In this document: positions 1-64,000 of the stretch, piece by piece | Numbering within the stretch: position 1 is the first letter of the stretch | How the letters are laid out: every line of letters begins with the position of its first letter | NCBI RefSeq assembly: GCF_041821045.1 | Contig: NZ_JBGUAW010000011.1 | Coordinates: 1 to 64,000 of the forward strand | Source of the DNA: Thiohalorhabdus sp. Cl-TMA | GTDB taxonomy: Bacteria > Pseudomonadota > Gammaproteobacteria > Thiohalorhabdales > Thiohalorhabdaceae | Direction of reading: 5' to 3' | DNA length: 64,000 bases | Notes under the pieces: generated by a model | What the model saw: the letters and a program-made list of their open reading frames with translations, nothing else | Database searches by the model: none | Told to the model about the DNA's origin: nothing | Made by a program: the position numbers and the translations under genes

Positions 1-1742
1 AGCAGGGCTTCCAGCAGCTGTTGCCGGCCCTCGCCGGCCTTCCCTTCCACCAGTTGCCGCCGGGCCTGGCGCGCCAGCGCCCGCACCCGGGCCGCGTCGG
101 GCTGCAGGACCACGCGCAGCTCGGAGTCGTCGAGCAGGACGGACAGCCAGGTGGTCTCCAGGTCGAGGACCACCAGACGCCCCTCGTCGGCACCCAGGTC
201 CCGCTGGAGCTCGGCCACGGTGGGGGTCAGCGCCCCTTGCTCGGAGCCCGGGACCTGCTCCAGGAGCTGGCGCCCCCGGTAGCTCTGGATGGCGGCGAGC
301 AGGGCGCCGCCCTGCCCCCCCTGCGCCCGCTGCAGCCGGGCCCGCACCCGGATGCGGCCCAGGTAGGCGGGCTTGGCGTAGCCCTGGAAGAAGTACAGGC
401 GCTGTTCCGGCTCCAGCGACTCCCGGACCCGCTCCGACCAGGCGACCACCTCCTCGTAGCCCGCCAGGGCCTGCTCATATTCGCCCGCCAGCTCCGCTTC
501 CCGGGCCTTCGCCAGCCTGAAGCGGTGGCGGGCGCGGATCAGGCCGTCGGCGGCGGCCCGGCGCTCCCCTGCCTCCTGGTAATGGACGTTCAGGCGCGCC
601 AGGCGCTTTTTCGCCCGCTCGTAGCTCGTCCGCCGGTCCTCGGCCCGCCCCAGGTGCAGGGCCGCCTTCCACTGGGCCAGGGCCGCGCGGAACAGGGGCC
701 AGTGCGGAACCGGCTGCTTCTCTCTCTTGGACCAGGACCTGGCTGGGCTAAATTTGGTCCAGCCCGTGCGACCACCCTCGTATTCTTCGTCCAGGAGTTC
801 GTCAACTCCGTAAAGGAAACCACTGGTCCCCAGACTCCTAACGTGATCACCCTGAAACAATGAACCGGGGAGAGGATTTTGGAAGTCAAGCTTGTCTTTT
901 ACGCTCAGGACAGCCTCCCGGGCTTCCGCGATTTGGGTGCCAATCCGGCTGTAAAGTTCAGCATCGCCGGCTTTTGCTGTCGCGCGCTGTAATGGGGGCA
1001 GCATTTTCAAGGCCGGGACCCAGCAGCATTTGTAGGGCAGGCGGAACTGCCGATCCTGTTGCACCGTCTTCAGGACGAAGCGGGCATCCCGCAGGACCAT
1101 TTGGCGGGAGCGCCCCTGAGCCGACCCATAGGCGTAGCGCAGCGCCAGTAGATAGGCGGTCCAGGCACGGTCGTCAGGGCTCAGCCCCCCTTCTGGCGAA
1201 GCCGGGACGCGGTAGCGTGCATGAATCCGGTCCAGGGCGGCGAGTGCCCGGGGACCGTTGCCCACCCGGGCCGCCTCCGCGGCGAGGCGGAGCTGGTAGT
1301 CTCGCCAATACCCGAGAGAACCGGAGCGCATGGCATCCTGGGCCCCATCCTCCAGGACCTTGAACAGGCGCCCGGTCTGCCCAATGCCACCAAAGTAGGC
1401 GGACGCCGCGACATACAACGGCTGCGGTGGGAAGACCCTTGAGAGGGACTGATCCTCCTGGGCACGCCAGCGTTCCCTACTAGCCTGATAATGCGCCCAC
1501 ACCTTGTCCGCCAGGCGCGGATGTTCGGGAGGGAGCGAGGAATCCCGGATCAGGAGCTGGAGCTCGAAGGCGTCCTCCGCCACCTCACCCCCAGCCGCGC
1601 CAGAATAAAGCTCTGCCCTTTGGCGCACCTCTTTTTTGTCCCGCTTTTTCTCCCATTTTCCCCACTGTCCGTCCCCGGCGGCGCATCCGCTCAATAGGAC
1701 GGCCAGAAGCGCACCCCCTCCGAACATCCATTTGCCCAACAT
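1..1742 (-). CDS. CHAT-domain helical-repeat lipoprotein (partial, C-terminus outside window)
   Basis: The frame stays open from an ATG at 1742 to the window edge (580 codons seen, no stop). An AAGGAG ribosome site lies 8 bases before the ATG. The N-terminus MLGKWMFGGGALLAVLLSGC is a lipoprotein signal with lipobox LSGC (Cys20), followed by a Lys/Glu-rich linker, so the protein should be a membrane-anchored periplasmic lipoprotein. About 450 residues of Arg/Ala-rich helices resembling TPR-like repeats follow. From about residue 490 the sequence (VAELQRDLGADEGRLVVLDL, then ELRVVLQPDAARVRALARQA) matches the start of a CHAT caspase-like protease domain. The catalytic His and Cys would lie beyond the edge, so activity cannot be judged. 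Role unknown; CHAT proteins are peptidases, several of them in regulated proteolysis or defence. Confidence 0.75.
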   Translation of the reverse strand, partial: MLGKWMFGGGALLAVLLSGCAAGDGQWGKWEKKRDKKEVRQRAELYSGAAGGEVAEDAFELQLLIRDSSLPPEHPRLADKVWAHYQASRERWRAQEDQSLSRVFPPQPLYVAASAYFGGIGQTGRLFKVLEDGAQDAMRSGSLGYWRDYQLRLAAEAARVGNGPRALAALDRIHARYRVPASPEGGLSPDDRAWTAYLLALRYAYGSAQGRSRQMVLRDARFVLKTVQQDRQFRLPYKCCWVPALKMLPPLQRATAKAGDAELYSRIGTQIAEAREAVLSVKDKLDFQNPLPGSLFQGDHVRSLGTSGFLYGVDELLDEEYEGGRTGWTKFSPARSWSKREKQPVPHWPLFRAALAQWKAALHLGRAEDRRTSYERAKKRLARLNVHYQEAGERRAAADGLIRARHRFRLAKAREAELAGEYEQALAGYEEVVAWSERVRESLEPEQRLYFFQGYAKPAYLGRIRVRARLQRAQGGQGGALLAAIQSYRGRQLLEQVPGSEQGALTPTVAELQRDLGADEGRLVVLDLETTWLSVLLDDSELRVVLQPDAARVRALARQARRQLVEGKAGEGRQQLLEAL

Positions 1743-1812
1743 GAAACTGCTCCTTTATGCCGGAAATGGGCACCGGCCCTTCTTTAACCTTAGGGAGCCT
1801 GAACCCCCCGCC

Positions 1813-2637
1813 CTATAACACCCCATTTACTGTCACCTTCAAATCCTTCTTATTATTTTTGTAGTCAAACGTAACACCATAAAAATCGGTTTTTCTTGGG
1901 TCGGAAGGATCAGTACTCCAATTATATCCACCATGAATATAACTATAACCACTTTCTTTCAATTTTTTGTTATGCATTTCCTCTGCAATTCGCAACCGTT
2001 CTTTCATCTTATTCTGCCATTTATTATTACCTTCACTACCTCTTATCGATTCCTTAATAGTATTAATCCCTTTTTTCGCCTGTTCTATATGATCTTTTCT
2101 TGTTTTCCACTTCCAGCCTCTAGATTCTGGCATGACCGAACTCTCCAGCTTTCTATATAAATCACGAGCTAGACCCCGGGCCGCTTGTGGGCTACCGGTA
2201 TTTATGGTGAAGGACAAACGCACCCTTTTTTGGAAGCCTCCAGCCCTCACTCCCCTTATCAACATATCCGATCCCACTCCCATACCGGTTCCTTTAAAAA
2301 TCCCATCTATATTAGCCTGGTGGTAATCTGCGCGCCTATATGATTCCACTGCTTTAATAACATGATCCCGGCTTGTTCCTGGCCTCGCCTTCCATTTCTC
2401 CTCTATCTGAGCCAAGTGCTGCCTTTTTTCCTCTGCTGGCAAAGGATCTCCCCGAAGGGTTTCAAAATCCTTCTCGCTAGCTTTTACCACCTCATAGACG
2501 GCCTCCGTTACCGGGTCCAACCCCGGAGACGCCGGGAACTGGTAAGGCTTTCCCCCGGAAAGGTGTGCACCCGGAGAGGCACACCCGGAAAAAACCATTA
2601 CCCCGGATACCACCAAACAACCAGCCAAATTTCGCAT
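1813..2637 (-). CDS. AT-rich orphan lipoprotein
   Basis: The protein starts MRNLAGCLVVSGVMVFSGC (274 aa from the second possible ATG; the first, at 2652, adds five residues). The lipobox FSGC marks it as a lipoprotein. The body is charged and largely helical, with Lys/Glu-rich stretches around residues 175-225 and Tyr/Asn-rich C-terminal strands. I recognise no family. The 3' half is strikingly AT-rich for this genome, which suggests recent acquisition. It lies 70 bases upstream of the CHAT lipoprotein in the same direction, so the two may be co-transcribed; both are predicted lipoproteins, which hints at a shared envelope function. Function unknown. Confidence 0.7.
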   Translation of the reverse strand: MRNLAGCLVVSGVMVFSGCASPGAHLSGGKPYQFPASPGLDPVTEAVYEVVKASEKDFETLRGDPLPAEEKRQHLAQIEEKWKARPGTSRDHVIKAVESYRRADYHQANIDGIFKGTGMGVGSDMLIRGVRAGGFQKRVRLSFTINTGSPQAARGLARDLYRKLESSVMPESRGWKWKTRKDHIEQAKKGINTIKESIRGSEGNNKWQNKMKERLRIAEEMHNKKLKESGYSYIHGGYNWSTDPSDPRKTDFYGVTFDYKNNKKDLKVTVNGVL

Positions 2638-2652
2638 TTCCCGCTCCCGCAC

Positions 2653-3113
2653 CTTGATTTTCGTGGTTTTTCGATAAGAACCGAATCACCTATCCACCTG
2701 GACGGTTGCCGTCCCAGGCTGTCTTGTATGGGGACAATAGCGGGGGGGGACATTCGGCTTCATCACCCAAATGGGGTACGCGCCGGAAATTGATAAGAGT
2801 TTTGGAGACTGAGTCCAGACGGGAGCAGGCGTACATAACAACCGAGGGAAGAAGCCCATCCATGCTGGAATGGGGCATCAAAAGTACATGCTCCACGAAC
2901 TATCTAGTTTTGGTAGGGGGACGCGGGCACCTAGAATTAACTAATTTAGCCTTGCTATCTAACTGATCGAGTGGATAACGGCTAGCTGTGCATTATCAGG
3001 GGATCGGGTTTGTCAGGAAGGAATACGAAAAGTAAGGATTTATGTGGGTCCCACGGGAGGCAGATTACCTGGCACAGGATCCGGGGATGCCATGAGCCCC
3101 GTCCGACCTTTCT
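2653..3113. other. 461-base intergenic stretch without a convincing gene
   Basis: The stretch is less GC-rich than its neighbours. A reading frame at 2706-2966 (+) lacks a clear ribosome site and resembles nothing I know. It must hold the promoter of the two minus-strand lipoprotein genes. No repeat, terminator or RNA gene was recognised. Confidence 0.5.
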
Positions 3114-3693
3114 CTAAGGTTCGATCTTGGTGCTCAAACGTTCCAGGAAGCGGCCCAGCCATTCGGAATGCCCGGGCCAGACGGGCGAGGTAACCAGGTT
3201 GCCGTCCACCACAGCCTTTTCGGGGGTAATGTCCACCCACTCCCCGCGGGCGGTCTGTATGTCCGGACCGATGTCGGGATATGCGGTCAGCTTCCGTCCC
3301 TGCAGAATCCCGGCGGTTACCAGAATCTGGATACCATGGCATATGGCGGCCACGGGGTTGTCGGCCTCGAAGAAATGGCGGGTAAGATCCAACACCTCGC
3401 CATTGAGGCGCAGGTATTCAGTGGCCCGACCACCGGAGACCACCAAGGCATCGTGGTCCTCCCCTCGCACCTCTTTGAAGGCGCGTTCAAGGCGAAATTG
3501 TGACCGGACTTCTCGCTGTGGGTCTGGCCGCCTTCGAAATCGTGCACTGCGACGCAAACGGCCTCACCGAATTTCTTTCCCGGGCAGACGGCATGGATCG
3601 TATGGCCGACCATGCTCAAGGCCTGGAAGGGCACCATGATCTCGTAGTTCTCACCGTAGTCACCCCCAGCTGCAGGTTCCGCTTGGCCACCAT
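3114..3693 (-). pseudogene. DJ-1/PfpI-family protein gene with two frameshifts
   Basis: Read from an ATG at 3693 (strong site GGAGGG before it), the gene begins [10 protein letters not shown]. It must change frame near the C run at 3663-3667 to continue [20 protein letters not shown] ... GHNFALNA. It must change frame again near 3481 to continue [19 protein letters not shown] ... [14 protein letters not shown], ending at 3114. The AICHG nucleophile-elbow motif is the hallmark of the PfpI/DJ-1 fold (protease, glyoxalase or deglycase activities). The span is 580 bases; restoring one base at each site gives 582, that is 193 residues and a stop, the usual family length. Either a recent pseudogene or two single-base sequence errors. 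Confidence 0.85.
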
Positions 3694-3785
3694 GATCACC
3701 CTCCTGGCTTGCCAAAAGGTCTTCCTTCCCTGCTAGCCAGAGGGGAAGGGGATGGCCAATTGAATGTTCCACCCACCCGGAGCGG

Positions 3786-3819
3786 AAAGAAAAGGCCCCG
3801 GCCTTGGGGCCGGGGCCTT
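3786..3819 (-). terminator. Rho-independent terminator of gatCAB
   Basis: On the minus strand a 12-base-pair stem AAGGCCCCGGCC/GGCCGGGGCCTT with a four-base loop is followed by a TTTTTCTTT tract. It sits just downstream of the gatB stop at 3844. Confidence 0.9.
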
Positions 3820-3843
3820 AAAAACGAACAGAGCCGAAGAGAA

Positions 3844-5289
3844 TTATCCCTTCTTTGCGTCCAGCTTCTCCTTGACGATCTGGTTCACCTGCTGGGGGTT
3901 GGCCTTGCCGCCGGTCTTCTTCATCACCTGGCCGACGAAGAAGCCGAGCACCTTGTCCTTGCCGTCGAGGTACTGCTGGACCTGGCCCTCGTTCTCGCCG
4001 ATCACCTCGTCCACCACCCCTTCGATGGCGGAGGTGTCGGTGATCTGCTTGAGACCCTCGCGCTCGATGATGGTGTCGGGATCGGCGCCTTCCGCGTACA
4101 TGGGCTCGAAGACCTGCTTGGCGATCTTGCCGGAGATGGTCTCGTCCTCGATGCGCTGGATCAGCAGCCCCAGGTTCTCGGCGGAAATGGGGGACTCGGT
4201 GATCTCCGTGCCGTCCTTGTTCAGCGCGCCGAGCAGCTCAACCATGGTCCAGTTGGCGGCCAGCTTGGCATCCGCCCCGGTGGCCACCACCCGCTCGTAG
4301 TAGCTGGCGAGCTCGCGGCTGGTGGTGAGCACCGAGGCATCGTAGTCCTTCAAGCCGAACTCGCTCATGAAGCGCTCGCGCTTGGCGTCGGGCAGCTCGG
4401 GCAGGGCCTCGCGCGCCTCGCTCACCAGGGTCTCCGGAACGTCGAGGGGCAGCAGATCCGGACACGGGAAGTACCGGTAGTCGTTGGCCTCTTCCTTGGT
4501 CCGCATGGAGCGGGTCTCGCCCTTGTCGGCGTCCCACAGCCGCGTCTCCTGGACGATATGGCCGCCGTCCTCAAGGACCTCCTGCTGGCGGCCCATCTCG
4601 TAGAGGATGGCGCGCTCCACGTTGCGGAAGGAGTTGAGGTTCTTCAGCTCGGCGCGGGTGCCGAACTCCTCGGCACCCTTGGGCCGGATGGAGACATTGG
4701 CGTCGCAGCGGAAGGAGCCTTCCTGCATGTTGCCGTCGCAGATCTCCAGATAGCGCACGATGGAGTGCAGCTTCTTGAGGTAAGCCACGGCCTCCTGCGG
4801 CGAGCGCATGTCCGGTTCAGAAACGATCTCGATGAGCGGGGTGCCGGTGCGGTTGAGGTCGATGGCGGTGACGCCCTCGCCGAAGCCCTCGTGCAGGGAC
4901 TTTCCCGCGTCCTCCTCCATGTGGATGCGGGTAATGCCCACCATCTTGGGCTCGCCGTCCTCGGGCTCGGTGCGCAGCCGGCCATGCTCGATGATGGGCA
5001 GCTCGTACTGCGAGGTCTGGTAGCCCTTGGGAAGGTCCGGGTAGAAGTAGTTCTTTCGCGCGAACACGGACCGCGGCCGCACCTCGGCCTCCACCGCCAG
5101 ACCCATCATCACCGCCATGCGCACCGCCTCGCGGTTGAGCACGGGCAGGGTGCCCGGCATCCCGAGGCAGACGGGACAGGTCTGGGTGTTGGCCTCCGCC
5201 CCGTATTGGGTCGAGCAGCCGCAGAACAGCTTGGACTTGGTTGAAAGCTGCGCGTGGACCTCGAGTCCGATGACCGGTTCGAATTCCAT
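3844..5289 (-). CDS. gatB: Asp/Glu-tRNA(Asn/Gln) amidotransferase subunit B
   Basis: 481 aa, the normal GatB length. GatB binds the misacylated tRNA and phosphorylates the Glu/Asp side chain before transfer of ammonia from GatA. It opens [15 protein letters not shown]. Four cysteines (C23, C25, C38, C41; CxC...CxxC) form the zinc site, and the GatB signature [18 protein letters not shown] lies at about 143-160. The C-terminal third is the YqeY-like helical tail. I chose the ATG at 5289 because homology begins there, although the frame stays open to 5391. It is last in the gatC-gatA-gatB order and is followed by a strong terminator. Confidence 0.97.
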
Positions 5290-5360
5290 GTTTGGTGCCT
5301 GCTCCGATTTCGGGGCCAGTGTTCTGTCCCGGAGATGCTGGGTTAAAGGAGCCGGGTTGG

Positions 5361-5449
5361 CCGAGGGGCGGGCAAGGCCTCCAGGCTCCAAGGGGTCCCT
5401 GGCCTTCGGCCATCCCTTCAGTCGCCCTCCGGCCTAGCCCGCCCCTCGG
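5361..5449. repeat. Long inverted repeat between gatA and gatB
   Basis: Arms CCGAGGGGCGGGCAAGGCC (5361-5379) and GGCCTAGCCCGCCCCTCGG (5431-5449) are complementary at 18 of 19 positions. An inner small hairpin, TGGCC-TTC-GGCCA, lies between them. The 89-base structure fills the middle of the 197-base gatA-gatB gap. It has no T tract, so it is more like a REP/MITE-type element or an mRNA-processing structure than a terminator. Confidence 0.75.
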
Positions 5450-5486
5450 CTTAGTGCCCTATCACCCGGTTTTCCGCAACAGGACG

Positions 5487-6944
5487 CTAGAAGCCCTCGG
5501 GGATCCGGGTGTGCCAGTCGGTGGCCTGCTGGTACTGGTGCGCGGCGTTCAGCAGCAGGTCCTCCCGGAAGAAGTTCGCCATCATGTGCATGCCCACCGG
5601 CAGCCCGCCCTCAGAGAATCCGCACGGGAAAGAGATCCCGGGCACCCCGGCCAGGTTGGCGGCGGTGGTGTAGAGGTCCGAGAGGTACATGGCGATGGGA
5701 TCGGTGGCCTTCTCGCCGATGCCGAAGGCGGCCGTGGGGCTGGTGGGCCCGGCGATCAGGTCCACCTCCTCGAAGGCCTTGGCGAAATCGTCTCGGATGC
5801 GCGTGCGCACCTTCTGGGCCTTGAGGTAGTAGGCGTCGTAGTAGCCCGCCGAGAGCACGAAGGTGCCCACCATGATGCGCCGCTGCACCTCGGCGCCGAA
5901 GCCCTCGGCGCGGGTGGACTGGTACATGTCGATGAGGTTCTCCGGCTCCGCGGTGCGGTGGGTGTAGCGCACCCCGTCGAACCGCGCCAGGTTGGAGCTG
6001 GCCTCCGCGGCGGAGATCACCTGGTAGGTGGGGATGGAGTACGGATAGTGCGGCAGGTGGATCTCGCGGACCTCGGCGCCGAGCGCCCGATACTGGTCCA
6101 GCGCCGCCTTCACCGCACGCTCCACGTCCGGGGCCAAGCCCTCGGTGAAGAACTCCGCCGGTACGCCGATGACCTTTCCCGAAAAATCGGCTTCCAGACC
6201 ACCCACGTAGTCGTTCACGGGCCGGTCCACGCTGGTGGAATCGCGCTCGTCGAAGCCCGCCATGGCGGTGAGCATGTGCGCGCAGTCCTCGGCGGTGAGC
6301 GCCATGGGACCGGGCTGGTCGAGGCTGGAGGCGAAGGCCACCAGGCCGTAGCGGGAGCAGCGGCCATAGGTGGGCTTCAGGCCGGTGATGCCGCACAGCC
6401 CCGCCGGCTGGCGGATGGAGCCGCCGGTATCGGTACCGGTGGCACCGGCGCACAGCCGCGCCGCCACGGAGGCCCCGGAGCCGCCGGAAGAACCGCCGGG
6501 CACCGCATCCGTGCTCCACGGGTTGCGCACGGGACCGAAATAGCTGGTCTCGTTGGACGAGCCCATGGCGAGCTCGTCCAGGTTGGTCTTGCCCAGCACC
6601 ACGGCGCCGGCCTCGCCGAGGCGCTCCACCACCGTGGCGTCGAAGGGCGACTGGTAGCTCTCCAGCATCCGCGACGCGCAGGTGGTGCGGCCCTCGACGG
6701 TGGCCAGCAGGTCCTTGTGGGCGATAGGCACCCCTTCCAGGGGTCGCGCCTCGCCGGCGGCAATGCGCCGGTCGGCGGCATCGGCGGCGGCCAGGGCGGC
6801 ATCCCGGAAGGACTGCGTAAAGCTGTTCAGGCGCGGGTCCAGCTCCTCGATGCGATCGAGATAGGCCTGGGTGACCTCGCGGGAGGAGAATTCCTTGTTC
6901 CGCAGGCCCTGCCGGATCCGGCTCAGGGTCAGTTCGCGAACCAC
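5487..6944 (-). CDS. gatA: Asp/Glu-tRNA(Asn/Gln) amidotransferase subunit A
   Basis: 485 aa, full-length amidase-signature enzyme. It hydrolyses glutamine and channels ammonia to GatB, making Gln-tRNA(Gln) and/or Asn-tRNA(Asn) in the cytoplasm. The Ser-cisSer-Lys triad is visible: K77 in PIAHKD, S152 in PGGSSGGSGAS and S176 in GTDTGGSI. It starts MVRELTLSRIRQG at an ATG with gatC 75 bases upstream. It is separated from gatB by an unusual inverted-repeat gap, yet the three genes are evidently one transcription unit. Presence of gatCAB implies that at least one of Gln- or Asn-tRNA is made by the indirect route. Confidence 0.97.
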   Translation of the reverse strand: MVRELTLSRIRQGLRNKEFSSREVTQAYLDRIEELDPRLNSFTQSFRDAALAAADAADRRIAAGEARPLEGVPIAHKDLLATVEGRTTCASRMLESYQSPFDATVVERLGEAGAVVLGKTNLDELAMGSSNETSYFGPVRNPWSTDAVPGGSSGGSGASVAARLCAGATGTDTGGSIRQPAGLCGITGLKPTYGRCSRYGLVAFASSLDQPGPMALTAEDCAHMLTAMAGFDERDSTSVDRPVNDYVGGLEADFSGKVIGVPAEFFTEGLAPDVERAVKAALDQYRALGAEVREIHLPHYPYSIPTYQVISAAEASSNLARFDGVRYTHRTAEPENLIDMYQSTRAEGFGAEVQRRIMVGTFVLSAGYYDAYYLKAQKVRTRIRDDFAKAFEEVDLIAGPTSPTAAFGIGEKATDPIAMYLSDLYTTAANLAGVPGISFPCGFSEGGLPVGMHMMANFFREDLLLNAAHQYQQATDWHTRIPEGF

Positions 6945-7019
6945 GACAACCCCTTCAAGTAATTGTTCTGCGTGCGGCCGCGCCCGAAACGGCGCGGCAT
7001 ACGGCGGGAGGCGGCGCAG

Positions 7020-7307
7020 CTATTCCACCGAGCGCGGGACCCGGTAGTAGCCTTCCACCACGTCGGGAGCGCTCTTCTGCAGCTCGCCCCGATCCCAGTC
7101 ACTGGTGACCTCGTCGCCGCGCAGCGGCTGGGAGAGGTCCAGCGGGTGGGCGAGCGGGGTCACATCCGCGGTGTCCACCTGCTCGATCTGGTCGATCAGG
7201 TCCAGGACACGGGAGAGGTCCTCGGCCACGTCCGCGGCCTGCTCAGGGTCTAGGCGGAGCCGGGCGAGGTGGGCGACTTGTTCGGCGGTATCCCGATCCA
7301 GGGCCAT
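7020..7307 (-). CDS. gatC: Asp/Glu-tRNA(Asn/Gln) amidotransferase subunit C
   Basis: 95 aa, normal GatC size. It begins MALDRDTAEQVAHLARLRLD, the conserved N-terminal helix, and ends in the strand that wraps between GatA and GatB (DVVEGYYRVPRSVE). The start at 7307 is preferred over an upstream in-frame ATG at 7364 because it has an AGGAGA site seven bases before it and matches family length. First gene of the gatCAB unit; transcribed divergently from mreB. Confidence 0.95.
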   Translation of the reverse strand: MALDRDTAEQVAHLARLRLDPEQAADVAEDLSRVLDLIDQIEQVDTADVTPLAHPLDLSQPLRGDEVTSDWDRGELQKSAPDVVEGYYRVPRSVE

Positions 7308-8705
<1,398 letters not shown>

Positions 8706-8798
8706 CAGGATGCTGAAAAACACCGTCCGGAGGGCTGCCCGAGCGTACTCCGGTGCCCGCACCGCAGCCAGCCGTCGCGTGGGTTTTCAACAGCCTGA
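8706..8798. repeat. Imperfect inverted repeat between mreB and mreC
   Basis: CAGGATGCTGAAAAAC at 8706-8721 faces GGGTTTTCAACAGCCTGA at 8781-8798, giving imperfect terminal inverted repeats about 90 bases apart. The CAGG-TGCTGAAAAA type of end resembles small dispersed intergenic elements seen in other gammaproteobacteria (from memory). It lies in the 165-base gap before mreC, which is otherwise empty. Confidence 0.55.
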
Positions 8799-8870
8799 TC
8801 AGGTCTCCGGTCCGTCCGGGACGCGCCAGTCCGGTCTCGGCTTTGCCTGGCCCGGTAACACAGGTCGCAG

Positions 8871-9758
8871 ATGGGATTTCATACCGCAACCCGTCAATCC
8901 AAACCTGGAGTGGCCGCCATCATCCTGGCGGCCCTATCGATCCTCCTCATGGGCGCCGACAGCCGGTTCGCCTGGACCGAGAACATCCGCAGCGCCCTGC
9001 TTTCGACCATATATCCCGTCCAGCGGGTGGTGAGCGCACCCATCCTGCTCTCCCAGGCTTTCTCCGAGGAGGTGCGGAGCCACTTCCGGGTACACCATCA
9101 GAATGAGCGCCTGCAGGACCGGCTGCGCCACCTCCGGGTGGAGAACCAGGAGCTGGAGGCCCTTCGCCGCGAGAACGACCGCCTTCGGCAGCTCCTCAAC
9201 GAGGCGCAGCGCCTGGAGCGCTCCGTGAGTGCGGTGCAGATCGTCGCCGAGAGCCCCGACCCCTTCCACCATACCCTGACCATCAGCCGGGGGGAGCTGA
9301 ACGGGGTCTACTCGGGACAGCCGGTCATCAGCGCCGAGGGTGTGGTGGGCCAGATCAGCGCGCTGGCACCCATTACCGCCCAGGTCATCCTGTTGACGGA
9401 TCCCAACAGCGGCATCCCGGTTCTCGTCCGGGATTCCCGGGTGCGGGGCATCCTGGCGGGCACGGGCAGCAAGGACCGCCTGGAGCTGCGCTACGTCCCC
9501 ACCAGCGCACAGGTGGAGGCCGGTGACGAGCTGGTCACCTCGGGCCTGGGGGGCGTATTCCCCAAGGGGCTGCAGGCGGCGCGTGTGGTGGAGGTGGTGC
9601 GCGATCCCCATTCGCCGTTCGCGGAGATAACCGCCCGTCCGGCGGTCCCCGTGTCCCGGCTGGAGGATGTGCTGCTGCTCGAGGAGGGCAAACCGGGGCC
9701 CGAGAAACAGGAAGAGGAACAGGTACAGGCGAAGGCACAGGAAAGGGCGGCGCCTTGA
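8871..9758 (+). CDS. mreC: Cell-shape protein MreC
   Basis: 295 aa. Single-pass inner-membrane protein of the elongasome that links MreB to PBP2. Transmembrane helix at about residues 14-30 (GVAAIILAALSILLM), coiled coil at about 75-115 (repeated LRHLRVENQELEALRRENDR type), then two beta-barrel domains typical of MreC (GVVGQISALAPITAQVILLTD, GLGGVFPKGLQAARV). The C-terminal tail is Glu/Gln/Lys-rich (EKQEEEQVQAKAQE). Its stop overlaps the mreD TTG start. Confidence 0.96.
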   Translation: MGFHTATRQSKPGVAAIILAALSILLMGADSRFAWTENIRSALLSTIYPVQRVVSAPILLSQAFSEEVRSHFRVHHQNERLQDRLRHLRVENQELEALRRENDRLRQLLNEAQRLERSVSAVQIVAESPDPFHHTLTISRGELNGVYSGQPVISAEGVVGQISALAPITAQVILLTDPNSGIPVLVRDSRVRGILAGTGSKDRLELRYVPTSAQVEAGDELVTSGLGGVFPKGLQAARVVEVVRDPHSPFAEITARPAVPVSRLEDVLLLEEGKPGPEKQEEEQVQAKAQERAAP

Positions 9759-10234
9759 ACCTAGGCGGACATTTGGTCGTAGCCACTAGTATCGCCGTGG
9801 CGCTGGGCCTGGGCGGACTCCCGCTCGCCCAGCCCATCACGTACCTCTGGCCGGACTGGGTGCTGCTCACCATCAGCTACTGGGGGCTGGCCGCCCCCCA
9901 CCGTTACGGCCTGGGGATGGCCTTCATTGCAGGCCTGTTCCAGGACGTATCCACCGCCACCCTGCTGGGCCTGCACGCCCTGATCTACGTCTTCTCCCTG
10001 TACCTGATCATCGAGAACCACCTCCGGATCCGGCTGCTGCACCTCTGGGGGCAGACCCTGGTGGTCTTTTTTCTCGCCCTGTTCAGCGTACTGCTCCAGC
10101 TCTGGGTGGAGGGCACCACCCGGGATCTGGGGGCCAACCTGTGGTCGCTGGTCTCCGCGGTGACCACCGGCCTGTTCTGGTCCCCGGTGTTCCTCTTCCT
10201 GCGCAGCCTCCGGCAGCGCTTCTCCATCGCCTGA
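9755..10234 (+). CDS. mreD: Cell-shape protein MreD
   Basis: 159 aa, hydrophobic with about five membrane segments, the usual MreD topology. The start is a TTG at 9755 that overlaps the mreC stop (TTGA), implying translational coupling. Motif GLFQDVSTATLLGLHAL is the conserved MreD core. Only seven bases separate it from mrdA. Confidence 0.93.
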   Translation: MNLGGHLVVATSIAVALGLGGLPLAQPITYLWPDWVLLTISYWGLAAPHRYGLGMAFIAGLFQDVSTATLLGLHALIYVFSLYLIIENHLRIRLLHLWGQTLVVFFLALFSVLLQLWVEGTTRDLGANLWSLVSAVTTGLFWSPVFLFLRSLRQRFSIA

Positions 10235-10240
10235 CCGCCC

Positions 10241-12124
10241 ATGCGCCGCTCTTCCTCTCCCTTCGGTCGCCGCGGATCAGGCGGTTCCCAGCTTTCTTCG
10301 CGCATGGGCCAGTTCGCCCACTTCGAGCGCCGCACTCGCTTGGTGGGCCTGGGACTGCTCGGCCTCGGCCTCATCCTCATGGGCCGACTGTTCTACCTCC
10401 AGATCGAGCAGTTCTTCCACTACCGGACCCTGGCCGACGAGAACCGCATCACCGTGCGCCCGGTTCCCCCGCCGCGCGGGCTCATCTACGACCGCCGCGG
10501 ACGCCTGCTGGTGGAGAACGAGCCCGCCTTTGCCCTGGAACTGTACCCCGAGCACGTGGACGACACCTCCAAGGTGCTCGACCGTCTGGTGGAGGTGCTG
10601 CCCTCGGCTGCGGTCCAGCGGGACCGCATGGCGCAGCGCCTGAAGGAGAGCCCACCCTATCTGCCCGCCATCCTGATCGAGGGGCTGAATACGGAGCAGG
10701 TGGCCAAGTTCGCCTCGCACCAGCACCGATTCCCGAGCATCCGCATCCGCGCCCGCTCCCAGCGCAATTACCTGAGGGGCCCCCTCACCGCCCATGTCCT
10801 TGGCTACCTGGCGCAGCCCGACAAGAGCGACTTCCGCAAGTTCGACGCCGACCTGTATCCCCCGGGTACCCGGGTGGGAAAGATGGGGCTGGAGCGCGAA
10901 TACGAAGAGATCCTGCACGGCGCCCCGGGATTCCGCGAGGTGGAGACGGACGCCTTCGGCCGGGTGGTCCGGGAGATTTCCACGGAGCGCCCCGAGCCCG
11001 GCAAAAACCTGATCCTCACCCTGGACGAGGACCTGCAGAAGGCGACCCATGAGGCCCTGGCCCCCCACCCCGAGGCCTCGGCGGTGGCCCTGAATCCGGA
11101 GACTGGGGGCATCCTGGCCATGGCCAGCCGCCCCACCTTCAATCCTAACGAGTTCATTGGCGGGCTCAGCGACAACACGTGGCAACAGCTCCGACAGGAT
11201 CCCAACGAGCCCCTGGTGAACCGCGTCACGCAGGGCCTTTACCCCCCCGCGTCCACCATCAAGCCGGTGCTGGCCATGGCGGGACTGGTCGACGGCGCCA
11301 TCAAGACCTCCACGGAGTTCTCCTGCAACGGGACATTCAATGTAGGCCAGGACGAGCACACCTTCCACTGTTGGAAGAGCTGGGGACACGGCCCAATGAC
11401 CGTGGACCAGGCGGTGGTGGAATCCTGCGACGTGTACTTCTACAAGCTCGCCCACCGCATGGGCATCGAGCCCATCCACAAGGCGCTCAAGGCCTTCGGC
11501 CTGGGCAACCGGACCGGCATCGACCTCCCCAGCGAGCGCAAGGGCCTCAATCCGGGCCCGGTCTGGAAGCGACGCATGCAGGGGGAGATCTGGTACCCCG
11601 GTGAGACGGTGATGACCGCCATCGGGCAGGGCTACATGGAGGCCACGCCGCTTCAGCTCGGCGTAATGGCGGCGGCCGTGGCCAATGGCGGCTTTCGGGT
11701 CGAGCCGCACCTGGTGCACGGCGTCCAGGACCCGGTCTCCGGCAAGGTGGACTACCGGGAGCACGATCGGGCCGCCATCGGGCTGGTGAAAGAGGAGTCC
11801 CTGGCGGTGATCCGCGACGCCATGCGGCGGGTGGTAGGCTCCGTTCACGGCACCGCCCATTCCATCGCCGGCGGCTGGATCCCGGTGGCCGGAAAGACCG
11901 GAACCGCCCAGGTGGTCCGGATCGACCGCGACAAGGAGGAGCAGCTCGACCCGAAGGAGAAGGAGCGCCGGCTCCGGGACCACGCGCTGTTCGTGGCCTT
12001 CGCCCCCGTGGAGGATCCGCAGATCGCCGTGGCCGTGGTGGTGGAGCACGGCATCAGCGGCGGCAAGACGGCGGGCAAGGTGGCACGCAAGATGATCGAC
12101 AGCTACTTCGGCAAGGGATCCTGA
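10241..12124 (+). CDS. mrdA: Penicillin-binding protein 2 (elongasome transpeptidase)
   Basis: 627 aa, class B PBP. D,D-transpeptidase that cross-links peptidoglycan in side-wall growth, partner of RodA. A membrane anchor at about residues 33-53 (LVGLGLLGLGLILMGRLFYL) follows a basic tail. A PBP dimerisation region follows, and then the transpeptidase motifs: S338 in PPASTIKP, S395-x-D397 in VESCDVYFY, and K552 in AGKTGTAQ. Ends one base into the rodA ATG, so the pair is translationally coupled. Confidence 0.97.
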   Translation: MRRSSSPFGRRGSGGSQLSSRMGQFAHFERRTRLVGLGLLGLGLILMGRLFYLQIEQFFHYRTLADENRITVRPVPPPRGLIYDRRGRLLVENEPAFALELYPEHVDDTSKVLDRLVEVLPSAAVQRDRMAQRLKESPPYLPAILIEGLNTEQVAKFASHQHRFPSIRIRARSQRNYLRGPLTAHVLGYLAQPDKSDFRKFDADLYPPGTRVGKMGLEREYEEILHGAPGFREVETDAFGRVVREISTERPEPGKNLILTLDEDLQKATHEALAPHPEASAVALNPETGGILAMASRPTFNPNEFIGGLSDNTWQQLRQDPNEPLVNRVTQGLYPPASTIKPVLAMAGLVDGAIKTSTEFSCNGTFNVGQDEHTFHCWKSWGHGPMTVDQAVVESCDVYFYKLAHRMGIEPIHKALKAFGLGNRTGIDLPSERKGLNPGPVWKRRMQGEIWYPGETVMTAIGQGYMEATPLQLGVMAAAVANGGFRVEPHLVHGVQDPVSGKVDYREHDRAAIGLVKEESLAVIRDAMRRVVGSVHGTAHSIAGGWIPVAGKTGTAQVVRIDRDKEEQLDPKEKERRLRDHALFVAFAPVEDPQIAVAVVVEHGISGGKTAGKVARKMIDSYFGKGS

Positions 12125-13209
12125 TGGCCTTCCTCAGTCCGGACAGCATCTGGCGCCGCTTCGACTGGCCCTATTTCCTGCCCATCCTGGGGCTGGCCAC
12201 CGTCAGCCTGATCGTCCTCTACAGCGCCGGCGAGCAGGATCCGGGGCTGGTGATCGGCCAGGCGCTGCGGTTCGGCGTCGCCTTCCTGGTCTTCTTCCTG
12301 GTGGCCGCCATTCCGCCGCGTCTGCTTTCCCTGCTGGCCCCCTATTTCTACGTGGGCGTCCTCCTCCTGCTGGTGCTGGTGCCCTTCGTCGGCACCACGG
12401 GTATGGGCGCGCAGCGGTGGATCGTGGTGGGGCCGCTCACTCTGCAGCCCTCGGAGCTGGCCAAGCTCGTCCTGCCCATGACCCTGGCGGCCTTCCTGAG
12501 CCACCAGGACTACCCGCCCAGCCCCGGGGTTCTGATCAGCAGCCTGGTGCTCATCGCCCTCCCCACGGGCCTGATCATGATCCAGCCCGATCTGGGCACC
12601 TCCGTGCTCATCGCCGCCTCGGGCCTGGTAATCCTCTTCCTGGCGGGCACGCCATGGTGGTTCTTCGCCAGCCTGGGGACCCTCGCGCTGGCGGCCATGG
12701 TTCCCGCCTGGCACATGCTCCACGATTACCAGCGCCAGCGGCTCCTGGGCTTCCTCAACCCCGAAGCCGACCCCTACGGGGCGGGCTACCACATAACCCA
12801 GAGCAAGATTGCCATCGGCTCCGGCGGGCTCACGGGCAAGGGATGGCTGAACGGCACTCAGGCGCAGCTGGACTTTCTCCCCGAGCGGCATACCGATTTC
12901 ATCTTCGCCGTACTGTCCGAGGAATTCGGACTGATCGGCGGACTGGTCCTCCTGACCCTGTATCTGGTCCTCACGCTGCGGGGACTGGTGATCGCCTTCC
13001 GCAGCCGGGAGATGTACAACCGGCTGGTGGCGGCCGGCATTTCCACCATGTTTTTCTTCTACGTCGTCATCAACATCGGCATGACCAGCGGCCTGCTCCC
13101 GGTGGTGGGGGTGCCCCTGCCGCTGGTGAGCTACGGGGGCTCCTCCCTGGTGGCCCTGCTGGCGGGCCTTGGACTGGTGATGGGCATCAGCATGCGGCGC
13201 GGACGATGA
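12124..13209 (+). CDS. rodA: Peptidoglycan glycosyltransferase RodA
   Basis: 361 aa SEDS-family polytopic membrane protein with about ten helices. It polymerises lipid II into glycan strands with PBP2. SEDS hallmarks seen: GAQRWIVVGPLTLQPSELAK, QPDLGTSVLI, LPERHTDFIFAVLSEEFGL (catalytic-Asp region) and PLPLVSYGGSS. The ATG overlaps the mrdA stop (ATGA-type junction). Confidence 0.97.
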   Translation: MAFLSPDSIWRRFDWPYFLPILGLATVSLIVLYSAGEQDPGLVIGQALRFGVAFLVFFLVAAIPPRLLSLLAPYFYVGVLLLLVLVPFVGTTGMGAQRWIVVGPLTLQPSELAKLVLPMTLAAFLSHQDYPPSPGVLISSLVLIALPTGLIMIQPDLGTSVLIAASGLVILFLAGTPWWFFASLGTLALAAMVPAWHMLHDYQRQRLLGFLNPEADPYGAGYHITQSKIAIGSGGLTGKGWLNGTQAQLDFLPERHTDFIFAVLSEEFGLIGGLVLLTLYLVLTLRGLVIAFRSREMYNRLVAAGISTMFFFYVVINIGMTSGLLPVVGVPLPLVSYGGSSLVALLAGLGLVMGISMRRGR

Positions 13210-13261
13210 TGACCGTGCACGGGCGTGGTACCATTCCGGCCGACACGAGGAATGTCGCCAC

Positions 13262-14128
13262 TTGTCCACGACCCGGATACGGACCGCTCGCGCCCCGAAC
13301 ATGGCCGCATTTTCTACGACGCCTGTCCCTGCTGACTCGCGCACCTGCGACCGTCACGGCCTGGGTACCCCCCTCCTGGGAGCGGTTCTCGCCTTTCTGG
13401 TCACCGGGTGCGCCACCCATTCCGGAGGAAAAGGTCCGGACATGGACGCCGGCGTCCCCGCCGACCGAAGCGGCAGCCACAAGACGACGCCCTACAAGGT
13501 GGGCGGCACTTGGTACCACCCGCTCAAGACCGCCCGGGGATACAACGAGGTGGGCCTGGCGTCCTGGTACGGCAGCAAATTCCACGGACGCCCTACCGCC
13601 AACGGCGAGGTCTTCAACATGCACCTCCCCACGGCGGCTCACCGCAGGCTTCCGCTGCCCACTATCGCCCGGGTCACCAATCTGGAGAACGGCCGCTCCA
13701 CACAGGTCCGGATCAACGACCGCGGTCCCTTCGTGGATACGCACGAGCGGATCATCGACCTCTCCTACGGCGCGGCCCAGCGTCTGGGCATGGACGAAAA
13801 GGGCCTGGCGCGTGTCCGGATCGAGGCCCTGCGGGGCCCCGACGTTTCCGGACAGGCGAAACGCCAGGACCGGCCTTCAGCGAAGCCCGGCGCCCGGGAC
13901 CTCTACCTGCAGGTGGGAGCCTTCCGGAAGGAGCAGAACGCCTCCCAGCTCAAGCAGCGCCTGCGCGACCTGGACCTGGACCGGGTGGTCATCACCACGG
14001 GGCACAGCGAGGGCAGCCGGATCTTCCGGGTCCGCATGGGGCCCTTGTCCGGGGTGGCCCGCGCCGACCAGCTGGCCCAGGAGCTCCGGAGCGCGGGATT
14101 TCCCACCGGACAGCTGGTTCATGAATAG
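13262..14128 (+). CDS. rlpA: Septal-ring lytic transglycosylase-like lipoprotein RlpA
   Basis: 288 aa from a TTG at 13262; an ATG at 13301 is an alternative start. Lipoprotein signal with lipobox VTGC. Double-psi beta-barrel domain at about 95-185 (EVGLASWYGSKFHGRPTANG, RVTNLENGRSTQVRINDRGP) and a SPOR domain at the C-terminus (DLYLQVGAFRKEQNASQLKQ), which binds denuded septal glycan. RlpA acts on naked glycan strands in some species. It follows rodA after 52 bases and precedes dacA, the common neighbourhood. Confidence 0.95.
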   Translation: MSTTRIRTARAPNMAAFSTTPVPADSRTCDRHGLGTPLLGAVLAFLVTGCATHSGGKGPDMDAGVPADRSGSHKTTPYKVGGTWYHPLKTARGYNEVGLASWYGSKFHGRPTANGEVFNMHLPTAAHRRLPLPTIARVTNLENGRSTQVRINDRGPFVDTHERIIDLSYGAAQRLGMDEKGLARVRIEALRGPDVSGQAKRQDRPSAKPGARDLYLQVGAFRKEQNASQLKQRLRDLDLDRVVITTGHSEGSRIFRVRMGPLSGVARADQLAQELRSAGFPTGQLVHE

Positions 14129-14182
14129 GCGGCGCCTCGCCTCCTCCACTCGTCGGATACCTGCACCAGGACGGGACGCAAC

Positions 14183-15340
14183 GTGCGCATGAAGAATCCT
14201 CCATTCCTCCTCCTCCGGCCCATGATCCTGCTTCTTGCCCTCCTCCTGGCGGCGCCGGTCTCCGGCGCCCCGGTTCCCAGCCCTCCGGAGGTGGATGGCC
14301 ATTCCGCCTTCCTGATGGATTACCATTCCGGCCGGGTGCTGGCCGACCAGGAGGGGGACAAGCCCTGGCCGCCGGCGAGCCTCGCCAAGCTCATGACCCT
14401 CTACACCGCCTTCACGGCGCTGGAGGAAGGCAGCGTCGCCCTCGACGACACGGTCCGGGTCAGCGAAAAGGCCTGGCGCACCAAGGGCTCCCGCATGTTC
14501 CTCGAGGTAGGCGACGAGGTGCCGCTGAAGCGGATCCTCAAGGGGATCATCGTGGAGAGCGGCAACGATGCGTGCGTGGCCCTCGCGGAGCATGTAGCCG
14601 GCTCGGAGGAAGCATTCGTCCAGCTCATGAATATGCATGGCCGGGAGCTGGGCATGGAGAACACCCAGTTCGCCAACGCCACCGGTCTGCCGGCGGAGGG
14701 GATGAAGACCACGGCCCGCGACATGGCCCACCTGGCCGCGGCCCTGATCCGGGAATTCTCCGGACACTACGACCTGTTCTCCATCCGCAAGATGACCTAC
14801 AACGAGATCACCCAGTACAACCGCAACCGCCTCATGTGGTGGGACGACTCGGTGGACGGCATGAAGACCGGGCACACCGAGGACGCCGGCTACGCGCTGG
14901 TGGCCTCCGCCAAGCGGGAGGGCATGCGGCTGATATCGGTGGTGATGGGCACCGGCAGCGAGCGGGCGCGGGCGGAGGAATCCCAGACCCTGCTGAATTA
15001 CGGCTTCCGGTTCTACCGCACCTATAAGCTGTACAATGCCGGCGAGTCCTTGCACGAAGTCCGGGTCTGGAAGGGCGCCGCGGATCACGTGGGGGTCAGC
15101 CTGCCGAAGGACCTCTACCTCACCCTGCCGCGCGGGCAGCGGGACCGTCTGGAGGTCACCCTGAACTTCGGCGGCCCCCTAATGGCGCCGGTGCCCGAGG
15201 GCACGGAGGTGGGGCAGCTAGTGGCCAAGCTGGAGGACCGCACCGTAACCACGCGCCCCCTGACCACCCTGCAGGAGATCCCGGAGGGAGGATTCTTCGG
15301 GCGGCTCATCGACTCCTTCCGGGTCTGGCTCACGGAGTAA
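14183..15340 (+). CDS. dacA: D-alanyl-D-alanine carboxypeptidase (PBP5/6 type)
   Basis: 385 aa from a GTG at 14183 (an ATG two codons later is equally possible). Signal peptide RPMILLLALLLAAPVSGA. Serine peptidase S11 motifs: S66-x-x-K69 in PASLAKLM, SGN in VESGNDACVALAEH, and KTG in GMKTGHTEDAGY. A C-terminal PBP5 domain and amphipathic membrane-anchor helix (FGRLIDSFRVWLTE) are present. It removes the terminal D-Ala of stem pentapeptides in the periplasm, limiting cross-linking. Confidence 0.96.
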   Translation: MRMKNPPFLLLRPMILLLALLLAAPVSGAPVPSPPEVDGHSAFLMDYHSGRVLADQEGDKPWPPASLAKLMTLYTAFTALEEGSVALDDTVRVSEKAWRTKGSRMFLEVGDEVPLKRILKGIIVESGNDACVALAEHVAGSEEAFVQLMNMHGRELGMENTQFANATGLPAEGMKTTARDMAHLAAALIREFSGHYDLFSIRKMTYNEITQYNRNRLMWWDDSVDGMKTGHTEDAGYALVASAKREGMRLISVVMGTGSERARAEESQTLLNYGFRFYRTYKLYNAGESLHEVRVWKGAADHVGVSLPKDLYLTLPRGQRDRLEVTLNFGGPLMAPVPEGTEVGQLVAKLEDRTVTTRPLTTLQEIPEGGFFGRLIDSFRVWLTE

Positions 15341-15345
15341 GCGCT

Positions 15346-16230
15346 TTGCCCGATTCCACGTCCATCGCCTATGTCAATGGGGCGTTCCTGCCCCTCGGGG
15401 AGGCCCGGGTCTCCATTCTGGACCGCGGCTTCCAGTTCGCCGACGGGGTCTACGAAGTGATCCCGGTGTACGGTGGCAGGCCGTTCCGGCTGGACGCCCA
15501 TCTGCGCCGCCTCGAGCGATCCCTGAACGAAATCCGCATGTCCCCCCCCATGGACCGGGAAGCCCTGGGGGAACGGATACGGGAGCTCATCACCCGCAAC
15601 GGCGGCAGCGACTGCCAGCAGGTCTACCTCCAGGTGACCCGCGGGGAGGCGCCGCGGAACCATCCCTTTCCGCGGGAGGTCCATCCTACCGTGGTGATGA
15701 CTTGCTCCCCGGTGCCCCCCGTTCCCGCGGAGTGGGTGCAGGACGGGGTCTCGGTCATCACCGCCGAGGACATCCGTTGGGCGCGCTGCGACATCAAATC
15801 CATCGCCCTGCTGCCCAACGTCATGATGCGCCAGAAGGCGGCCGACGCGGGCGCCTACGAGGCCCTCTGGGTCCACGAGGGGGCGGTGCAGGAGGGAGCG
15901 GCCTCCAACGTTTTCGCCGTGTACGGCGGCCAGGCGGTCACCCCGCCCGATGGCCCCCGGGTCCTCCCCGGCATCACCCGCGACGTGGTCCTGGAGCTCG
16001 CCGAGGAGCGGGGCCTTCCCGTGAGCACTGGATCCATCGCCGCCTCCGACCTGGCCCGCGCGGAGGAGATCTGGCTCACTTCCAGTACCAAGGAAGTGCT
16101 GCCGGTAACCCGCCTGGACGGCGAGCCCGTGGGCGACGGCCGCCCCGGTCCCCTGTTCCGGTCCGTGCTCGACGCCTATCGAGCCCGGATCGGGGAGCTG
16201 CGCGCCCGCGCCGAGGAGGAACAGCCATGA
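15346..16230 (+). CDS. dat: D-amino-acid transaminase (class IV PLP enzyme)
   Basis: 294 aa, starting at a TTG five bases after dacA. Fold-type IV PLP enzyme related to D-alanine aminotransferase. N-terminal IAYVNGAFLPLGEARVSILD, RGFQFADGVYEV, and the PLP-lysine region DIKSIALLPNVMMRQKA. It likely makes D-Glu or D-Ala for the cell wall; its place directly after dacA supports a wall role. A branched-chain or aminodeoxychorismate-lyase-like specificity cannot be excluded by eye, but the motif set and context favour D-amino acids. Confidence 0.88.
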   Translation: MPDSTSIAYVNGAFLPLGEARVSILDRGFQFADGVYEVIPVYGGRPFRLDAHLRRLERSLNEIRMSPPMDREALGERIRELITRNGGSDCQQVYLQVTRGEAPRNHPFPREVHPTVVMTCSPVPPVPAEWVQDGVSVITAEDIRWARCDIKSIALLPNVMMRQKAADAGAYEALWVHEGAVQEGAASNVFAVYGGQAVTPPDGPRVLPGITRDVVLELAEERGLPVSTGSIAASDLARAEEIWLTSSTKEVLPVTRLDGEPVGDGRPGPLFRSVLDAYRARIGELRARAEEEQP

Positions 16231-16502
16231 GCGACCAATGCCCCCTGGGGGATGCCAGGGTAGAATATCCCATTCCCTATACGGTCAAGGCCTTCGGACC
16301 GAACCAGAACGGATTCCCGGAGCGCGTACGAATGCTGGTGGAGCAGCACACGCCCCTAAACGAGCACGCGCTGCACACCCGCGAGAGCCGCAATGGCCGG
16401 TACATCAGCGTTTCCTGCGCCTTCGAGGCCGAGAGCCGGGAGCAGCTGGATGCCATCTATGCCGATCTCCAGTCCGATCCCGACGTCCTCGCCGCCCTCT
16501 GA
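16227..16502 (+). CDS. ybeD: YbeD/DUF493 family protein
   Basis: 91 aa. Small alpha/beta protein of the UPF0250 (YbeD) family, always found beside lipB; proposed to be a regulator of lipoate metabolism, but its role is not settled. Sequence features: [20 protein letters not shown] and [23 protein letters not shown]-like. The ATG overlaps the dat stop (ATGA). Confidence 0.92.
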
Positions 16503-17148
16503 GACCGAAGGCAGCCCCCGGGTCCACGAGCTCGGTCTGCGGGACTACTCGTCCGTCTGGGCGGCCATGCAGGCCTTCACCGCCGAGCGGGATGCGGCGA
16601 CGCCCGACGAGCTGTGGCTCGTCGAGCATCCCCCGGTGTTCACCCAGGGACGCAACGGGAAGCCGGAGCACCTGCTCCACGTCACCGGCATTCCGGTGGT
16701 GGAAACCGACCGCGGCGGCCAGGTCACCTACCACGGGCCGGGGCAGTGCGTGGCCTATCCCCTTCTGGACCTTCGCCGCCGCGGCTGGGGAATCCGCACT
16801 TACGTGGCGGCCCTGGAGCAGGCGGTGATCGATTTCCTCGCCGGGTTCGGGCTGGCGGGCACACGCCGGGAAGGCGCCCCGGGCATCTACCTGGACCGGC
16901 CCGGTCAGCCCAAGATCGCCTCCATCGGGCTCCGGGTGCGGGGCGGCTGCACCTATCACGGCGTGAGCCTGAACCTGACCAATGACCTCGGCCCCTTCGC
17001 TATGATCAATCCGTGCGGCTACGCCGGAATGGCCGTCACCCGGCTGGCCGATCATGTACCCGATCTGGACGCCGACGCCGCCCGGCAGGCCTTCACGGCG
17101 GCGTTGCAGCACACTTTCCGTCTTTCCCAGGAGCCCCTTCATGGCTGA
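16450..17148 (+). CDS. lipB: Lipoyl(octanoyl) transferase
   Basis: About 232 aa. Transfers octanoyl from octanoyl-ACP to lipoyl domains. Conserved motifs: [13 protein letters not shown]-type loop ([19 protein letters not shown]), ASIGLRV around the catalytic Lys ([18 protein letters not shown]), and the Cys in NPCGYAGM. The start is unclear: homology begins near 16531, inside or after the ybeD end. An ATG at 16450 with GGGAG seven bases upstream is the best in-frame candidate and makes the gene overlap ybeD by 53 bases. Its stop overlaps lipA. Confidence 0.93.
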
Positions 17149-18133
17149 TACCCGCCGGGATCCCGCAGCCGCCCGCGAAGAGGAGGAGGTCCGCCAGCCT
17201 CATCCCGGCAAGGGCGAATACAAGATGCGCAAGGCGCGCTTCGATCGGGACCAGCCGGACCTGGGGCGCAAGCCCGGATGGCTCCGGGTGCGCTCCCCTT
17301 CCGACCCGCGCGTGCACGAGATCAAGCAGATCCTCCGCAGCCACGAGCTGCATACGGTCTGCGAGGAGGCCTCCTGCCCGAACCTCGGTGAATGCTTCGG
17401 GGGCGGAACCGCCACCTTCATGATCCTGGGCGAGGTCTGTACCCGGCGCTGCTCCTTCTGCGACGTGGCCACCGGCCGCCCGGCGCCGCCGGACCCGCTG
17501 GAGCCGGCCCACCTGGCCTCCGCGGTGGCGGACATGGGACTGGAGTTCGCCGTGATCACCTCGGTGGATCGCGACGATCTGACCGACGGCGGCGCCGGCC
17601 AGTTCGCCGAGGTCATCCGCCTGCTGCGGGAGCAGTGCCCGGATACCGGCGTCGAGATCCTCACCCCCGACTTCCGGGGCTGCGAGGAGGAGGCTCTCAC
17701 CCGCCTGGCCGACCACCCGCCCAACGTCTTCAACCACAACGTGGAAACGGTCCCGGAGCTGTATTATACGGTGCGGCCCAGCGCCGACTATCAGCGCTCC
17801 CTGCGCCTGCTTCGCCGCTTCCGCGACGTGGTTCCCGACGTACCCACCAAATCCGGGCTCATGCTGGGCCTCGGCGAGGAGCTCGACCAGGTGCGCCGCG
17901 TCATGGCCGATCTGCGCGCCCACGGCGTGGATATCCTCACCCTGGGGCAGTACCTGGCGCCGAGCGGCCACCACCATCCGGTGCGGGCCTACATCCATCC
18001 CGATACTTTCGCCCAGTTGAAGGAAGAAGCCCTGGGCCTGGGCTTTCTCAGCGTCAACGCCGGACCCCTGGTCCGATCCTCCTACCACGCCGGGGATTAT
18101 ATTCCCCCGCGCCCCTCGCCGATTCCAGATTGA
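17141..18133 (+). CDS. lipA: Lipoyl synthase
   Basis: 330 aa. Radical-SAM enzyme inserting two sulfurs into octanoyl groups. Auxiliary-cluster cysteines C74, C79, C85 ([12 protein letters not shown]) and SAM-cluster cysteines C100, C104, C107 (CTRRCSFC) are present, as is the C-terminal RSSY motif that ligates the auxiliary cluster. The ATG at 17141 overlaps lipB by eight bases and has AGGAG upstream. A charged N-terminal extension of about 45 residues precedes the conserved part, as in other gammaproteobacteria. Confidence 0.97.
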
Positions 18134-18233
18134 CAGGCAGCGGTCGCCGGCTGATAGGCTAAAGTTTTTATCTATTTAACCGCCCAACGGGGGCCAGCCC
18201 GCCCGCGGGCCGAATCGCGCGAAGGAAAGGTTC

Positions 18234-18905
18234 ATGAAAAACCCTAAGTCCGTGCCTGCTCATCGAACTAGCCTCCGGGCGGTGCTGATTGTGCTGTTGA
18301 CCGGCGCCCTGTTCGTGGGCTCCGCCGCCGCCCAGACGGGGCAATCCGGTGGCGGCGCCGGCGGGTCCGGCATGAACGAAGAGCTGAAAAAGGAAATCCG
18401 TCAGGCCCAGCAGCGGGTCCAGGAGCTGCGCCAACGGATCGGCAAGATCCAGCAGCAGGCCCTCCAGAACAATCCCGAGCTGCAGGAGCAGCGGCAGGAC
18501 CTCAAGGGCCTGCTCAAGGAGAAGATGCAGGCCAAGGGCACCACCCCGGACAAGGATCTCGATCGGATGAAGGAGATCCGTAAGAAGCTGAGCGGCAACA
18601 AGGATATGCCCCAGGGTGAGCGCCAGCAGCTCATGCAGGAGTTCCAGAAGAAGGCGCAGGGCTTCCAGAAGGCGCAGAAAGCCGCCATGAAGGACCCCGA
18701 GGTCCAGGAAGCGCGCAAGGAATTCCGCGATAACCTCATGACGGCCATGAAGGAAGAAGAGCCCAAGGTGGATCAGCTGCTCCAGGACCTGCAGCAGGCA
18801 CGCAAGGAATTCCAGCAGATCCTTTCCGACCGCTTCTCCGGACAAGGCACAGGCATGGGCTCCGGACAGGGCATGGGCTCCGGCCCGGCCAAGCAGGGAG
18901 AATAG
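18234..18905 (+). CDS. Exported coiled-coil protein of unknown function
   Basis: 223 aa. Signal peptide of about 34 residues ending SAAAQT, a Gly-rich linker, then a long Gln/Lys/Glu-rich coiled coil (about 50-205; NEELKKEIRQAQQRVQELRQ). A small Gly/Met/Ser tail repeats GMGSGQ. The design recalls small periplasmic chaperone-like or CpxP/Spy-type proteins but no diagnostic motif was seen. It lies alone between lipA and lptD, with a strong terminator directly behind it, so it is likely a single-gene unit. Function unknown. Confidence 0.85.
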   Translation: MKNPKSVPAHRTSLRAVLIVLLTGALFVGSAAAQTGQSGGGAGGSGMNEELKKEIRQAQQRVQELRQRIGKIQQQALQNNPELQEQRQDLKGLLKEKMQAKGTTPDKDLDRMKEIRKKLSGNKDMPQGERQQLMQEFQKKAQGFQKAQKAAMKDPEVQEARKEFRDNLMTAMKEEEPKVDQLLQDLQQARKEFQQILSDRFSGQGTGMGSGQGMGSGPAKQGE

Positions 18906-18936
18906 TCCCGCTTCACGGGTCGCGACCCGGTAACGA

Positions 18937-18966
18937 CCGCCCCCGGGCCTTCCCGGGGGCGGTTCT
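18937..18966 (+). terminator. Rho-independent terminator after the coiled-coil gene
   Basis: Stem CCGCCCCCGGG/CCCGGGGGCGG with a short CCTT loop, followed by TTCTTT. It separates the coiled-coil gene from lptD. Confidence 0.88.
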
Positions 18967-19046
18967 TTGTGCAATCCTCGGGCAGGCCGAACAGCCCGGG
19001 AGGCGGAATGCCCCCTCCCGATCCCTTCCCCCCTCTGCGAGCTCCG

Positions 19047-21212
19047 ATGAAGAGGTCTCCGCACCGGTTTCTTTTGGCTCTCCTCTCCTTGTCGGTCCTT
19101 CCCGGACAGGCCCTGGCCCAGGAGGCTTCCCGGGAGTCCGTCACCATGGAAGCGGATCGTATTTTTTTGCGTGGGGACCAAGTGGATGCCTGCGGCGACG
19201 TCCAGGCGCGCCGGGCCGGTGCCCGCATGGCCGCCGAGCGGATCACCTATCAACAGGACAGCGGCTGGATCGAGCTGGCCGGCGGCATCCGCCTCGAGGA
19301 GGACGGGTACGTGGCCACCGCGCCCTCGGCCCGCCTCAACCAGGAAACCGAGCTCGGAGAGATCGAGTCGCCCCGGCTGCACCTGCTCGACAGCGACGCC
19401 TGGATTCTGGGGGAGCATCTGGAGCGCTACGCCCCCGATCGATTCCGGCTGGACAGCGCCCTGTACACGGCCTGCTCCCCGGATAGTCCCCCATGGGCCC
19501 TGCAGTCCGGCACCATCTACGTGAACCAGGAAACCAGCTTCGCCCATCACTGGAACAGCCGCTTCGAGGTTTGGGGCCTGCCGGTCTTCTATACACCCTA
19601 TTTCGGCCACTACACGGACGACGAGCGCCATACCGGCTTCCTGTTCCCCGCCATCGAGCTCTCCGGGGAGCGCGGAACCGACATCACCGTCCCCTTCTAC
19701 TGGAATATCGCCCCGCAGCTGGACGCCACCATCGGCGCCCGCAACATGACCGCCCACGGCTTCATGCCCCAGCTCGAGATCCGGCACCTCGGCCCGCGGG
19801 TGGAGACGCGGTTCTACGGGGAGTACCTCGCCGATGACGAGGAGACCGGGAACGACCGCTATTACTTCACGGCCGAGCAGGCGGGGCTCCTGCCCGGCCG
19901 GATCAACTACCTGCTGGATGCGGAGCGGGTCAGCGACCCCGAGTACATCTCCCTGTTCGGGAAAAACCTGGAGCGCGGCTCCAGCCGCTATCTGACCTCG
20001 GTGCTATCCCTATCCCGCAGCTGGGGGGGCTATCGCGCCAACGCCGATTTCACCTATCTGCAGAACCTCCAGGACTTCAACGCTGCGGATACCCTGCAGG
20101 AGCTGCCCCGCCTGACCTTCGAGGGGGACCAGCCGCTTTTCCCCCGAAGCCCCGGCTACCTGGAGCTGGACGGGGAATACGTCCATTTCTATCGACAGGA
20201 AGGCGAGAAGTACCACCGGACCTTCGTGGACCCCACGCTCAGCTACCAGATGGAATCGCGGTTCGGCAGCCTGGAGCCGAGGGCGGGGGTCCACTTCACG
20301 GGCTATCGGCGGGTGCCCGACTCGGAATCCGCGGAGACCCGCAATCTGACCCGCACCCTCCCCCATTTCAGCCTCAAGGCGGACAGCCAGGTCTACCGCA
20401 TCTGGCAGCAGGAGGGCTGGGCGCTGCGGCACGCCATCGAGCCGGAGCTGTTCTACCTCTATATCCCCTACGAGAACCAGGACGACCTCCCGGTCCTGGA
20501 CACGAAGGATACGGCGCTGCGGTTCGGCGACCTGTTCGAGATGAACCGCTTCTCGGGCATCGACCGCATCAACGACGCCAACCGGCTCACCACCGCGCTG
20601 ACCAACAGCCTGGACGCGAAATGGGACCAGGAGCGCTGGGAGGCGGCCGTGCTGCGGCTCGGACAGATCCACTACTTCGGGGACCGCCGGGTCACGATCA
20701 GTCCCGACGTGGAGCCGGAGACCCGGAGCTATTCCAACTACTTCGCCGAGATCGGGATCCAGCCCATCCCGGAAATCTCCCTGGATGGAGCACTGGAGTA
20801 CAATCCCGAGCGTCCGGCCTTCGCCCTGAACCAATTGGACTATTTCCAGTCTCAATTGACAGCGAGGCACCCGGCCGGTCATCGGTTCAGCGCTCGCTAT
20901 CTGCTCCGCACCTCCTTCGAGGACGGCGCCTCGGTTCCTTCGACGGAGGAATACCGGGCCTCCGCCCGGGTGAATCTCGGGCCCGCCTGGGACGCCTTCG
21001 GTAGATACCGGTATTCCGTGCGCTTCCAAGAACCATTGGTACAGGAATTGGGGGTGGACTATCATGCAGGGTGCTGGGGGATACGGCTTGCCTACCAGGA
21101 CCGTCTCCTGCGCCGCGGCGGCCCGAGCAACTATGACACCACCATCTACATGACTTTCCGGTTGCGGACCCTTGGGGCCTTCGAGTTCGGCACCGACCCG
21201 GATGATTTCTAG
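19047..21212 (+). CDS. lptD: LPS-assembly protein LptD
   Basis: 721 aa from the ATG at 19047, which begins a clear signal peptide (MKRSPHRFLLALLSLSVLPG, cleavage near ALAQ). Upstream in-frame ATGs would put a Pro-rich tail before the signal. An OstA/LptA-like beta-jellyroll at about 30-170 (VTMEADRIFLRGDQVDACGD) is followed by an outer-membrane beta-barrel. Motif YTACSPDSPPWAL holds one of the cysteines used in disulfide-controlled assembly. Inserts LPS into the outer leaflet with LptE. Next genes surA and pdxA follow the classical order. Confidence 0.95.
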   Translation: MKRSPHRFLLALLSLSVLPGQALAQEASRESVTMEADRIFLRGDQVDACGDVQARRAGARMAAERITYQQDSGWIELAGGIRLEEDGYVATAPSARLNQETELGEIESPRLHLLDSDAWILGEHLERYAPDRFRLDSALYTACSPDSPPWALQSGTIYVNQETSFAHHWNSRFEVWGLPVFYTPYFGHYTDDERHTGFLFPAIELSGERGTDITVPFYWNIAPQLDATIGARNMTAHGFMPQLEIRHLGPRVETRFYGEYLADDEETGNDRYYFTAEQAGLLPGRINYLLDAERVSDPEYISLFGKNLERGSSRYLTSVLSLSRSWGGYRANADFTYLQNLQDFNAADTLQELPRLTFEGDQPLFPRSPGYLELDGEYVHFYRQEGEKYHRTFVDPTLSYQMESRFGSLEPRAGVHFTGYRRVPDSESAETRNLTRTLPHFSLKADSQVYRIWQQEGWALRHAIEPELFYLYIPYENQDDLPVLDTKDTALRFGDLFEMNRFSGIDRINDANRLTTALTNSLDAKWDQERWEAAVLRLGQIHYFGDRRVTISPDVEPETRSYSNYFAEIGIQPIPEISLDGALEYNPERPAFALNQLDYFQSQLTARHPAGHRFSARYLLRTSFEDGASVPSTEEYRASARVNLGPAWDAFGRYRYSVRFQEPLVQELGVDYHAGCWGIRLAYQDRLLRRGGPSNYDTTIYMTFRLRTLGAFEFGTDPDDF

Positions 21213-21363
21213 CGATCGCCTCGCGGAGCACGAGGATTCCGCCGCGGGTTCGGGACCATGCCGCGCCGGCTGGCCGGAGCGATGCCCCTTTCACACCCGA
21301 GCCGATGGCCGAAAGCGCCGATTCGCCGAAAGCCCGCTGCAATACGTCCAGGAGCGAAACCCG

Positions 21364-22722
21364 TTGTTAGCCAATTCAGCCCCCCCCCATTTCGGACTCC
21401 CCCGGCGTACCAGATTCTTGCTCCTGATCCTCCTCCTGGGAACGGTGTCCGCCCTTCCCCTGCCGGCCTCCGCCGCCCAGCTGGTGGACCGGATCGTGGC
21501 GGTGGTCAACGACGACGTGATTACCGCCACGGAGCTGGACCAAGCCCTGCAGCAGTCCATTCAGCGGCTCCGCCAGCGCATGGGCCGCGAGAATCTGCCG
21601 TCGCGCGACGTGCTGCGGCGCCAGCTACTGGACCGCATGATCATCGACCGCATCCAGCTGCAGCGCGCCCGGGAGCGGGGCTTCCAGGTCTCTCCCCAGG
21701 AAGTGGATGACGCCATTTCCCGGATCGCCGGCCAGAACAACCTGTCCCCGTCCCGCTTCCGCCAGGCACTGCGCCAGCGCGGCGTGGATTACGGGGAATA
21801 CCGGGAGCGCATCAAGGAGCAGATCCTGCGCAGCCGGCTGCGGGACCAAGCGGTACGCTCCAAGGTGCATGTCACCAAGGAGGAGGTGCGCAGCTACCTG
21901 GCCAGACAGGGCAAGGGCGGCGAGGGAAGCTACGAGTACAAGCTCCAGCACATCCTGGTGACGGTGCCCGAAGAGGCCTCCCCGCAGAAGACCGACCGGC
22001 TGCAGAACAAAACCGAAAAGCTGTTGGAGCGGATCAACGCTGGCGAGCAGTTCGGCAAGGTGGCCGCCGCCGAGTCGGACGGACAGAACGCCCTGGAAGG
22101 CGGGGAGCTGGGCTGGTTCAAGCCCGGCGAGCTGCCCGCGCCGGTGCTGGCCGAGCTGGAGGCGGTTGATCCCGGTCACCTCTCCCGGGTGGTCCGCACT
22201 CCGAGCGGCTTCCACATCTTCAAGGTCACCGACCGCCGTCCCATGAAATCCGCCCAGGAAACCCAGGTAAAGGCGCGCCATATCCTGCTGCGCACCGACT
22301 CCGGGCGCAGCGAATCCGAGGCGCGAAGCCTGGCCAACGAGCTGCTTCGGCAGGTCCGCAGTGGCGCCGCATCGTTCCCGGAGCTGGCCAGCCAGTTCTC
22401 GGACGGCCCCTCGGCCAAGCAGGGCGGCTCCCTCGGCTGGATCAGCCACGGCGAGATGGTGCAGCCCTTCGAGGAGCTCGTGTTCTCCCTGGACCCGGGC
22501 AGCTACGGCGGCCCCGTCCAGACCCAGTTCGGCATCCATATCGTCCAGGTGGTCGAGGAGCGCCAGAAGGCCATCGACCCCGAGGACAGCAAGAAATCGG
22601 CCCGCAACGCCCTGCGCACCCGCAAGACCCGTGAGCGCACGGACCAATGGCTCCGCCAGCTCCGGGCCCAGGCCTACGTAGACATCCGGCTGGATGAACA
22701 ACAGGCCAAAACGGCCAACTAA
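21364..22722 (+). CDS. surA: Periplasmic peptidyl-prolyl isomerase and chaperone SurA
   Basis: 452 aa. Guides outer-membrane proteins, including LptD, through the periplasm. I choose a TTG start at 21364 because AGGAG lies nine bases upstream and a signal peptide follows at once (RTRFLLLILLLGTVSALPLP ... ASAAQL). The frame runs open upstream to 21172 inside lptD but lacks signal character. SurA N-domain (VDRIVAVVNDDVITATELDQ) and two parvulin domains: YEYKLQHILVTVPEEA and VKARHILLRTDSGRSE, both with the HI core. Confidence 0.94.
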   Translation: MLANSAPPHFGLPRRTRFLLLILLLGTVSALPLPASAAQLVDRIVAVVNDDVITATELDQALQQSIQRLRQRMGRENLPSRDVLRRQLLDRMIIDRIQLQRARERGFQVSPQEVDDAISRIAGQNNLSPSRFRQALRQRGVDYGEYRERIKEQILRSRLRDQAVRSKVHVTKEEVRSYLARQGKGGEGSYEYKLQHILVTVPEEASPQKTDRLQNKTEKLLERINAGEQFGKVAAAESDGQNALEGGELGWFKPGELPAPVLAELEAVDPGHLSRVVRTPSGFHIFKVTDRRPMKSAQETQVKARHILLRTDSGRSESEARSLANELLRQVRSGAASFPELASQFSDGPSAKQGGSLGWISHGEMVQPFEELVFSLDPGSYGGPVQTQFGIHIVQVVEERQKAIDPEDSKKSARNALRTRKTRERTDQWLRQLRAQAYVDIRLDEQQAKTAN

Positions 22723-22918
22723 ACAGAAACGGAGAAGAAGGCTCGCCGCCAGGAAAGCCAAGCACGCAAAGGGAAACGGCAAAAGCATTATCGAGTGTGG
22801 GGAATGCGGCCTATGATGCGGTTTTCATGGGCACCAGACCGCACAATCCGCGGACACCCTAATTTCTTGTCTTCTTTTCCTTCGCGGTCTCGGCGTCCTT
22901 GGCGGTTCAATAACACCT
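22723..22918. repeat. MITE-like inverted-repeat element before the S4 gene
   Basis: The 196-base gap has imperfect inverted ends: left GCCGCCAGGAAAGCCAAGC (near 22748) and right CGGCGTCCTTGGCGGTTC (about 22893-22910). The right end is of the TTGGCG-CCTTGGCGGT type. A second gap at 24193-24383 carries the same kind of ends. Together they look like members of a small non-autonomous dispersed element. Confidence 0.6.
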
Positions 22919-23188
22919 ATGCGACTAGACCTCTTCCTCAAGACCACCCGTCTGATCAAGCGCCGTCCCCTGGCGAAGGAGGCCGCAGAGGCCGGCTGCA
23001 TCACGCGCAACGGCCGCGTCGCCAAGGCCGGCGACGAGATCAAGGCCGGTGACCGCCTCGTCATCGACCTCGCCAACCGGCACGTTGAGGTGGAAGTCCT
23101 CGACGAGCCGCCCAAGCAGGTCCGCAAGGACGAGGTGGACCGGTATATCCGCATTCTTTCCGCCGGAGAGGGGGAATCCGCGACATGA
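22919..23188 (+). CDS. S4-domain RNA-binding protein, RqcP/YabO-like
   Basis: 89 aa, a single S4 RNA-binding domain: MRLDLFLKTTRLIKRRPLAK, EAAEAG...NGRVAKAGDEIKAG. The RLIKRRPLAKEA pattern resembles the RqcP (YabO) group of ribosome quality control factors, which stabilise the P-site tRNA during C-terminal alanine tailing, more than the Hsp15 heat-shock group. Hsp15-like function is the alternative. The stop overlaps the pdxA ATG, so it is coupled to pdxA. Confidence 0.82.
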   Translation: MRLDLFLKTTRLIKRRPLAKEAAEAGCITRNGRVAKAGDEIKAGDRLVIDLANRHVEVEVLDEPPKQVRKDEVDRYIRILSAGEGESAT

Positions 23189-24192
23189 CTAGCCTTCCTT
23201 TGGCTGTAACCCCCGGCGAGCCCGCCGGAATCGGGCCCGACCTGGTCCTGCAGACCGCCGCCGACGCCGCCTGGCCCGGCGGGCTCGTGGCGTTCGCCGA
23301 CCCCGAGGCGCTGGCCCGCCGGGCAAGGGAGCTGGGGGTGATGGTCACCCTGCATGAATGGGCGCCCGGGGCGCCCCTACCCAGCTCGGGCCTGCCGGTG
23401 TATCCAGTCCCCCTCGCGCAGCCAGCAGAGGCGGGCCGGCCCGACGGGGCCAATGCCGCCGCCACTCTGGCGGCCCTGGACCGTGCGGTGGAGGCCGTCC
23501 TGGCGGGCCACTGCATGGGCCTGGTAACCGGCCCCCTGAGCAAGGCCGTGATCAGCGACGGGACTTCCCGGCCCTTCTCCGGTCACACGGAGTATCTGGC
23601 CGAGCGCGCCGGCGCCACGGGGCATCCGGTCATGATGCTCATCGGCGGCAACCTGCGGGTGGCCCTGGTCACCACCCATCTTCCGCTGCGCGCCGTTCCC
23701 GACGCCATCACGGGCGACAAGGTAATCCGGGTGGTGCGCACCACCGCGGAGGCGCTGATCGAGGACTTCGCCATCCCGGAGCCGCGGATCCTGGTCACCG
23801 GGCTGAACCCCCACGCCGGCGAGGGAGGCCACCTCGGCCATGAGGAACAGCAGATCATCGAGCCGGCCCTGGAGCGCATCCGCCAGGAGCTCGGCGACCG
23901 GGCGCACGTGGAGGGTCCGGTGCCCGGGGATACCGCCTTCACCCCGCGCTGCCTGCGCGAGGCTGACACGGTGATCTGCATGTACCATGACCAGGGCCTG
24001 GCGCCCCTGAAGCAGCAGGCCTTCGGTGGCGCGGTGAACGTCTCCCTGGGCCTGCCCTTCGTCCGCACCTCCGTGGATCACGGCACGGCCTTCGATCTGG
24101 CGGCCAGCGGCAACGCGGGCGGAGGCAGCTTCCGCGAGGCCATCGCCCTGGCGCGCACCCTGGCGGCCAACCGCGCCCGGGCCACGGTCTGA
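23185..24192 (+). CDS. pdxA: 4-hydroxythreonine-4-phosphate dehydrogenase
   Basis: 335 aa, normal PdxA length. NAD-dependent oxidation of 4-phosphohydroxy-L-threonine in vitamin B6 synthesis. Conserved: PLAVTPGEPAGIGPDL at the N-terminus, TGPLSKAVI, FSGHTEYLAER and the metal/phosphate-binding MYHDQGLAPLKQ region, ending DHGTAFDLAASGNA. ATGA overlap with the S4 gene. Confidence 0.97.
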   Translation: MTSLPLAVTPGEPAGIGPDLVLQTAADAAWPGGLVAFADPEALARRARELGVMVTLHEWAPGAPLPSSGLPVYPVPLAQPAEAGRPDGANAAATLAALDRAVEAVLAGHCMGLVTGPLSKAVISDGTSRPFSGHTEYLAERAGATGHPVMMLIGGNLRVALVTTHLPLRAVPDAITGDKVIRVVRTTAEALIEDFAIPEPRILVTGLNPHAGEGGHLGHEEQQIIEPALERIRQELGDRAHVEGPVPGDTAFTPRCLREADTVICMYHDQGLAPLKQQAFGGAVNVSLGLPFVRTSVDHGTAFDLAASGNAGGGSFREAIALARTLAANRARATV

Positions 24193-24383
24193 AACGGCAA
24201 GACACCGAAGCGCCAAGGGCACCAAGAACGACAAAACGGCCTTTTCGCGGATATCCTGGCGATAAGGAAATTCCACAAAAGGCCTTCCAACCGCCGACCC
24301 GCATTACCCCTGGATCGGACTTTGTGCCTTTTGTTTTTTCTTGGCGCCCTTGGCGGCCAAAGACCTTTCGCCCCGGACCTGGC
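24193..24383. repeat. MITE-like inverted-repeat element before rsmA
   Basis: Left arm GCGCCAAGGGCACCAAGAA (about 24210-24228) pairs with the reverse complement of TTCTTGGCGCCCTTGGCGGC on the right (about 24338-24357), with one or two mismatches. The fill is about 110 bases and AT-richer. Same end type as in 22723-22918. The right arm lies within 30 bases of the rsmA start and could affect its expression. Confidence 0.65.
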
Positions 24384-25190
24384 ATGCAAAAGCACCGCCC
24401 CCGCAAGCGCTTCGGCCAGAATTTCCTGCATGACGGGAACATCGCCGGAAAGATAGTCGCAGCCCTGGACCCGGGCGCGGACGACCGCGTGGTGGAGATC
24501 GGCCCCGGCCAGGGCGCCCTCACCCGGCTGCTGCTGGCGCAGCTGGACCGCCTGGACGCCATCGAGCTGGATCGGGACCTCATCCCGGGCCTGGCAGGGC
24601 TCCCCGGAGCGGAGCGCCTCCATGTCCACGAGGCCGACGCCCTGGACTTCGACTTCGCCGGCCTGGCGGCGGAGCGCGGCGGGCCCTTGCGCGTGGCGGG
24701 CAACCTCCCGTACAACATATCCACGCCGCTGCTTTTCCACCTCCTGGCCCATCCGGACGCCATCCGGGACATGTTCTTCATGCTGCAGAGGGAGGTTGTC
24801 GACCGTCTGGCGGCGGCGCCGGGAACGAAAACCTACGGGCGCCTCTCCGTCATGGCCCAGGTGGACTGCGCGGTTACCCCTTTATTTCGGGTGCCACCGG
24901 GTGCATTCTATCCCGTACCGCAGGTGGAATCGGCGGTTGTGCACCTCCGCCTGCGGCCGGGGAACGCCCCTCGGGATCGAGCCCGGTTTGAGGAAGTGGT
25001 GGCTCGCGCCTTCCAGGCCCGGCGCAAGACCCTGCGTAACGCGCTCCGCGGCCTGTGCGACCCCTCCTGCCTTGAAGCAGCGGCCATTGATCCCCATATA
25101 CGGGCGGAAATGCTGACGGTGGATGACTTCATTCGCCTGGCCGACCAGGCCGCCGGCGCGGGTGGCCCGGAAGCGACAGCGGAATCTTGA
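24384..25190 (+). CDS. rsmA: 16S rRNA dimethyladenosine transferase
   Basis: 268 aa from the ATG at 24384 (MQKHRPRKRFGQNFLHD). Upstream in-frame ATG 24324 falls inside the repeat and lacks homology. SAM-dependent dimethylation of A1518/A1519 of 16S rRNA. Motifs: VVEIGPGQGALT (SAM), NLPYNISTPLLF (catalytic NLPY), FMLQREVVDRL. Also known as ksgA. Confidence 0.96.
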   Translation: MQKHRPRKRFGQNFLHDGNIAGKIVAALDPGADDRVVEIGPGQGALTRLLLAQLDRLDAIELDRDLIPGLAGLPGAERLHVHEADALDFDFAGLAAERGGPLRVAGNLPYNISTPLLFHLLAHPDAIRDMFFMLQREVVDRLAAAPGTKTYGRLSVMAQVDCAVTPLFRVPPGAFYPVPQVESAVVHLRLRPGNAPRDRARFEEVVARAFQARRKTLRNALRGLCDPSCLEAAAIDPHIRAEMLTVDDFIRLADQAAGAGGPEATAES

Positions 25191-25244
25191 ACCGACCCCA
25201 TGGTCCAAACGAAGGGCTCCTTGATGCAGGTAGGGAGTTAAGCG

Positions 25245-25559
25245 ATGAGCACCGAGGACCCCTTGACCCATAACCCGGTCGAGCCCGAGGAAGAGGTAGA
25301 GGTCCGCCGACCCTCCCTTTACAAGGTGCTCCTCCTCAATGACGATTTCACCCCGATGGAATTCGTGGTGGAAGTGCTGCAACGATTCTTCGGCAAGGAC
25401 CGCGAGACGGCCACCCGGATCATGTTGCAGGTGCACCATCACGGGAAGGGTGTCTGCGGGGTTTACCCCTACGACATCGCCGAGACCAAAGTGAATCAGG
25501 TGGTGGATTACGCCCGCAGTAACGAGCATCCCCTCCAGTGCACGATGGAAAAGGAATAG
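25245..25559 (+). CDS. clpS: ClpS adaptor for ClpAP
   Basis: 104 aa. Delivers N-degron substrates to ClpAP. Conserved [20 protein letters not shown], then the hydrophobic-pocket region and [20 protein letters not shown]. Six bases before clpA, the usual pair. Confidence 0.97.
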
Positions 25560-25565
25560 GCTGCG

Positions 25566-27836
<2,271 letters not shown>

Positions 27837-27854
27837 GGCAGCCAACGTTACTGG

Positions 27855-27887
27855 GGCGGGTCCGGGAATTCCGGGCCCGCCTTTTTT
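27855..27887 (+). terminator. Rho-independent terminator after clpSA
   Basis: Stem GGCGGGTCCGG/CCGGGCCCGCC with a GAATT loop, followed by six T. Ends the clpS-clpA unit before aat. Confidence 0.9.
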
Positions 27888-27923
27888 CCGTCCGGCAACC
27901 CCTGTTTCCAGAGGGAGGGACCC

Positions 27924-28655
27924 GTGTACCTCCTGGATGCCAACGATCCCTTCCCAACCTTCCCCGATCCCCAATACGCGGCGAGTCCCGAAGGCATCGT
28001 GGCCATCGGGGGGGACCTGGGCGTAGCGCGTCTCCTCCAGGCCTACCGCCAGGGCATCTTTCCCTGGTACAACGAATACGAGCCGATCCTCTGGTGGAGC
28101 CCCGATCCCCGTCTCGTGCTCTACCCGGAATGGCTGCACGTGGGTCGCAGCCTCCGCAAGTCCATGCGCCGGAGTCCACTCACCCTGACCTTCGACCAGG
28201 ATTTCGCGGGGGTACTACAAGGGTGCGCGGAACCGCGGGGAACCACCCCGGAGACGGCGGGGACCTGGCTGAGCCCGGAGATGATCGCGGCCTACGAGCG
28301 GCTATACGCCCACGGGCTGGCCCACTCGACCGAGGCGTGGGACCCGGAAGGGCGGCTGGTGGGGGGGCTCTACGGTGTTGCGCTGGGGCGGGCCTTCTTC
28401 GGCGAATCCATGTTCACCCGGGTCAGCGACGCCTCCAAGGTCGCCTTCGTCCATACCATTCGCGCCCTGGGGGAGGCCGGCTACCGGCTCATCGACTGCC
28501 AAGTCTATTCCGACCATCTGGCGCAATTCGGCGCCCGCGAGGTGGCGCGCTCCCGCTTTCTCGCCGAGCTCGACCGCGCCCTGGCAGGCCCGGAGCCCGC
28601 GGGGCCCTGGCCGGAGCCCCGGCGAAAGGCCCCGATTTCCTCCGCGCGGCCCTGA
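27924..28655 (+). CDS. aat: Leucyl/phenylalanyl-tRNA-protein transferase
   Basis: 243 aa from a GTG with GGGAGGG seven bases upstream. Adds Leu or Phe to N-terminal Lys/Arg, making N-degrons for ClpS-ClpAP, so the neighbourhood is functionally coherent. Motifs: DPQYAASPEGIVAIGGDL, YRQGIFPWYNE, ILWWSPDPRLVLYPEW, and GESMFTRVSDASKVAF. Confidence 0.96.
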   Translation: MYLLDANDPFPTFPDPQYAASPEGIVAIGGDLGVARLLQAYRQGIFPWYNEYEPILWWSPDPRLVLYPEWLHVGRSLRKSMRRSPLTLTFDQDFAGVLQGCAEPRGTTPETAGTWLSPEMIAAYERLYAHGLAHSTEAWDPEGRLVGGLYGVALGRAFFGESMFTRVSDASKVAFVHTIRALGEAGYRLIDCQVYSDHLAQFGAREVARSRFLAELDRALAGPEPAGPWPEPRRKAPISSARP

Positions 28656-28688
28656 AACGGCACGGGGCGGAGCGGCTTCCGCGCAAGC

Positions 28689-29549
28689 TCAGCGACAGGC
28701 CCCCGGCTTGTCCTGACCGGCCGCCCGGTGCAGTGCGGTTAGACGGGCGGTTACCGAGCCGATGGCGATCTCCGACTCCATGCGCACGGGGATATGACGC
28801 CGGTCGTCGGTGAACCAGACCCAGAGCTTGCCCTTCCGGGAGAAGACCCCATCCGTCTTGAGGCGGGGCCGCACCTTGACGGTGGGCGTGTCCTCTCCGA
28901 AAACCGTATCCAGACGCTCCCGGCCCACCACGTCCACCACCAGGTCATAGCTTTGCTCGTCGTCGAACACGGGAATGCGGATCTTCTGACCGTCCTCCAG
29001 GGCCCGCCTACGGGTGGCGTACAGGGCCGTTAGCACGTCGACGGTAGCGGACTCCACCGGGAAATAGTCGGTCTTTCCGGTGCGCAGGTCCTTGGTATGC
29101 ACGAGCCCACCGTCGCCGAAGCGGAGGGCCTTCTTTTCCCGGTCATCGCCCTCCCGGCGAATGATCCGATAGGAATGGGCCCGCAGTCCGTCCCCCGTGA
29201 GCCGCGTACGGGCCAGGATCTTGTCCCGAACCTTGTGGAATACGTCCAGAGCCTGATTCGTGCAGGCCTTGATCTTGAACCGGGCCCGATCCGGCTCCGG
29301 CTGGCGGGCCTGTATGACGGCCCGCCCCGCGGGCACCACGGTCCAGGCCACCTTGAAGTGCAGGCGCTCGAAGCGGCCGTTCCAGCCGTAATTGGACTCG
29401 TCGGCCACCATCCCGCAACCGGGATAGACAATGGCACCCAGCAGGAAGGCGGCTGTGCAAAGGGGTCGAGAAAAAACCGTATATATTTTATGGTTGATTG
29501 GCCACGGCTTCCCGCCTACCCCGCGCCTCAGGTCTGGGATCGCGCCCAT
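28689..29549 (-). CDS. DUF3108 family exported protein
   Basis: 286 aa if started at the ATG at 29549, which has GGAGGGGG about ten bases upstream. A hydrophobic segment PLCTAAFLLGAIVYPGC at about 30-46 would serve as signal or anchor, possibly a weak lipobox. The body is a beta-rich DUF3108 domain (YFPVESATVDVLTALYATRR, FTDDRRHIPVRMESEIAIGS). DUF3108 proteins are periplasmic and uncharacterised. The start region overlaps the start of the divergent diguanylate cyclase gene, so a shorter start (ATG 29411, without signal) is possible. Confidence 0.75.
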   Translation of the reverse strand: MGAIPDLRRGVGGKPWPINHKIYTVFSRPLCTAAFLLGAIVYPGCGMVADESNYGWNGRFERLHFKVAWTVVPAGRAVIQARQPEPDRARFKIKACTNQALDVFHKVRDKILARTRLTGDGLRAHSYRIIRREGDDREKKALRFGDGGLVHTKDLRTGKTDYFPVESATVDVLTALYATRRRALEDGQKIRIPVFDDEQSYDLVVDVVGRERLDTVFGEDTPTVKVRPRLKTDGVFSRKGKLWVWFTDDRRHIPVRMESEIAIGSVTARLTALHRAAGQDKPGACR

Positions 29550-29583
29550 GGAAAATATCCCCCCTCCGTTGAAAGAACCCTAT

Positions 29584-30753
29584 ATGCCCCATACGTCCGT
29601 TCAAGACCGCACCTCCCGAATCCCCGATCTGATCCGGAACTTTCGGCTGGAGGACCTGCTGACCACCCGGCATCACTCCCGCGATTTCACCTTCTACCGC
29701 TCGGATTACCTGCTGGTGCGCGTCAAGCTGCTGGCACTGCTGTTCGGCATCGCCACCCCCCTGTGGCTGCCCGTGGATATGTGGCTGCTGCCCGCGCAAA
29801 ATCTCACGGAGATGACCTGGCTGCGCGCCATCACGGGCATCCTGTTCCTGCTCCTGGCCTTCCTCGGCACCCCACGCCGCAGCCTGGGCCGGGCCCGGGG
29901 GGCCCTGTTCGCCCTGATCGCGATTCCTGCCGTCTTCTATCTGGGCTCCCGGATCATACTGGGTCCCGAGGAAATGCAGGGTGCCCTGGTAGGGTATACG
30001 TTCCTGCCCTTTGTCCTCATCGGCGGGGGGGCGCTGTTTCCCCTGACATTCGCCGAAAGCGCCGTCATGATGGCGGTGGTCTACCTGGCGGTATTCACCA
30101 CCGGCTGGTTCTTCGAGACCTGGATGACCCTCCCCTTCCTGGGGACCGTGTGGCTCATGGCGCTGCTCTCGGGAATCGCCCTGTGGGCACAATCGGCACA
30201 GCTGCACATGCTCCTGGGGCTATACCGCCAAGCCACCCGGGATCCCCTCACCGGCATGTTCAATCGGCGGGCCCTGTTCCAGCAGGCGCGGGCGGAGCTT
30301 GCGCGCGCCCGCCGGCACGACCGGCCGGTTTCCATGCTGCTCCTGGACATCGACCGGTTCAAACGCATCAATGACCAGCAGGGCCACCCGGTTGGAGACG
30401 CCGTACTGCGCCACCTGGCAGGCATCCTGCAGCGGGAGACGCGAACCGAGGACCTGCTCGGGCGTTACGGCGGCGAAGAGTTCATGGTACTCGCCACGGA
30501 TTCGGATGCTGCGGGAGCGGCGGCCCTAGCCGAACGGATACGCGCCGCCGTGGCCCGGGATCCGGCGCCGGCGCCGGAAGGTCCGCTGACCTACACGGTC
30601 AGCATCGGGGTGGGCACGGGCCTCGCGGGAGACTCCCTGGAGGACTTACTGAAACGGGCCGACGAGGCGCTGCTGGAGGCCAAGGAGTGCGGCCGGGACC
30701 GGGTGGTCTCCCAAGCCACCCCGGGGAGCATGCTCGAAACGGCCTCCCTTTGA
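29584..30753 (+). CDS. Membrane-bound diguanylate cyclase (GGDEF)
   Basis: 389 aa from ATG 29584; ATG 29548 is an alternative. Five or six membrane helices form the N-terminal sensor, for example LLVRVKLLALLFGIATPLWL. The C-terminal GGDEF domain carries DPLTGMFNRRALF and active-site YGGEEF, with inhibitory I-site RTED exactly five residues before GGEEF. It should therefore make c-di-GMP and be product-inhibited. The sensor resembles MASE-type domains, ligand unknown. An AT-rich stretch near 29470-29505 may be the promoter. Confidence 0.9.
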   Translation: MPHTSVQDRTSRIPDLIRNFRLEDLLTTRHHSRDFTFYRSDYLLVRVKLLALLFGIATPLWLPVDMWLLPAQNLTEMTWLRAITGILFLLLAFLGTPRRSLGRARGALFALIAIPAVFYLGSRIILGPEEMQGALVGYTFLPFVLIGGGALFPLTFAESAVMMAVVYLAVFTTGWFFETWMTLPFLGTVWLMALLSGIALWAQSAQLHMLLGLYRQATRDPLTGMFNRRALFQQARAELARARRHDRPVSMLLLDIDRFKRINDQQGHPVGDAVLRHLAGILQRETRTEDLLGRYGGEEFMVLATDSDAAGAAALAERIRAAVARDPAPAPEGPLTYTVSIGVGTGLAGDSLEDLLKRADEALLEAKECGRDRVVSQATPGSMLETASL

Positions 30754-30831
30754 GCCGGCAGGCTTTCCCCGCCCGCGGGGAACGGTTAGCCTAGACCATT
30801 CACGGATTTGCGGAATCTTCGGAGCGGGAGC

Positions 30832-31893
30832 GTGGCAAGCGGAGCGGAACAGGCCCCCCTGAATTTCTCACAGCGGGCTGCAGCCCTGATCAGCCTGGGC
30901 GCCCTGCTGGTGGGGGCGTACTGGGTTCTGCGGCCTTTCATCGTTCCCATCCTGTGGGCGGCCATCCTGGTCTACGCCACCTCCCCCCTCTATCGGCAGC
31001 TGGCGAAGCGTTTCCCCAACCGGCCGATCATCAACAGTCTGGTGATGACCCTGGGCATGATCCTGCTGCTGTTCGGTCCGGTGGTGCTCATCAGCCTTTC
31101 CCTGGCCGCCGAGTCCGCCACCGCCATGCAGGCCCTGAAGAACTTCTCCGAGCAGAACCACACGCCCCTGCTGGAATTCCTCGTGGGCATCCCCCTGGTG
31201 GGGCCGACGGTGGCCGCCAAGCTCCAGACCCTGATCCATAACCCCGAAGTCCTCCAGGAGAACCTGCTCCAATGGGCCCAGCGGTCCACGGGCATGATCC
31301 GGGAATGGGCCGGCGAGATCGCCAAGAACATCGTAAAGCTGGGCATAGCCCTGCTCACGGTGTTCTTCCTCTATCTGCACGGCGACGCGCTGGTGGAGCA
31401 GACCCGCCGCGCCGGGGTGCGCATCGGCTTCGACCGGCTCTGGGGCTACCTGCCGGCGGTGACGCAGACCCTCAACGCGGTGCTTTTCGGCCTCATCCTC
31501 ACCGCCCTGGCACAAGGACTCCTGGCGGGGATCGCCTACGCGGTGGTGGGCCTGCCGGTCCCCGCCTTGCTGGGAACCGCCACCGCCCTGCTGGCGCTGA
31601 TTCCCTTCGGCGCCCCTATTGTCTGGGTTCCGGCGAGCGTTCTCCTGGTCGGGCAGGGCCACTGGGTGGCGGGCATCGGGCTGCTGCTGTGGGGGATGCT
31701 GGTGGTGAGCTGGGTGGACAACCTGGTCCGGCCCATGGTTATTTCCGCCTCCACCCGGATTCCGTTCCTGCTGGTGTTCTTCGGGGTAATCGGTGGAGGC
31801 CTGGCCTTCGGGCTCATCGGCCTGTTCATCGGCCCCATCATCCTGTCCGTATTGATGACCGTATGGCGAGAATGGACCGAAGCCCCCCAATGA
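30832..31893 (+). CDS. AI-2E family transporter-like membrane protein
   Basis: About 353 aa from a GTG at 30832 (GGGAG just upstream); a TTG at 30808 is the alternative. Eight membrane segments with the family's large loop (residues about 90-150) and a conserved C-terminal ending (NLVRPMVISASTRIPFLLVF, GLIGLFIGPIILSVLMTVW). The family includes YdiK, PerM and the AI-2 exporter TqsA; substrates are largely unknown and some members are Na+/H+ antiporters. The next gene overlaps by ATGA. Confidence 0.88.
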   Translation: MASGAEQAPLNFSQRAAALISLGALLVGAYWVLRPFIVPILWAAILVYATSPLYRQLAKRFPNRPIINSLVMTLGMILLLFGPVVLISLSLAAESATAMQALKNFSEQNHTPLLEFLVGIPLVGPTVAAKLQTLIHNPEVLQENLLQWAQRSTGMIREWAGEIAKNIVKLGIALLTVFFLYLHGDALVEQTRRAGVRIGFDRLWGYLPAVTQTLNAVLFGLILTALAQGLLAGIAYAVVGLPVPALLGTATALLALIPFGAPIVWVPASVLLVGQGHWVAGIGLLLWGMLVVSWVDNLVRPMVISASTRIPFLLVFFGVIGGGLAFGLIGLFIGPIILSVLMTVWREWTEAPQ

Positions 31894-32465
31894 CCTTCCG
31901 CGCGCTCGCCGGACTCCTCCTCCTCCTGATGGCGGCCTTCTGGGCCGCTCCGGCGCGGTCGGCACCGGAGATCCAGGGGGTCTACAGCCTCAAGCTCGGC
32001 CAGACCCGGGACGAGGCCAAACGGGCCCTGTCCGAGGACGAGCACTTTCGTCGCATTGCCGCCCGCTTTTTCCAGGGCTTTCCGCTCTACGAGGTGACCC
32101 TGGGCGGCTACCAGCTCTACGTCCACCCGCGTTTCCAGGACGGGAAACTGGTGGAGATCGCCCTGCAATTCCGCGATCAGGCCTCGCCCAATGACGTGGG
32201 CCCGGTGATCCACGACCAGCTGCGGTTCGCTCTCGACACCCTGCAAACACGCTTCGGCGAGCCGGACCGGACCTTTCTGGAGATCGAAGAAATCGGGCCA
32301 CGGGACTTCGAGAACGACGAGCGGGTGGTGACCCATCAATGGTCCCGGAAAAACCGGGTGGCCCAGCTTCTGCTCTGGCAGGAGGGCTTCACCTACGGCG
32401 CCGAGATCGTGCTCGCCGAGGAGCACGCCCGCGAGCCGCAGCGCTCCCCCGCCGAGGCCTTCTAG
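31890..32465 (+). CDS. Exported hypothetical protein coupled to the AI-2E permease
   Basis: 191 aa. Signal peptide MTFRALAGLLLLLMAAFWAA, cleavage near ARSA, then a mixed alpha/beta domain (EIQGVYSLKLGQTRDEAKRA, RFGEPDRTFLEIEEIG). The GVYSLKLGQTRDEA opening recalls BamE/SmpA-like folds but I cannot assign a family. The ATG overlaps the stop of the permease gene, so the two are co-translated. Function unknown. Confidence 0.8.
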   Translation: MTFRALAGLLLLLMAAFWAAPARSAPEIQGVYSLKLGQTRDEAKRALSEDEHFRRIAARFFQGFPLYEVTLGGYQLYVHPRFQDGKLVEIALQFRDQASPNDVGPVIHDQLRFALDTLQTRFGEPDRTFLEIEEIGPRDFENDERVVTHQWSRKNRVAQLLLWQEGFTYGAEIVLAEEHAREPQRSPAEAF

Positions 32466-32521
32466 GAGCCACCGGCCTCCCGCCGCGCCCCTCGCCGTGG
32501 TCCCCCTACCCGGAGGCGGTC

Positions 32522-33053
32522 ATGCCCCTACCGGCAACCATCCTTTGCGGCACCCTGCTACGACGGGTCTGGCGCTTCGTGGCCCTGTTCGCCCTGCCCC
32601 TGCTTGCCGGAGTCGCCAGCTCGGAGCCCCAGACCTCGCGGGCCCCGGAATTCCCCGACCGGCTGCCCTGGCTCAATGTGGAGCACCCCCTGACCCTGCA
32701 GGACCTGCGCGGGAAGGTGGTGCTCCTCGATTTCTGGGCCTACGGCTGCATCAACTGCCTCTACGTGCTCGCCGATATCGAGCGCCTGAAGGCGGAATAC
32801 GGCGACAAACCCTGAAGGATCCGCGGCCCGGAAGCTCGATCTGGAGGCCATGCAGGTGGCCACCCTGATCGGTGAAGGCCTGTTCACCTTCGGCGACCGG
32901 GACGGGCCCTTCCCCGTGGCAGGCCTCCAGCACGTGCTGGGAATCGCCCCCTGGCGCCCGGACCTCCTGGCCATCGCGGACACCTACAACCACCGGATCA
33001 TGCGCTACGACCCGGAGGCACGGACCCTTGAGCCCTGGCCGCTGCGCCGCTAA
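32522..33053 (+). pseudogene. Thioredoxin/NHL-repeat protein with large internal deletion
   Basis: An ATG at 32522 with GGAGG upstream encodes a signal peptide and the start of a thioredoxin-like domain (LTLQDLRGKVVLLDFWAYGC, redox motif CINC) and stops at 32815. From about 32829 another frame encodes the end of an NHL beta-propeller (VATLIGEGLFTFGDRDGPF, LLAIADTYNHRI). Intact relatives are thioredoxin-NHL proteins of roughly 450-500 residues with these parts at opposite ends. Most of the thioredoxin fold and the propeller are gone, so this is a deletion remnant. Confidence 0.8.
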
Positions 33054-33206
33054 GGGTGCACCCTCGGTTACGTACGGGAACTATGTCGCGAGGTTCGGGG
33101 TTTTCCCTTATAGTAAGCGCTAACTTGTTACCGAGACGGGTCCTTCCATGCTGCCCCCCAATCCCGACCGGGAGGGCACCGTGGGGCGCCCGCCAGGAGG
33201 TTACCG

Positions 33207-33548
33207 ATGCGCTGGCTGTTCGGCATCCTGTTGCTGACCTTTTCCCTGCCGAGCGGAGCCTACATCGCCGATAGCGAACCGCTCGAGCCCCGGCCCGCCT
33301 CTCAGGAGAAGCCCTGTAAGGCCCTGGGGAACCTCTACAAGCACATCGCCCAGTACCGGGACGAGGGCCGGGTCCCGCTGGCCACCCTGCTCAAGCTGGG
33401 CATGGACACGGTGGTGGGCATCATGGTCACGGACGTCATACGCACCGTCTACCGGGCCGAGCGGATCCCGCCGGAGACCTGGCCGTCCACGGTTATGGCC
33501 ACCTGCAGGGGTCAGGACCGCGCAGGCACCCGGCAGGCAGAGCGGTAG
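33207..33548 (+). CDS. Small exported hypothetical protein
   Basis: 113 aa. The signal peptide MRWLFGILLLTFSLPSGAY is preceded by an excellent AGGAGG site. The mature part has two Cys (KPCKALGN, MATCRGQD) that could form a disulfide, and a mid-segment LLKLGMDTVVGIMVTDVIRT. No family recognised. Confidence 0.7.
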   Translation: MRWLFGILLLTFSLPSGAYIADSEPLEPRPASQEKPCKALGNLYKHIAQYRDEGRVPLATLLKLGMDTVVGIMVTDVIRTVYRAERIPPETWPSTVMATCRGQDRAGTRQAER

Positions 33549-33561
33549 GCCCCTTGCCGCC

Positions 33562-34434
33562 TCAGGGTGTTAGTGTGGCCCCGAGGTTTTCCAGGACCCG
33601 ACGTCCGGTCCGGAAATCCCGGCTCCGGACGATGGCCACCCGGCCGTTGGCCGGACGGCCGTCGGCGTCCAGGTCCATGGCCACGCTGACTCCTCCCTCG
33701 GCCAGATCCTGCGCCCGGCTGAGCTCCAGCCCCAGCCGTTCGCCCCGCCGGGTAAACAGGGAAAAGAGGAAACCGCCGGGCGGCGGTCCCGGATCCCGCC
33801 AGACCCCCTCATCCGCCAGTGCCACCCAGGCAGGGACGAAGCCCGGGCCGTAGAAGTCGAAGAAGCCGTTGGAGCCGCGCAGATGGGCTTCGATGATGGT
33901 GGCCCCGATCAGCTCGAAGTTGCAGATCCCCGTATACCCGGGTAGGTTGGCGGCCACCCACTCGGACAGGACCCGCTCGTTCTCCGGTCGCGGCACGCCG
34001 ATCTGCCAGTAGACCGGGCGGCCGTCCACCCACTCGTCCCCGGCGACGGTGTGCGCGAACCACAGCACCTCCCCCTCCCGCACCAGGCAGTCCGTGCTGC
34101 TCTGCTCCCCTTCCAGGTACCGGCACCAAAAGGTGCCCGGGGCATGCGCCATGCTACCCGCCTGGACCTTGTGCGCGCCGACGGCCATGCCGGCCAGGTT
34201 GGTGATGGGCCGCACGAATACCGGCTCCGTAGGCTTCAGGCCCATCTCAGGTGGCTCCACGCCGGCCGGGGCGGCGACCAGCCCCTGCGACAGGGCCAGA
34301 TCTAGCTTGTTATAGAGCCAGCGGTGCGCCGGATTGAGGCGCCAGGCCGCCTCGTCGCTCACGCCGAGATCCGCCAACGGCTCGGCGGCCTCGAAAATGA
34401 AGCGGCGCTCCGGCGCAACCCCGTGGAAAGGCAT
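33562..34434 (-). CDS. Uncharacterised protein, ATP-grasp-like, coupled to the molybdoenzyme
   Basis: 290 aa. Starts three bases after the stop of the molybdopterin oxidoreductase, so the two are in one unit. The pattern FVRPITNLAGMAVGAHKV ... FWCRYLEGEQSSTDCLVREG ... GICNFELIGATIIEAHLR resembles the ATP-binding half of ATP-grasp enzymes. The last block fits the strand holding metal-binding Glu/Asn residues. This is an inference by eye and no specific family is assigned. A role in substrate preparation or cofactor handling for the oxidoreductase is conceivable only from the gene order. Confidence 0.75.
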   Translation of the reverse strand: MPFHGVAPERRFIFEAAEPLADLGVSDEAAWRLNPAHRWLYNKLDLALSQGLVAAPAGVEPPEMGLKPTEPVFVRPITNLAGMAVGAHKVQAGSMAHAPGTFWCRYLEGEQSSTDCLVREGEVLWFAHTVAGDEWVDGRPVYWQIGVPRPENERVLSEWVAANLPGYTGICNFELIGATIIEAHLRGSNGFFDFYGPGFVPAWVALADEGVWRDPGPPPGGFLFSLFTRRGERLGLELSRAQDLAEGGVSVAMDLDADGRPANGRVAIVRSRDFRTGRRVLENLGATLTP

Positions 34435-34437
34435 CCT

Positions 34438-36546
34438 TCATTCCCCCATTGCGTACGGTTCCGCAGCTTCCCCGAGCGCCAGGGCGCACAGCCCGGACTT
34501 GAAGGGCGGGAAGCCACTGATGGGGTCGAGGTGGAGGTGGTCGGTGAGCTGGTTCACGTCCGCCTTGGACCAGCCGTGGAAGCAATGCACGACACCCGGC
34601 TTCACCGCATCCGTCACCTCGGCCGTGAACGTGACGGCCCCGCGCGGCGTGCGCACCACCACATCCGCGCCGTCCCGAATGCCCTGCGCATCGGCATCCC
34701 AGGGATGGATCTGCGCCCGCGGCACGGGATCCTTTGCGGCCAGCCCGGGAAAGCGCTGCTGCTGGGAGTGGGTGTAGTACTTGCTTCGGCCGCCGCTGGT
34801 GAGGACGAAGGGGTAGTCCTCCGCCAGCGCGGGACTGGCCAAGGGGCTCTCCGCCGGCTCGCGGTAGACCGGCAGGCCATCATAGCCCGCCCCGCGCAGC
34901 TCTTGGGAGTCGAATTCGATGCGGCCGCTCGCAGTGGGAAAGCCCCGCAGCTCGTAGAGCCGCTCGCCTGCGAAGCCTTCCTCTTCGAGCACATCGGAGA
35001 AGACCATGGCCCCGTCCGGGTCCTCGTAGGCCCGCCGGCGCACCTCCTCGGTCAGCCCCTCCGCCGCCTCCGCCCAGGAAGCGGCCAGGTCGCCGTGCCA
35101 GAACCGCTCCGGCATGCCCAGCCGGACGCCCAGATCCAAGGCGATCCGGGCATCGGGCCGCGCCTCGCCGCGCGGCGCCAGAACCGCCTGACGGTACCGG
35201 ACCTCGCCCCGGAACTGACAGCCGGGATACGCCACCAGCGCCTCCCGCTCCAGGTTGGTGGCCGCCGGCAGGACGATATCCGCCCGCTTCGCGGTCTCGG
35301 TCAGGAAGAAATCAGAACAGGCGAAGAAATCCAGGGCCTCCAGGGCCGCCAGCATGCGCCGACTGTTGGGCCACATGGAGGCGTTGATACCGATGGCGAA
35401 GAGTGCCTGGATGGGCTGGGGCTGCCCGGTAAGGATAGCGTCGGGGAGCAGCATGCTCTGCCCCGCCGGCCAGTACCGGGTCCAGACGGGGAACCGCTCT
35501 TCGCCGAGGCGCGGCGGCAGCTCCCCGATGGTCTCCCGGAACAGGTCGATGGGCTTGGGCCGCACCTTGTCCAGGAAGAAGCGGTTGCCGCCGGGTATGT
35601 CCAGATTACCGGTTACGGCGGGCAGCAGGACGATGGCCCGGTGATTCTGGAAGCCGTTGCTGTGCTGCACGGTAGCGGTAGGCGACAGGGCGATCTGTGC
35701 CGGACCGGAGGTGGCGTAGAGCTCCGCCGCCCGGCGGATGGCGTCGGCATCCACCCCACAGATGCGGGATACGTGCTCCGGCGAAAAGGCTCGGGCGTAA
35801 TCCCTGAGGCTGTTCCAGCCCAGGGCCCAGCGCTTGAGGAAGGCCTCGTCCGCCCAGCCGTTCTCGAAGATCACGTTGTGAAAGGCCAGGGCCAGGGCGC
35901 CGTCGGTGCCGGGGCGGATCTGCAGGTGGATGTCGGCGGCCTCGGCGGTCTCGGTGCGCCGGGGGTCCACCACCACCATGGCGCGCCCCGCCTTGGACCG
36001 GGCCGCGTGGTGGTCCTCGAAAGGCACCACCGAAGCGGGCGGATTGGTGGACCACACCAGCAGGCAGCGGGTTTCCTCCGCCTCCAGGAGGCTGGCCGAC
36101 TTGAGGCGGTAGCCGAGGGTCAGCTTCTCCGCCGCCAGCGTGGCCGAGAAGCAGCACCCCGACTCGGTGAGGTAGTTGGGCGAGCCGAAGGCGTGGGCCA
36201 GGCGCTGGAGCTGGGGACGGGCTTCCTTGGTGTAGCCGGCGAAGAAGGCCGCCTGCTCGGCGCCGTGCGTCTCCCGGATTTCCGAGAGGCGTCCGGCAAT
36301 GGTGTCCAGGGCCTCGTCCCAGGAGATACGCTCGAAGCGGCCGCTGCCCTTGGGGCCCACCCGCTTGAGCGGATGGAGCAGCCGCTCCGGATGGTATTCC
36401 CGCTCCAGCTGAGCCGTGCCGCGGGGACAGTTCGGTCCCTTCAGGTCCACGGCCTGCCCCGCCCGGTTCAGGGCCACGTCGAAGGCGCAGTTGGCGTCGC
36501 ATTCGTAGCAGGTGGTGCGCTTCCAGGTGGTTCCTTCCGCCCCCAT
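34438..36546 (-). CDS. Molybdopterin-dependent oxidoreductase (DMSO-reductase superfamily)
   Basis: 702 aa from ATG 36546. N-terminal [4Fe-4S] ligands C13, C16, C20 and C40 (CYECDANC ... GPNCPRG), then the bis-MGD fold. The catalytic-region segment TESGCCFSATLAAEKLTLG offers Cys as possible Mo ligand. The C-terminal MopB domain ends with VHCFHGWSKADVNQLTDHLH. No twin-arginine signal, so it is cytoplasmic. It resembles formate-dehydrogenase/BisC/acetylene-hydratase-like members; the substrate is not decidable. No electron-transfer subunit lies next to it. The gene behind is an ATP-grasp-like protein. Confidence 0.9.
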   Translation of the reverse strand: MGAEGTTWKRTTCYECDANCAFDVALNRAGQAVDLKGPNCPRGTAQLEREYHPERLLHPLKRVGPKGSGRFERISWDEALDTIAGRLSEIRETHGAEQAAFFAGYTKEARPQLQRLAHAFGSPNYLTESGCCFSATLAAEKLTLGYRLKSASLLEAEETRCLLVWSTNPPASVVPFEDHHAARSKAGRAMVVVDPRRTETAEAADIHLQIRPGTDGALALAFHNVIFENGWADEAFLKRWALGWNSLRDYARAFSPEHVSRICGVDADAIRRAAELYATSGPAQIALSPTATVQHSNGFQNHRAIVLLPAVTGNLDIPGGNRFFLDKVRPKPIDLFRETIGELPPRLGEERFPVWTRYWPAGQSMLLPDAILTGQPQPIQALFAIGINASMWPNSRRMLAALEALDFFACSDFFLTETAKRADIVLPAATNLEREALVAYPGCQFRGEVRYRQAVLAPRGEARPDARIALDLGVRLGMPERFWHGDLAASWAEAAEGLTEEVRRRAYEDPDGAMVFSDVLEEEGFAGERLYELRGFPTASGRIEFDSQELRGAGYDGLPVYREPAESPLASPALAEDYPFVLTSGGRSKYYTHSQQQRFPGLAAKDPVPRAQIHPWDADAQGIRDGADVVVRTPRGAVTFTAEVTDAVKPGVVHCFHGWSKADVNQLTDHLHLDPISGFPPFKSGLCALALGEAAEPYAMGE

Positions 36547-36687
36547 GCATGCCCTTTCATTTATGCCGATATGCCCCTTATCGGGGGTCGTTGCCGAATT
36601 CCCGAGCCAAAAAAGCGAATATTCTGGCATATCCATCCGGGACGGACCGAAGAAAAGGCACGCGCGGTTCGCATTCGGGCGCCGTTC

Positions 36688-37905
36688 TCACCCCCGGTCC
36701 GGTTCACGGAGCCAAAGGCGCCGGCCGAACCAGAGGCCGAACAGGGGACCGACCGCCAGGGGAAGCAGCAGGAGGGCCGGGGGAAGCAGAAAACGTGCGG
36801 CGGCCAGGAGGCTCAGGCTGGCAATAGTGACGGCGAAGCCGATGGAGTTGGCGAGGGTCAGGGCCGACCCCACGAGCTCCCGGGGCGCGTAGCGGGCATT
36901 CAGCGCGGAGAACTGCGGCGAGTCCCCGGCCACGGTCACGCCCCAGACCAACAGGAAAGCGACCAGGACGCCGGCCGGCGCGCCGAACAGCAGGGGCGAC
37001 GCCAGACAGCACAGGCCGGATACGGAGAGCTGGCCCAGGGCCACCGGTCCGCTGCCCAGCCGTGCCGCCACGGCACCGCCCCCGGCACAGCCCAGCGCCC
37101 CTGCGGCGATGACACCGAAGCTCGCCAGCCCTACCGCTTGTCCCGGCAGGCCGTGCGCCGCCAGCCAGACCGGCACGAAGGCCCAGAAGGCATACAGCTC
37201 CCACATGTGCCCGAAGTAGCCGAGCACCGCGGCGCGGAACCCGGGGTGCCGGAATGCCCGCAGCACCCCGCCGAATCGCACCGGCCCGCCCCGGGCGGTA
37301 TGGGGCCCCTCCGGGACCCGCCACACCAGCAGCCCGCCGGCGGTAGCCGCCAGGGAGGAAACGAGCAGCACCATCCGCCAGTCCCAGCTCCCGCCCAGGG
37401 CACCGACCAGATGGGGCGCCGCGGTGCCCAGCACCAGGGCCGCCACCAGGAACCCCAGGGCCCGCCCCAGCCCGCCCCGGTACCAGCCGGCGGCGATCTT
37501 CATGCCTAGCGGATAGACCCCGGCCAGGAAGAATCCGGTGAGGAACCGCGCCGCGAGCACGGCCTCCAGCATGCCCGGGAAGCCCGCTACGGAAAGGTTG
37601 GAAGCGGCGGCGGCCAGCGCCGACCCCAGGAACACGTTGGCCGGATGGAAGCGGTCAGCCACACCCAGGAGGGCGAAAACCAGGGTTCCGCTGATGAAGC
37701 CGAGCTGCACCGCCGTGGTCACCAGGCCCTCGCCACCCTCCATGCCCCAGCGGCTCTGCAGCTCGGGCATGACCGCGTTGGCGGCGAACCACACGGAGGT
37801 GGCCAGCACCTGGCCGAGGACGATGGCGGGAAGCACCCAGGGGGGCACCTCCACGTCGGCGGAGGCCTCCGGCCGACGCTGCGCGGAGGAATCTGCTTCG
37901 GGCAT
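36688..37905 (-). CDS. MFS transporter
   Basis: 405 aa, twelve predicted helices. N-terminal half: VLPAIVLGQVLATSVWFAAN; a loop motif between helices 2 and 3 (LGVADRF) is degenerate; a central break sits at about residue 200 (RVPEGPHTARGG). Resembles CynX/NimT or YfcJ-like carriers; substrate unknown. It lies upstream of the molybdoenzyme in the same direction (141-base gap), so it might import its substrate, an inference from position only. Divergent from the YhiN-type gene. Confidence 0.88.
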   Translation of the reverse strand: MPEADSSAQRRPEASADVEVPPWVLPAIVLGQVLATSVWFAANAVMPELQSRWGMEGGEGLVTTAVQLGFISGTLVFALLGVADRFHPANVFLGSALAAAASNLSVAGFPGMLEAVLAARFLTGFFLAGVYPLGMKIAAGWYRGGLGRALGFLVAALVLGTAAPHLVGALGGSWDWRMVLLVSSLAATAGGLLVWRVPEGPHTARGGPVRFGGVLRAFRHPGFRAAVLGYFGHMWELYAFWAFVPVWLAAHGLPGQAVGLASFGVIAAGALGCAGGGAVAARLGSGPVALGQLSVSGLCCLASPLLFGAPAGVLVAFLLVWGVTVAGDSPQFSALNARYAPRELVGSALTLANSIGFAVTIASLSLLAAARFLLPPALLLLPLAVGPLFGLWFGRRLWLREPDRG

Positions 37906-37986
37906 GCTGCGCTCCGTTCCGCATCGGGGTCGTTTCCGGTTCCGGAATGATACCCTCTGCTCCTCCCCGAGGAGACGGAGCGAGGC

Positions 37987-39162
37987 GTGTCCCACTATGA
38001 CGTGATCATCATCGGCGCCGGCGCCGCCGGGCTCATGTGCGCCGCCACCGCCGGCCAGCGCGGCCGGCGGGTACTGGTTGTTGACCACGCCAACAAGGTG
38101 GGCAAGAAGATTCTCATGTCCGGAGGCGGCCGCTGCAACTTCACCAACCTCCACACCGGCCCCGAGCATTTCCGCTCCGCCAACCCCCATTTCATGAAAT
38201 CGGCCCTGGCCCGCTACACCCAGTGGGACTTCATCGCCCTGGTGGAACGGCACGGCATCCCCTACCACGAGAAGAAGGACGGCCAGCTCTTCTGCGACCG
38301 CAAGGCCAGGGATATCGTCGGCTTGCTGCTGGCGGAATGCCGGGAAGGGGGCGTGGAGGTCCGGACCAAGTGCCCGGTGACGAATCTGGAGGTGGACGCA
38401 CCGCACCGGATCACCACCGGCCTGGGCCCATTCACCTGCGACGCTCTGGTGATCGCCACCGGGGGCCTGTCCATTCCCCGCATGGGGGCCACGGGCTTCG
38501 GCCTGGAGCTTGCGGAGCGATTGGGCCTGCGGGTCCTGCCCACCCGGGCCGCGCTGGTGCCCTTCACCCTGCCCGACAAGCTGCTCGGGAAGCTCGCGGA
38601 CCTGGCCGGGATCTCGGTGGCCGTGGAAGCGCGCTGCGGCGGCGCGAGCTTCCGGGAGGCGGCCCTGTTCACCCACCGCGGACTCTCCGGACCCGCCATG
38701 CTCCAGGCCTCCACCTACTGGGAGCCCGGCGAAGCAGTTACCCTCGATCTCCTCCCCGGGCTGGACCTGCGGGAAACCGTGGAGGCCGCCCGCCGCAACC
38801 ATCCCCATCTCCACCTCAAGAACCTCCTCGGCGACTTTCTCCCCAAACGGGTGGCGCAGCGCTGGTGCGCGCACTGGGTCCCGGACAAGCCCCTGGCCCG
38901 GCTCAGCGAATCGGACCTGGAGAAGGCCGAGGAGCGGCTGCACCGGTGGACCTTCAAGCCATCGGGCACGGAGGGCTACGCGACGGCCGAGGTCACCCTC
39001 CGCGGCGTGGACACGGCCGAGCTGTCCTCCAAGACCCTGGAGACCAAGCGCCATCCCGGTCTGTACTTCATCGGAGAGGTGGTGGACGTCACCGGCCACC
39101 TGGGTGGACACAACTTCCAGTGGGCCTGGGCCTCCGGCCACGCGGCGGGGACAGCAGTCTAG
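37987..39162 (+). CDS. YhiN/HI0933-family FAD-dependent oxidoreductase
   Basis: 391 aa from a GTG with GGAG-type sites upstream. N-terminal FAD site IIIGAGAAGLMCAATAG, then the family signature KILMSGGGRCNFTN, and C-terminal FIGEVVDVTGHLGGHNFQWA. The family has no agreed substrate. Length matches. Single gene between the MFS gene and the iron-type cassette. Confidence 0.93.
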   Translation: MSHYDVIIIGAGAAGLMCAATAGQRGRRVLVVDHANKVGKKILMSGGGRCNFTNLHTGPEHFRSANPHFMKSALARYTQWDFIALVERHGIPYHEKKDGQLFCDRKARDIVGLLLAECREGGVEVRTKCPVTNLEVDAPHRITTGLGPFTCDALVIATGGLSIPRMGATGFGLELAERLGLRVLPTRAALVPFTLPDKLLGKLADLAGISVAVEARCGGASFREAALFTHRGLSGPAMLQASTYWEPGEAVTLDLLPGLDLRETVEAARRNHPHLHLKNLLGDFLPKRVAQRWCAHWVPDKPLARLSESDLEKAEERLHRWTFKPSGTEGYATAEVTLRGVDTAELSSKTLETKRHPGLYFIGEVVDVTGHLGGHNFQWAWASGHAAGTAV

Positions 39163-39180
39163 CCGGGGAAGCCCGGAACA

Positions 39181-39228
39181 GCGACGAATTGTTAACGAGA
39201 ACAATTCCCGTTTATAATTACTCGTCGC
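39181..39228. promoter_or_regulatory. Nested palindromes before the PepSY gene, Fur-like
   Basis: A perfect inverted repeat GAATTGTT-N6-AACAATTC lies at 39186-39207. It is framed by GCGACGA (39181-39187) and TCGTCGC (39222-39228). An AT-rich TTTATAATTA (39211-39220) between could be a -10 element. Position 69 bases before a PepSY protein in an iron-uptake-type locus suggests an iron-responsive operator, though the match to the classical Fur box is only partial. Confidence 0.6.
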
Positions 39229-39296
39229 GCCCCCCCACGGTCCCCGATCGGACCGTGCCGGCCGCCCTTTCTCCCGACCGCTACGGATGCCGTCCT

Positions 39297-40481
39297 ATGC
39301 GCTTGAATCGTCGCCTGTGGCTCCTGGTCCATGGCTGGCTTTCCCTGCCGATCTGGCTGCTTTTCTGCTTTATCTGCCTCACCGGCACGCTGGCGGTGAT
39401 GAGCCACGAGATCACCTGGCTGGCCAATCCCGAGGCCCGGGCCCTCAACCCCGGCGACGCGCCGGCGAAGCCCATTCCGGAGCTGGTGGAAGCGGTCCGG
39501 CGGGAAGTGCCCGATGCGGAGATCGCCCGGGTGATGACCCTCGAGCCCTACCTGATCACCGCGATCAAGTTCAGCAGCCCCGACAGCCCGCACAACCTGG
39601 CCTACGTGAACCAATACACCGGGGCGGTCCAGGAGCTCGGCTCGGGGATCACCTTCATCGAATTCATGCGCTCCCTGCACGGCTGGCTGCTTTTCCCCTG
39701 GCAGAACAGCTACAGCATCGGCTATTACCTGGTGGGGGCCATGTCCCTGGTAGTCCTGGGCGCTTTGATCACCGGTCCGGTGATCTACAAACGCTTCTGG
39801 CGCGCCCTGACCCAGCCCAGGGTCCGGACCGACCGGGGCAGCCGCGCATTTCTCGGCGATCTGCACCGCCTCGGCGGGGTGTGGTCGCTCTGGTTCCTGC
39901 TGGTGATGGGGCTGACGGGGCTGTGGTACCTGACCCAGGGAATCCTGTGGCACAACGGCATCTCGGCGTGGGAGCGCCCCGAGCCGGTGGCGCTGGCTGA
40001 CGTGCCGAAGACCGACCACCAGCCTCCTGAGCACATTTCCGTCGCCCGGGCCCTCGCCGCGGCCCGGCAGGCGCATCCCGGGATCGAGCCCACCTGGGTC
40101 GCGTTCCCGGAGCACAACCGGGGGCATTTCGACGTCGCGGGCTCCGGCCCCGGTTTCCTCTACGATGACTTCGCCTATCGCGCCTTCATCAGCCCGTGGA
40201 CCGGTACGGTGGCGCAGAGCCGTCAGCCGGCCGGGATGGGACCGATGCAGACCATCGCCCACATCGCGGACCCGCTGCATTACGGCACCCTGGGCGGTCT
40301 CTGGACGAAGATCGTCTGGTTCGTGTTCGGCCTGCTGCTCACCGGCATGTCCATCACCGGCTTCCTGATCTGGACCAGGCGGACGGCGGTAGCGACGCGC
40401 GACGTGTCCAAGGACCGGACCCGGCGTGGCAGCGAGGCCGGGCCGACAGCTTCCATGGACCTGGAGGACGCCCGCACATGA
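39297..40481 (+). CDS. PepSY-domain membrane protein (PiuB/FhuF-partner type)
   Basis: 394 aa. Four or so membrane helices with PepSY modules between them: MRLNRRLWLLVHGWLSLPIW, LGDLHRLGGVWSLWFLLVMG and C-terminal LHYGTLGGLWTKIVWFVFG. Members are linked to siderophore uptake, probably in ferric-siderophore reduction. His residues in helices (HGW, SHEIT, LHGW, LHRLGG, HYG) could bind haem, as in PepSY transmembrane proteins of this type. The next gene overlaps it by ATGA, and a TonB-dependent receptor follows. Confidence 0.88.
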   Translation: MRLNRRLWLLVHGWLSLPIWLLFCFICLTGTLAVMSHEITWLANPEARALNPGDAPAKPIPELVEAVRREVPDAEIARVMTLEPYLITAIKFSSPDSPHNLAYVNQYTGAVQELGSGITFIEFMRSLHGWLLFPWQNSYSIGYYLVGAMSLVVLGALITGPVIYKRFWRALTQPRVRTDRGSRAFLGDLHRLGGVWSLWFLLVMGLTGLWYLTQGILWHNGISAWERPEPVALADVPKTDHQPPEHISVARALAAARQAHPGIEPTWVAFPEHNRGHFDVAGSGPGFLYDDFAYRAFISPWTGTVAQSRQPAGMGPMQTIAHIADPLHYGTLGGLWTKIVWFVFGLLLTGMSITGFLIWTRRTAVATRDVSKDRTRRGSEAGPTASMDLEDART

Positions 40482-40927
40482 CCAAGCACCGGCAACCCGC
40501 GCGCTGGAAGTACCTCATCAACGGCCTGGTACTGCTCGCCCCGGTATGGTTCCTGTATGACAGGTTGACCCCCGCCCCCCTCCCGGCGCCCTGGCCGGAG
40601 CACCGGGCGGGTCCAGTGACCGCCGCGCCGCGGCCCCTGGATGACGGTCCCCCCCATCGCCACGACGGCATGTTCGTTAAGGACTTCAGGGTGCGTCTGT
40701 GCGAGGGCTGCGCGGCACGGATCCGTAGCGCCCATCTGCGCGCGGCCCCGGCCCCGCCCACGATTCCGGCGGACGCCGCCGGTGTCCTGCACGGTCACGG
40801 CGCCGCCCGGCACGTCCACGCCCCCTACCCGCCGCAGCCGGGCGCCGACGACCGCCTCTGGCTGACCGTCCAGACCTGGGACGGCGAGGTCCATCACGCG
40901 TCCTGGCCTTTGCCCGAACGGCCCTAG
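40478..40927 (+). CDS. Cys/His-rich membrane-anchored protein of the iron-type cassette
   Basis: 149 aa. One N-terminal helix (YLINGLVLLAPVWFLYD) then a periplasmic part with LCEGCAARIR (CxxC) and many His (HRHDG, HGHGAARHVH, GEVHHAS), a pattern that suits metal binding. ATGA overlap with the PepSY gene and 228 bases before the siderophore receptor. No family recognised; metal handling is inferred from composition and neighbours. Confidence 0.8.
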   Translation: MTKHRQPARWKYLINGLVLLAPVWFLYDRLTPAPLPAPWPEHRAGPVTAAPRPLDDGPPHRHDGMFVKDFRVRLCEGCAARIRSAHLRAAPAPPTIPADAAGVLHGHGAARHVHAPYPPQPGADDRLWLTVQTWDGEVHHASWPLPERP

Positions 40928-41155
40928 CGGCCCATCCTTCGGATGCCTCCCATCTGTCACCATCGGGCCTTGCCCCACCTCACGGACCTCTCCGGAAAAC
41001 CCTGAAAAGAATTCCCGCCACGGCGCGCAAAAGCGCCCTAAGAGATGTTCTCCGCGAAACCGGTCAACCGCGGTAAGACTTCCTGATCAGAAGCGTGGTC
41101 CAGTCCCGATCACCCTGGAGGGACCGCCGGACGATCCCGGCCCGGATCGCTGGTC

Positions 41156-43333
41156 TTGCTCGGGGTCGCGGCCACCTTTCTGGTGGCGGCTCCGGGCCAC
41201 GCGCAAACCGCCCAAGAAACGCAGGATCCCGCTGACGCGCAGGAGACCGGGAACAGCGGCGAAACGAGCAAATCGATCCCCCTGAAGCCGGTGGACGTAA
41301 CCGGTGCGCCCGGCTCCTGGGGACCGGAAGACGGCTATGTGGCCCCCGGCAGCTCGGTGGGGACCAAGATGGACACTCCGCTCATTGAGACACGGCAATC
41401 GGCGACGGTCATCACCCGGGAGCAGATGGACGACCGCGGCGACGACGGCCTCACCGAATCCCTGGAATACGCGCCGGGGGTATACATCTCGGACCAGGCC
41501 TCGCAGGCCGTCATCGATTCCTACAACGTCAACATCCGCGGCTTCTCCGGGCAGAACGCGGTTTTCCGCGACGGACCCCAGGTCCAGGCCGGTATGCCGT
41601 ACGATACGCCGGTGGAACTGTTCGGCGTGGAGCGGGTGGAGGTGCTTCGGGGACCCTCCTCCGTACTCTACGGCAAGGGACAGCCCGGCGGCGTTATCAA
41701 CCTGGTCACCAAACGGCCAACCGACGAACCGCTGTATCGGGTGGGCGCCGAATACGGCTCCTACGACCACAAGCAGGCAACCACAGACATCAGCGACAGC
41801 CTGACCGGCGATGGAACGCTGCGCTATCGCCTGACCGCCCTTTGGCAGGAGTCGGACAGCCATATCGACTACGTCAACAACGACCGCATCTACGTGGCTT
41901 CGGCCCTGACCTGGGCGCCCACCGCAGACACCTCGCTGACCCTGTTGACCAGCTACCAGAAGAACGGGACGCGCTACCCCTGGCGGGCCTTCCCGCGCGC
42001 CGCCACCAAGGGCTCCACCACACACGGCTCGGTCCCGGACAACCGCTACATCGGCGAGCCCGACTTCGACGGATACGACTCGGAAGAGTATTCGGTGGGC
42101 TACATTTTGGAGCACAGCTTCGGAGAACGGTGGACTTTCCGCCAGAACGCCCGGTACCGCAATGTCGAGTACGACATCAAGGACACCTTCCGCAATTACT
42201 ACGCGGCCTATATCAGCGGTCCCAACGACCGCACCATCGAACGTGCCCAGCGAATCCGCTACGACGAGGCCGAAACAACCACCGTGGACAACCGACTGAT
42301 CTCCGACTGGCGGCTCGGGGTAACCGAGCATACGCTCCTGGCGGGCGTGGACTACAAGACACTGACGTATGACACCCGGGATACCGGCTACAATAATCCG
42401 ATCTCCGAGCTGGATCTGTACGACCCGGAATACGCCAGCTTCACACGCCCCGACTTCACGTTCGCGAGCGAGACCACCAAGGCCGACCAGACCGGCCTGT
42501 CCCTCCAGGACCACATCGAGTGGACGAAGCGCTGGGTAACCACGCTAGGCGCACGGCAGGACTGGGTTTCGGAGAAAACCACCGGCAGCGAACGGGACGA
42601 CCAGAGCGCACTGTCCCTGCGCGCCGGTGCGATCTATCTCGCCGACGGCGGCTGGGCGCCCTACGCCAGCTATTCCGAGTCCTTCACGCCCCAGTACGGC
42701 AGCGACAGCGTTACCGGCGAGGACTACGAGCCAATCACCGCCCACCAGTACGAGATCGGCACCCGCTGGCAGCCGACGGCCTACAACCTCTCCGCTACCG
42801 CGGCAGTGTTCGAGATCACCCGCCAGAACGAGCTGGTGACCGATCCGAACAACAGCACGCGGAGCATCCAGGTCGGCGAAACGCGGTCGCGGGGCGTGGA
42901 GCTGGGACTCACCGCGGACCTGACCACCAGCTTCCAGGCCATCGCCAGCTATACCTACCAGGATGTGGAAGTAGTGGAAGCCGGGGCCGCCTCGACGGAG
43001 GAAGGCAAGCAGCTTCCCGACACGCCCGAGCAACTGGCCAAGCTGTGGCTGGACTACACCTTCCGAGCCGGCCCCCTGGAAGGGCTCGGCTTTGGCGGCG
43101 GGGTACGCTACAACGGCAAGTTCTACGGTGACGCGGAGAACACCTTCGAGAATCCGGCCGTAACCAAGGTGGACGCCTCGGTCCGGTACCGGTGGCGGGG
43201 GGCGGAGCCCCAGCTCAGCGCCAACAACCTCCTCGACGAGCAGAAGGTCTACTGCAACGGGACCACCCCGACCGCAACCTGCAGCTACGGCATGCCGCGT
43301 TACATCAAGGGAAGCGTGACCTACGATTTCTAG
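41156..43333 (+). CDS. TonB-dependent siderophore receptor
   Basis: About 725 aa. Plug domain (TPLIETRQSATVITREQMDD, YNVNIRGFSGQNAVFRDG, GVERVEVLRGPSSVLYGKGQ) and a 22-strand barrel ending YDF with C-terminal Phe. It imports ferric siderophores with TonB energy. The start is unsettled: the signal peptide (LLGVAATFLVAAPGHAQ) begins at a TTG with no ribosome site at the right distance, no in-frame ATG lies upstream, and a GTG at 41095 is in another frame, so a small sequence error or unusual start is possible. Confidence 0.92.
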   Translation: MLGVAATFLVAAPGHAQTAQETQDPADAQETGNSGETSKSIPLKPVDVTGAPGSWGPEDGYVAPGSSVGTKMDTPLIETRQSATVITREQMDDRGDDGLTESLEYAPGVYISDQASQAVIDSYNVNIRGFSGQNAVFRDGPQVQAGMPYDTPVELFGVERVEVLRGPSSVLYGKGQPGGVINLVTKRPTDEPLYRVGAEYGSYDHKQATTDISDSLTGDGTLRYRLTALWQESDSHIDYVNNDRIYVASALTWAPTADTSLTLLTSYQKNGTRYPWRAFPRAATKGSTTHGSVPDNRYIGEPDFDGYDSEEYSVGYILEHSFGERWTFRQNARYRNVEYDIKDTFRNYYAAYISGPNDRTIERAQRIRYDEAETTTVDNRLISDWRLGVTEHTLLAGVDYKTLTYDTRDTGYNNPISELDLYDPEYASFTRPDFTFASETTKADQTGLSLQDHIEWTKRWVTTLGARQDWVSEKTTGSERDDQSALSLRAGAIYLADGGWAPYASYSESFTPQYGSDSVTGEDYEPITAHQYEIGTRWQPTAYNLSATAAVFEITRQNELVTDPNNSTRSIQVGETRSRGVELGLTADLTTSFQAIASYTYQDVEVVEAGAASTEEGKQLPDTPEQLAKLWLDYTFRAGPLEGLGFGGGVRYNGKFYGDAENTFENPAVTKVDASVRYRWRGAEPQLSANNLLDEQKVYCNGTTPTATCSYGMPRYIKGSVTYDF

Positions 43334-43427
43334 CCTGCGAAGCCGGCGTGTCAGGCGCCGGCCCCGCTCCCTTCCGGATGACGGGCAGCCTCTTGCCCCG
43401 AGGCCCGCCTCCGCAGCGGCGGGGGAT

Positions 43428-43456
43428 AGGCGACCGGTATGCCGGTCGCCTTTTTC
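43428..43456 (+). terminator. Rho-independent terminator after the siderophore receptor
   Basis: Perfect stem AGGCGACCGG/CCGGTCGCCT with TATG loop, followed by TTTTTC. It lies between the receptor and the convergent lipoprotein gene. Confidence 0.88.
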
Positions 43457-43463
43457 GTCCGCC

Positions 43464-44261
43464 CTAGAAGGCCCCCAACCGGGAGACGGTGTCGCCGTTG
43501 CCGTGGTCCTTCAAGGCCATTACCCGCGAAGCATCCTCGCCCTTCCACTCGAATTTGACGATGCCGCCGGGAACGCGATCCGTTACCCACCAGTGCATGG
43601 TGCCGGACTGGCCCGAAGCGCCGGTGCTCAGATGGTCGGCGGTGAAGGTGCCCGCCGGGACGTTCACGTTCTCCACGCCCACCTTCAGGCCCTTGTAGCT
43701 CTCCTCGGTGAGCTTCCGGGGGCTGCCCAGGGCCCAGCGGCTGGCCTCCTGCTCGGTGATCGGGACCTCCCGGGGCTGCTCGCCGGGCCATTGGACCTTG
43801 AGCCGCCGGATCCCGCGCACGCCGTCCCCCCGCGGCGCGCTGAGCAGGGCCTCCATGACGACCTCGTCGCCGTCACCGGTATGGGTGACCACGCGCCACC
43901 ACTCCCGGCCGTCGTCGAGGCGTTTTAGCAGGCTCTTCTTGAACCACTGCCCCTGCTCCCCGTATCCCCGGGCCTGCCAGCGGATATAGTCCCCGGGCTC
44001 GAATTCGGCCACCGCCATCTGGTAACCGCCCAGATGGAAGACGGCCTGGAAAACCCCCATGGTGTAGCCGTGCAGGGCCGCGGGCGGCGGGGTCGCGCCG
44101 GCGGTCCCGCCGCCCCCGGTGCTCCGCTTGCCGGTCATGCCGTGGACGGCGGCGTCCGTCGCCTTGTCCACGGCGGTGTGCACGGCATCCACCGCCGAGC
44201 AGGCGGTCAAGAAGAGACAGGCCGCGCCGCCGGTACCCGCCATGAGCTTGGTTTTCCGCAT
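43464..44261 (-). CDS. Lipoprotein of unknown function
   Basis: 265 aa from ATG 44261. Signal MRKTKLMAGTGGAACLFLTA with lipobox LTAC. After a Gly/Thr/Pro linker, the body has beta-rich segments: GGYQMAVAEFEPGDYIRWQA, VENVNVPAGTFTADHLSTG and WWVTDRVPGGIVKFEWKGE. The C-terminal half resembles domains seen in DUF3108-like outer-envelope proteins, but no firm family. Convergent with the siderophore receptor, sharing the terminator region. Confidence 0.75.
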   Translation of the reverse strand: MRKTKLMAGTGGAACLFLTACSAVDAVHTAVDKATDAAVHGMTGKRSTGGGGTAGATPPPAALHGYTMGVFQAVFHLGGYQMAVAEFEPGDYIRWQARGYGEQGQWFKKSLLKRLDDGREWWRVVTHTGDGDEVVMEALLSAPRGDGVRGIRRLKVQWPGEQPREVPITEQEASRWALGSPRKLTEESYKGLKVGVENVNVPAGTFTADHLSTGASGQSGTMHWWVTDRVPGGIVKFEWKGEDASRVMALKDHGNGDTVSRLGAF

Positions 44262-44417
44262 ATCGCTTTTCCCCTTTCGCCCGTTATATGTCCTGGTAGC
44301 CCGTAGACTGTCCCCGCGGGGACGGACCAAGTATAGGACACCCCCTATTCCCCTGGAAGGGAAAGGGTTTCATTGGGCAGCATACGCGGGAATGCGACAG
44401 AAACGGGAGAAAGGGTA

Positions 44418-44810
44418 ATGGCGGAATCGGAGCGCTACCGGCGCGGGCGGGAGAAGCTGGAGGAGATCCACGGCGAGCACGGCAGGGAGGTGGTGCAGGC
44501 CCTGGAGGACGTGGCTCCGGAGCTGGCGCGCTACATCTTCGAGTTCGCCTTCGGGGACATCTACCGACGCGAGGGACTGCACCTCCGGGACCGTCAGATC
44601 GCCACCATCGCGGCACTCACCGCACAGGGCAATGCGCAGCCCCAGCTCAAGGCCCACATCCGCGGCGGGCTGAACGTCGGCCTGACCCGATCCGAGATCA
44701 TGGAGGTCATCGTCCAGATGGCGGTGTACGCCGGCTTCCCGGCCGCCATGAACGGGGCCGCCGCGGCGCGGGAGGCCTTCCGGGAGGCCGACGCCGGAAC
44801 GGAAGGCTAG
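44418..44810 (+). CDS. Carboxymuconolactone decarboxylase (CMD) family protein
   Basis: 130 aa from ATG 44418, which has GGGAGAAAGGG before it. An all-helical CMD domain: FGDIYRREGLHLRDRQIATI, LKAHIRGGLNVGLTRSEIME, VYAGFPAAMNGAAAAREAF. There is no CxxC, so it is the decarboxylase/gamma-type rather than an AhpD-like peroxidase. Substrate unknown. Confidence 0.88.
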   Translation: MAESERYRRGREKLEEIHGEHGREVVQALEDVAPELARYIFEFAFGDIYRREGLHLRDRQIATIAALTAQGNAQPQLKAHIRGGLNVGLTRSEIMEVIVQMAVYAGFPAAMNGAAAAREAFREADAGTEG

Positions 44811-44829
44811 GTACCGGCGGCGCCTTCCG

Positions 44830-45226
44830 TTATTCCGGACCCTCCCCCTTCTCGCGCCGCTCCGCCGCCCGCTGCTCATCGAGCGCGGCCCGGCGGCTGG
44901 TGTCCTCATTCCAGTTCCTGCGCCGCTCATCGAGCCGCTGCAGGGCCGAACCGCGGCCATAGAGGATCACGCTGCGCCGGGCCGGATGCGGGTCGCGAAA
45001 TCGGGCACGCTCAGGAAGGCGCCCTCCCGGCACTCCAAGGCCTGCACCAGAAGGCCCTCGTCGCGCAAGCGCAGCTCCCCCAGGGGCCGCTCGACGAGCC
45101 AGTCACCCGGCTGGACGTTGAGCTCGCTCACCATGTACTCCCCGCCCAGATGCAGCAGGCCGGAACGTCCGCGACCCGGGTGACCAGAAACGACAGGGCC
45201 AGGATGAGGGAGAGGATGGAGAGCAT
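44830..45226 (-). pseudogene. Remnant of a membrane TrkA-C (RCK-C) domain protein
   Basis: The N-terminal helix MLSILSLILALSFLVTRVA starts at 45226. After about 20 codons the frame is lost and homology resumes in another frame with SGLLHLGGEYMVSELNVQPG, DWLVERPLGELRLRDEG, a TrkA-C domain. A stop then follows GAA; one base further the frame continues VILYGRGSALQRLDERRRN to 44830. Intact relatives carry several membrane helices between the two parts. So a deletion removed the membrane core and a single-base shift broke the rest. Family: potassium-transport-regulator-like, role unknown. Confidence 0.8.
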
Positions 45227-45262
45227 GACGGACTGTTCCTCGGGGGCCGCCGCGGCACCGCT

Positions 45263-45961
45263 TCAGGCGGGCTTCCCGAGCAGCAGGGCGGGCAGCCCGT
45301 GGAGGGAGGTAAGCTCGTGGTGGGCCTCCACGAGCTCCTCGGGCCAGGGCGCGCCGTCGCGGTTGACCCAGACGGCTTGGGCGCCGAAGTCCCGCGCGGC
45401 CTGGACGTCGCGCACCGGATCGTCGCCGACATGCAGCAGGTTCGAGGCGGGCACGCCCAGCTCCCGGCAGACCGCCCGGAACATGGCCGGATCCGGCTTC
45501 TGGGCGCCCACGTCGGCGGCGGACAAGGCCAGGTCGAAGATCCCCGCGAGCGGGGTGCGGCTAATATCCGCGTTGCCGTTGGTAACCGCAACCAGGGGGT
45601 AGTGGGCACCCAGGCGCTCCAGCACCTCGGGCACCTCCTCGAAGGGGGTCACCCGGTTGCGCTCCGCCAGAAAGACCTCCATGGCCGCCTCGGTCACCTC
45701 GGGCGGGTATCCCGCCCGCTCCACGTGCCAGTGCAGGGCGGCAGCCCGCAGCGCCGTTAGATCGGCGGCCAGGTCCGGCCGGTCATCGGCCATCCGCACC
45801 CGGACGGCCCGCATGGCCGCCACGTCGAACTCCGCGGTGATCCGCGGGTAATGCCGGTCAAGCCAGCCGTGCAGCGCGCTTTCCGCCCGGGCGATGACCT
45901 CCCGGCAGGGCCAGAGGGTTTCATCGAGGTCGAAGGAGAGGATCCTTGCTGGGTGGTACAT
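45263..45961 (-). CDS. HAD-superfamily hydrolase
   Basis: 232 aa from ATG 45961. HAD motifs: I FDLDETLW, II VAVTNGN, III GAQKPDPAMF and IV LLHVGDDPVRDVQAA. A helical cap (about 20-95) as in YjjG/phosphoglycolate-like phosphatases. Substrate not predictable. It lies seven bases behind the PPK2 gene. Confidence 0.92.
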   Translation of the reverse strand: MYHPARILSFDLDETLWPCREVIARAESALHGWLDRHYPRITAEFDVAAMRAVRVRMADDRPDLAADLTALRAAALHWHVERAGYPPEVTEAAMEVFLAERNRVTPFEEVPEVLERLGAHYPLVAVTNGNADISRTPLAGIFDLALSAADVGAQKPDPAMFRAVCRELGVPASNLLHVGDDPVRDVQAARDFGAQAVWVNRDGAPWPEELVEAHHELTSLHGLPALLLGKPA

Positions 45962-45968
45962 GGCTTCC

Positions 45969-46721
45969 CTATTCGATACGAACCGGCTCCGGATCGGGGC
46001 ATTCCAGGCCATCCCGCTCCGCGCGGCGGCGCAGGCCATCGCTGACGGCCTGGAGAACCCGGATGCGGGCGTAGCGCTTATCGTTGGCGGGGATCACCGT
46101 CCAGGGAGCCCACTCGCTGTACGTTTGGGCGAACATGTCCTCGACCGCGGCCATGTAGGCGTCCCAGTTCTCGCGGTTGCGCCAGTCGTCCTCGCTCATT
46201 TTCCAGGCCTTCAGCGGGTCGGCCAGGCGCCGGTTGAAGCGGCGGAGCTGCTCGTCCGGATCGATGTGCAGCCAGCATTTCACCAGGACCACCCCCGAAT
46301 CCGCCAGGGTCCGCTCGAAGTCGTTGATCTCCCGGTAGCCTCGCTCCCATACCGCCGGCTCCTCCAGCCCTTCCACACGCTCCACCAGCACCCTTCCGTA
46401 CCAGGAGCGGTCGAAGACCGCCATCTCCCCCGGCAGGGGGACCTTGGTCCAGAAGCGGTAGAGATGGTGGCGGGCTTTTTCCTGGCGCTCGGGGGGCCCG
46501 ACGCGGTACACCCGATAGGCACGCGGGTCCATGGAGTGCGCCATACGCCGGATGGCGCCGCCCTTTCCGGCGGCATCCATACCCTCCAGGGCCACCATGG
46601 CCCGCAGCCCCTCCCGCATTACCGATTGCTGGAGGCGGATCAAGTCGATCTGCAGGGCCTTCAGGTGACGCTTGTAGTCATCCTTGGCCAGATGGCGGCT
46701 CAGGTCCAGGTCCTCGAGCAT
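45969..46721 (-). CDS. ppk2: Polyphosphate kinase 2 family protein
   Basis: 250 aa from ATG 46721. Single PPK2 domain: Walker A EGMDAAGKGGAI, Walker B FDRSWYGRVLVERVE, lid region DDWRNRENW. PPK2 enzymes use polyphosphate to phosphorylate nucleoside mono- or diphosphates. The exact subclass (AMP or ADP/GDP as acceptor) was not resolved. Together with the HAD phosphatase it forms a two-gene unit, divergent from the lipid-kinase-type gene. Confidence 0.93.
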   Translation of the reverse strand: MLEDLDLSRHLAKDDYKRHLKALQIDLIRLQQSVMREGLRAMVALEGMDAAGKGGAIRRMAHSMDPRAYRVYRVGPPERQEKARHHLYRFWTKVPLPGEMAVFDRSWYGRVLVERVEGLEEPAVWERGYREINDFERTLADSGVVLVKCWLHIDPDEQLRRFNRRLADPLKAWKMSEDDWRNRENWDAYMAAVEDMFAQTYSEWAPWTVIPANDKRYARIRVLQAVSDGLRRRAERDGLECPDPEPVRIE

Positions 46722-46884
46722 GGTGCGCCGGTTCCTCCGTTCGGGCTCCGGCGCGGCGCCGGAACAGTCTCTTGGAAAAGCGGCCGGCTCCCGGGTTCCG
46801 CCGACCGGTCGCCGCCCTGTACCGCATCCTGCCCATCGTGGTTTAACAGGAAGGAACGGGCCATCAATTTCCTGCGGGTGCGCG

Positions 46885-47765
46885 ATGACGAAATGGCTGC
46901 TGAAGAATCCCCATTCCGGCTCGGCGGAACGGATCGAGGCCCTCGGGCCCACCATCGAGCGAGCGGGCATCCGAGTCCTCTCCCCGGAGACCCCCGCCGA
47001 GCTGCACCGCATCCTGCGGGAGGCGCGCCTGGACTGCGAGCGCCTCCTCATCGCCGGCGGCGACGGCACCGTGCATCGGGTGGTCAACGCCATGCGGGGC
47101 GACTTCCAGCGCCCGCCGCTGGCCCTCATTCCCCTGGGCACGGGCAACGACCTGGCCCGCACCCTCGGCATCCCCTTCGATCCGGCGGAGGCCCTGGAGC
47201 TGGCCTGCACGGGAGCGCCCCGGCCGCTGGACCTGCTGCAGGTGGATACCGGCGGCGAGCCGCTGTTCTGCGTCAATGTCTGCGCCGGGGGCTTCAGCGG
47301 CGACGTCACGGAAGCCGTGGGGAACCGGACCAAGCAGGCCTGGGGACCGCTGGCCTATCTTCGGGGAGCCGCCGACAGCGTGGCCGATATGCCGGGCTAC
47401 GAGGTCACCCTCCGCTACACCTCGGGCTCCGAGGAACGGCTCACGGTACTGAACCTGATCATCGCCAACGGCCGGACCGCGGGGGCGGGATCACCGTGGC
47501 GCCCACAGCCGACCCGCGGGACGGCCTGCTGGAGGCGGTGGCCGTGAAACAGGCCCCGGGCCCCACCCTCATTCCCGTGGTCCTCAAGCTGCTGGCCGGG
47601 GACTACACGGAGAGCGAGCTGGTCAGCGCCCAGAGCACCCCCACCGTGGAGGTCACCTGCGGCCACGACTTCCTGTTAAGCCTGGACGGTGAGCTTCACC
47701 GCATGCGGGAGGCGCGCTTCGCGGTGGTTCCGGGCGCCCTCCGCTTCGTCGCCGCTGAGCCCTGA
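46885..47765 (+). pseudogene. Diacylglycerol/lipid kinase-type gene with one frameshift
   Basis: The ATG at 46885 opens MTKWLLKNPHSGSAERI, followed by the kinase motif LIAGGDGTVHRVVNAM, ALIPLGTGNDLART and FCVNVCAGGFSGDV. At NGRTAG the frame breaks in a run of five G (47481-47485). Adding one G restores GGGITVAPTADPRDGLLEAV to a stop at 47765. The span of 881 bases plus one is divisible by three, giving 293 aa, the usual length. Diacylglycerol kinase, YegS-like or sphingosine-kinase-like function in lipid recycling. Real mutation or homopolymer sequence error. Confidence 0.88.
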
Positions 47766-47837
47766 CCGCAAGCTCCGACTTCTATCCGTTCCACGGCTCC
47801 ATTAGAATGGCCGCCGTCCTTGTCCGCAGAGGCCGCT

Positions 47838-48290
47838 ATGACCATCTGGATCGACGCCGACGGCTGCCCAAACGCCATCCGCGAGATCACCCTGCGCGCC
47901 AGCCGCCGCACGGAAACGCCGGTAGTGCTGGTGGCCAACCGCGACCTGCCCGAGCCCAAGGCGCCCCGGGCCTCGACGGTTCGCGTGAGTGCCGGGGCCG
48001 ACGTGGCGGACAATTACATCGCGCAGAACATGGCGTCCGGCGATCTGGTGGTCACCGCCGACCTCCCGCTGGCCGCGGAGGTGGTGGAGAACGGGGGAAC
48101 CGCCCTTTCCCCGCGCGGCGAGCACTACACCGCCGAGAGCGTCCGCCAGCAGCTCTCCATGCGGGACTTCATGGAGCAGATGCGGGGCGCCGGCCTGGCC
48201 GGCGGCGGCCCGTCGCCGCAGAGCGACCGGGACCGGCAGGCCTTTGCCAACGCCCTGGACCGCTGGCTGGCCCGTCAGGGCCACCAGTAG
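47838..48290 (+). CDS. YaiI/YqxD family protein (UPF0178)
   Basis: 150 aa from ATG 47838 (MTIWIDADGCPN); a TTG at 47820 is possible. NYN/PIN-like fold with Asp-rich start DADGCPNAIREI, DVADNYIAQNMASGDLVVTA and ADLPLAAEVV. The family is conserved and predicted to be a nuclease; function not established. Confidence 0.93.
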   Translation: MTIWIDADGCPNAIREITLRASRRTETPVVLVANRDLPEPKAPRASTVRVSAGADVADNYIAQNMASGDLVVTADLPLAAEVVENGGTALSPRGEHYTAESVRQQLSMRDFMEQMRGAGLAGGGPSPQSDRDRQAFANALDRWLARQGHQ

Positions 48291-48302
48291 GCCCCTGCCG
48301 CC

Positions 48303-50210
48303 TCACCCCGCCTCCCGCTTCTCCAGCTCCTCCCAGCGCCCGTAGGCGGCGTCCAGCTCCGCCTGGGCGGCGGCCAGCGCCTCGTTGAGGCCGTCCACGT
48401 CCACCTCCGGATCCTGATAGATGCCCGGGTCACCGAGTCGCTCGGTGAGGGTTCCGATGCGCTCCTCCAGCTCCTCGATGCGATCGGGGAGCTCGTTCAG
48501 CTCTTTGCGCTCCCAGTTGCTCAGCCGCTTGCGTCCTTCTGCCGGCGGCGCTTTCGCTTCTTCCCCGGCGTGGCCCGCCGCCGGATCCTTGCGCGGCTTG
48601 CCGCCTCCGGCGGGCTTCTCCCGCGGCTGCCGCTCCAGGTACTCGGAGTAGCCGCCGATGAACTCCTCCACGGCACCGTCTCCGGAGAGCACCAAAAGGC
48701 TGGTGACCACGTTGTCCAGAAAGGCCCGGTCGTGGGAGACGATCAGCACGGTGCCCGCGTAGTTGGCCACCAGGTCCTCGAGCAGCTCCAGGGTCTCGAT
48801 ATCCAGGTCGTTGGTTGGCTCGTCCATGACCAGGACGTTGGAGTCCGTGGCGAACAACCGGGCCAGGAGGAGCCGGTTGCGCTCGCCGCCGGAGAGCCGG
48901 GTAATGGGCGCCCGCGCCCGGTCGGGGGTGAACAGGAAATCCTGGAGGTAGCCGATGACGTGCCGGCGGCTGCCGTTGATGGTCACGTACTCGCCGCCGT
49001 CGGTGACATTGTCGGCGGCGGTGGCGTCCTCGTCGAGCTGGGCCCGCTGCTGGTCGAAGTAGGCCACCTGCAGGTTGGCCCCGGTCTCCACCGTGCCCGA
49101 CTGCGGCTCCAGCTCGCCGAGGAGCAGCCGGATCAGGGTGGTCTTGCCCGAGCCGTTGGGCCCCACGATGCCGATGCGGTCGCCGCGGCCGATGATAGTG
49201 GAGAAATCCTGGACGATGGGCCGGTCGCCGTAGTCGAAAGTGAGGCCTTCCGCCTCCACTACCCGCTTGCCGGTCTTCTCGGCCCGGGAGGCCTCCATGC
49301 GCGCCGTGCCCTGCTGCTCGCGGCGTTGGGCGCGCTGCTTGCGCATCTCCTGGAGCTGCCGCACCCGTCCCATATTGCGCTTGCGACGGGCCTTGATGCC
49401 CTGGCGGATCCAGGCCTCCTCCTCCGCCAGCTTCTTGTCGAAGCGGGCCTGCTCCTGGGCCTCGGCGTTCAGGCGCTCCTCCCGCCGACGCAGGTAATTG
49501 TCGTAGTCCCCGGGCCAGCTCGTAAGCCCGCCGCGGTCGATCTCCACGATGCGCGTGGCCAGGGCGCGCAGGAAGCTGCGGTCATGGGTGACGAACACCA
49601 GCGCCCCACCGAACCCCTTCAGGAAGTCCTGAAGCCAGGTGATGTTGTCGATGTCCAGATGGTTGGTGGGCTCGTCGAGCAGCAGCAGGTCGGGCCGCCG
49701 CACCAGGGCCTGGCCCAGCAGCACCCGTCGCTTCATGCCCCCGGAGAGCGTGGCGAAGTCGGCGTCCTCGGGCAGGTTCAGCCGGGTGATCACCTCGCTG
49801 ATCCGGGAATTGACGTCCCAGCCGCTCTCCTCGTCAATGCGCGCCTGGACCCGGCCCAGGGCCTCGGCGTCCTCGGCGGTCTCCAGGCTCTGGCTGAGGC
49901 GATGGAACTCGGCCAGCAGCTCGCCGATGTGTCCGAGCGCATGGGAAACCACGTCGTACACCGTGCCGCCCGTGCCGGTGGGCACCTCCTGGGTAAGCTT
50001 GGCCACCCGCAGGCCGGGCTGGGGCCGCACCTCGCCTTCCTCGGGCTCCACCTCGCCGGCCAGCACCCTGAGCAGCGTGGACTTCCCCGCGCCGTTGCGG
50101 CCCACAATGCAGATGCGCTCCCCGGCCTCCACGGACAGCTCCGCGTCCTCCAGCAGGGGATGCGGACCACCGACGTTGATCTCGACGTTGCTCAGGGTAA
50201 TCAGGGCCAT
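48303..50210 (-). CDS. uup: ABC-F ATPase Uup
   Basis: 635 aa. Two ATP-binding cassettes in one chain: Walker A GRNGAGKST and GPNGSGKTT, signatures LSGGMKRRV and LSGGERNRL, Walker B LLLDEPTNHLD and LVMDEPTNDLD. The ABC-F linker lies between them. C-terminal coiled coil (LPDRIEELEERIGTLTERLG) typical of Uup, which binds branched DNA and ribosomes. Implicated in precise transposon excision and translation. No membrane segments, so not a transporter. Confidence 0.95.
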   Translation of the reverse strand: MALITLSNVEINVGGPHPLLEDAELSVEAGERICIVGRNGAGKSTLLRVLAGEVEPEEGEVRPQPGLRVAKLTQEVPTGTGGTVYDVVSHALGHIGELLAEFHRLSQSLETAEDAEALGRVQARIDEESGWDVNSRISEVITRLNLPEDADFATLSGGMKRRVLLGQALVRRPDLLLLDEPTNHLDIDNITWLQDFLKGFGGALVFVTHDRSFLRALATRIVEIDRGGLTSWPGDYDNYLRRREERLNAEAQEQARFDKKLAEEEAWIRQGIKARRKRNMGRVRQLQEMRKQRAQRREQQGTARMEASRAEKTGKRVVEAEGLTFDYGDRPIVQDFSTIIGRGDRIGIVGPNGSGKTTLIRLLLGELEPQSGTVETGANLQVAYFDQQRAQLDEDATAADNVTDGGEYVTINGSRRHVIGYLQDFLFTPDRARAPITRLSGGERNRLLLARLFATDSNVLVMDEPTNDLDIETLELLEDLVANYAGTVLIVSHDRAFLDNVVTSLLVLSGDGAVEEFIGGYSEYLERQPREKPAGGGKPRKDPAAGHAGEEAKAPPAEGRKRLSNWERKELNELPDRIEELEERIGTLTERLGDPGIYQDPEVDVDGLNEALAAAQAELDAAYGRWEELEKREAG

Positions 50211-50298
50211 TCAGGGAATCCGTTGCCGATCTGAGAAGTGAAGGGGACATTTCCGCCCGCGGCGGTGCCCGGAGCCAGGAATGGTAACCACCATGCCC

Positions 50299-50328
50299 GG
50301 GCCGATCCCATAGGGGATCGGCCCTTTT
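50299..50328 (+). terminator. Strong hairpin with T tract upstream of uup
   Basis: Stem GGGCCGATCCC/GGGATCGGCCC with a loop of ATAG, then TTTT on the plus strand. No plus-strand gene precedes it, so a termination role is odd; it could stop antisense transcription or mark an unseen small RNA. On the minus strand it lies in the uup leader. Confidence 0.55.
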
Positions 50329-50427
50329 CGGGTACCACCGGTATGAGACCGATCCCGCGCCGGGAAGGTCCGAGGCGCCCCCCCCCACGAGCCGCGCTGG
50401 GCCACCTCAGAAGCGGAGCGCGCCGCC

Positions 50428-50826
50428 TTAGCGGAGCGCGCCGCCTTCGGTGTTGATGATGCTGACCTGATCATTCAGGGTCCAGTAATCATAAAGCACC
50501 CCGAGCAGAAAGACGCCCCCGGTGAGCAGGTACAGCAGTCCGGTCACCCATTTTTCCAGGTAGAACCGGTGTACTCCGAATACCCCCAGGAAGGTCAGCA
50601 GGATCCAGGCAATATTGTAGTTCTTGGCGCCCTCCCGGAAGCGCAGGTCCGCACTGCGGTCCATGGCAGGAATGAGAAACAGGTCCACGATCCAGCCGAT
50701 GAAGAACAGACCCAGGGTGAAGAAGTACAGAGTCCCGGTTACCGGCTTGCCGAAGTAGAAGCGATGGGCGCCCATGAATCCGAAGATCCAGAGGACATAG
50801 CCCATCAGCTTGTTGTGGGTGTTCAT
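50428..50826 (-). CDS. TM2-domain membrane protein
   Basis: 132 aa from ATG 50826. Two TM2-type units: GFMGAHRFYFGKPVTGTLYF and GVFGVHRFYLEKWVTGLLYL, each a G-x-HRFY motif followed by a hydrophobic helix pair. TM2 proteins are small integral membrane proteins of unknown function. Ends YWTLNDQVSIINTEGGALR. Confidence 0.9.
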   Translation of the reverse strand: MNTHNKLMGYVLWIFGFMGAHRFYFGKPVTGTLYFFTLGLFFIGWIVDLFLIPAMDRSADLRFREGAKNYNIAWILLTFLGVFGVHRFYLEKWVTGLLYLLTGGVFLLGVLYDYWTLNDQVSIINTEGGALR

Positions 50827-51462
50827 GAATTTCCCCTGTATGACAAGGCGCAGAGCACGCAGGGAGCGGATTTCCTTCCATGCCGGCCAATTACCGACGG
50901 ACAACGCGAAAAAACACCGGCCCGAAAGAAGGCCCGGAGCCCCTAAAGCGACCATTTAAGACGTGTAACCCCCTAGGATAAAGGCATTTTCAACATATTT
51001 TCCAGCCCCGGAGCTGGGCCCGGACTGCCGTCCGGTTTTCGGGAAATTTGCGAGCGGGCATTTCGTAAACTTTACATCGCACGGACGCGGGCTTCGGCAA
51101 TCGCCCGTGCCGGAGATTCCATATAAATATTTGAAAATAAACAGTTTTCGGTCATTCCCCCATTGCCTGTGGCGGCGGCAAGTCAAAGCCGGAGGACGGG
51201 GATTTTTTTTACATTTCGACCCGCCTGCGCCCGGAGCAACTGCCTGTCCGCGGCCGACGCTACTTTCGCCGCCTGGAAAACCCCTGCATTTTCGGCAAGT
51301 TCTACGGAAAGCAAGCCCGGCCGAAGCTCTGGCACCCGATTTGCTATTTTCAAGAATAGCCATGCGGTTCGGAGGCCCGGAGCAAGGGCGCCGACCGGTG
51401 AGGACGGACAGACGAGCCCGGTTATTCCGGCAGCAATTCATTCCGAGTGCGGGGAAACTGAC
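50827..51462. promoter_or_regulatory. 636-base leader region of rfbBA
   Basis: No gene seen. Contains GTAAACTTTAC (51065-51075), a perfect 5+1+5 palindrome shared with the 54.9-55.1 kb gap, an AT-rich promoter-like run ATATAAATATTTGAAAATAA (51121-51140), and a small hairpin CCGGAC-TGCC-GTCCGG with TTTT (51020-51039). The part next to the TM2 gene (50827-50955) has none of these. Probably regulates the polysaccharide genes. Confidence 0.6.
51065..51075. promoter_or_regulatory. GTAAA-N-TTTAC palindrome, site 1
   Basis: Perfect 5+1+5 palindrome upstream of rfbB, matching two sites in the gap at 54987-55053. Operator nature is inferred. Confidence 0.5.
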
Positions 51463-52536
51463 ATGCGGGTCCTGGTAACCGGCGGAGCGGGCTTCATTGG
51501 CTCCGCCCTCGTGCGCCAACTGGTATCGGAGACGCACTGCACCGTCATCAATGTGGACAAGCTGACCTATGCGGGAAACTTCGCCGCCCTCGGCGACACC
51601 CGTTTCCATCCGCGGCACATCTTCGAGAGGGCGGATGTCTGCGATTTCCGGGAAATGGAGCGCCTGTTCCGGAAGCATCGTCCCGACGCCGTCATGCATC
51701 TGGCGGCGGAATCCCACGTGGACCGCTCCATCCACGGGCCCGGGGATTTCATCAAGACCAATATATTCGGCACCTACGCGCTCCTGGAGGCCGCGCGCAC
51801 CCACTGGAGCAGCCTCCCTCCCGGACAGCGGGCCCAATTCCGCTTCCATCACATCTCCACCGACGAGGTGTACGGGGAGCTGGCTCCGGAGGACCCCGCA
51901 TTCAGTGAAGACACCGCCTATGCCCCGAGCTCGCCCTATTCCGCCACCAAGGCCTCCAGCGACCACCTCGTCCGGGCCTGGCAGCGCACCTACGGGCTGC
52001 CGGTACTGCTCACCAACTGCTCCAACAACTACGGTCCCTTCCAGTACCCGGAAAAGCTCATCCCCCTCGTAATCCGCAACGCCCTGCTCGGAGAGCCCCT
52101 GCCCATATACGGCAGCGGCGATCAGGTCCGGGACTGGCTGTACGTGGAGGATCACGCCCGCGCGCTCCGGCATGTGCTCGCAGAGGGCCGGATTGGCCGC
52201 ACCTACAACATCAGCGGACGGAGCGAGCGAACCAACCTCGAGGTGGTGAATGCCTTGTGCGGCCTCCTGAACCGGCTGGCCCCGCATCCGGAATACGCCT
52301 ATGAGCGCCTGATCCGCTTCGTGCCCGACCGGCCGGGACATGACCGGCGTTACGCCATAGACGACTCACGCCTCTCCGGCGAGCTGGGCTGGACGCCCAG
52401 GGAGAGCTTCCAGAGCGGATTGGAGAAGACCGTCCGCTGGTACCTGGAGAATTGGACGTGGCTGGACGAGGTCTGCGCGCGCACCGAATCCGAGGTTACG
52501 CGGCTGAAGCCCGTTCGCCAGGGGGCGGCGGGATGA
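51463..52536 (+). CDS. rfbB: dTDP-glucose 4,6-dehydratase
   Basis: 357 aa from ATG 51463. Extended SDR making dTDP-4-keto-6-deoxyglucose for dTDP-L-rhamnose and other deoxysugars. NAD motif [13 protein letters not shown], catalytic STDEVYGEL and YSATKAS (YxxxK), and [20 protein letters not shown]. It precedes rfbA by 114 bases; the order is atypical (rfbC and rfbD are absent here). Confidence 0.96.
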
Positions 52537-52650
52537 ATCCGGCGCCCGCCGGAAGCTGCTCGGGCCGGGATCCGGCGGCTTCCGGCCCCGCCCCGTCCGC
52601 CGCTCCGCGGCGCCCTCCCTTATGCCCGAACACCCTGGAGAAGCGCGGAA

Positions 52651-53532
52651 ATGAACCGGAAAGGGATCATCCTCGCCGGTGGCAGCGGAACCCGGCTTTA
52701 TCCGGTCACACACACGGTTTCCAAGCAGCTCTTGCCCGTTTTCGACAAGCCCATGATCTATTACCCGCTCTGCACCCTGATGATGGCGGGTATCCGCGAG
52801 ATCCTGATCATCTCGACCCCCCGGCACCTGCCGCTGTTTCGGGACCTGATGGGGGATGGCAGCCAGTGGGGCATCCAGCTTGAATACGCCGTCCAGGAAC
52901 GCCCCAATGGCCTGGCCGAGGCATTCCTCATAGGCGAGCCCTTCATCGACGGTCACCCGAGCGCCCTGATCCTTGGAGACAACATCTTCCACGGCAACGA
53001 CCTGCGGCCGCTGATTAGCGGGGCGGCCGCCCGGACCGAGGGCGCCACGGTGCTCGCCTATCCGGTGAGCGATCCCGAACGGTACGGCGTGGTGGCTTTC
53101 GACGAGGAAGGACAGGCGGTGAGCCTCGAGGAAAAACCGGAAAGGCCCCGCTCCCGCTACGCGGTGACTGGCCTGTACTTCTACGACTCGGAAGTGAGCC
53201 GCAAGGCCCGGGAAATCGAGCCCTCCAGCCGGGGCGAGCTGGAGATCACCGACCTGAACCTCTCCTACATGCGCGAGGGGAAGCTCAACGTGGAGGTCAT
53301 GGGGCGGGGTACCACCTGGCTCGACACAGGGACTCATGAATCGCTGATGCAGGCGGGGACCTTCATCGAGACCCTCGAGAAGCGGCAGGGCCTCAAGGTT
53401 TGCGCCCCGGAAGAGACCGCCTACCGCATGGGCTTCATCGATGCCGGCCAGGTACGTGCCCTCGCCCATACCCTGGCCAAGACCGGCTATGGCCAATACC
53501 TCCTCAACATCGCCGAGGACCGGATCTTCTGA
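52651..53532 (+). CDS. rfbA: Glucose-1-phosphate thymidylyltransferase
   Basis: 293 aa. Nucleotidyltransferase that makes dTDP-glucose, the substrate of RfbB. N-terminal signature [15 protein letters not shown], catalytic region [24 protein letters not shown], and [14 protein letters not shown] at the sugar site. An imperfect hairpin (GCCCCGTCC...GGACGGGGC, 53548-53572) follows the stop. Confidence 0.97.
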
Positions 53533-53573
53533 AACCCTGATGGGCGCGCCCCGTCCGGGGAAGGGACGGGGCT

Positions 53574-54806
53574 TCATCGCCCCGCGCGGCACGCATCCAG
53601 TACCGGCTTGGCCAGGGATTTCACCTTTTTCCTCCCGAAGTGCCAGGCGCCCTGGGCCAATCCCGCGGGTGTCCGGGAATTGAAGGCACGCATTCCCCAC
53701 CGTTCCCGGCGATGGCTCATCCATTGCCGCTTGTAGGGCTCATCCCCTTCCAGAAAATCCACCTCCCGGACCATATCCCCGTCGAGGACCCGTTCCATGA
53801 GGTGCGCGGTCAGAATAGTACCGGCCGAATAGCCGCTGTAGTCTTCGTCATAGGCGAGCCTGTAGATGGTGGCGACTCCGCCCTGCACGATCCAGAACTG
53901 GACGGCGATGGGCGTCTCGCCCAGCCAGGCCACGCCCAGACGCAGCCAGCCCTGCTCCGCGCAGAACCGCGCCCAATCCGCGATTACGTGCAGATTGGGG
54001 TCGGGCTGTTTCCAGCTCCGCGCCCAGACCCGCTCGAACGCCCGCACCGCCTCCTCGACGCCTTCCGTGGAATCGTAGATGGCCAGCCGCGCTTCCGGGC
54101 TGCGCAAAAACTTCCTGGTCTTCCGCCGTACGGTGTTCTTCAGAACCGAGGGCCTATCCGCCAGGTACTCGTAGAAGGAAAGTCCTTCACAGGGCAGGTA
54201 CCAATTGCCGAAGCAGTAGAATTCCTGGACCCGCCAGCCTCGGTGCAAGAAGGCGTCCCGCGTGGCCGTATAGGCTTCGGAGGAGGGGTCCATCTTCGCC
54301 AGATCCACAACGTCCCAGGACGGCCTGTTCGCCGTCACCGTATCCACGAAGGCCCGGGCAATTTCCTCCATGCTCCCCACGGGTAGGTGCCGGATGGGCC
54401 CGAACATCGGGGAATGCGGGTGGGAGAATCCGCTCAGTTGGCGAAGCCACCGATATTCCGCGGACACCATGGGGAACGAGGCGATGGTGCCGAGGGAGTA
54501 ACCGAGCGCCTGCGCGGAAAAAAGGATGGGCTCGCCTTCCAGATCGACGACTTTGCTGAGGTTCCTGAGCCAGTCCCGGCTCAGGAAAAAGCGCTGGCCG
54601 CTCAAGGGCCGGCCATCGCGGTCCGCTTCACGGAGCGCCTCATCCCAGTTGGTGGTGGGGTTGACCCATATCCCGAGGGGACTTCTGGCCCAGCTCCCGC
54701 TCCCTGGCGTGAGCTCCTCCCTCGTGGCCGGGAAGCCCTCGCGCGCCTCCGCCATGTCCCTTTTTTCCGAAACGGGATCGGCAGAATCAGGATGAAAAGG
54801 CCCCAT
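53574..54806 (-). CDS. BioF2-like acetyltransferase (GNAT fold)
   Basis: 410 aa from ATG 54806 with AGGAGG in front. C-terminal GNAT/BioF2 (PF13480-type) region: SWKQPDPNLHVIADWARFCA, RLGVAWLGETPIAVQFWIVQ, IYRLAYDEDYSGYSAGTILT and VDFLEGDEPYKRQWMSHRRE. Members of this group often act in polysaccharide or cell-surface assembly and aminoacyl transfer. The gene faces an AT-rich promoter gap and runs toward rfbA, so a role in surface glycan modification is plausible. Confidence 0.85.
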   Translation of the reverse strand: MGPFHPDSADPVSEKRDMAEAREGFPATREELTPGSGSWARSPLGIWVNPTTNWDEALREADRDGRPLSGQRFFLSRDWLRNLSKVVDLEGEPILFSAQALGYSLGTIASFPMVSAEYRWLRQLSGFSHPHSPMFGPIRHLPVGSMEEIARAFVDTVTANRPSWDVVDLAKMDPSSEAYTATRDAFLHRGWRVQEFYCFGNWYLPCEGLSFYEYLADRPSVLKNTVRRKTRKFLRSPEARLAIYDSTEGVEEAVRAFERVWARSWKQPDPNLHVIADWARFCAEQGWLRLGVAWLGETPIAVQFWIVQGGVATIYRLAYDEDYSGYSAGTILTAHLMERVLDGDMVREVDFLEGDEPYKRQWMSHRRERWGMRAFNSRTPAGLAQGAWHFGRKKVKSLAKPVLDACRAGR

Positions 54807-55260
54807 AAAGTCCTCCTGAAATCTTATGTATTGTTTATTTTTCAGTTTCCGCCCCCCTTCACTTATTTATACAGTCACCGTTTACTTTTTAAAACGATTT
54901 TTGTAAGAAATTATTTACAACTATTATTAATGTTTTTACAAAAATAGAAGGGCTAGCCACATATAAGCATGGTTACGCTGTTTGATTGTAAAATTTACTA
55001 TACATAACTAGGGCGCTTTTAGGCTTAATCGCCAACTTGCTGTAAAATTTACTGACAATAGATCCCGGGGTCTAGGTAGAAAGGTCCACATAAGGCGGGA
55101 GATTCCGGGGGAGGTTACGGGGAACCCCTAGGCAAGGCGGGCGACGGAAGGCGTACCAAGAACCGGATACCCTGATGCCGAGTGTCTGTCAGGACCCGAA
55201 ATCCGGTACATTAGGGCGCGGCAAAACTCTTCAGGCAACGGAAGGAGCCACCGGGGAGCC
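54807..55260. promoter_or_regulatory. AT-rich divergent gap between acetyltransferase and methyltransferase genes
   Basis: 454 bases, strongly AT-rich for about 230 bases (54825-55055) in an otherwise GC-rich genome. No gene recognised. Contains two copies of TGTAAAATTTACT (54987-54999 and 55041-55053, 54 bases apart) and an imperfect palindrome TTGTAAGAAATTATTTACAA at 54901-54920. Probably a regulatory island, or foreign DNA bound by a silencer protein. Confidence 0.65.
54987..55053. promoter_or_regulatory. GTAAA-N-TTTAC palindromes, sites 2 and 3
   Basis: Identical 13-mers TGTAAAATTTACT at 54987-54999 and 55041-55053. The core GTAAA-A-TTTAC is a perfect 5+1+5 palindrome and is also found before rfbB. 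Spacing of 54 bases (near five helical turns) suits cooperative binding. Confidence 0.55.
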
Positions 55261-55854
55261 ATGCGCCCAAAGCCCCTAGCCGAATCCTTCAAGTTCTTTT
55301 CACGGTTCGCCTCGGACCCGGGAGCCGTGGGAGCCATCGCGCCCAGCTCCCCAGGTCTGGCGCGGGCCATGGTCTCCTGGATCGACTGGACCGCGGTGGA
55401 CGCGGTGGCGGAATACGGACCCGGAACGGGCCCCTTCACCGCGCAGATCCTGGCGAATCGCATGGAGGGTGCACGGTTTTTCGCCGTGGAGCGGGACCCC
55501 GAGCTTGCAGGACGGTTCCGGAGTCACTTCCCCGGGGAGCACCTGCACGTGGATTCGGTGGAGAACATCGCCGCCATTTGCGCGAGCGAGGGGGTGGAAC
55601 AGCTGGACGCGGTGATCTGCGGTCTGCCCTGGGCCAGCTTTTCGCCGGACCTGCAAGCCCGGCTGCTCGATGAGACCGCCGGCATCCTGCGCAAGGGCGG
55701 CTATTTCGCCACCTTCGCCTACCTGAGCGGTTTCGCGGTGCGGGGGGCGCACCGCTTCCAGCGCCTGCTTCCGGAATACTTCTCGCAGGTGGGCCGCAGT
55801 CCCGTCGTGTGGCGCAACCTGCCGCCGGCTTTCGTCTACCGTTGCCGACGCTGA
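55261..55854 (+). CDS. SAM-dependent methyltransferase, phospholipid N-methyltransferase-like
   Basis: 197 aa with GGGGAG before ATG. N-terminal FKFFSRFASDPGAVGAIAPS SP-type segment and SAM motif AEYGPGTGPFTAQIL, AVERDPELAGRF, then GLPWASFSPDLQ. This set matches the PmtA/rRNA-adenine-dimethylase-like family that methylates phosphatidylethanolamine to phosphatidylcholine. The GLPW motif in place of NLPY fits PmtA rather than RsmA. Confidence 0.85.
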   Translation: MRPKPLAESFKFFSRFASDPGAVGAIAPSSPGLARAMVSWIDWTAVDAVAEYGPGTGPFTAQILANRMEGARFFAVERDPELAGRFRSHFPGEHLHVDSVENIAAICASEGVEQLDAVICGLPWASFSPDLQARLLDETAGILRKGGYFATFAYLSGFAVRGAHRFQRLLPEYFSQVGRSPVVWRNLPPAFVYRCRR

Positions 55855-55870
55855 CCGCCCCCCCGGACCG

Positions 55871-56272
55871 TCACATCGGGCCCGATCCCGGAAGGGGCTG
55901 ACGGGTCACGGCCACGGCGACGATATAGCCGAAGACGGCCAGGGCCGCCACCCAGGCCGCGGCCCGCGCCCGCATGCTGCGCCCTCTCCGCAGGGCCACC
56001 ATTCCCAGGGCGATGTAGACCACGAGCCCGACGAGCTTGGCAGCCAGCCAGGCATGCGCCCAGGGAGCCTGTCCGGTGACATAGGCCAGGAGGATGGCGC
56101 TGGCAAGCAGAACCGTGTCATTGGCATGGGGAGCGACACGCACCCAGGGCCGTCGCAGCATGGCACTCTCCCGCAGCATCCAGACGCCCCGCAGGACGAA
56201 CAGCGAGAAGGTCACGGCTACGGCGGCCAGATGGACGCCCCGGGCCGCCGGGTAGACTTCCGCCGCCGTCAC
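55871..56272 (-). CDS. SirB2 family membrane protein
   Basis: 133 aa from GTG 56272. Four hydrophobic segments: RGVHLAAVAVTFSLFVLRGV, RVAPHANDTVLLASAILLAY, WLAAKLVGLVVYIALGMVAL and AWVAALAVFGYIVAVAV. HANDT-type motif and length match SirB2, a membrane protein family named after an invasion-gene regulator but of unclear function. Confidence 0.88.
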   Translation of the reverse strand: MTAAEVYPAARGVHLAAVAVTFSLFVLRGVWMLRESAMLRRPWVRVAPHANDTVLLASAILLAYVTGQAPWAHAWLAAKLVGLVVYIALGMVALRRGRSMRARAAAWVAALAVFGYIVAVAVTRQPLPGSGPM

Positions 56273-56359
56273 GACGGCCTCCGAACCAACGGGCGGGCAT
56301 TCTTCGCGGTACCCATTAAGGCACTCCAGTTTCGTGGCACGGTCTCCCGCCCGCCCCGT

Positions 56360-57196
56360 TCACAGACGTTGCTCCAGCAGGCGCTCGATCCGGTCCAGCC
56401 GGGCTATTACGTCCCGGGAAGGCGGCTCCCCGGATCCCGCCGCCGGGGAAACCCCGTCCTGCACGGCCTCCGCGGCCTGCTGGCGATCGTACTGCTCGTG
56501 CTCCCGCTGCATCACCTCCAGGATGATGCCGATGACCATATTCAGGAACACGAAGGCGGCCAGGAAGATGAACGTCACGTAGTACAGCCAGCTGAGTGGA
56601 TAGACGTCCATGGTCTCGTACATGACGTCCGTCCAGTCCTCGAAGGTGGCCACGCGGAACAGGGTAAGCATAGCCACGGAGATGTTTCCCCACAGCTCCG
56701 CGTTGATGTTCCGGAAGGCGATGCTCCCAACCGCGCCGTAAATGTAGAAAATGACGAACATCATGATGGCCACGTAGCCGAGTCGCGGCAGGGCCTTCAC
56801 CAGGGCGTTCACCAGCAGGCGCAGCTCGGGGATGAAGGAGATCAGCCGCAGCACCCGGAAGATCCGCAGCAGCCGCGCGAGCATCACCGAGTGCGCCCAG
56901 CCCATCGGCACCAGACTAACGGCGACCACGAGGAAATCGAAGGTGTTCCAGCCCTTGCGGAAGAAGGCGAGCAGGCTGCGCTCGCTGGCCATGCGGATCA
57001 GGATCTCCACCAGGAAGAAGCCGGTTACCAGGTAGTCCAGGACGTTCAGGCCGCGGAGGATCGAGGGGTCCGGTGAATAGGTCCGCGCTCCCACCACCAG
57101 CCCGGATAGGACGATCACCGAGATAACGAAGACCTCGAAGAGCTTGTTGTCCCGGATCCGTATGAGCTTCGCTCTGATAGCCGCCAAGCGCTCCAA
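56360..57196 (-). CDS. Bacterial voltage-gated sodium channel (NaV) homologue
   Basis: 278 aa from a TTG at 57196, seven bases after GGAGAAAGG; a TTG at 57262 extends it. Six-helix ion-channel domain: S1 FEVFVISVIVLSGLVVGART, S4 with Arg every third residue (MLARLLRIFRVLRLISF), and pore filter FRVATFEDWTDVM, the TFEDWT form of the bacterial sodium/calcium filter. A C-terminal coiled coil (DVIARLDRIERLLEQRL) would assemble the tetramer. It should pass Na+ in response to voltage and supports sodium-linked physiology. Confidence 0.93.
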   Translation of the reverse strand: MERLAAIRAKLIRIRDNKLFEVFVISVIVLSGLVVGARTYSPDPSILRGLNVLDYLVTGFFLVEILIRMASERSLLAFFRKGWNTFDFLVVAVSLVPMGWAHSVMLARLLRIFRVLRLISFIPELRLLVNALVKALPRLGYVAIMMFVIFYIYGAVGSIAFRNINAELWGNISVAMLTLFRVATFEDWTDVMYETMDVYPLSWLYYVTFIFLAAFVFLNMVIGIILEVMQREHEQYDRQQAAEAVQDGVSPAAGSGEPPSRDVIARLDRIERLLEQRL

Positions 57197-57340
57197 TGGG
57201 GCACCTTTCTCCAGTATGATCCATGTCCGTTCCACAGGCCCTCGGCGCCTGTGGCCTGTCAATCAGGCATGCTTCTACCGTATTCGGGAAAGCAATGGAA
57301 GGGACCACGCGCGGCGGGGGACCAAAGCAAGGAGGGGGGT

Positions 57341-57637
57341 TTGGGCACGGAGTGGGCCGTCTACATGATCGAAACACACGCCGGCAGCTATTACACCGGC
57401 ACCACCAAGGATGTCATCAGCCGGTACCAGACCCATGAGTCCGGGGCCGGAGCGCGGGCCATCCGCCTGGCCGGCGGTCCCCGCGGGATCGTCTGGCTAC
57501 GCGAAGGCTTGCCTAAGTCCGACGCCTTCCGCCTGGAGCGGGCCATCAAGCAGCTCTCCCGGAAGGAGAAAGAACGCCTGATCGCCAGGGGGCTCGAATC
57601 CGTTGGTATCGGTCCCGATGGCCGTCCGGAACGGTAG
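57341..57637 (+). CDS. GIY-YIG domain protein
   Basis: 98 aa from TTG 57341 with GGAGGGGGG in front. Compact GIY-YIG nuclease fold of the UPF0213/YhbQ type: WAVYMIETHAGSYYTGTTKD, SRYQTHESGAGARAIRL and LRLE-like FRLERAIKQLSRKEKERLI. The first motif reads VYM...YYTG. Function of this small group is unknown, possibly DNA repair. Divergent from the channel gene. Confidence 0.9.
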   Translation: MGTEWAVYMIETHAGSYYTGTTKDVISRYQTHESGAGARAIRLAGGPRGIVWLREGLPKSDAFRLERAIKQLSRKEKERLIARGLESVGIGPDGRPER

Positions 57638-58148
57638 ATGCGCCCCGCCACGCGGACTGGGCAGTATCCGGGCAGACTCCAATTATGCCAAGATGCTTCC
57701 ATACAATAATTAAAGCACCCCCTAAATTTTATTTATAAAACAGCAACACTCTCCCACATAACACCCCCCCCTTTGAAGAACGGCCCTCCAGGAATAACAA
57801 CCGACATAGCACCCTCGAAAAGCGGAATCCATAGACCGAATATTTATTCTGTTAACTACGTCACCCTCACCCAATACATCCGATTTCCCCTCTATCGTTT
57901 AGAAAAGTATAATCCGGCTTCTCGCACACAGTGTCTTTCTCCGCGACCACCTCTTTGTGAAACGATCTAGCACTGTATAGCTATATATCTGGCAGTCCGT
58001 TCCTCCCCTTATCGCTGTCAGGCCAGTCAGGAACGTATGCCCGATCCAACGGCCCAGGGCTCTGTGCCGCCGCGTCAGCCCCGGCATTGCATATAACTCC
58101 CACGACCCCGGTGATCTGAATTATCCGCTCGACGATAGGGGATTGCCC
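57638..58148. other. 511-base intergenic region before the chemoreceptor
   Basis: AT-rich between about 57690 and 57970. A frame at 57773-57970 lacks a ribosome site and similarity. It must hold the chemoreceptor promoter; a GACGATAG element near 58131 faintly resembles the flagellar sigma-28 -10 box but no matching -35 was confirmed. Otherwise nothing recognised. Confidence 0.45.
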
Positions 58149-59702
58149 ATGCACTGGCTGGAACGGATTCGGCTGCGAAGCAAGCTTTGGATTCTCGGCG
58201 CCCTGGGAATCATCGGCATGGTGCTAGTGTCGGTGCTCGCCATGAATCATTTGCAGGACAGTCTCATGCAGGACCGCAAAGTGATGGTCCGCAATCTGGT
58301 TAAGTCAGCGCACAGTCTGGTGGAGCATTTCCATCAACGCGCTCGGGACGGAGACATGACGGAAAAGGCGGCGAGACAAGCCGCACTCAAGGCCCTGGAG
58401 GACCTGCGTTACGGGAAGAAGCAGTACTTCTGGGTCAACGACATGGGCCCCACCATGGTTATGCATCCCTACAAGCCCGAGCTGAACGGGAAGGACATCT
58501 CCGGAATTGCCGACCCCCGCGGCAAGCACCTTTTCAAGGCCATGGTGCACAAGGTCCGGGTTTCAGGGGCCGGTTTCGTCCCCTACATGTGGCCGAAGCC
58601 CGGATCCGACGATCCGGTGGCCAAGATATCCTACGTTCAGGGGTTCTCCCCCTGGGGGTGGATAATCGGCTCCGGCATTTACATCGAAGACGTGCAGACC
58701 GAGTTCCGCAACGCGGCCTCGAAGCTGCTGGGGCTCAACGCCGTGGTCATGGCGATCTCCGCCGTGCTGGCACTGCTGCTCTTCCGCCTCATCACCCGCC
58801 CCCTGAAGCAAATGGCCGGCAGCCTGGAATCCATCGCCCAGGGAGGAGGAGACCTCACCCAGCGCCTTGATTTGCCCACAAAGGATGAAATCGGACGGGC
58901 GGGTACGGCCTTCAACCATCTCATGGAGAAGCTCCGCGTCCAGATGGGCCACCATCGGGAGCAATCCAACCAGCTCGCCACCGCCAGCGAGGAGCTGAAC
59001 GCCTCGGCTGAGGGTCTGCAGAACAGCGCCCGGGAACAGGTCCAGCAGGTGGAGCAGGTAAATCACTCCTCCCAAGAGGTGAACCGGGTGGTCCAGGATG
59101 TGGCCAACAATGTGAACGAGGTCTCCCAGTCCGCCGGGAAGGTGAATCAGGAGTCCACCAGCGGCAGCCAGGCTGCGGAACAGGCCAGCCGCCAGATGGA
59201 GCAGCTCCGGGAGACCACCGAGAGCGTCAACCAGATCACCGAGACCATTCAGGATATCGCCAAGAAGACCGACCTCCTAGCCTTGAACGCCGCCATCGAG
59301 GCGGCCAACGCCGGGGAGCAGGGCAAGGGCTTCGCGGTGGTGGCCGACGAAGTGCGCAAGCTGGCCGAACAGACCAGCCATGCCACCGAGGATATCACCG
59401 GCATCCTGGAAAAATTCCGCGGCCAGGTGGACGAAAACACCGGCACCATGGACGAGCTGCGCCGGTCCATGGAGAACATCAGCGAGCAGGCCGCATCCAC
59501 CGATCACATGGCAAACCAGATCGCGTCGGCGGCCGAAGAGCTGGCGGCCACCATGAGCGAGAACACCGAGAGCTTGGGTCAGGTGCAGGATGCCGTGGCG
59601 AGCATAACCAGCTCCACCGAGCAGATCCGCCAAGCCGCGGGGTCGGTGGACCAGATGGCCAACCAACTTTCCGAAGAGGTCCGGGGATTCAAGCTGGAAT
59701 AG
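58149..59702 (+). CDS. Methyl-accepting chemotaxis protein with sCache sensor
   Basis: 517 aa from ATG 58149 ([13 protein letters not shown]). Membrane helix at about 15-35. Periplasmic single-Cache domain at about 40-190 ([56 protein letters not shown]). Then a second helix, HAMP ([20 protein letters not shown]) and signalling domain with the hairpin motif [20 protein letters not shown]. No C-terminal CheR/CheB pentapeptide. sCache sensors of this form bind small carboxylates or amino acids; ligand unknown. Confidence 0.95.
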
Positions 59703-59729
59703 GGCCCTCTTCGGGGCTCCGAAATGCAA

Positions 59730-59760
59730 AGACCCCCGGAAAGCACTCCGGGGGTCTTCC
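59730..59760 (+). terminator. Rho-independent terminator after the chemoreceptor
   Basis: Stem AGACCCCCGGA/TCCGGGGGTCTT around an AAGCAC loop; the T tract is short (CTTCCTGATTT). Serves the chemoreceptor gene and lies just before the end of the convergent flavoprotein gene. Confidence 0.8.
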
Positions 59761-59774
59761 TGATTTCCAGGAAG

Positions 59775-61208
59775 CTAGGCTATGCTCCTCTTCCCGCCCG
59801 CCGGCATTATGTTCTGGTTGAGATGGAACAGGTTGTCCGGATCGTACCGGTCCTTCACGGCCACCAATCGCTCATGGTTGTCGCCGTAGAGCGCCTGGGC
59901 CGGATCCTCACCCAGTCCCGGGAAGTTCCCGTAACCGCCGGAGGCGCCCTCCATGGACCGCAGCTCGGCCACGCTCTCGCGCACCCAGGTCAGGTTGGCC
60001 TCGCTCTCCGCAGGGTCCTCCCAGTTGGCCTCGAAGGTAAGCATGTAGGGCTTGTCGCGGTGCCAGAAGGCGGTAGCCTCCCGGGGAACCTCGCTCAGGG
60101 CGCCGCCGAGCTGCCAGACGTCCAGGGTGGTCAGCTTCGACGGGCTCGCCGCGCCCCGCCGGGCGATGAACTCCAGGACCGGATCGGTGAGGTCGTCCAG
60201 GTAGACCGCCTTCCAGTAGTAATGCAGCCCTTTCGGATAATCGGCTTCCAGCAGGGTCTGCAGCTCCGTATACCTGTGCACGCCGCTGAAATCGGCCACG
60301 GGACGGGCGAATTCCCGCAAGGGCCCGAACACCCGCTCCGCTTCCTCCGGGGCACCGTTGTAGCTGCCCAATAGGGCGTAGCAAGGCTGGCCCCATTGCT
60401 CCTCGGGGAATTCCTCGATCGCCGGGATGAAACCGTAGAAGGCCAGCACGCTCGCCTCCCGCGGCGCGGTCGCCGCCCACTCCCGGAACCGTTTCATGGG
60501 GCTCGCATCCGCATCGGCGGCGTGCCAGACGAACAGCCCGAACAGCTCCGGACCCACCTCGTGCAGCCGGTACTCGAAGGCGGTGACCACCCCGAAGTTG
60601 CCGCCGCCGCCCTGCAGGGCCCAGAACAGATCCGAATTTTCCTCGGGACTGGCCGTGCGGATGCGGCCATCGGCGGTGACGATCTCCATGGCGGTCAGGT
60701 TGTCGCAGGATAGCCCGAACTGCCGGCGGAGGTGCCCCAGACCGCCGTTCAGGGTCAGGCCCGCGATCCCCGTCACCGATACCGCGCCCAGGGGCGTCGC
60801 CAGGCCGAAAGCCTGGGCTTCCCGATCCACGTCCCCCAGGGTGGCACCACCCTGCGCCCGTACCCTCCGGTGCTGGGGATCCACCCAAACCCCGCGCATG
60901 GCGGACAGATCGATTACGATCCCCCCGTCACATACCGAGGTTCCGGCCACATTGTGGCCCCCGCTGCGCACGGCCACCTCCAGGTGCTGTTCCCGGGCGA
61001 GATTCACCGCGGCGGCCACGTCCGCCGTGCCCCGACACTCGGCGATGAGGGCCGGATGCTTGTCGATCATCCCGTTCCAGATGCGCCGGGCCTGTTCATA
61101 CTCCGGATCGCCGATCTCGATCAGCCTGCCCCGGAAATCCGAGGAAAAAGCGCCCCAGGCCGCGGCATCCACCCTTTCTCCGATCCTGTTTCCTTCCACG
61201 CCGTCCAT
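59775..61208 (-). CDS. FAD-linked oxidase of the berberine-bridge (BBE) type
   Basis: 477 aa. PCMH-type FAD domain with RSGGHNVAG (the His that is 8-alpha-linked to FAD) and LNGGLGHLRRQFGLSCDN. The Cys of the bicovalent group's GxCPTVG motif is absent (VSVTGIAGLTLNGG), so a single covalent link is likely. C-terminal BBE segment YDPDNLFHLNQNIMP. Oxidises sugars or secondary metabolites; no signal peptide, so cytoplasmic. Substrate unknown. Confidence 0.92.
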   Translation of the reverse strand: MDGVEGNRIGERVDAAAWGAFSSDFRGRLIEIGDPEYEQARRIWNGMIDKHPALIAECRGTADVAAAVNLAREQHLEVAVRSGGHNVAGTSVCDGGIVIDLSAMRGVWVDPQHRRVRAQGGATLGDVDREAQAFGLATPLGAVSVTGIAGLTLNGGLGHLRRQFGLSCDNLTAMEIVTADGRIRTASPEENSDLFWALQGGGGNFGVVTAFEYRLHEVGPELFGLFVWHAADADASPMKRFREWAATAPREASVLAFYGFIPAIEEFPEEQWGQPCYALLGSYNGAPEEAERVFGPLREFARPVADFSGVHRYTELQTLLEADYPKGLHYYWKAVYLDDLTDPVLEFIARRGAASPSKLTTLDVWQLGGALSEVPREATAFWHRDKPYMLTFEANWEDPAESEANLTWVRESVAELRSMEGASGGYGNFPGLGEDPAQALYGDNHERLVAVKDRYDPDNLFHLNQNIMPAGGKRSIA

Positions 61209-61643
61209 CGCTCCGCTCCCGCAAAAGTATTCCCGCCGGCCATCCCAACGGCCGCCTTCGCCGTCCAGTGGACCCTTCCCGAGGGCTTCTCAGGCCCGAT
61301 CCGAACTGCCCGCCGCCGCAGACCGCTCCCGACCGGAAACCTGCCCCGGGGAACGGGGCGATACGGACCATCCCCACGGCCGCGCGGATCCCTGCCTCCG
61401 GTCGAAAACGGCTCATTCAATCACTACTACGCCAACGGCGACGGTTTTCAATACTTTTCCCGAGAATAGGGATCGACCGCGCTGATCAGCAGGAATTCCC
61501 CGATCCCGCCAAGCCCATTTACAGGCAAGGGGGTTCCCCGCAATATACCCCCGCCAGGAACGGCCTGATGCGCTCCAGAAGAGCGGGACATGAACGCACG
61601 CAACCGGCCGCGCCGGCCGGGCGGCATAGCCGGAATACAGGGC
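61209..61643. promoter_or_regulatory. Divergent gap between the flavoprotein and SDR genes
   Basis: 435 bases, no gene accepted. Carries the promoters of both divergent genes; an AT-rich TTCAATCACTACTA at about 61417 may be part. A possible upstream start for the SDR at 61590 is treated in its entry. Confidence 0.4.
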
Positions 61644-62540
61644 ATGGAATCACAAAGAATCACGGTTTTTGGCGGCACGGGCTTCCTGGGCAGCCGCATC
61701 GCGCGGCGCCTAGTTGCCTATGGCTGGGAGGTGCGGGTCGCCGCGCGGCACCCGAAGGTTCCGGAACGGGTGACCCCCGAGGCCCCCGTGGAGCTGATGG
61801 AAACCGACATCCGCAGCCCGGACGATGTCCGCACGGCGGTCCGGGGAGTGGCCGGCGCGATCAACGCTGTAAGCCTGTACCAGGAGCACGACGACCTGAC
61901 CTTTCAGGACATCCACGTGGACGGCGCCGAGCGAATCGCCGCCTGCGCTCGGGAGGAAGGTCTGGAGCGGCTCGTCCATGTCTCCGGAATCGGCTCGGAT
62001 CCGGAATCGGAATCCCGCTACGTCGCCGCCCGGGGACTGGGAGAGCAGCGGGTCCGGGAAGCTTTTCCGGATTCCATCATCCTGCGGCCGAGCGTCCTGT
62101 TCGGCCCCGGGGACAGCTTCCTGCAGGCCCTGGACGGCATCACCCGGGCCCCGGTGGTTCCCATGTTCGGTCGCGGAGCCACCCGGCTGCAGCCGGCCTT
62201 CGTGGAGGATGTGGTTTCCGGCATCGGCCAGTCGCTGGTACGGACCGGCGTGACCGGGAAGGTCTTCGAGCTGGGAGGCGGCAAGGTCTACACCTACCGG
62301 GAGATCCTGCAGGTGATCCTCGCCCATCGGCAACGACGCCGGCTGCTGCTGCCGGTGCCCTTCCCGATCTGGCGGGCCCTGGCCGGCGTTGCCGAGCGGT
62401 TACCGGGGCAGCCGCTGACCGTGGACCAGGTCATGCTCATGGAGCACGACAATACGGTGGGATCGGACTTGGCCACCTTCGCGGATCTGGGCATCCATCC
62501 CGCGAGCATCGAGGACCGGATCGCGGTCAGTCTGCCCTGA
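61644..62540 (+). CDS. NAD(P)-binding SDR, NDUFA9-like
   Basis: 298 aa from ATG 61644; an ATG at 61590 adds an Arg/Pro-rich tail. N-terminal Rossmann GGTGFLGSRIARRL, then VHVSGIGSDPESESRYVAAR (in place of YxxxK it has YVAAR) and ILRPSVLFGPGDSFL. Atypical SDR of the complex-I NDUFA9/YwnB type, which binds NADP tightly; may act in membrane-lipid or quinone-related chemistry. Function unknown. Confidence 0.85.
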   Translation: MESQRITVFGGTGFLGSRIARRLVAYGWEVRVAARHPKVPERVTPEAPVELMETDIRSPDDVRTAVRGVAGAINAVSLYQEHDDLTFQDIHVDGAERIAACAREEGLERLVHVSGIGSDPESESRYVAARGLGEQRVREAFPDSIILRPSVLFGPGDSFLQALDGITRAPVVPMFGRGATRLQPAFVEDVVSGIGQSLVRTGVTGKVFELGGGKVYTYREILQVILAHRQRRRLLLPVPFPIWRALAGVAERLPGQPLTVDQVMLMEHDNTVGSDLATFADLGIHPASIEDRIAVSLP

Positions 62541-62565
62541 TCCGGGGTGGCGGGGGGGAAGGCCC

Positions 62566-63114
62566 TCAGACCTTCCCGTCGAGCCCGAGCTGATAGTACT
62601 TGTGGGTGATCTGGTCCTGGTTTTCCAGTAGCCAGTCGATGCTCGGCTCGTGGTTCATGGCCCGCTGGATCACCTGGGTAGTGGCCTTGCGGTGGGTCTC
62701 GAACAGGGTCTTGTGGTCGATCTCCTGCTCTTCGAGGATCACCGGGTTCAGCCATACCGAGTAGATGATCCCGATGTCGTTCACCTTTTCCTTGGGGATG
62801 TCACCGTTGCGAACGGCATCCAGAACGCCGTTGGCGATGGCCCCCTGGACGGTACCCATGAGGATATTGGTGTAACGGCGGTTATCCACGGTGACCTTGC
62901 TGACCATCAGGGTCGCGGGCCGGACCATGACGTCGCCGTTCAGCAGGGCAAAGACCTTGGTGTGGCCCGCGGTCTGGTTCCCGTTCAGCTGCGCCATGGC
63001 ATGGCCCACCGGCCCGTCCAGCTCGCCGATGACGATCTCCGGCTCCGCCCCGGTACCCGGCGCCGCGCCGCCCACCAGGGTCTCGGCCATACGCATTCCG
63101 ATTCGCTCGGCCAT
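62566..63114 (-). CDS. Formaldehyde-activating enzyme (Fae)-like protein
   Basis: 182 aa from ATG 63114 with AAGGAG seven bases upstream. Fae core: VRPATLMVSKVTVDNRRYTN, GTVQGAIANGVLDAVRNGDI, GIIYSVWLNP and FETHRKATTQVIQRAMNHEP. In true Fae the catalytic His lies in AHIDLIIG; here the aligned segment reads AEPEIVIG, so Glu replaces it. This is probably a Fae paralogue without, or with altered, tetrahydromethanopterin/formaldehyde chemistry. No methylotrophy genes are nearby. Confidence 0.88.
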   Translation of the reverse strand: MAERIGMRMAETLVGGAAPGTGAEPEIVIGELDGPVGHAMAQLNGNQTAGHTKVFALLNGDVMVRPATLMVSKVTVDNRRYTNILMGTVQGAIANGVLDAVRNGDIPKEKVNDIGIIYSVWLNPVILEEQEIDHKTLFETHRKATTQVIQRAMNHEPSIDWLLENQDQITHKYYQLGLDGKV

Positions 63115-63559
63115 ATTGCGCTCCTTATGCTTTGAGGTTGCGAAAGGCAGCCGGAGGGTCCGACTGCCCGAATTCCGTGAAAAAACTGTGGGGCTGGAAT
63201 CCAACCTTATGGTGCGGAAGCCGCACGCAGAATACGCATTCTAGCATACGCCCCCTTCCGCCCTGGCCCACTCCTGGTATTCCCCGGCAAATCTTCCTCG
63301 GTCGGTTACCGCCTGCCCGAAACATCGGCTTTACGATCCCACCTTTCTCTACCTGATTTCGGTCAGCCTCCCCGGAAATTTCTTACGGAAGGCTGTATAC
63401 CCCTTATTATCTATTGCTTCCGATGGCCGCTTTTCCAAGACTTCCCGTCAGTTCATGCCCTCGTTCCGTATACCCGAAAAGCCGAAGGATGCGATTTCGG
63501 TCACGAGCCGCCGGTGACCCGGCATCCCGCCTTTTCCCTGATTGGAGCTGCCCATTCGC
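63115..63559. other. 445-base gap between the Fae-like and second chemoreceptor genes
   Basis: No gene seen. Promoters of both divergent genes are expected here. An AT-richer run lies at about 63380-63420 (TACCCCTTATTATCTATTGC, 63399-63418). No hairpin terminator or repeat was identified. Confidence 0.4.
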
Positions 63560-64000
63560 ATGAAACGCCCGAACTTCCACAAACGGTTCTCCCTCGGCAA
63601 CCTGAAGATGGGCTGGAAAATGGCCCTGGCCCCGGGCCTGGCCATACTTGCCATGGTTGCGGTCTATGCCCTGACGCAGCTCTACCTGGGCCGCTACAGC
63701 ACGGCGGTTACGCAGACCGAGTCGGGAACCCGGTTCATCCGCCTCACCAAGGAAATGCGGATTGCCGAGAAGAACTACATCAGCCGGCAAAGCGAAAAGC
63801 AGGCCGAGCGAATCGGGCAGCTCTCGCAGCGGATGGAACAGCTTGCGGAGGAAACCCGGGCCCGGTTGTTGGAAGGCGGCGACAATCCGGACCGCCTGGA
63901 TGCCGTGGCGGAGGCCAACGCGGCCTACGCCCGGGCCTTCGAGAAGTTCTCCCGGCTCCAGGAGGAATCCCGGCAGGCCTCTGAGGCCATGCTCGGAGCG
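63560..64000 (+). CDS. Methyl-accepting chemotaxis protein (partial, N-terminal part)
   Basis: 147 codons seen from the ATG at 63560, open to the window end. Begins MKRPNFHKRFSLGNLKMGWK, a basic cytoplasmic tail, then a membrane helix (MALAPGLAILAMVAVYALTQ) and a helical periplasmic domain. RIAEKNYISRQ and the even spacing of charged residues suggest a helical-bundle sensor (HBM or 4HB type), unlike the Cache sensor of the other chemoreceptor. The signalling domain is outside the window. Confidence 0.85.
   Translation, partial: MKRPNFHKRFSLGNLKMGWKMALAPGLAILAMVAVYALTQLYLGRYSTAVTQTESGTRFIRLTKEMRIAEKNYISRQSEKQAERIGQLSQRMEQLAEETRARLLEGGDNPDRLDAVAEANAAYARAFEKFSRLQEESRQASEAMLGA

Follow-up and report, generated by a model that had tools for sequence, protein, structure and literature searches.

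P0001 is probably the N-terminal portion of an exported lipoprotein of the TPR-CHAT type, truncated at a contig edge of Thiohalorhabdus sp. Cl-TMA

P0001, the first gene of the window (the whole 64,000-nucleotide stretch analysed here), probably belongs to the known exported TPR-CHAT lipoproteins and is truncated by the assembly. With a probability of roughly 0.8, it represents the N-terminal two thirds of a lipoprotein of this type, and its neighbor P0002 is a species-specific lipoprotein on the same insertion. The pair formed by the two genes is neither conserved nor an unusual system. CHAT is a caspase-like protease domain.

The first base of the window is the first base of a 154,730-bp contig, C11, and the genome is in 45 contigs. 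P0001 keeps 580 aa from an ATG start and has no stop codon up to the contig edge (Table 1). The two adjacent minus-strand lipoproteins named in the preliminary description are present, carry the lipoboxes LSGC (P0001) and FSGC (P0002) and are separated by 70 bp. Signal peptides and lipoboxes were judged by eye and pattern. Both were recognized in P0001, as in the CHAT members of G010, G245, G207 and G414, and the LSGC of P0001 aligns with the LAGC of its relative in G414. The third-position GC is 0.80 in P0001 versus 0.43 in P0002 and 0.86 in mreB. Within P0001 it changes from 0.70 in the first 345 codons to 0.94 in the remainder.

Table 1. Features of the P0001-P0002 locus (window coordinates)
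Feature	Position	Strand	Basis and remarks
P0001, helical-repeat lipoprotein running into the start of a putative CHAT domain	1..1742 (frame 3-1742)	minus	open frame; 3' end cut by contig edge
P0001 lipobox LSGC, residues 17-20, mature Cys20	1683..1694	minus	read from sequence
P0001 ribosome-binding site AAAGGAG	1750..1756	minus	7 nt upstream of start; read from sequence
P0001 residues 417-526, homologous to the stretch that directly precedes CHAT in the 876-aa lipoprotein of G414	165..494	minus	homology search
P0001 residues 509-580: predicted helix, three strands, two helices; PF12770 would start about at the contig edge	3..218	minus	predicted secondary structure and profile scores
P0002, AT-rich orphan lipoprotein, 274 aa, upstream of P0001	1813..2637	minus	open frame; no family, no convincing relatives
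P0002 lipobox FSGC, residues 16-19, Cys19	2581..2592	minus	read from sequence

The strongest evidence on the nature of P0001 is its homology to a complete CHAT lipoprotein. When 398 genomes of the phylum were searched with P0001, one clear match was obtained, in G414 (E 6.7e-8, 36% over the 110 residues 417-526). The G414 relative is a complete lipoprotein (LLAGC) with PF12770 at 541-869 (E 3.6e-62) and with the His and Cys motifs FATHG at 701 and LSACNTG at 748, and the stretch matching P0001 directly precedes its full CHAT domain. The pair scored 33.4 bits, far above the top of 500 shuffles (3.7 bits). The blastp alignment covered 156 columns at 31%, with a second short match at the lipobox. 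The second match of the 398-genome search, G547, stood among aminotransferase-like and other unrelated frames and was discarded as chance. Direct searches of viral contigs and plasmids with P0001 gave nothing, and among 48 genomes of the class of G414 that were searched for a CHAT lipoprotein, G414 alone was found.

A profile of the region preceding CHAT (130 residues, from 23 proteins of the class) pointed in the same direction. The last 110 residues of P0001 scored 12.1 bits against this pre-CHAT profile, compared with 7.4 bits for the best of 1000 shuffles and 7.9 bits for the best of 910 tiles of window frames, and hhalign placed the P0001 tail in the same register, slightly above its 40 shuffles. 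The profile score is sensitive to trimming: when the tail was lengthened to 170 residues and one sequence was added to the profile, 2 of 1000 shuffles outscored P0001. P0001 has no match to the Pfam CHAT model (PF12770). This absence is expected, because PF12770 begins in the homologues almost exactly at the position of the contig edge. No family was above the cut-off for the truncated protein in Pfam, NCBIfam or PADLOC.

The predicted structure is consistent with this assignment. Ahead of the tail, P0001 is predicted with low confidence to be all-helical. Its three predicted tail strands span residues 523-546, and the predicted tail layout fits, again with low confidence, the arrangement that precedes a CHAT catalytic core. 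The low-confidence model of P0001 resembles TPR solenoids (best Z 13.6, rmsd 3.9, 169 aligned), values that any helical repeat can give, and the Pfam TPR models have no match in P0001. On the profile, the tail structure and, above all, the G414 homology, P0001 is accepted as the N-terminal portion of a CHAT lipoprotein, whose catalytic His and Cys would lie beyond the contig end. The preliminary description of a lipoprotein in which helical repeats lead into a CHAT domain is supported; a relative that has the same layout carries an intact His/Cys CHAT core. P0001 shares the lipobox, the long helical region and the position of the pre-CHAT linker with the exported TPR-CHAT lipoproteins (PF12770) of Gammaproteobacteria and their relatives. 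It differs from them in its low identity and lack of a close relative, and it is known here without a catalytic domain.

The missing catalytic half was searched for in the rest of the assembly. Apart from the 21 short contigs C25-C45, which read as N throughout, the genome was searched with PF12770 without a match, and a custom CHAT profile gave nothing over all readable contig edges. The 15-mers of window bases 1-300 are absent from every other readable edge.

The preliminary description regarded an envelope CHAT protein as unusual, and this view is not upheld. When the N-termini of 20 CHAT genes of the class were read by eye, about 18 had a signal-peptide-like start and 4 had a lipobox; the sample was drawn from strong CHAT matches, and its proportions are indicative only. 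G414 provides a fifth CHAT lipoprotein. Judged from sequence, CHAT proteins with export signals or lipoboxes are common in the class, and their envelope placement is ordinary. A literature search found no paper describing exported CHAT lipoproteins.

The neighbors of 21 exported CHAT genes were scanned (40 neighbors), and their domains included six nucleotide cyclases, five CHASE2, three DUF928, three caspases and two TPS. Caspases adjoin the CHAT gene at 3 of the 21 loci, in separate lineages, and two of these three cases involve CHAT lipoproteins. In G010 the caspase lies on the same strand just downstream of the CHAT lipoprotein; in G414 it is divergent from the CHAT lipoprotein and carries DUF4384; in G225 it lies beside the CHAT gene and has a weak DUF4384 match. 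The exported CHAT genes directly adjoining caspase genes are found at L133 (5133-9692), L038 (3575-7570) and L053 (4090-8353). At L039-L057 a second neighborhood recurs, in which several exported CHAT genes have CHASE2-nucleotide cyclase, DUF928 or two-partner secretion genes close by. DUF4384 is known to accompany cyanobacterial orthocaspases as an accessory domain (PMC8283722). Caspases of this orthocaspase type (PF00656 and PF14326), which adjoin exported CHAT genes in the three loci, form a protein family separate from P0001.

A caspase of this kind is also present at a contig edge of the genome studied here, and its adjacency to P0001 is putative. PF00656 has two matches in this genome: C5 contains a full domain in its interior, and C9 begins with a C-terminal part. 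The C9 part (L066, plus strand, 3-392) covers PF00656 positions 113-224 with a DTCQSG motif. Behind it, also on the plus strand, comes an exported protein that matches DUF4384 weakly (688-2118), and this region is a candidate continuation of the P0001 locus. P0001 could then be half of an envelope two-protease module, in which the CHAT lipoprotein is followed across the C11-C9 gap by an exported caspase (Peptidase_C14) and the DUF4384 protein. In such a module the true partner would be the caspase instead of P0002, and the CHAT lipoprotein, on sensing a signal, would cleave the caspase or activate it in the periplasm. We put this reading at slightly less than even odds. The recurrence at three loci in separate lineages argues for it, and the strand orientations agree with an order of P0002, CHAT, gap, caspase, DUF4384, with the caspase following the CHAT gene as in G010. 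Furthermore, the missing N-terminal half of the C9 caspase is on no other readable contig.

The contig edges themselves give circumstantial support. Many or most edges share exactly 77 bases with other edges, and shared edge k-mers are typical of repeat-broken assemblies. Eight edges share no 77-mer; C9L and C11L are among them and have the highest GC of the eight (0.73 and 0.78), which is what a coverage gap in GC-rich DNA would lead one to expect. Against the two-protease reading, the adjacency of C9 and C11 is itself circumstantial. Joining the two contigs through the gene order of the sister species failed, since both species lack these regions. Most exported CHAT loci have other neighbors (CHASE2-cyclase, DUF928, TPS), and the right side of the P0001-P0002 pair has no caspase. 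Taken together, the exported caspase is a better partner candidate for P0001 than P0002 is. The broader proposal, that exported CHAT lipoproteins and exported DUF4384 caspases form a recurring proteobacterial envelope module of which one copy is split here by the C11/C9 assembly gap, is more doubtful and is put forward only tentatively.

P0002 was described earlier as AT-rich and belonging to no known family, and this description stands: the gene and its surroundings are AT-rich, with local GC down to 42%, and no family was found in Pfam, NCBIfam or PADLOC. No convincing relative was found in 94 related genomes, 369 genomes of the class, viral contigs or plasmids, nor in the contigs of about 85,000 species, a search seeded by exact peptides that covers close relatives only. 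The single weak match, in G069, was dropped because the matching frame holds four stops. Matches of the P0002 fold to EagT6/DcrB/PsbP-like structures (best Z 7.9, rmsd 3.7, 98 aligned; model mean pLDDT 47) were at background level and were rejected. Both P0001 and P0002 are absent from two sister species, which carry other genes downstream of gatB, and the two genes were not found together in any other genome searched. Because P0002 has no convincing relatives and the sister species carry other genes at this place, the pair is specific to one species among the genomes compared.

The preliminary description had taken P0002 for a dedicated partner of P0001 and had named conservation of the gene pair as a test. 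With P0002 lacking convincing relatives in every collection searched and both genes absent from the sister species, the idea fails this test. It could be rescued if P0002 were a substrate or anchor whose rapid evolution hides it from recognition elsewhere, comparable to Csx30, the substrate of the TPR-CHAT protease Csx29. The Csx29/TPR-CHAT protein of type III-E CRISPR (Craspase) is reported to have helical repeats that control a CHAT protease, and a neighboring gene encodes the substrate (PMC9729208, PMC10028731, PMC11106740). In architecture the P0001 locus is alike, with predicted helical repeats, a probable CHAT domain and a neighboring gene. However, Csx29 works with Cas7-11 and is not exported, while P0001 carries an export signal and a lipobox, which speaks against Csx29 identity. 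The shared strand, the 70-bp spacing, the lipoprotein nature of both products and their joint absence from the sister species would suit a dedicated partnership, but no P0002-like protein lies beside the exported CHAT genes examined, and the very different codon make-up of P0002 and P0001 suggests separate origins. A dedicated partnership is therefore unlikely. Rather than a conserved partner, P0002 is more probably a passenger, or else a local ligand or substrate; most simply, it is a passenger or local ligand.

About 500 bp away from the pair, a DJ-1/PfpI gene (window 3114-3772, minus strand) is split between two frames near 3480. In the sister species G002 the gene is intact in one 192-aa frame; the split copy is either a pseudogene or a sequencing error. 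A reading in which the insertion is degrading and P0001 is decaying with it, or has become a non-catalytic CHAT relative, is still more improbable than a dedicated partnership: the broken DJ-1/PfpI gene and the strong composition gradient along P0001 favor decay, but P0001 stays open over 580 codons and has both a clean ribosome site and a lipobox, and the third-position GC of its second half looks like that of a maintained gene of a GC-rich genome.

Under the preferred reading, in which P0001 is a truncated exported TPR-CHAT-type lipoprotein, the lipid anchor would hold the helical-repeat array in the cell envelope, where the array may sense a ligand or partner at the membrane, as its architecture suggests. 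The array would control a C-terminal caspase-like CHAT cysteine protease in the periplasm, and this presumed catalytic part would have been lost at the contig end. P0002 would have been carried on the same insertion downstream of gatB.

To our knowledge, the bacterial CHAT proteases with worked-out mechanisms are cytoplasmic, in CRISPR and other defence. The P0001-P0002 pair itself is not remarkable, and the exported CHAT-caspase neighborhood is the part worth following. If the C11-C9 join is true, a CHAT protease and a caspase would act together, and with a caspase-type relay in the periplasm such signalling would be placed somewhere new, outside the cytoplasm.
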